Below the pieces are notes generated by a model that was not told where the DNA came from, searched no databases, and saw nothing but the letters and a program-made list of their open reading frames with translations. Of a stretch of DNA of 20,276 bases, positions 1-20,276 are shown one piece after another; position 1 is the stretch's first letter; each line of letters opens with the position of its first letter. A program made the position numbers and the translations under genes. Location of the stretch: IMG/VR virus record IMGVR_UViG_3300037193_000457, positions 1-20,276 of that record; one strand, written 5' to 3'. This DNA is from a virus.

Positions 1-3000
1 TCTGTTCGCATTTAATTGCAGAGCTAAATCTCTAGCCTCTCTTGTCATAGGATCGGAGCCTTTAGTTTTAGGAGTATATCCTTTTGACTCACTAAAATCT
101 AATAGCTCAGCAGCCGATTCTTGCCAAGTTCCTTTAAGCTTATCTCCATATTTATCTTTAAGCTCTTTAAATCCTTGCTCCATAGCAGCATTCAATTGTT
201 CTGCTAGTTGATTAGCTACATGCTTTTGCATGGTATCGTCAAGCCCGGTCATTCTTCCGACAATATCGGCAGCAAATTGATCCAAACGAGCACTACCCTG
301 TCGTGTTGATTGCCAAGCATTATCAAACATTCCTTCTTCACCTTGGAATGTTCCACGGAAAATACCAGCTTGATGCATTTTCTCTTTTGCATCTTGAAGG
401 AAGATATCTAAGTCGGATACTGGTGTTCTAAAATCGAAAGAGACTTTGATGTTATTTAGAATACTATCAATATCTTTTCTGGTCTTACCAGCGGCTACTA
501 AAAGAGTTTCCATGCTCTTCATAATATCTTCTTCACTTAATCCTTGACCTTGCAATCGATAAACTTGGCTTCTTAAGAGTTCATCAAGCCATGCACCCGA
601 ACGTCTATTAGCCTCAGTAACAAGATCTCCATTTTCTTGACGTAGCTTATTAACCATCGCGCCTAGATCATCACTTACCTTGCCTGATGCATCTTTGATC
701 TGACCCCAAGTAATTTTTGCTTGACCAAGAGTCTTCATCCATCCATCTGTAGTGTTGGCTAATCTCTGCATGTGTTCAATATTTTTGGTAGCTTCAGCAG
801 TAATAAGTTTATATGCAGCGAATCCAGCAACACCAAGTGCCGCAAATCCTAAGAACCAAGGATTACTGAAAAGTGCCCAAGCAGATCTACCCAATGTAGC
901 AGCGCCCGAAACCAATGGTCCAGCTATTCTACTAATAAGACCAGTGGCTTGATTTTTAGCGGAAGTTGCATTACCCAGTAGGTTTTGCATAAAGTTACTG
1001 TTCTTGGCAAAGTCACCAATTTTCTCAAACATAGGAATCATGATAGATAGAGTTCCAGCACCAATAGCCAACCAATTAAGCCAAGCGGCAAGACCTGATC
1101 CGGTACCAGCAACGGCACCACCTAATGCCGCGACGGCAGACACACCAAGTAAAACTTCCTGATTAAATACTTTGGCCATCACGGATGATCTTTGTACATT
1201 ATTCGCAACTGTATCAGTAGTCATTGCGACTGATTTGAAACCTTCGTTTATAGCAGCAACTGCTTCAGGTGAAGCAAATCTTCCGTCTTCTGTTCTCCAT
1301 CTTCCATCATTTGGATTTCTCGTTAATGTTCTATTTCCCGCAGTAACTGTATCCGGAAAGGTAAGTTTTCCAGCAGAAGATGATGCTAAAGATGCGGCGT
1401 GACCTGCCTGCTCTCTTAAAGCAGTAATCATCATTTGCTTTTCATTATCCAAGGCTTCTCTGGTTGCTTTTGTTCTGTTTCTGATAGCCTCAGTTACAAT
1501 TCTTCCTTGCTCATTTACCTTTTGATTAAATTTATCCGCCTGAGCATTATATTCATTAATGCGCTTATCAGCTTCATTGAAATATACCTGATGAGCAGCT
1601 CCTAATTCTCTGGATAACTTTTCAAATTCTTTCTTGGCATCAGAATCAAATATAGTCCCTTGATTTTTACCTGATTGAACAGTCAATCTGGGGTTATTTA
1701 ATATTTCATCTCTAGCAGCCTCAATTTTAAGCCATTTCTCTTTAGCAGCTAATTCAGCTCTCGATTCTACACCTTGATTTTTTGCAATGAACTCTCTTTG
1801 TTGAGCCACAATTGCATTAAGTTTGTCAATTTCTCTTTTTTCTGAATCTTTTGCTCTGTCAAGGTTTCTCGTAAAGCCGCCTGTTTGCGAAGTCTTGGCG
1901 GCATTTGCAGTAGCAAGACTAGAAGCTTGTGCAGTTTCTAAATAAGCCTTTTGCAGCTTCTCTAACTGGAATACTAATATTTGAACAGTATCAGCTTCAG
2001 ACATGAACTTAGTCTTGAGGTCTCCAGATGCAATTGCAGCAGCTTTTTGTTCTATTGTAAGACTCTTATATTTACTGCCAAGATTAAATAAACCAGCTAT
2101 ACCACGACCAATAGTTCCCACAAAGTTACCAAAAATACCAATAAGCATAGCAATAGGACCAGCAATAGCTAGAATGCTGGCTCCAACAATAAGCAAGCCT
2201 TTGGCCCAATCGGGTATGGCATTAAGAGCAGTCATCATTTCTCCTACCCTTGTAATAACAAAGGTAGCCATCTTTAGTGCAACTTCACCGAATTCTTGCA
2301 ATTGCATCTTAAAGTTTTGAACAGCAATTGTAAATTGCCCTGAGATACTTGATGTTTTTGCTTCAAGCTCTTGTGCAGCCGATGCTGCCCATTTACTTTG
2401 ACTTTGTGAAGCTACTTCAAAAGCTTTATCAACCTGACCACCCTTTGTAGCCAAACCGTCCAAAATAGCTGTAAGTCTGGTCAACTGATACGCCCCACCA
2501 AGTCTACCAATAAGCTGTTGCTGTTCTAGGAGGGTAAGATTACCACCATGAATGACATCGGCCAAGGCTTGCATGGTAGGCATAAGTTCTCCACCAGTCT
2601 TCTTGATAAATTCAGGAAGATCTTGACCTGTCAGAGACTTGAACACTTCTTTTGTTTGCTCCGCTGGATTAATTAATCTGTTCATCAAAGTCTTAATGGC
2701 ATTAGCACCTTCCGCTGCATCTACCCCGCGCTCTTTTAGCGCGACCATAATAGTACCTAGATCCTGAATAGATCCACCCAATTGAGCAATAGGTGCTGCT
2801 GCTCTTGGAATAGCTTCAGCAAAGTCTTCCATCTGCAAGGAAGTAGCATTTTCTACGGCGTTCATATAGTTAATGGCATCCGCTGTTTCTTGAACGGACA
2901 TCTTAAATACAGCCTGTAAAGAAATGTAAGATTTCAAGGCGACTTGAGAATCCATTTCACCAAGAATACTTAATCTTTGAACTTCAATAGCAGAATTCTT

Positions 3001-3756
3001 TAAGCTTTCCCCAGTCTGTCCAACCGCAGCTAATTGAGCCATTACTTCTAATGTTGATTTAGCTGTAGCACCCATAGTCGAAGTAACAAAATCAGCGGTA
3101 GTCATCGCTAATCCTTTTACCTCATCTTTTGCACCATCATAAACCTTGGCAATTCTAGTGATTTCCTGGTCAACAGTGAAAGCAAACACACCAGCCGCAG
3201 CGGCTGCCGCTGCAAATGGAATAGTAAAACCAACCAATAATTGTCTACCGGCCCACTGCATATTCTTACCCCAGTTTTGAATCTGAGTAGAAGCAACTTT
3301 AAGCATTTCATTTTGAAGACCAAATTGTCTATTTTGAGCTTCCAAAGCCATCGTAGAGCTTCTAATATCATTTACAGAAGGCAAATAAACCTGAGTTTGG
3401 CCCGTCACACTTGTTCTCGATGCTGCATTTGCTAATCGAGTTTGGTTTTCAGCGATATCTCTTGACTGGTTCTTCCATTTATCCATAAAATCAGTAATGC
3501 CTTGAAGTTCAAGTTTACCTCTATGGAGATTCCTTACAAACAAATCAGTCTGTCGCAAACCTTCATCCCATTGGAATCTAGGTGCTGCGACAGACTGTAA
3601 GTCACGAATAAAAGTACCACCAGCAAAGCGAGCTACGCTAAGTCCTTGTAGCCGCTGTTCTAAATTACCAGCCGTTCTATTGAGAGCATTAAGCTCTGCC
3701 ATCGCCTGACTAAAATCGGCCGAACCAGTAAAATGTACGCTGATGTTTTGAGTAAT
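1..3756 (-). CDS. Tail tape measure protein, 3' end beyond the window
   Basis: Sets tail length and is packed inside the tail tube. I translated about 1250 codons with no stop down to base 1, so the C-terminus lies outside the window. The N-terminus (ITQNISVHFTGSADF) resembles actinophage tape measures. Residues about 200-425 look like the TP901-type tape measure core, rich in Ala, Gln and Leu helices. Hydrophobic stretches lie near residues 164-190, 519-545, 860-890 and 965-985, as expected for a protein that interacts with a membrane during DNA ejection. The frame opens after a stop at 3783-3781 and has no ATG, GTG or TTG before ATG 3702. GAGGAAG (3770-3764) sits 7 bases before ATT 3756, and ATA 3762 is also in frame. 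I chose ATT because of this spacing and the conserved-looking N-terminus. It follows the chaperone stop (3761-3759) by two bases, which suggests reinitiation. Function is very likely; the start is uncertain. Confidence 0.9.
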   Translation of the reverse strand, partial: MTQNISVHFTGSADFSQAMAELNALNRTAGNLEQRLQGLSVARFAGGTFIRDLQSVAAPRFQWDEGLRQTDLFVRNLHRGKLELQGITDFMDKWKNQSRDIAENQTRLANAASRTSVTGQTQVYLPSVNDIRSSTMALEAQNRQFGLQNEMLKVASTQIQNWGKNMQWAGRQLLVGFTIPFAAAAAAAGVFAFTVDQEITRIAKVYDGAKDEVKGLAMTTADFVTSTMGATAKSTLEVMAQLAAVGQTGESLKNSAIEVQRLSILGEMDSQVALKSYISLQAVFKMSVQETADAINYMNAVENATSLQMEDFAEAIPRAAAPIAQLGGSIQDLGTIMVALKERGVDAAEGANAIKTLMNRLINPAEQTKEVFKSLTGQDLPEFIKKTGGELMPTMQALADVIHGGNLTLLEQQQLIGRLGGAYQLTRLTAILDGLATKGGQVDKAFEVASQSQSKWAASAAQELEAKTSSISGQFTIAVQNFKMQLQEFGEVALKMATFVITRVGEMMTALNAIPDWAKGLLIVGASILAIAGPIAMLIGIFGNFVGTIGRGIAGLFNLGSKYKSLTIEQKAAAIASGDLKTKFMSEADTVQILVFQLEKLQKAYLETAQASSLATANAAKTSQTGGFTRNLDRAKDSEKREIDKLNAIVAQQREFIAKNQGVESRAELAAKEKWLKIEAARDEILNNPRLTVQSGKNQGTIFDSDAKKEFEKLSRELGAAHQVYFNEADKRINEYNAQADKFNQKVNEQGRIVTEAIRNRTKATREALDNEKQMMITALREQAGHAASLASSSAGKLTFPDTVTAGNRTLTRNPNDGRWRTEDGRFASPEAVAAINEGFKSVAMTTDTVANNVQRSSVMAKVFNQEVLLGVSAVAALGGAVAGTGSGLAAWLNWLAIGAGTLSIMIPMFEKIGDFAKNSNFMQNLLGNATSAKNQATGLISRIAGPLVSGAATLGRSAWALFSNPWFLGFAALGVAGFAAYKLITAEATKNIEHMQRLANTTDGWMKTLGQAKITWGQIKDASGKVSDDLGAMVNKLRQENGDLVTEANRRSGAWLDELLRSQVYRLQGQGLSEEDIMKSMETLLVAAGKTRKDIDSILNNIKVSFDFRTPVSDLDIFLQDAKEKMHQAGIFRGTFQGEEGMFDNAWQSTRQGSARLDQFAADIVGRMTGLDDTMQKHVANQLAEQLNAAMEQGFKELKDKYGDKLKGTWQESAAELLDFSESKGYTPKTKGSDPMTREARDLALQLNANR

Positions 3757-3758
3757 TT

Positions 3759-4387
3759 TTATTCTTCCTCTACTATAATATTAAAGTGTCCAGAAAGTTC
3801 ATACTCTTCCTCACTGACACCGATTGCTTTTGCTTCTGCGCGACGCTTGATTTCGTCAAATTCAGTTGATTTTCCTTCATCCAGATCTATTCCCTTGAGA
3901 GACGCCATAAATCTTTGATCATCATATTTCTTTTCTCTGGCTTTCTCTAACATCTTAACTATTTCTTGCATTGTAAGATTTTCTTCTAGATCATCGTAAT
4001 TTTTAAACATACCTGGATAAAAAAATAGTATTTCAGATTCTAAATCAACTAAATCAGTCTCTACGTCGTCGCTCTCTGATTTGGGTCATTTAACTTCACC
4101 CCGGTAGCAACATTAAGAATGTGTTCCATAGTTGCCATATCAACATGATTTTCTAATACTTCGATATCTGCTAATTTTGGCTCATAAGTTTCCATAGCTA
4201 TAGCTGTTGCTTCTAAGAGAATATCAACTACTAATTTTTCCTTATGTTCTTCGCCTGGATTTTGAATATTATCTAATACTTTTGCCACACGTCTAAAGTT
4301 CTTAATTGTTAATGGCCTAATAGTTATAGGCTTTTTCCAGTCTTGAAGTTCTATTTCTTCAACTTCATATACTCTTTTGCTGGTCAT
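3759..4387 (-). CDS. Tail assembly chaperone, long form made by -1 frameshift
   Basis: This is the GT-type extended chaperone thought to bind the tape measure protein and the tail tube protein while the tail is built. The downstream frame (stop at 3761-3759) is open back to a stop at 4088-4086. It overlaps the short chaperone frame by about 25 bases in the -1 register. The overlap contains C CCA AAT, a canonical XXXYYYZ slippery heptamer. Slippage there gives a 209-residue protein: residues 1-103 of the short form, then SESDDVETDL onward. The downstream part is acidic and helical (YPGMFKNYDDLEENLTMQEI). Its only early ATG (4010) has no Shine-Dalgarno sequence, so independent translation is unlikely. 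The arrangement just before the tape measure gene is the standard one for tailed phages. The frameshift is inferred from the heptamer and frame layout. Confidence 0.85.
4061..4387 (-). CDS. Tail assembly chaperone, short form
   Basis: The 108-residue G-type chaperone is made when ribosomes do not slip. It is a soluble, mostly helical protein (MTSKRVYEVEEIELQDWKKP onward), typical in size and position: after the major tail gene and before the tape measure gene. AAAGGGG lies at a good distance before the ATG. The last residues (DPNQRATT) are read across the CCCAAAT slippery site, so the short and long forms share residues 1-103. A promoter candidate (TGTTAAAAT) sits just upstream, after the major tail terminator, which would let the tail assembly genes be transcribed separately from the virion protein gene. 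Confidence 0.85.
   Translation of the reverse strand: MTSKRVYEVEEIELQDWKKPITIRPLTIKNFRRVAKVLDNIQNPGEEHKEKLVVDILLEATAIAMETYEPKLADIEVLENHVDMATMEHILNVATGVKLNDPNQRATT
4079..4085 (-). other. Programmed -1 frameshift site CCCAAAT
   Basis: On the minus strand the zero frame reads GAC CCA AAT CAG. The heptamer C-CCA-AAT lets both tRNAs slip back one base onto CCC and AAA, moving the ribosome into the open -1 frame that encodes the downstream chaperone domain. The zero-frame stop is at 4063-4061, 16 bases past the heptamer. I see no convincing stimulatory hairpin directly downstream. Confidence 0.8.
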
Positions 4388-4411
4388 GTAAACCCCTTTC
4401 CATATAGGGTA

Positions 4412-4420
4412 ATTTTAACA
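4412..4420 (-). promoter_or_regulatory. Extended -10 promoter candidate for the chaperones
   Basis: TGT followed by TAAAAT (4417-4412) lies between the major tail terminator and the chaperone ATG at 4387. Transcription would start near 4405, giving a leader of about 18 bases that contains AAAGGGG. The 13-base string CATGTTAAAATTA is repeated exactly upstream of the head-tail adaptor gene (8055-8043), which supports a shared phage promoter. No clear -35 box is visible. Confidence 0.5.
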
Positions 4421-4447
4421 TGGATTCTTAACAATATGCAAATAGCA

Positions 4448-4480
4448 AGACCCCTTACTACAACTACTGGTAAGGGGTCT
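4448..4480 (-). terminator. Terminator after the major tail protein
   Basis: A perfect 11-bp inverted repeat (AGACCCCTTAC and its complement) encloses an 11-base loop, 14 bases past the major tail stop. The minus-strand tail is only moderately U-rich (TTGCTATTTG), so termination may be partial. That would suit a gene needed in large excess over those downstream. Confidence 0.65.
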
Positions 4481-4494
4481 GCTAATAATAAAAA

Positions 4495-5202
4495 TTACGG
4501 AGTAATTACTCTGTCTCTAATTGTGCCATATTCAGCACCTGAAACTTCAGCAGGTAGCAAACGGAAGTTCACTGGGAAACGAGTAGAATCATTACGCTTT
4601 AATCCGTGTGTAGAAGCTTCTACAGAAATAACACGACGTAAATGATAAATACGCTCTCTCTTCTTATTTCCTGTTGCTGTACGTGGAGCATTACCAACAA
4701 ATACCATCTGGCGTTCGACCGGCTCAATACCGAGCGCACCAGCTTCCATACCTAGAACTTGTTCGTCCGCTGCTACTGCAACACCTTCAAAGTCTTTAGT
4801 CTGGTCTACAGTTCTACCAGTAATATCTTCAGCAGTTGTATCACCATCAGGGTGGCGTAATGAGGAACCACCTTGAGCCCAAACCACCAATAGATTTTCT
4901 AGAGTAGCTTCAGCAAATTCTGTCTTAACAGAAGCAGTCATTTTCTGCTTGAACAACTTTGCAGCGTCAAGCAATTGGTCAACTTCTACTTCACCATAAG
5001 ACGGAGTATATGTGTATTCAACACCATTAGAAGTATATCCTGTATATCTCCAATCTGCGTGTGGAGTCAACGTGTCAGCATAAGGAACACCACTTGATGT
5101 TGCTGGTAGTACAATGGTATCCCAACCTGTACTAGCTGAGTCATCTCGTGAAAGAAAAACCGCAGCCGCACCAACAAGAATGTTACGATCTTGTCTTGCC
5201 AT
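4495..5202 (-). CDS. Major tail (tube) protein
   Basis: The 235-residue protein that polymerises into the tail tube. Assignment rests on its position (after the connector and tail-terminator genes, before the frameshifted chaperones and tape measure), on size, and on a mixed alpha/beta sequence starting MARQDRNILVGAAAVFLS that resembles actinophage tube proteins. An excellent Shine-Dalgarno sequence (AGGAGGTGA) precedes the ATG. A terminator follows, and a separate promoter candidate and a 10-bp hairpin lie upstream, as expected for a highly expressed virion gene. There is no sign of an added Ig-like C-terminal domain. Confidence 0.85.
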   Translation of the reverse strand: MARQDRNILVGAAAVFLSRDDSASTGWDTIVLPATSSGVPYADTLTPHADWRYTGYTSNGVEYTYTPSYGEVEVDQLLDAAKLFKQKMTASVKTEFAEATLENLLVVWAQGGSSLRHPDGDTTAEDITGRTVDQTKDFEGVAVAADEQVLGMEAGALGIEPVERQMVFVGNAPRTATGNKKRERIYHLRRVISVEASTHGLKRNDSTRFPVNFRLLPAEVSGAEYGTIRDRVITP

Positions 5203-5247
5203 TTAGAATTTCACCTCCTATATTAATATCCTAAAAGTCTTGCTTTC

Positions 5248-5277
5248 TTCCTAGAATAGATTATCCCATTCTAGGAA
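5248..5277. repeat. 10-bp inverted repeat before the major tail gene
   Basis: TTCCTAGAAT and ATTCTAGGAA are perfect complements separated by 10 bases, between the tail-terminator stop and the major tail start. No U-run follows on the minus strand, so an intrinsic terminator in the direction of transcription is unlikely. The -10 candidate GATAAT falls in the loop. The repeat could be an operator, an RNA-processing hairpin or a 5'-leader stabiliser. Confidence 0.5.
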
Positions 5278-5288
5278 TTATTGTGCAA
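5260..5288 (-). promoter_or_regulatory. Weak promoter candidate for the major tail gene
   Basis: TTGCAC (5288-5283) and GATAAT (5265-5260) are separated by 17 bases. The -10 matches consensus at five of six bases, the -35 at only three. Transcription would begin near 5253 and give a leader of about 50 bases ending in AGGAGGTGA. Confidence 0.35.
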
Positions 5289-5290
5289 AT

Positions 5291-5884
5291 CTACCTCATG
5301 CCTTGATCTAAATATGTAGAGTCAAGGGGTAGATTCATAGTAAATGTTCTTTCAGTACCTTCATAAGTTGTGTCATATCTGACAACAATCATAAAAGCAT
5401 TTCTTCCGCCCTCATCCTCGGTTGGAGCAGGGCCAGCAGTGGTCGGCACACTAATATTTTTAAATTCAAATGGATAGTCAGGATCTGCTCTAAAATGATA
5501 GTTAATATCATTTGCAGCCCAATCTTCTCTTGAAAGAAGATCAGTGATGAAATCGGCCATAGCTATTAATACATCCATATCTCCATGATAAAACGTATAT
5601 GCTATTTGTCCGCATAATAAATATGGTTCATCTGGAGAATATCTATGAGATATGGAATATATTCCATATGATAAATCTTTAAATTCTACGTTATCGTATA
5701 TGGTTTCTAATTCTGGTAATTCCTGCCCTGGCACTAAAAATGGCAATATGAAATCTGGATCTCCATTAAAATCACTAACGTAATCTGCCATATCGATAAA
5801 TTCCATCTCAACAAGCTTATCTTGAATAAATCTATTTATGGAATAAGCTGGAGATATTGCATATTTTTCTTCCCACTTAGCCAT
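5291..5884 (-). CDS. Probable tail terminator protein
   Basis: A 197-residue protein, assigned mainly by position directly upstream of the major tail gene, where siphoviruses usually encode the protein that caps the tail tube and joins it to the head. The sequence (MAKWEEKYAISPAYSINRFI onward) has an N-terminal helical part and a beta-rich remainder with 'ISHRYSPDEPYLLCGQIAYTF', compatible with a small alpha/beta terminator fold. Its ATG overlaps the preceding stop (ATGGCTAA), so it should be translationally coupled. I cannot confirm the family from sequence alone. Another head-tail joining role is possible. Confidence 0.6.
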   Translation of the reverse strand: MAKWEEKYAISPAYSINRFIQDKLVEMEFIDMADYVSDFNGDPDFILPFLVPGQELPELETIYDNVEFKDLSYGIYSISHRYSPDEPYLLCGQIAYTFYHGDMDVLIAMADFITDLLSREDWAANDINYHFRADPDYPFEFKNISVPTTAGPAPTEDEGGRNAFMIVVRYDTTYEGTERTFTMNLPLDSTYLDQGMR

Positions 5885-6701
5885 CTTCCATCAAACTCCT
5901 TCTTGATGCCGCCGCTGCTATATAATTCTTTTGCAGAGTTTCTTGGAATTTTGCTTCCATTAATCTATCCGGCACTAATACAGTAATACCAATTTTCTTA
6001 TCTTTTTCTTTTAGTTTTGAAAAAGAAGACACTTTTTCAGCAAAGGTTTTTTCCATTGCATCCAAAGCAGGCTTTGTTAAATGTTTTCTTATTGCCAATT
6101 CAGGTTCTCCACTTGCCCACCATTGAGTCCACTCTCTAGTAAACGCACCATTAATTCTTTCATTTCCCGCGCGTGCTATAGAAATGGTACCCTTAAAGTA
6201 GACTATTCCATTTTTTACAAATCCTGTTCCAGAGCTTGTAGCATTACTAGTTTGTTTTTTTGCTACGAATACCAAATATTTGGCTAATTTGGGAGATATT
6301 TTTACAGGAAGGCCATTTTCTAAAACCATAGCTTTCCATACAAACACATGGATTTTACGAACTCCAACAGATTGTAAAGCTGGATCTACAGGAACTGTTT
6401 TCCTTGAAGCTTTAAATTCAAAAAATGCTGATCTATTGGCTCCATTTCCCTTCAACACATGTCTCCACAACTTTCCATTTGGATCTCCGACCTGTCCCCA
6501 TTCGTACATATGAGACAAGGATTCTGGATTTCTCAATGATTCACTGGACATATGCATAACAAATTCACCAGCCGTTACTTCATGAGCGGCCTTTATTAAA
6601 CTACTCACATGGCGCTCTGACTTTAATGTAGCTTCTATTGTATGAACTGCGACACCAATTTCTCTGAATTTATCTAATTCAGCTTCTATATTAAACCCCA
6701 C
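5877..6701 (-). CDS. Head-tail joining or tail completion protein (HK97 gp10-like position)
   Basis: A 274-residue protein that begins at GTG 6701, with GGAGG seven bases upstream, and overlaps the previous gene by 11 bases. Its place between the head-closure and tail-terminator candidates is where HK97 gp10-like proteins usually lie. It is larger than those (commonly 110-170 residues). It opens with a helical region (MGFNIEAELDKFREIGVAVH), has a central beta-rich part, and ends in a basic helical segment (KLKEKDKKIGITVLVPDRLM). I do not recognise a catalytic motif. The assignment is by context. Confidence 0.5.
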   Translation of the reverse strand: MGFNIEAELDKFREIGVAVHTIEATLKSERHVSSLIKAAHEVTAGEFVMHMSSESLRNPESLSHMYEWGQVGDPNGKLWRHVLKGNGANRSAFFEFKASRKTVPVDPALQSVGVRKIHVFVWKAMVLENGLPVKISPKLAKYLVFVAKKQTSNATSSGTGFVKNGIVYFKGTISIARAGNERINGAFTREWTQWWASGEPELAIRKHLTKPALDAMEKTFAEKVSSFSKLKEKDKKIGITVLVPDRLMEAKFQETLQKNYIAAAASRRSLMEDG

Positions 6702-7137
6702 CTTGTGCCTCCGCTCTAGAAAGTAAGGTTTGATATTCAGTAATTTCTCCGAAAGGACCGATTACTGGCGCTGAACCTGATGAGTTATACCATGTGCTTG
6801 GAGATGCAGCAAACTGAACTTCTTTATAAACAAGTTCACCGTCTACTTTATTTCTTATATTTGATATCTGAGCATCACGGCCGATGTTATAAGCACTCAT
6901 CAATTTAAGAAAATCATCACTCAAATATTTAGCACCAAATTGTTCTCCAGTGCCCTGTCTAGTAAAACTATCCGATAAAAATGGAGTTACTATGCAATCT
7001 ATGATTCCATTCTCTCCGATAGAAGTATTTAATATCCAAGAATATTTAATAGTCCCTGATTTTCCTACAATTCTTTCTTTCTTATATATTTCAGCAGTCA
7101 TAGTATATCTAGTAGAAAAAAGACATCCGCCAATCAT
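6691..7137 (-). CDS. Probable head closure (stopper) protein
   Basis: A 148-residue protein immediately after the adaptor gene, with A of the adaptor TGA shared with its ATG (TGATG). GGAG lies eight bases before this ATG. A second in-frame ATG (MTAEIYKKERIVG) is 12 codons in and could be the true start by resemblance to stopper proteins, which often begin with a short beta strand. The body is beta-rich, as expected for the SPP1 gp16/HK97 gp7-like fold that closes the portal channel. The assignment comes from order and size. Confidence 0.55.
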   Translation of the reverse strand: MIGGCLFSTRYTMTAEIYKKERIVGKSGTIKYSWILNTSIGENGIIDCIVTPFLSDSFTRQGTGEQFGAKYLSDDFLKLMSAYNIGRDAQISNIRNKVDGELVYKEVQFAASPSTWYNSSGSAPVIGPFGEITEYQTLLSRAEAQGGV

Positions 7138-8027
7138 CAGATCACTCCTATACCAGGATACATTCTATATTCCGAAAGAAGTTGATCAGCAGTAACACTG
7201 CCAGTTCCAGCAAATGCTTCTCGCATAAATTTAATATCCCAATCGCCAGTAGCAATTGATTCCAAATACTTATCTCTATATTTTTGATCCTTACAAAGTA
7301 AATTGGCTATGATAATTTTAGCTGCTTCTTCGACATTTGTTGGTACTGAATTCCAACCCCATAATCCTTCGACATTATATGTTGTATTTCTCTTAAAAGA
7401 GAATTTGATTGGGTAAGCGGCATCTATTTTATTTCTAGATCTAGGAGTTCTCAAAATCCATCCATCTGAGACCAATTCCCAGGTGTACTCAACCCAACCA
7501 TCATAAGGGCTTGGAGCAGTAATAACTGAAGGATTTGTATATACATCATTCCACCTTACTTCAGTCAGAGTAATTAGTCTCCTTGGCATTCTAAGACCAT
7601 TCATATCTGAGCCTTCTACTCCATACGTCGCCAGGCGTTTTCCAAAAGATTGACCACAATACCAATCTATGATCTTCCTGGCTATTCTTTCACATTCTAA
7701 GAAATCTGAATATGTTGTATTTGCTTGAAAGTAACTCCAAGGAGCATAAGGGGTCACAACATCGTAATATTCTGAAATAACTACTGGATTTGTTTGCAAT
7801 AGAAAAGCCCATTCTACTCTAACCTCTCCTTCCAAAGAGAGCATGGAAATAGGAACTAAGGCTTTATATTTACCCACTGATGGTGTAGACACATTTAGAG
7901 TAGTGCCTGTTTCAGCACCATTTAAAAATGCTTTCGCTGTTACCGAACCATCGGCATTTGTAGCTACTCCATCTACGTAGATTGTATATTCTACTGTAGA
8001 TAGATTATTTATTAAAAGTTCTTTCAT
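7137..8027 (-). CDS. Head-tail adaptor with N-terminal Ig-like extension
   Basis: The adaptor ring protein that sits under the portal. The C-terminal 200 residues carry a helical connector-type sequence: ERIARKIIDWYCGQSFGKR, then GLWGWNSVPTNVEEAAKII, a pattern I associate with gp6/gp15-like connector proteins of tailed phages. The first 95 residues are different: short alternating strands (VEYTIYVDGVATNADGSVTA, then GKYKALVPISML) resembling an Ig or FN3-like beta sandwich. That makes the protein (296 aa) much longer than the usual 100-200. GGTGAG lies before the ATG. A TGTTAAAAT promoter candidate lies upstream, past the terminator of the previous gene. Confidence 0.75.
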   Translation of the reverse strand: MKELLINNLSTVEYTIYVDGVATNADGSVTAKAFLNGAETGTTLNVSTPSVGKYKALVPISMLSLEGEVRVEWAFLLQTNPVVISEYYDVVTPYAPWSYFQANTTYSDFLECERIARKIIDWYCGQSFGKRLATYGVEGSDMNGLRMPRRLITLTEVRWNDVYTNPSVITAPSPYDGWVEYTWELVSDGWILRTPRSRNKIDAAYPIKFSFKRNTTYNVEGLWGWNSVPTNVEEAAKIIIANLLCKDQKYRDKYLESIATGDWDIKFMREAFAGTGSVTADQLLSEYRMYPGIGVI

Positions 8028-8044
8028 TATGTCTCACCAATATA

Positions 8045-8053
8045 ATTTTAACA
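8045..8053 (-). promoter_or_regulatory. Extended -10 promoter candidate for the adaptor operon
   Basis: TGT plus TAAAAT (8050-8045) predicts transcription from about 8038, exactly at the first G of GGTGAG, the ribosome-binding site of the adaptor gene. The surrounding 13 bases CATGTTAAAATTA are identical to those before the tail chaperone gene. It directly follows a terminator. Confidence 0.5.
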
Positions 8054-8071
8054 TGTTGTTCCATAAAAAGG

Positions 8072-8095
8072 CAAAGTCCCCTGATGGGGACTCTG
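8072..8095 (-). terminator. Terminator after the 121-aa gene
   Basis: AGTCCCC and GGGGACT form a 7-bp GC-rich stem with a four-base loop, extendable by two outer pairs across one mismatch. The minus strand continues TTTGCCTTTTTATGG, a U-rich tail. The hairpin begins just past the TAA of the 121-aa gene. Confidence 0.75.
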
Positions 8096-8461
8096 TTAAT
8101 TATAAAAAGATTTTACTTCATCAGGTGTAGCGATAACAAATCCATCATAAGTGTCCATAATTGTCTGAGCGTCTTTTTGAGACATTACCTGATACGGATG
8201 AGACTTGGTAAATTTATATCCAAACACTTCAAATGAAGGATTAAGTCTATTCATCTTCAGTAAGATTGTTGAGCTGAACTCAACCTGTTCAGTACTATTT
8301 TTCTCCACCGGCTCTTCAAATCTTTTATACATTGCATATGTCTTTCCACTTTCTTGCAATTTTAATATTATTTCTTTTCTAGTATCTTCTTCTGTTACAG
8401 GAATTTCAAATAAATGTGCTGCTTTTTGCAGCTCCTCTAATTTTAATTTGTCAAATGACAT
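8096..8461 (-). CDS. Small capsid-associated protein candidate, HeH/SAP-like N-terminus
   Basis: A 121-residue protein directly after the major capsid gene. Residues 3-40 (KLKLEELQKAAHLFEI, then TEEDTRKEIILKLQESGK) look like the short helix-extended loop-helix motif of HeH/SAP-type domains. These are common in small phage proteins near the capsid gene. The rest is beta-like and carries FEVFGYKFTKSHPYQVMS. Possible roles are head decoration or capsid completion, but I cannot choose. AGGAGG lies five bases before the ATG. The gene has its own promoter candidate and its own terminator, so it is expressed as a single-gene unit, which suits an abundant virion component. Confidence 0.6.
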   Translation of the reverse strand: MSFDKLKLEELQKAAHLFEIPVTEEDTRKEIILKLQESGKTYAMYKRFEEPVEKNSTEQVEFSSTILLKMNRLNPSFEVFGYKFTKSHPYQVMSQKDAQTIMDTYDGFVIATPDEVKSFYN

Positions 8462-8477
8462 TTCAACCTCCTAATCG

Positions 8478-8486
8478 ATTGTATCA
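8478..8486 (-). promoter_or_regulatory. Extended -10 promoter candidate for the 121-aa gene
   Basis: TGA plus TACAAT (8483-8478) lies just past the major capsid terminator. The predicted start near 8471 falls within the Shine-Dalgarno AGGAGG (8472-8467), so the leader would be only about 10 bases. Confidence 0.5.
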
Positions 8487-8497
8487 CATAAATGGAA

Positions 8498-8521
8498 AAA
8501 GCAGGACCGAAGTCCTGCTTT
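8498..8521 (-). terminator. Terminator after the major capsid protein, UUCG tetraloop
   Basis: In the RNA a 10-bp stem AAAGCAGGAC / GTCCTGCTTT is closed by UUCG inside a C-G pair, a very stable tetraloop. It is followed by TTCC, so the U-run is TTTTT including the end of the stem. It lies 18 bases past the capsid stop. A strong, textbook Rho-independent terminator. Confidence 0.9.
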
Positions 8522-8539
8522 CACCGACTATACTTCATA

Positions 8540-9532
8540 TTACGCTGCAAGCTTTACGTTCTTAACGATTACTGCTGCGTCTAGGTTTTCCCAGTTTACA
8601 CCAGCACGGATGTATGTAGTATATTCAATAGCATCCTTCTTTGGCTGGAATTCACGGAATACCTGAACATCACGCTTAATACCCATTACACGATTCTTCG
8701 GGAATGTCAATTCCACGTGTCCATGATCACCAGTACCACCTGAGTAAGATGCATTTTCTGATTCTAGGAACAATGGAACTTCTTGCAGTGTAACACCGAA
8801 TGGGCGACCTGCAACGAATCCATTAGCACCCTCAGTACGAACTGGGCCACCATCGATCAAACGATCAGATCTTGGACCTGTCCATGCACCATTACCCTGT
8901 TGTGCCTGAGCATATAGGTAATCCTGAATTGAATTAGAACCTGTGTAGAATCTCAATCCAACACGATTTTGCATATAGGTTCTTGGCATAGCCTTTAGAG
9001 CTTTGTTGAAGATAGGTAGATCTAATTGAGCACCACCAGCATCTACAACGTGAGCACCTGCAAGGGCAAGTTTGTACCAACCATTAAAGATCTTTAAGGT
9101 TCCGTTTGTTGAAGTCGTATCGCCATTGATGGCTAGGTCTTCTAGGTCGTTACCAAATTGTGTTGACATAAGTCTTGCAATATGATCTTCTAGGTCTGCT
9201 CCTTCGATGTTATCTTCAAGAGATTCGCTTGAAAGTTCCCAGTCTAGACGAATCTTTCTTGTCACCAATGAAATTTTGCTAAATGTTACTCCAGCATTTT
9301 CACCAGTGTCTACTGCTTCTGTAGCTGCACGAATTAGTCTCTGACCAACTGCAATTCTGTCAATTTCGGCTACCTCGGAGCGCATTCTGACGGTTCTACA
9401 ATCCTGTAGCATGACTGTTGCATCGAACATATAGTCGATGAATCGATTGCTTTGTTCCGGAGCAAGTAGACCACCACCACCGCTACCAACTTCGGTAGTG
9501 CGAATTACTTTTTCTAGAATATTTTCGCTCAT
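8540..9532 (-). CDS. Major capsid protein, HK97 fold
   Basis: The shell protein, 330 residues. It follows the protease and scaffold region as usual, begins MSENILEKVIRTTEVGSGGG and has the HK97-type order: a short flexible N-arm, an E-loop region (RRTVRMRSEVAEIDRIAVGQ-like, residues 45-65), a spine helix (LEDHIARLMSTQFGNDLEDLAING, about 115-140), and a C-terminal P-domain strand (IEYTTYIRAGVNWENLDAAV). The N-arm is short, so no large N-terminal delta domain appears to be cleaved, consistent with a separate scaffold. GAAAGGAGAG precedes the ATG, and a strong terminator follows. Confidence 0.9.
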   Translation of the reverse strand: MSENILEKVIRTTEVGSGGGGLLAPEQSNRFIDYMFDATVMLQDCRTVRMRSEVAEIDRIAVGQRLIRAATEAVDTGENAGVTFSKISLVTRKIRLDWELSSESLEDNIEGADLEDHIARLMSTQFGNDLEDLAINGDTTSTNGTLKIFNGWYKLALAGAHVVDAGGAQLDLPIFNKALKAMPRTYMQNRVGLRFYTGSNSIQDYLYAQAQQGNGAWTGPRSDRLIDGGPVRTEGANGFVAGRPFGVTLQEVPLFLESENASYSGGTGDHGHVELTFPKNRVMGIKRDVQVFREFQPKKDAIEYTTYIRAGVNWENLDAAVIVKNVKLAA

Positions 9533-9565
9533 GTATAACTCTCCTTTCTATACATATTTTGTTTC

Positions 9566-10042
9566 TTAGTCAATATTATTAGGAAGAAATGCACTTGACC
9601 AGAAGGGCTTTTGTTCTTGCTTGTTTGACTTCTCGATGTGAGAGCCTGTCTCAACATCCGCTGACTTTTTGATTGCTGATGAAGACTCAACGCTAGTTAG
9701 TCTTTTTTCAACGCCATCCAAACCTTCCTTAAAGGTTTTAAAGTCTGCGGCAAGTTCTGTATGTGCCTTTAAAAGATCTTCCATGCGTGTTTCTACGCTC
9801 TTTTCGACACCTTCTACTGTCTTTTTAATATCTGCAATGGCTGCTTCTCGCTCAGCGCCTACTGAGTTCACACCCGCAAGAGTTGATTTAATTTCTTCAA
9901 GGGCCTTTGCAATTCCTTGAAGATCTGGTTCGTTAACTACTGTGCCATCTTCGGCATTCTCTTCAGAAGTTGTATTTTCTTCTTCTACTGTTTCTTCAGT
10001 AGTAGTTTCTACAGCTTCTTCCTTTTTTGCTTCGTCCGCCAT
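9566..10042 (-). CDS. Capsid scaffold protein, in-frame internal start
   Basis: The last 158 codons of the protease gene have their own start: ATG 10042 is preceded by AAAGGAGG (10057-10050), separated by seven bases, a far better ribosome-binding site than the parent gene has. The product begins MADEAKKEEAVETTTEETVE, is very acidic at the N-terminus, then forms a long helical coiled-coil (heptad-like LQGIAKALEEIKSTL to TSVESSS), and ends in a basic, aromatic tail (KPFWSSAFLPNNID). This matches scaffolds, which are usually made in excess of protease. The plan is the same as lambda C/Nu3. The nested start is read from sequence, the function from composition and context. Confidence 0.8.
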   Translation of the reverse strand: MADEAKKEEAVETTTEETVEEENTTSEENAEDGTVVNEPDLQGIAKALEEIKSTLAGVNSVGAEREAAIADIKKTVEGVEKSVETRMEDLLKAHTELAADFKTFKEGLDGVEKRLTSVESSSAIKKSADVETGSHIEKSNKQEQKPFWSSAFLPNNID

Positions 10043-10813
10043 GTTGGAACCTCCTTTCGTTTCACGCAGATCATTGTCGCTTTTAGCAAATCCAGAAGTA
10101 CCAAGTACTTCTTTCATCTTTTCTACTTTATCTTCACCGGCGACTGACTCAAACCAACCTGCGTTCTTCATTGGAGTCTCACATCTACTGCATTTTACAG
10201 ATTCTTCTTTGCTTAATACAGCAATTGCGTCGTCGTCGCACCAAAAGACGTTTTCTACATTGACTTCATTTGTGACGTTAATTGAAACGCCATCTGCTGT
10301 TTTCTCAATAGAAAAGACATTAGCAAATTGATTGCAAGGAGAGTCTACTAAGCTTAATTCTTCTAAAGAATAACCATCAATAAATCTGATGCTTCTATCT
10401 TCATCCGGAACATACTCTGTATGTTGCTTTGTAATTGAACCCTTGACAGAAAATCCACTTAGAGTACCATCGAGAACTTTTTCCCAAGTATCCGGTGCTC
10501 CTTTAGATACATATGCAGTAACATAAATACCGCTATACATTTTATTGGTACTTGGATCAAAAAAATCTCTTTGTTCAAAGCTCACCATTTTACCAATAGC
10601 TTTGCTTTTGTCATGCTGCTCTCTGATGTTTCCACGGAATGTTTCAAAAGCTTGAATGCTGGCTTCTGCGGTTAACACATCACCAGACTGATCAACATTA
10701 TCAAGAGTGGCAAATCCAGATACTTTCCGGTTTGCTTTGTCAAATTTAGTAAAAGGAACATTAATTTGCAGTTCACTCTCTGTGGCGTTCAATAGAGCTT
10801 TTTCTATCTTCAT
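9566..10813 (-). CDS. Prohead maturation protease fused to scaffold domain
   Basis: A 415-residue protein. Residues 1-170 are an S78/HK97-type prohead protease: His67 in REQHDKS, Ser122 in LSGFSVKG, and an acidic pair at 151-152 in YSLEELSLVDSPCN are the likely catalytic His, Ser and Glu. Residues 185-225 form a linker with Cys192, Cys208 and Cys211 (FWCDDD, then KCSRCETP), which looks like part of a zinc knuckle and is not typical of the family. Residues 258-415 are an acidic, coiled-coil scaffold that can also be made alone. There is no Shine-Dalgarno sequence before the ATG. Instead TATAAT ends nine bases upstream, directly after the membrane-protein stop, suggesting a nearly leaderless transcript. 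Confidence 0.88.
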   Translation of the reverse strand: MKIEKALLNATESELQINVPFTKFDKANRKVSGFATLDNVDQSGDVLTAEASIQAFETFRGNIREQHDKSKAIGKMVSFEQRDFFDPSTNKMYSGIYVTAYVSKGAPDTWEKVLDGTLSGFSVKGSITKQHTEYVPDEDRSIRFIDGYSLEELSLVDSPCNQFANVFSIEKTADGVSINVTNEVNVENVFWCDDDAIAVLSKEESVKCSRCETPMKNAGWFESVAGEDKVEKMKEVLGTSGFAKSDNDLRETKGGSNMADEAKKEEAVETTTEETVEEENTTSEENAEDGTVVNEPDLQGIAKALEEIKSTLAGVNSVGAEREAAIADIKKTVEGVEKSVETRMEDLLKAHTELAADFKTFKEGLDGVEKRLTSVESSSAIKKSADVETGSHIEKSNKQEQKPFWSSAFLPNNID

Positions 10814-10822
10814 GATGATTTG

Positions 10823-10828
10823 ATTATA
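10823..10828 (-). promoter_or_regulatory. -10 box nine bases before the protease ATG
   Basis: A perfect TATAAT lies between the membrane-protein stop and the protease ATG at 10813. Transcription would begin near 10816, leaving a three-base leader. It lacks the TGn extension seen at other such sites, and no -35 is evident, so it is weaker evidence than those. Confidence 0.4.
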
Positions 10829-10830
10829 AT

Positions 10831-11223
10831 CTAGAGCTTTTTAAAAGGCAAATTATCTCTATTCACCTTAATATTCACTGATACAAATAAGCTGTATACA
10901 GCTATCATTAAGGCAAATATCCATAATACATTTTGCCAGCTCATATAGATTAATCCTCCCATCGATAGAAACCACCAATAAAAACTTAATTGCGTTCCTA
11001 CTAATAGAGTTCTGTATTTATCTCCTATAGACCCCGACAAAATAAAAGATCCAATTATTAGCATTATTGCTGCAACTAACCACTCTGGCACATTATTGAT
11101 ATAGCCTAGTGAATCAAAAGGTAAGCTGATCCAAATGCCCAATAGTATGTTAAAAAATCCTAATATGCTGACGCCAGCAGTATTAATTGGACTTAGCATC
11201 TTCTTTGCTGTTTTTTCTAACAT
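10831..11223 (-). CDS. Four-helix membrane protein of unknown function
   Basis: A 130-residue protein I do not recognise. Four hydrophobic segments are clear at about residues 16-34, 48-66, 73-93 and 98-116, with basic ends (MLEKTAKKML and NRDNLPFKKL), so both termini are predicted inside the cell. The third helix is rich in aromatics (SFYWWFLSMGGLIYMSW). Its ATG shares an A with the portal stop (TAATG), so it is translated with the portal gene. A membrane protein in the head gene cluster could be a holin-like pore, a membrane anchor for prohead assembly or a superinfection factor. There is no gene overlap with the protease gene that follows. Confidence 0.75.
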   Translation of the reverse strand: MLEKTAKKMLSPINTAGVSILGFFNILLGIWISLPFDSLGYINNVPEWLVAAIMLIIGSFILSGSIGDKYRTLLVGTQLSFYWWFLSMGGLIYMSWQNVLWIFALMIAVYSLFVSVNIKVNRDNLPFKKL

Positions 11224-12803
11224 TACGGAGATTTCCTTCCTTCACCCTTAGCATTTCTACCAGAAGATGAATTGGGACTGTCAGATTTATTATTGGCTCT
11301 TTGGGTATCTCTCTCTCTTGTTTTCATAGAATTAGCTTTTTGATCTGCTTGTTGCTGTGCTGTCAATACCATAGGCTCATTACCTTTTCCATCCGGGCGG
11401 GCGGGTTGTCCACGCTTTGCCCTGACTTCATCGGGAACCGCAGAACCATTCTTGATATTTCTATCATCAATTTGTGATTGAGTGTCTTCGTCAACAAGAG
11501 ACAATTCGTTTAGTTTAAATTCAACGATATCAGTAATTTCTTTAAAAATTCTTCTTATTTTCTTTTCGAAGATAGCCTGTTCAGGTCTTGAATAAGATTC
11601 TTTAAATACTTTATCTGCATCTTTCGAGGCGGCCAGAGAAGTACTCTTTCCACTGAACACCCCGGCTCTTGTGGAAGGTATTCTATGTGCCATAAAGATT
11701 TCCTCATTATTTTGCTCTCGGAAATCACCAAATGAAGAATCTTGCTTACCTGCCTCAATTGATTTGAATTCAATTTCTGCATCAACAGATCCTAACGGAA
11801 CATAAACACTTCTATGGTGTTGTCCTCGCAATCCTGTTTCAAAAAATTCCACCAATGTCTGCATGGCTGTAGTTGATAAAGCGGCACCCTTGGTAACAAT
11901 AACATGTCGTGGTATTGCCTTATTTTCAAAATAGTCAAGATTATATCTTGATGCAAATTCATTACCAGCTAATGCATTCTTCGCCGCTATAATATTGGGA
12001 ATACCATAATAGTTGTCATTTGGAGAATACTTCTTAAAATGAATTACTTCATTGGGACTAGAATCATCTCCAATAGGATTAGATGTAGTTTCTCCAAAGT
12101 TTCTAAAGTAAGCAACTCTATTGCCAAATATTTGCACGAATCCATCTCTGTTACGACGCACTCTTACATACTTTGCAGGTAAATGACCTATATAGCCTAT
12201 TCTTCCTTGACTGTCCCGACCGATTTCTAAATATGCGTTTCCCATAGTTTCATAATCTTTACCAATCTTACGCATAATTTCTTCCCATACGTCTTCTCTA
12301 TTGGTCGATTCCAGCCAAACTTCAATATTGTCTCTTGCATCTTGAATTAATTTGTCTAGATTTTTTAAACCTGACGCAGATCTTACCTTTTGTCTTGCAG
12401 ACTTGCTTTTTTTTGATTCAATCCAATCATATCCCAAGCCAAATACGCTTTCCACTTTTGCATCAACGGCAGCCATGTGTGCAGGCGATATTTCATAGAG
12501 TTTTGCAAGATAATCCATATTGTATGGTGGCGTAATACACTCAAGATAATCATACCCATACATTTCATCAACATTGATTTGCTTTGATTTGGCTTTGCCT
12601 GATTGATTCGTATAGGCTTTTGATAACTCTCTATCTTTTCTTCTTACAAAGTTTCTATCCAGGCCCTTCATTTTTCTTATGCCTGGTATTTTAAATACAT
12701 CAAAATCGGCCTCGTCACCTGAAAATCTAACAGATGCTGACCGTGACTTATATACTTGCACCAATTCTGACTGTGTAAAAGTGTCTTCAGCTTCTTCTAT
12801 CAC
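11223..12803 (-). CDS. Portal protein
   Basis: The dodecameric ring at the capsid vertex through which DNA enters and leaves. The 526-residue sequence has the PBSX/SPP1-like portal pattern: ITPPYNMDYLAKLYEISPAH near residue 90, a wing with DYETMGNAYLEIGRD, then FKKYSPNDNYYGIPNIIAA, and NLDYFENKAIPRHVIVTKGA before the clip and stem region. The C-terminal 90 residues are polar and probably disordered. Start is GTG 12803, with GAGG four bases upstream, and overlaps the preceding gene by 17 bases. It probably shares a transcript with the small upstream gene and the downstream membrane gene. I see no terminase gene next to it. Confidence 0.9.
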   Translation of the reverse strand: MIEEAEDTFTQSELVQVYKSRSASVRFSGDEADFDVFKIPGIRKMKGLDRNFVRRKDRELSKAYTNQSGKAKSKQINVDEMYGYDYLECITPPYNMDYLAKLYEISPAHMAAVDAKVESVFGLGYDWIESKKSKSARQKVRSASGLKNLDKLIQDARDNIEVWLESTNREDVWEEIMRKIGKDYETMGNAYLEIGRDSQGRIGYIGHLPAKYVRVRRNRDGFVQIFGNRVAYFRNFGETTSNPIGDDSSPNEVIHFKKYSPNDNYYGIPNIIAAKNALAGNEFASRYNLDYFENKAIPRHVIVTKGAALSTTAMQTLVEFFETGLRGQHHRSVYVPLGSVDAEIEFKSIEAGKQDSSFGDFREQNNEEIFMAHRIPSTRAGVFSGKSTSLAASKDADKVFKESYSRPEQAIFEKKIRRIFKEITDIVEFKLNELSLVDEDTQSQIDDRNIKNGSAVPDEVRAKRGQPARPDGKGNEPMVLTAQQQADQKANSMKTRERDTQRANNKSDSPNSSSGRNAKGEGRKSP

Positions 12804-13125
12804 CGAACCTCATCTCTTCCTTATATGCTCCGATATCATAAGGGTCCGGAACTAAACCTTGATTCATTCTATAAAGTTGTTCTTGAAGTTCCTCATCGGA
12901 AATTTTTCTATGACCTTCAAGAAATACTGGCTCACCTTCTGAAAATCCATAATAATTAGCAGCTTTTCTCAGCGCACTGATTGCTTTAAGATCTCCTCGG
13001 AAAGCAGAAATACTCATAACATTGGCATCTTCATCTGCAACAAAAGTATCATCTGGTAATTTCCAGACATACACACCTAAATTTGTTTCGGATATCGCAG
13101 AAATCCTACTTTTTTTATCACTCAT
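12787..13125 (-). CDS. Small pre-portal protein, conserved in type but of unknown function
   Basis: A 112-residue protein starting at ATG 13125 (TTG 13131 is also in frame but is inside the promoter). It is polar and lacks membrane segments: a beta-rich start with NLGVYVWKLPDDTFVADEDA, then SAFRGDLKAISALRKAANYYG, and a C-terminal MNQGLVPDPYDIGAYKEEMR. I recall similar small proteins just upstream of portal genes in actinophages, always without known function. There is no Shine-Dalgarno sequence. TGGTATAAT ends six bases before the ATG, so the transcript should start on the ATG itself. It overlaps the portal start by 17 bases and is the first gene of the head operon. Confidence 0.7.
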   Translation of the reverse strand: MSDKKSRISAISETNLGVYVWKLPDDTFVADEDANVMSISAFRGDLKAISALRKAANYYGFSEGEPVFLEGHRKISDEELQEQLYRMNQGLVPDPYDIGAYKEEMRFGDRRS

Positions 13126-13131
13126 AACCAA

Positions 13132-13140
13132 ATTATACCA
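13132..13140 (-). promoter_or_regulatory. Extended -10 promoter of the head operon, leaderless
   Basis: TGG plus a perfect TATAAT (13137-13132) places +1 at 13125, the A of the ATG. A weak -35 (TTGCAT) lies 18 bases upstream. The spacer between them overlaps the right arm of a 16-bp inverted repeat, so this promoter could be regulated by a protein binding there. Confidence 0.65.
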
Positions 13141-13185
13141 ATATCCTTAAAAATGATGCAAACTATGACCATTTTTAAGGATATT
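13140..13185. repeat. 16-bp perfect inverted repeat, terminator or operator
   Basis: AATATCCTTAAAAATG (13140-13155) and its exact complement (13170-13185) enclose a 14-base spacer. The right arm overlaps the stop codon of the LamG-like gene, and the left arm lies in the spacer of the head-operon promoter. As RNA it would be a long but AT-rich hairpin without a U-run (it is followed by GGTATAAT), so it is a poor terminator by the usual rule. An operator for a dimeric regulator is at least as plausible. Confidence 0.75.
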
Positions 13186-14752
13186 AAATACCACCGCCAC
13201 CAATAATTGCCCATGCGTAAGTATAAACTTTAAATGGAGAAGTTCCATCCGCTTCACTTTCAGTAATATCTGAAGGATTTTCTATTAATGATATGCTGTG
13301 ATAGGAGCTGAGAATTGCATACAATTGAGATGCAGTATCTGCCGATAATTCTGTGGGATATGCAGCAATAAAAGAATATTCAATTATATTAGTTTCTGTT
13401 CGGGATGCGTTGCTGTTTAAGTAAAATTCCGTAGCAGACGTTGATGCTTTTGTCAGGACCAAGTGATTCCACTGGTTTATTCTTGCTTCATCCAAATCAG
13501 TGACAAGGTCTCCATTTAAATAAGCCGTAAAGCCAGTAATAGATCCTGAAGTACCACAAGAAGCAGAACCATCCGCACTATAAAAAACTATTGTTTTATC
13601 ATTATTTCTAGGCATAAATAAAATCTCAATTGTTTTCGGCGAATCGTCATCTATCCATACACCTTCATAAGAAATATCGTATAATTCTACTCCTTCCGGA
13701 AAATTTACTATTGATGAACTATGTGTATCCGGATAAAAAGGTCCACCATTTGGAGTAAGTTCTGCTGGTGTTCTTGTAGATATTTTATTATCGAACATTG
13801 GAAATATATTAATAATAAATGACCTTGTAACATCTTGTGCTCTCACCCGTATCTGTAAAACATAGAAGTCGGCAGAAGGAGAAAAAGAAACTTTTCCTGT
13901 AAAAGCAGTCCACGACACATCATTTGTACTGTAATACATTGGCATATCGGTATAATTTGATTCGATAGAAATTGAATCAAGATCTTCTTCGCTAGACAGA
14001 GGAAACACTGTCGTGTATAAATAATATTCATTTTCTAGAGGGTCTACAGTAAAGTCTGTGGCATATATTTTTTGCCTAGGGAGTCCACGATAACTATCAA
14101 ATAGACTTCCATTTCCTTGATACGTTTTTTCTATAAAACCCAAATAGTCTATTTCAGATGCGTTGATATAATTAGACTTTGATACAAACGTATCCGAATA
14201 GATACCTATCCCGTCTATTGTGTAAGAATTATCCGTTGTGGTTTTAAACGACACATCAATAACTGACAAAGGGTCGGTTTCTCTATATGAAACTTGTGAA
14301 ATTTGCTCGTTCACTTTCAGAGTACAGTAGAGAGAGTCAAAGGTAATTACTACATGCATCTTGCCCGGCCATTTTTCCATTAAAATAAATGCAGATTTTT
14401 GTATTTGATCAACATCGATAAATCTTATCTCAACACCCGTGTTGGTAATAAAAATCCCATTGAGATTATCTGAATCACCAAATACACATACTGGCTCTGT
14501 GGGTTGCATTATTTGCATCACGAACTCCATATTACTATCTTCTCTAAAAAAGATAGGATTACTACTGAAGGCTATTGACTCAGTAGAAGAAATTCGCCAA
14601 GAAGATGGATTACCAACAATAATTGGCTGCCCTACATTCGTAGATGTATTTGTCAGCGTATACAGGGTATTACCAGATTGATCGGACGATGAATTTGAAG
14701 AAAAGTAAAAATCTGGTTTATGGGATATAGCAATTCTATCGTAATTGCTCAT
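13184..14752 (-). CDS. LamG-like tail or receptor-type protein
   Basis: A 522-residue, beta-rich, extracellular-type protein with many Ser, Thr, Asn and Asp residues. Two regions have the laminin-G/concanavalin-like pattern: residues about 30-190 (with KMHVVITFDSLYCTLKVNEQ) and about 340-485 (with NQWNHLVLTKASTSATEFYL). Such domains bind sugars or proteins. In phages they occur in tail fibres, minor tail proteins and capsid decorations. The end is glycine-rich (AWAIIGGGGI). It starts eight bases after the stop of the 146-aa gene and may be translated with it. It lies upstream of the portal gene and not after the tape measure, which is unusual for a tail protein. The domain assignment is from pattern only. 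Confidence 0.6.
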   Translation of the reverse strand: MSNYDRIAISHKPDFYFSSNSSSDQSGNTLYTLTNTSTNVGQPIIVGNPSSWRISSTESIAFSSNPIFFREDSNMEFVMQIMQPTEPVCVFGDSDNLNGIFITNTGVEIRFIDVDQIQKSAFILMEKWPGKMHVVITFDSLYCTLKVNEQISQVSYRETDPLSVIDVSFKTTTDNSYTIDGIGIYSDTFVSKSNYINASEIDYLGFIEKTYQGNGSLFDSYRGLPRQKIYATDFTVDPLENEYYLYTTVFPLSSEEDLDSISIESNYTDMPMYYSTNDVSWTAFTGKVSFSPSADFYVLQIRVRAQDVTRSFIINIFPMFDNKISTRTPAELTPNGGPFYPDTHSSSIVNFPEGVELYDISYEGVWIDDDSPKTIEILFMPRNNDKTIVFYSADGSASCGTSGSITGFTAYLNGDLVTDLDEARINQWNHLVLTKASTSATEFYLNSNASRTETNIIEYSFIAAYPTELSADTASQLYAILSSYHSISLIENPSDITESEADGTSPFKVYTYAWAIIGGGGI

Positions 14753-14760
14753 ATTATCAC

Positions 14761-15201
14761 TTACTTAGCTATCCATTCGATTCGGCCATCATACTTATAT
14801 AAAGTAGGAGGGGGAGATACATAGGTAGGATACGCGCTAGAATTCCACATGGTATGAGTTGTTTCCACGTTGACACTCACTTCATTGGTGGAAGTGTATC
14901 TTAGTTTAAACAAACTTTCTCCTGCAAAGAGAACCTTCCATATACGTGTTTCTTTGGCAAGAGTCCAGTTATCGAAACTGGTTCCTACTGCACCAACATA
15001 GTCAACATGTCTATAGCCTTTAACATTTGGATTTCCAGGAACATACTCATTAATAAAAATGGCTTCGTGAACAGTCATATCAGCGGTGTGTGTTGCCCAT
15101 GAAACTACTACTCCACCCAGCCATGAACCGGCCGTGGGAATATTAACCAATTTGGTAATATTTGTCCCAGCCGGTAGTTGAACAGTAAAGGTACTTGCCA
15201 T
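14761..15201 (-). CDS. 146-aa beta-rich protein, unknown
   Basis: I do not recognise this protein. It is 146 residues, rich in Thr, Val, Trp and Asn, with no membrane segment or signal peptide and a predicted all-beta character (TFTVQLPAGTNITKLVNIP, later LFKLRYTSTNEVSVNVETTH). The composition looks like a virion surface protein, and it precedes the LamG-like gene on what is probably the same transcript. Its ATG has no properly spaced Shine-Dalgarno sequence (GGAAG is 15 bases away). TGTTATAAT ends six bases before the ATG, so the mRNA should be leaderless. Confidence 0.65.
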   Translation of the reverse strand: MASTFTVQLPAGTNITKLVNIPTAGSWLGGVVVSWATHTADMTVHEAIFINEYVPGNPNVKGYRHVDYVGAVGTSFDNWTLAKETRIWKVLFAGESLFKLRYTSTNEVSVNVETTHTMWNSSAYPTYVSPPPTLYKYDGRIEWIAK

Positions 15202-15207
15202 ATCGTT

Positions 15208-15216
15208 ATTATAACA
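15208..15216 (-). promoter_or_regulatory. Extended -10 promoter, leaderless, inside the PAS stop
   Basis: TGT plus TATAAT (15213-15208) places +1 at 15201, the A of the 146-aa gene ATG. The TAA of TATAAT region is also the PAS gene stop, so the promoter is embedded in the end of that gene. The spacing of six bases is identical to the head-operon promoter. Confidence 0.65.
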
Positions 15217-15628
15217 CTTCCTTAGAAATTCTACGAATAAATGCTACATAATAAATAGTGCCATCATATTGAATATAAGATAAGTCTATATCTATTGGAA
15301 GCTCTTCTCCATCAATTTTCATAATTGCAGGTGATAATCCATGCCTATTTGTTTTTTTCTCTGGTTTTGATGCAAACTCTTTTTCAAATTTCTTATGAGC
15401 TTTTTTGAACCTATTTGGAATAACTTCTTTTACGTCTTTTCCTAAGATCTCAGTTCCAAATCCGGTCATTTCAGTAAAAGCATCATTTATTAAAAAGAAT
15501 TTCATGTTCGCATTAAATACAGCCACACCTAGTGGACACTCATCAAAAAGTAGCTGCCATATTTCAGCTCTTTCAATTAATCTTTCGAGATCGAACGACA
15601 TACGATTTACTCTATCTTCTATATTCAT
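15209..15628 (-). CDS. Stand-alone PAS-domain protein
   Basis: A 139-residue protein that is almost entirely one PAS domain, a small sensor fold that binds ligands, haem or flavin, or mediates dimer formation. Residues 1-24 form a helix (MNIEDRVNRMSFDLERLIER). Residues 25-137 follow the classic PAS order: CPLGVAVFNANMKFFLINDA, MTGFGTEILGKDVKEVIP, a long helix, then LSPAIMKIDGEELPIDIDLS and the final strand YYVAFIRRIS. His78 lies seven residues after Pro71, the spacing of the haem-binding His in FixL (PEPDRSRH), but this position is often His in PAS domains that do not bind haem. No kinase, cyclase or DNA-binding domain is present, so it must act through a partner. TGTTATAAT lies nine bases before the ATG. 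Confidence 0.85.
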   Translation of the reverse strand: MNIEDRVNRMSFDLERLIERAEIWQLLFDECPLGVAVFNANMKFFLINDAFTEMTGFGTEILGKDVKEVIPNRFKKAHKKFEKEFASKPEKKTNRHGLSPAIMKIDGEELPIDIDLSYIQYDGTIYYVAFIRRISKEVL

Positions 15629-15637
15629 ATCAATTGG

Positions 15638-15646
15638 ATTATAACA
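15638..15646 (-). promoter_or_regulatory. Extended -10 promoter of the PAS gene
   Basis: TGT plus TATAAT (15643-15638) predicts +1 near 15631, giving a three-base leader before ATG 15628. A weak -35 candidate TTGCTT lies 17 bases upstream, overlapping the terminator U-tract. Confidence 0.6.
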
Positions 15647-15663
15647 ATCATTAAAAGATAAAG

Positions 15664-15692
15664 CAAAAGGAGCCCATTAAGGGCTCCTTTTG
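15664..15692 (-). terminator. Terminator of the small RNA unit and endolysin
   Basis: A perfect 12-bp stem (CAAAAGGAGCCC and its complement) with a five-base loop, followed on the minus strand by CTTTATCTTTT. The stem's own 3' arm ends CCTTTTG, giving a U-run. A strong Rho-independent terminator, 73 bases past the endolysin stop, just before the PAS promoter. Confidence 0.85.
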
Positions 15693-15750
15693 TATCCTAA
15701 ACAATAGTCGAAATTCACACGAAGCGATTTCTCCCGTCCAACGGGCCGGT
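15664..15750 (-). ncRNA. Candidate small RNA between endolysin and PAS gene
   Basis: A promoter (TGTTATAAT, 15765-15757) and a strong terminator (15692-15664) frame an 87-base unit with no credible reading frame: no ATG, and the only short frame starts TTG and has eight codons. The transcript would begin ACCGGCCCG and is more GC-rich than its surroundings. It can fold into CCCGT-TGG-ACGGG (15745-15733), GAAAT/ATTTC with an inner CGC/GUG pairing (15731-15710), and the terminator hairpin. It could be a trans-acting small RNA, or a leader that controls readthrough into the PAS gene. A plain 3' untranslated region of the endolysin mRNA cannot be excluded. It does not fold as a tRNA. Confidence 0.5.
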
Positions 15751-15756
15751 AAAACA

Positions 15757-15765
15757 ATTATAACA
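15757..15765 (-). promoter_or_regulatory. Extended -10 promoter of the candidate small RNA
   Basis: TGT plus a perfect TATAAT (15762-15757) directly after the endolysin TAA. It predicts +1 at A15750. This is the same nine-base string seen before the PAS and 146-aa genes, but no start codon follows it. Confidence 0.55.
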
Positions 15766-16926
15766 TTATTTTAGTAATTCTGCCCAATCGTCCCACCATA
15801 CTTCACCAAATCTTGTGGTACCAGGCATATGTGCACGTTGCCATGCCGCTACAGCATTCGCTGTTGGTTGTTCATATACTCCATCCGCCCAACCTGGCGT
15901 ATTAGGAGCAAATCCCTTACGCTGTAGAGCCTCTTGAATCATTTTAACCCAAGGGCGTTCATGGGCGTAATATCCACCATGACTTGCTGCTGGTCCCGTA
16001 ACTAAACCAAAGTATTCATTTCTTGGTAATGGAAATGTAGGTACAGATGGACTAGGTGCGGGCGCTGGTTGTGGTGTCGGTGCTGGTGTTGAAGCTTTGC
16101 CTTGAATTAAGGCTTCCCAGTCATCCCACCAAACTTCTCCAAATCTAGTAGTTCCTGGCATACTGGCTCTTTGCCATGCTGCGACCGCGTCGGCAGTAGG
16201 TTGTTCATAAATTCCATCTGCCCATCCTGAATCTTTTGGAGCAAATCCCTTATTTTGTAAAGCCTGTTGAATCTGCTTTACCCATACTCTTTCACTCTCA
16301 TTGAATCCACCATGTGACTCATCTGGACCAGTAATAAGGCCAAAGTATTCGTCACGTGGTAATGGGAATGTAACAGCAGGAGCAGTAGGTGCACCACCGC
16401 CACCACCGCCGGAACCCGGACTAGGAGTAGGATTCAATCCTAGTGCCTTATCTATGACATAGTCCCAAGGAAAGTTGGGTCCGGGATCAGTATGATCGCC
16501 ATCTCCTATCCTCGAATAAGTCCAGTCTGCGTGACCAATTACACCTGACATGCCAGCGTCAATTTGTACTGGTGATAGTTTTCTAATTGGAATTCCTCTG
16601 GCCTTGCAACGATCAGCTATCCATTGAGCTGCTAAATCTAGCATTCGTTGGTTTTGAAACCATTCTGCACGAGTCCATCTAGCAAAAGCACACAATTCAG
16701 CATTATCGCTAATTGGATTTCCGTTCAACAGAGTCCAAGACATTCTGTCGTAATATACATATTGTTCTATTCTATTATTGTCGATACCCACATGAGAACT
16801 TGCCGGAACACCTGATTGAAAATATCTTCCCAATGACTCTACTGTTCTGGCACCTTCAGCACTGTGAATTACAACCAGACGCACATTTGCGCCTCCCCTT
16901 GATGAATGATTAGGGCTTGGAATCAA
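15766..16926 (-). CDS. Endolysin: N-acetylmuramoyl-L-alanine amidase with two cell-wall repeats
   Basis: Cuts the bond between muramic acid and the peptide at lysis. From TTG 16926 it has 386 residues. Residues 12-165 form an Amidase_2/PGRP domain with likely zinc ligands His21 (VVIHSAEG), His132 (VIGHADW) and Asp147 (HTDPGPNFPW). A glycine- and proline-rich linker leads to two 89-residue repeats (187-275, 298-386) that share GWADG, YEQPTA, AVAAWQRA and TTRFGEVWWDDW. They are separated by another Pro/Ala linker and probably bind the cell wall. There is no signal peptide, so a holin would be required. I chose TTG 16926 over TTG 16941 because GAGGTG lies seven bases before it and the predicted transcript starts at 16939. 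Confidence 0.9.
   Translation of the reverse strand: MIPSPNHSSRGGANVRLVVIHSAEGARTVESLGRYFQSGVPASSHVGIDNNRIEQYVYYDRMSWTLLNGNPISDNAELCAFARWTRAEWFQNQRMLDLAAQWIADRCKARGIPIRKLSPVQIDAGMSGVIGHADWTYSRIGDGDHTDPGPNFPWDYVIDKALGLNPTPSPGSGGGGGGAPTAPAVTFPLPRDEYFGLITGPDESHGGFNESERVWVKQIQQALQNKGFAPKDSGWADGIYEQPTADAVAAWQRASMPGTTRFGEVWWDDWEALIQGKASTPAPTPQPAPAPSPSVPTFPLPRNEYFGLVTGPAASHGGYYAHERPWVKMIQEALQRKGFAPNTPGWADGVYEQPTANAVAAWQRAHMPGTTRFGEVWWDDWAELLK
15769..16035 (-). repeat. Endolysin wall-binding repeat, C-terminal copy
   Basis: 267 bases encoding FPLPRNEYFG to DDWAELLK. It is the same length as the copy at 16102-16368 and clearly a duplication at protein level, with diverged synonymous positions, so the duplication is old. 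Confidence 0.85.
16102..16368 (-). repeat. Endolysin wall-binding repeat, first copy
   Basis: 267 bases encoding FPLPRDEYFG to DDWEALIQ. Differences from the second copy cluster in the middle (ESHGGFNESERVWVKQ against ASHGGYYAHERPWVKM), while the C-terminal WQRA to WWDDW part is nearly identical. Confidence 0.85.
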
Positions 16927-16930
16927 ATTA

Positions 16931-16958
16931 ATACACCTCAATTACATTGTAGGTGTAT
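16931..16958. repeat. 8-bp inverted repeat over the endolysin promoter and RBS
   Basis: ATACACCT and AGGTGTAT are complements 12 bases apart. One arm covers part of the -10 region, the other the Shine-Dalgarno GAGGTG. In DNA it may be an operator. In a longer readthrough transcript from the reductase gene the hairpin would hide the ribosome-binding site. Confidence 0.5.
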
Positions 16959-16973
16959 TGTATAAAATGTCAA
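16946..16973 (-). promoter_or_regulatory. Promoter of the endolysin gene
   Basis: A perfect -35 TTGACA (16973-16968) and TACAAT (16951-16946) are 16 bases apart. +1 falls near G16939, the first base of GAGGTG. This is the only promoter in the window with a full -35 box, so it may be recognised by the host housekeeping sigma factor without other help. Confidence 0.7.
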
Positions 16974-16986
16974 GTTGATCTAATGC

Positions 16987-17011
16987 AAAAAGGCACCATT
17001 TAGGTGCCTTT
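16987..17011 (-). terminator. Terminator after the ribonucleotide reductase
   Basis: A perfect 9-bp stem AAAGGCACC / GGTGCCTTT with a five-base loop, followed on the minus strand by TTGCATTAG after a T-run of five. It lies 20 bases past the reductase stop. Confidence 0.85.
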
Positions 17012-17030
17012 CAACATTTTTTATCAAATT

Positions 17031-18980
17031 TTAAGATGTGAGGTCTACTACTTCACAACCAGTGTCCGCACTACAAGCTAGCTCGCGCCCACCAATTACT
17101 TTTTCATCATTTTCTTCATAATGCGCAAGCAGTTCCCAATGCAATGCTTCTGGCATATTTTTAATTGCTTCAGCAAATTGTTCTGCGGTGATTTCTTGAT
17201 ATGGTGCTTGCTTGTAAGTGTGATCTGAAGAAGGCAAGAAACTTACTCCTGTTACTTCATCGAAATTTTTGTATACCCAAGCAGCAACATCCAGCCATTC
17301 ATCTTCTTTGACATTAATAGTCACAGATGGTTTGTGCTCACACCAATGTCTTTGATAAGTAAGCCAAAGATCCAAATGCTCTATAGCACTAAGATCATGT
17401 CTGGTCAGGGCATCTTTCGGAGCTTGAATCGGAAATGAAAATACATCTCCTACTTCAGGATTCATTACATCATCCTCACAGGGCACCCCGGAATCTCTTA
17501 AGAATTGGCCCAATGGATCTTTTTTATCTGATCTGACAGTTCTAATGTAATAAGGAGAATACCAAGGATGAAGTCCTGATGAAGTTCCTGTCAATTGACT
17601 TGAATTTCCTTCTGGTTTAACACATGTAACGGCTGTTGATTGAGCAATTCCTAGTTTCTCAGCCCACTCTATATTTTCTTCTACAGCAGCAGCTTTATAT
17701 GTTTCCAATCTTTCCTTCAAATAAGGTTCTTTGCCATTAAGAAGAGAGTTACCGAATATACCAGTCATTGATACTCCCAGCAATCTTTCTTCTTCGGTAT
17801 TTTTCTTCCAAATAGCTCTTAGACCTTTAAAATTGGTGAGAGTTGCCTGCCATGTGCCTAACCTCGCAGCCAACTTTACTTTTCTCTTGAGATCTTCCAT
17901 GTCGTCGGAACCTGACACAGGAACTGTGGAAAGATTGCAGAATTGATAAGGACGAAGATTGATTTCTGAACATGGATTTGTTCCAAATTCAATTCCATCG
18001 ATCTGCCTACGACCGCTTCTACCCGCAGCAATTCCCGCAGCCTCTCTATTAAATATTCCTCTTTCTCCTGATTTTGAATCATACAGATTAGTCCATTCTC
18101 TTAGAAATGTTCCCAAACTTGGTTTTGTTTCATAGACAGCAGAATTGTTTGCCAATGCTCTTTGACCATTTGATTCCCACCAAGCACCTACTTTTGATCT
18201 AGCAACATCATCATCTTTAAGATCAGAGAGACTGATCAAGGCACTTCTGCGTACCCCGCCGACGACTACAATTTCAGCAATTTTACAAACAAGATCATGA
18301 CATTCTAATGTAGTCAATTTTCTACCTTTTGCTTTTTGGAACAATTGAGTTGTAAATTCAAAAAGATTTACTAGTGGTTCTGGACCACTTGCACGTCCGC
18401 CGAATGTCTTTAATCTTGCACCTTTAGGTCTTACTTTAGAAACATCCCATTTTGCGATGTTTCCTGCATAAAGCATTGCTACTATTTCCTTAAATGCCTT
18501 TTGCCAGCCTTCTTTGGAATCTTCCACTACTATAACGGTAGAAGTTTCTTCAAATTCATCAGCTATCACCGGAAGTTTTTCTGTATATTTTGATTCTACA
18601 GAAAAACCTACGCCCGTTCCGTGCATAAGTACGTAGAGCACTTCATCGAATGCTCTTGGTGAGTCAATAGGGAGATAAGAACAATTGTATCCTGCGATAT
18701 TGTTCTTTTTAAGTGCTGGACCTGCCGTCATTAATGCTCGCATACTTGGAAGCACTTGCATTGTGACAATTGCTTCACGCATTTCATCGTATTCACCATC
18801 TGTCAATTCGTAACCGTTGTTTGACTTAAGGTGATCACGCATAAAGTTCATATATCTATCTACTGTTTCAGACCAAGTTTCTCTTCGACCTAATTCATCA
18901 TCCCATCTAGCATAACGAGAAGTCGCAATAAATTGCTGGTATGGATTTGCGATATAACCATTTGTATCAATTTTAACCAT
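17031..18980 (-). CDS. nrdJ: Adenosylcobalamin-dependent (class II) ribonucleotide reductase
   Basis: Makes deoxynucleotides for phage DNA synthesis, using coenzyme B12 to form a thiyl radical. The 649-residue chain is of the monomeric Lactobacillus leichmannii type. Cys337 in NPCSEINLRPYQFCN is the likely radical Cys, with Asn335 and Glu339 spaced as in that enzyme (N406, C408, E410). Cys100 (AGYNCSYLP) and Cys348 match the active-site redox pair. C636 and C642 near the C-terminus (ELACSADTGCEV) should be the swinging dithiol. They are spaced CX5C, whereas I recall CX4C in L. leichmannii. It is shorter than that enzyme (739). The host must take up or make B12. AAAGGA precedes the ATG by 10 bases. 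The gene ends at a terminator and is monocistronic or shares a transcript with the nuclease gene upstream. Confidence 0.93.
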   Translation of the reverse strand: MVKIDTNGYIANPYQQFIATSRYARWDDELGRRETWSETVDRYMNFMRDHLKSNNGYELTDGEYDEMREAIVTMQVLPSMRALMTAGPALKKNNIAGYNCSYLPIDSPRAFDEVLYVLMHGTGVGFSVESKYTEKLPVIADEFEETSTVIVVEDSKEGWQKAFKEIVAMLYAGNIAKWDVSKVRPKGARLKTFGGRASGPEPLVNLFEFTTQLFQKAKGRKLTTLECHDLVCKIAEIVVVGGVRRSALISLSDLKDDDVARSKVGAWWESNGQRALANNSAVYETKPSLGTFLREWTNLYDSKSGERGIFNREAAGIAAGRSGRRQIDGIEFGTNPCSEINLRPYQFCNLSTVPVSGSDDMEDLKRKVKLAARLGTWQATLTNFKGLRAIWKKNTEEERLLGVSMTGIFGNSLLNGKEPYLKERLETYKAAAVEENIEWAEKLGIAQSTAVTCVKPEGNSSQLTGTSSGLHPWYSPYYIRTVRSDKKDPLGQFLRDSGVPCEDDVMNPEVGDVFSFPIQAPKDALTRHDLSAIEHLDLWLTYQRHWCEHKPSVTINVKEDEWLDVAAWVYKNFDEVTGVSFLPSSDHTYKQAPYQEITAEQFAEAIKNMPEALHWELLAHYEENDEKVIGGRELACSADTGCEVVDLTS

Positions 18981-19015
18981 AAAAATGGAATCCTTTCATT
19001 TAAGATAAAAATAGA

Positions 19016-19037
19016 CAGGATAGGCTTTTCTATCCTG
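19016..19037 (-). terminator. Terminator after the HNH nuclease gene
   Basis: An 8-bp stem CAGGATAG / CTATCCTG with a six-base loop, followed on the minus strand by TCTATTTTTATC. It starts just past the nuclease stop at 19042. Confidence 0.75.
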
Positions 19038-19041
19038 CCAC

Positions 19042-19413
19042 TCAAACATAATTCTTTAAGTATTGTGCCGCACGCTCTAATCGTGCTATATCATCGTTAA
19101 ATCTTCCGATAGAAACGTTGCAATCTGTACAAAGTAATTTGCGAATGCATTTTCCACATGTCTTTTCTGTTGGACAGCATTTATGATCATGATCTACTGC
19201 TAAAACTCCAACATCCTCGGGGCTACGTTCACAAATCGCGCAAACACCATTTTGTCTCTCCAGCAATTCAAGATACTGTTCCATAGTTATACCATATCTA
19301 TAGATCAACTTGATTCCTTTTGAACAGTCTTTACATTCACGTCTTTTATTGTGAAATTCAGTTAATTCTAAGCCCCTTTCACATAGGTAGCAAAGTCTTA
19401 ATTCTTTTTCCAT
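19042..19413 (-). CDS. Recombination endonuclease VII-type HNH nuclease
   Basis: A 123-residue zinc nuclease of the T4 gp49 (endonuclease VII) family, which resolves branched DNA before packaging in T4. The N-terminus has a separate four-cysteine zinc site: C8xxC11 and C27xxC30. The nuclease core follows: VCAICERS (C58, C61), VDHDH (residues 73-77) and LLCTDCNVSIGRFNDD (C95, C98, N99), then a C-terminal helix LERAAQYLKNYV. Between DHDH and LLC there is a Cys-rich segment (CCPTEKTCGKC) where the family usually has a short TG.VRG turn. It lacks a Shine-Dalgarno sequence. TGGTATAAT ends nine bases before the ATG. A role in resolving replication junctions or as a free-standing homing nuclease is possible; the former is more likely for this family. 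Confidence 0.85.
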   Translation of the reverse strand: MEKELRLCYLCERGLELTEFHNKRRECKDCSKGIKLIYRYGITMEQYLELLERQNGVCAICERSPEDVGVLAVDHDHKCCPTEKTCGKCIRKLLCTDCNVSIGRFNDDIARLERAAQYLKNYV

Positions 19414-19422
19414 CGTTTTCTA

Positions 19423-19431
19423 ATTATACCA
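19423..19431 (-). promoter_or_regulatory. Extended -10 promoter of the HNH nuclease gene
   Basis: TGG plus TATAAT (19428-19423) lies between the glycosyltransferase stop and ATG 19413. +1 is expected near 19416, giving a three-base leader, as for the PAS gene. No -35 box is evident. Confidence 0.6.
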
Positions 19432-19438
19432 CTTCTAA

Positions 19439-20276
19439 TCAGGAGCTTAATCGCTCGGAAATATTTTTGAAGGAATTTTCTGTCAATTTCAACCAATCAT
19501 ATTCCTCATGTACATCAAAGGCTTGATTGAAATACTTGCTGCTCAGACTATCATAGTTGTCATACGCATATCTATACTTATCGACCAAATCATCAAAATC
19601 TGGCTTCACTACCTTGCCCGGATGAACCATAGGCCAGGGGGAATCAACATATTGTGATGAAACTCCTAACTCCCCGAGATAATTTCTGTAATGTGCCCAT
19701 TCAGAAGTCGCAATAGTTGGCATACCTGTTGCCAGTCCTTGAAGCGCGGGAAATCCAAAACCTTCTCCGTAACTAGGAGAGACAAGCACGTGATGACTGT
19801 GATACAGTCCGATAACATGGTCCAGATCCATCACTGACGTTATAATTCGAGCATTTCCATCCGGAGTACCAATGATAGAACCATAATGATCATATTTCCG
19901 GATACTTGAATCTCTCTTAGCTTTGATTGTCAATTCGACATCATCTCTGTTTCCAAACGCAGCCTTAAAAGCGTCAAAGGCAACCTGTCCACCTTTTCTT
20001 ACCGCTGGTTCTCCATCATGAAGAAACTTCAATTTGCTGATAGGTTTACGCTTAAGAGGCTTCCATTCAGGTGTAATTCCATGAGGGTAAACATTGGATA
20101 CTTTAAATCCATTATCTTCAACTATTTTTTTACACCAATCAGAGGCAGTCCATATTTCATCGACTTCTTCTAATATTTCATGCCACCCTTCCGGAAAATC
20201 AGTTGATTCCCACACCAATAAATGAATTTTATGCTGATTAGGTCTAATAAAATCTGCATAAAAGCTGGGAAATGAA
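19439..20276 (-). CDS. Glycosyltransferase, GT4-like, 5' end beyond the window
   Basis: Transfers a sugar from a nucleotide sugar. The visible 279 codons cover the second half of a GT-B enzyme. The inter-domain entry segment (LLVWESTDFPEGWHEILEEV, then IWTASDWCKKIVEDNGF) and the acceptor-to-donor strand (VYPHGITPEW) are present. The donor-site motif SPSYGEGFGFPALQG is present and lies about 150 codons after 20218. The usual E-x7-E motif is altered: the second Glu is Gln. The frame is open to the right edge, so TTG 20218 is not the start and the N-terminal domain lies outside. The substrate is unknown. Phages use such enzymes to glycosylate DNA bases, virion proteins or the host surface. The product ends RLSS. 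Confidence 0.85.
   Translation of the reverse strand, partial: SFPSFYADFIRPNQHKIHLLVWESTDFPEGWHEILEEVDEIWTASDWCKKIVEDNGFKVSNVYPHGITPEWKPLKRKPISKLKFLHDGEPAVRKGGQVAFDAFKAAFGNRDDVELTIKAKRDSSIRKYDHYGSIIGTPDGNARIITSVMDLDHVIGLYHSHHVLVSPSYGEGFGFPALQGLATGMPTIATSEWAHYRNYLGELGVSSQYVDSPWPMVHPGKVVKPDFDDLVDKYRYAYDNYDSLSSKYFNQAFDVHEEYDWLKLTENSFKNISERLSS

Follow-up and report, generated by a model that had tools for sequence, protein, structure and literature searches.

The window, by which we mean the whole of the 20,276-base virus record IMGVR_UViG_3300037193_000457, carries two small elements between its endolysin gene and its virion-side genes. On the minus strand, the endolysin gene (15766..16941), to whose product the domain search assigned an Amidase_2 and two PG_binding_1 domains, is followed by a predicted small non-coding RNA gene (15661..15750), by a gene encoding a single-domain PAS protein (15628..15209) and by a gene for a 146-aa product (14761..15201) with its own TATAAT box (15213-15208). 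A LamG-like gene on the virion side (13184-14752) and the portal gene (11223-12803) come after these. The 146-aa product had no match in PDB, PHROG or PADLOC, and PADLOC returned no defence match. In some relatives this gene is present as two tandem paralogues (L019, 6947-7956; L022, 6891-7963; L115, 480-1481).

StarPlatinum and Coruscant have an order of genes similar to that of the window (glycosyltransferase, ribonucleotide reductase, endolysin, LamG-like protein, small gene, portal), and the portal protein shares 47-50% identity with its counterparts in StarPlatinum and other Streptomyces BE phages. The window derives from an uncultivated relative of these phages (Stanwilliamsviridae), of which it is a fragment. 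The host is likely an actinobacterium, since WhiB, which belongs to a family known elsewhere from actinobacteria, is encoded by the near IMG/VR relatives L004, L005 and L019 as well as by StarPlatinum. TATAAT boxes are located 6-9 nt ahead of the gene starts at 15201, 15628, 10813 and 19413 without a Shine-Dalgarno sequence, which suggests leaderless transcripts for several genes of the window; leaderless-type starts are consistent with an actinobacterial host. The type of lysin varies among the window, L003, L004, L019, L022 and L024 (amidases with PG-binding repeats, LysM amidases, GH25-like enzymes and others). The genes on either side are retained, so that the lysin acts like a cassette next to the RNA. 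As a separate observation, the ribonucleotide reductase of L023 (418-4617) has 1399 aa and does not resemble the enzyme of 649 aa encoded in the window; its long insertions look like two inteins.

The PAS gene starts with ATG and encodes 139 aa. A sequence-only reading had described the product as a PAS domain without output domain, encoded between lysin and virion genes and transcribed from its own leaderless-type promoter, and had named profile searches and structure prediction as checks; this description was borne out. The product matched the Pfam families PAS_8 (1.6e-6) and PAS (3.4e-5), both over the gathering score, and NCBIfam TIGR00229 (3.3e-11) past its cut-off, with nothing besides PAS detected in the domain search. 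An AlphaFold2 model based on ten sequences (pLDDT 82; a model from five sequences was poor, with pLDDT 52) matched PAS structures and showed the fold of FixL and DosP. The TATAAT box of the gene (15638..15643, minus strand) lies 9 nt ahead of the ATG, without a Shine-Dalgarno sequence, and the transcript is predicted to be leaderless or near-leaderless. Promoter-like matches across the whole window were at chance level (61 found, 61.4 expected), and support for the promoter therefore comes from position and conservation: the box is kept in the homologues inspected, as is the terminator ahead of it in the relatives read. PAS domains are known in giant-virus and phage proteins, mostly longer ones, and finding one in a virus is therefore no novelty in its own right.

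Both sequence and fold place the protein closest to the heme PAS domains of the FixL/DosP type, as judged from profiles and a predicted model. A profile of ten homologues ranked the heme PAS domains of FG214 (1.3e-9), DosP (5e-9) and FixL (1.1e-7) first in PDB, compared with 4.5e-4 to 9e-3 for the best PAS domains of other types, and the NCBIfam DosP model matched at 3.9e-9. In Foldseek, ranks 1-25 were all EcDOS/DosP, FixL (including an R220A entry) or FG214, with DosP of E. coli (EcDOS) on top. VIA gave the highest Z to FixL (15.6), followed by EcDOS (14.9); LOV and other PAS domains were close behind at 12-14, and the fold alone is therefore a weak separator. The photoreactive cysteine motif of LOV domains (NCRFLQ) is absent, the only cysteine (C31) lying outside that motif. 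Of the signals that had been suggested for the protein, the redox or oxygen type thus gains support and is narrowed by profile and Foldseek to the heme-PAS subgroup; binding of heme itself we infer from the residues described below.

A HMMER alignment to full-length DosP, beginning at residue 30, pairs His78 in F-alpha (codon 15395..15397, minus strand) with His77, the proximal heme ligand of DosP, and His96 in the FG loop (15341..15343, minus strand) with Met95, the distal ligand, at equal spacing. These are the sole histidines of the window protein. In an alignment of twelve sequences including the window, two of which (L024 and L111) are identical over most of the protein, H78 and R95-H96-G97 were invariant in all, among 25 invariant columns. 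An F-alpha histidine is also shared with FixL, which is a pentacoordinate kinase with a distal Arg220, unlike the window protein. The O2-stabilising arginine (R97 in DosP, R220 in FixL) is replaced by L98 in the window and by L, I or V in the homologues. A distal arginine is a feature of O2 sensors and not of every heme PAS, and without an equivalent of Arg97 O2 may not be the ligand. This absence argues against a DosP-like O2 sensor and may be compatible with sensing of redox state, CO or NO. DosP further differs in being a c-di-GMP phosphodiesterase and in having methionine, not histidine, as distal ligand. The best match by sequence profile was the HTH-PAS heme transcription factor FG214 (PMC13060918; PDB 10jx), for which a preprint reports histidines as both proximal (H156) and distal (H175) ligand, and in which displacement of the distal histidine accompanies dimerisation (PMC13060918). 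FG214 has an HTH output, which is missing here, and its two histidines are spaced by 19 residues instead of 18. Within this cluster of PAS domains, no more than 60% have the F-alpha histidine (PMC10468136), so membership of the cluster alone is no proof of heme. The two invariant histidines nevertheless point to putative bis-His coordination of heme through H78 and H96.

Scans of viral contigs found homologues of the PAS protein, 45-84% identical to it, confined to this phage lineage. Where the contig allows, they share the slot between the lysin and the 146-aa, LamG and portal genes, usually behind a terminator and with their own -10 box. Among portal relatives of at least 54% identity whose contig covers this slot, only L021 does not have the gene; none of 35 more distant portal relatives, all with 5 kb or more of sequence ahead of the portal gene, has it. 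Each genome searched has one copy, except StarPlatinum with zero. Searches by tblastn gave no match for the window protein in phage isolates and plasmids, and none when a divergent homologue was compared with phages. Cellular genomes, scanned twice by pattern, yielded no relative either, by a method that reaches close relatives only. The association of a PAS gene with a lysin, proposed as something to look for in other phages, accordingly recurs in related viral contigs and was not found in phage isolates. For L006-L010, the sole pair with unsaturated dS, dN/dS was 0.044; the gene is, by this estimate, under purifying selection.

The RNA gene next to it would yield a transcript of ~90 nt with a predicted start at A15750. 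All its elements are on the minus strand: a TATAAT -10 box (15757..15762) just past the lysin stop and 6 nt ahead of the predicted start, a 5' hairpin (CCCGUUGGACGGG, 15733..15745) conserved in L001, L006 and L004, a second hairpin (15710..15731), a UUUAGGAU motif (15694..15701) of which most relatives and isolates retain (U)UAGGA, and an intrinsic terminator of 12 pairs (15664..15692). This terminator is the strongest in the window and insulates the PAS gene from the lysin. The 58 nt preceding the terminator hairpin are 88% identical (51/58) between the window and L001, whereas four neighbouring genes give 50% over their 528 four-fold sites; for L006 the corresponding values are 88% for the non-terminator part and 41%. 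Aligned sequence thus provides strong evidence for constraint on a non-coding stretch. The fold z of the whole RNA was -3.7, mostly contributed by the terminator, and the 5' part (z 0.2) was no more stable than shuffled sequence. The unit contains no conserved reading frame, and a small ORF was ruled out, as indels among isolates are not multiples of three. The view of the locus as holding a separate promoter-terminator unit that encodes no protein is upheld by the conserved TATAAT layout, the strength of the terminator and the excess of identity over four-fold sites. Rfam gave no match at gathering score, a target search by complementarity and duplex energy yielded nothing convincing, and the complement of the motif is absent from the coding strand of the window.

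A comparable unit follows the endolysin of StarPlatinum, and blastn detected a matching unit after the endolysin in 126 Streptomyces phage records, all without the PAS gene; in fourteen further stretches inspected, no RNA or other separate feature was annotated on it. The isolates show the layout of a -10 box, six bases, a start A, a hairpin, a second hairpin, CUUAGGAU and a terminator, and the -10 box with its 6-nt spacing is common to window, relatives and isolates. Covariation among 15 isolates was compared with 500 shuffles. The structure had 96.2% paired cells and ten pairs changed on both sides (shuffle mean 5.4), its score exceeded those of all 500 shuffles, and sliding the pair partners by at least one column reduced pairing to less than 50%. 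Most of the covariation is in the terminator and the basal stem; the 5' hairpin has two pairs changed on both sides. The RNA model terminator part also has two identically scoring matches elsewhere in StarPlatinum (NC_048721.1, 1320-1353 and 123007-123040), one near each genome end and possibly in terminal repeats.

Neither of two models built for this RNA recovered the window copy: the full, isolate-only model (R1) detected L022 (E 1.2e-4) along with weak matches such as L023, and the sequence-only core model (R2) found L024 at 7.7e-4. The case for homology between window and isolates accordingly comes from position and layout, from the UUAGGA motif and from L004, whose RNA joins a 5' part of window type to a CUACUUUAGGA 3' part. 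The RNAs of StarPlatinum and other Streptomyces BE phages share with the window the -10 box, the 6-nt spacing, the hairpins, UUAGGA, the terminator and adjacency to the lysin, and differ in the sequence of the 5' hairpin. We regard homology as likely, and the window RNA and the unannotated Stanwilliamsviridae RNA probably form one family. A pattern scan of viral contigs gave true matches only within this phage family, the remainder being chance-like.

PAS gene and RNA have separate -10 boxes with a terminator in between. In L003, L004, L010, L019 and L022 the RNA is situated upstream of the lysin, between it and the ribonucleotide reductase, and the PAS gene downstream; with the RNA across the lysin from the PAS gene, the two are separate modules. 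L021 has the RNA and no PAS gene. Taken together with the 126 isolate records, these arrangements speak against treating the two as one unit, and the link to the timing of lysis or to virion gene expression proposed in the sequence-only reading found no support. Nothing points to a joint function, though the two could have one.

We therefore favor, with a probability of about 0.6, two adjacent and independent modules, a heme-type PAS sensor and a separately transcribed RNA. The sensor would be a phage-encoded protein of FixL/DosP type reduced to its sensor domain, with heme b held between H78 and H96. A redox change or binding of O2, CO or NO might displace H96 on the FG loop, which, as reported for FG214, could alter the dimer or expose a surface. 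The signal would then leave by contact with another protein, most likely one of the host, because the protein lacks an output domain and related phage genomes yielded no convincing histidine kinase. HATPase matches in those genomes were below cut-off and inside frames of ~640-680 aa, probably gyrase/topoisomerase, and a search for sigma-70 region 2 as a phage-encoded partner found none. The second module would be the terminated, ~90-nt non-coding RNA beside the lysin, for which a trans-acting regulatory or protein-binding role seems likeliest.

The same PAS protein might act without heme, dimerising with a host PAS kinase or regulator as a dominant-negative decoy, with histidines that are structural or metal-binding. 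PAS domains are common interaction modules, the lack of an output domain would suit a decoy, and the N-terminal helix (RAExWQxLFDE) is conserved where PAS dimers pair; we still consider this unlikely, as both axial-ligand positions are invariant histidines, the only ones in the window protein, and it is heme PAS domains that come closest to it in sequence and in fold. The missing output domain would equally suit a bis-His heme or electron carrier or scavenger that protects from heme or peroxide stress during infection and senses nothing, and b-type hemes with bis-His ligation commonly serve in electron transfer or as redox centres. Yet the characterised heme-PAS relatives are sensors, and we know of no PAS-fold heme or electron carrier, which makes such a role very improbable. 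About as improbable is a virion or assembly component: the gene is fixed between the lysin and the 146-aa, LamG and portal genes and travels with the 146-aa gene among virion-side genes, but it encodes a PAS fold behind a terminator-insulated promoter of its own, and L021 and StarPlatinum keep the LamG-like and portal genes without it.

For the second module, the rival is that no RNA gene exists and the unit is merely the 3' end of the lysin mRNA with its terminator. The terminator directly past the lysin and the ordinary stability outside it would fit. However, L004 has an RNA 79% identical in its non-terminator part that is placed ahead of an unrelated lysin, on the side of the ribonucleotide reductase, and so the RNA is not simply the lysin 3' end; the conserved -10 box with its 6-nt spacing and the 88% identity against 50% at four-fold sites also tell against this reading, which we judge improbable. 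A separately transcribed RNA remains our preferred interpretation.

Each module has a precedent in other phages. VqmA of vibriophage VP882 is a PAS sensor encoded by a phage and responsive to a host cue; it binds DPO, has a DNA-binding domain and governs the choice of a temperate phage between lysis and lysogeny (PMC8284805), whereas the window protein has no DNA-binding domain. Abundant small RNAs of the mycobacteriophages D29, L5 and StarStuff provide a precedent for stable non-coding RNAs in actinobacteriophages (PMC5712189). They are transcribed at the right genome end from an early promoter, unlike the window RNA beside its lysin, and are likened to it by kind, not by sequence. The papers searched contained no account of a heme-based sensor of gas or redox state encoded by a phage. 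Tentatively, and at somewhat less than even odds, we propose that one lineage of large actinobacteriophages from soil may carry its own bis-His heme sensor, which would read the redox or gas state of the infected host, act through a host protein and be the first of its kind from a phage, and that the wider family shares a previously undescribed RNA beside the lysin. Because Streptomyces phages that are well studied and can be cultivated have the RNA unit, its expression and necessity are open to immediate testing even though the phage of the window is uncultivated. If the protein does bind heme, phages of soil actinobacteria would read the respiration or redox state of their hosts directly.
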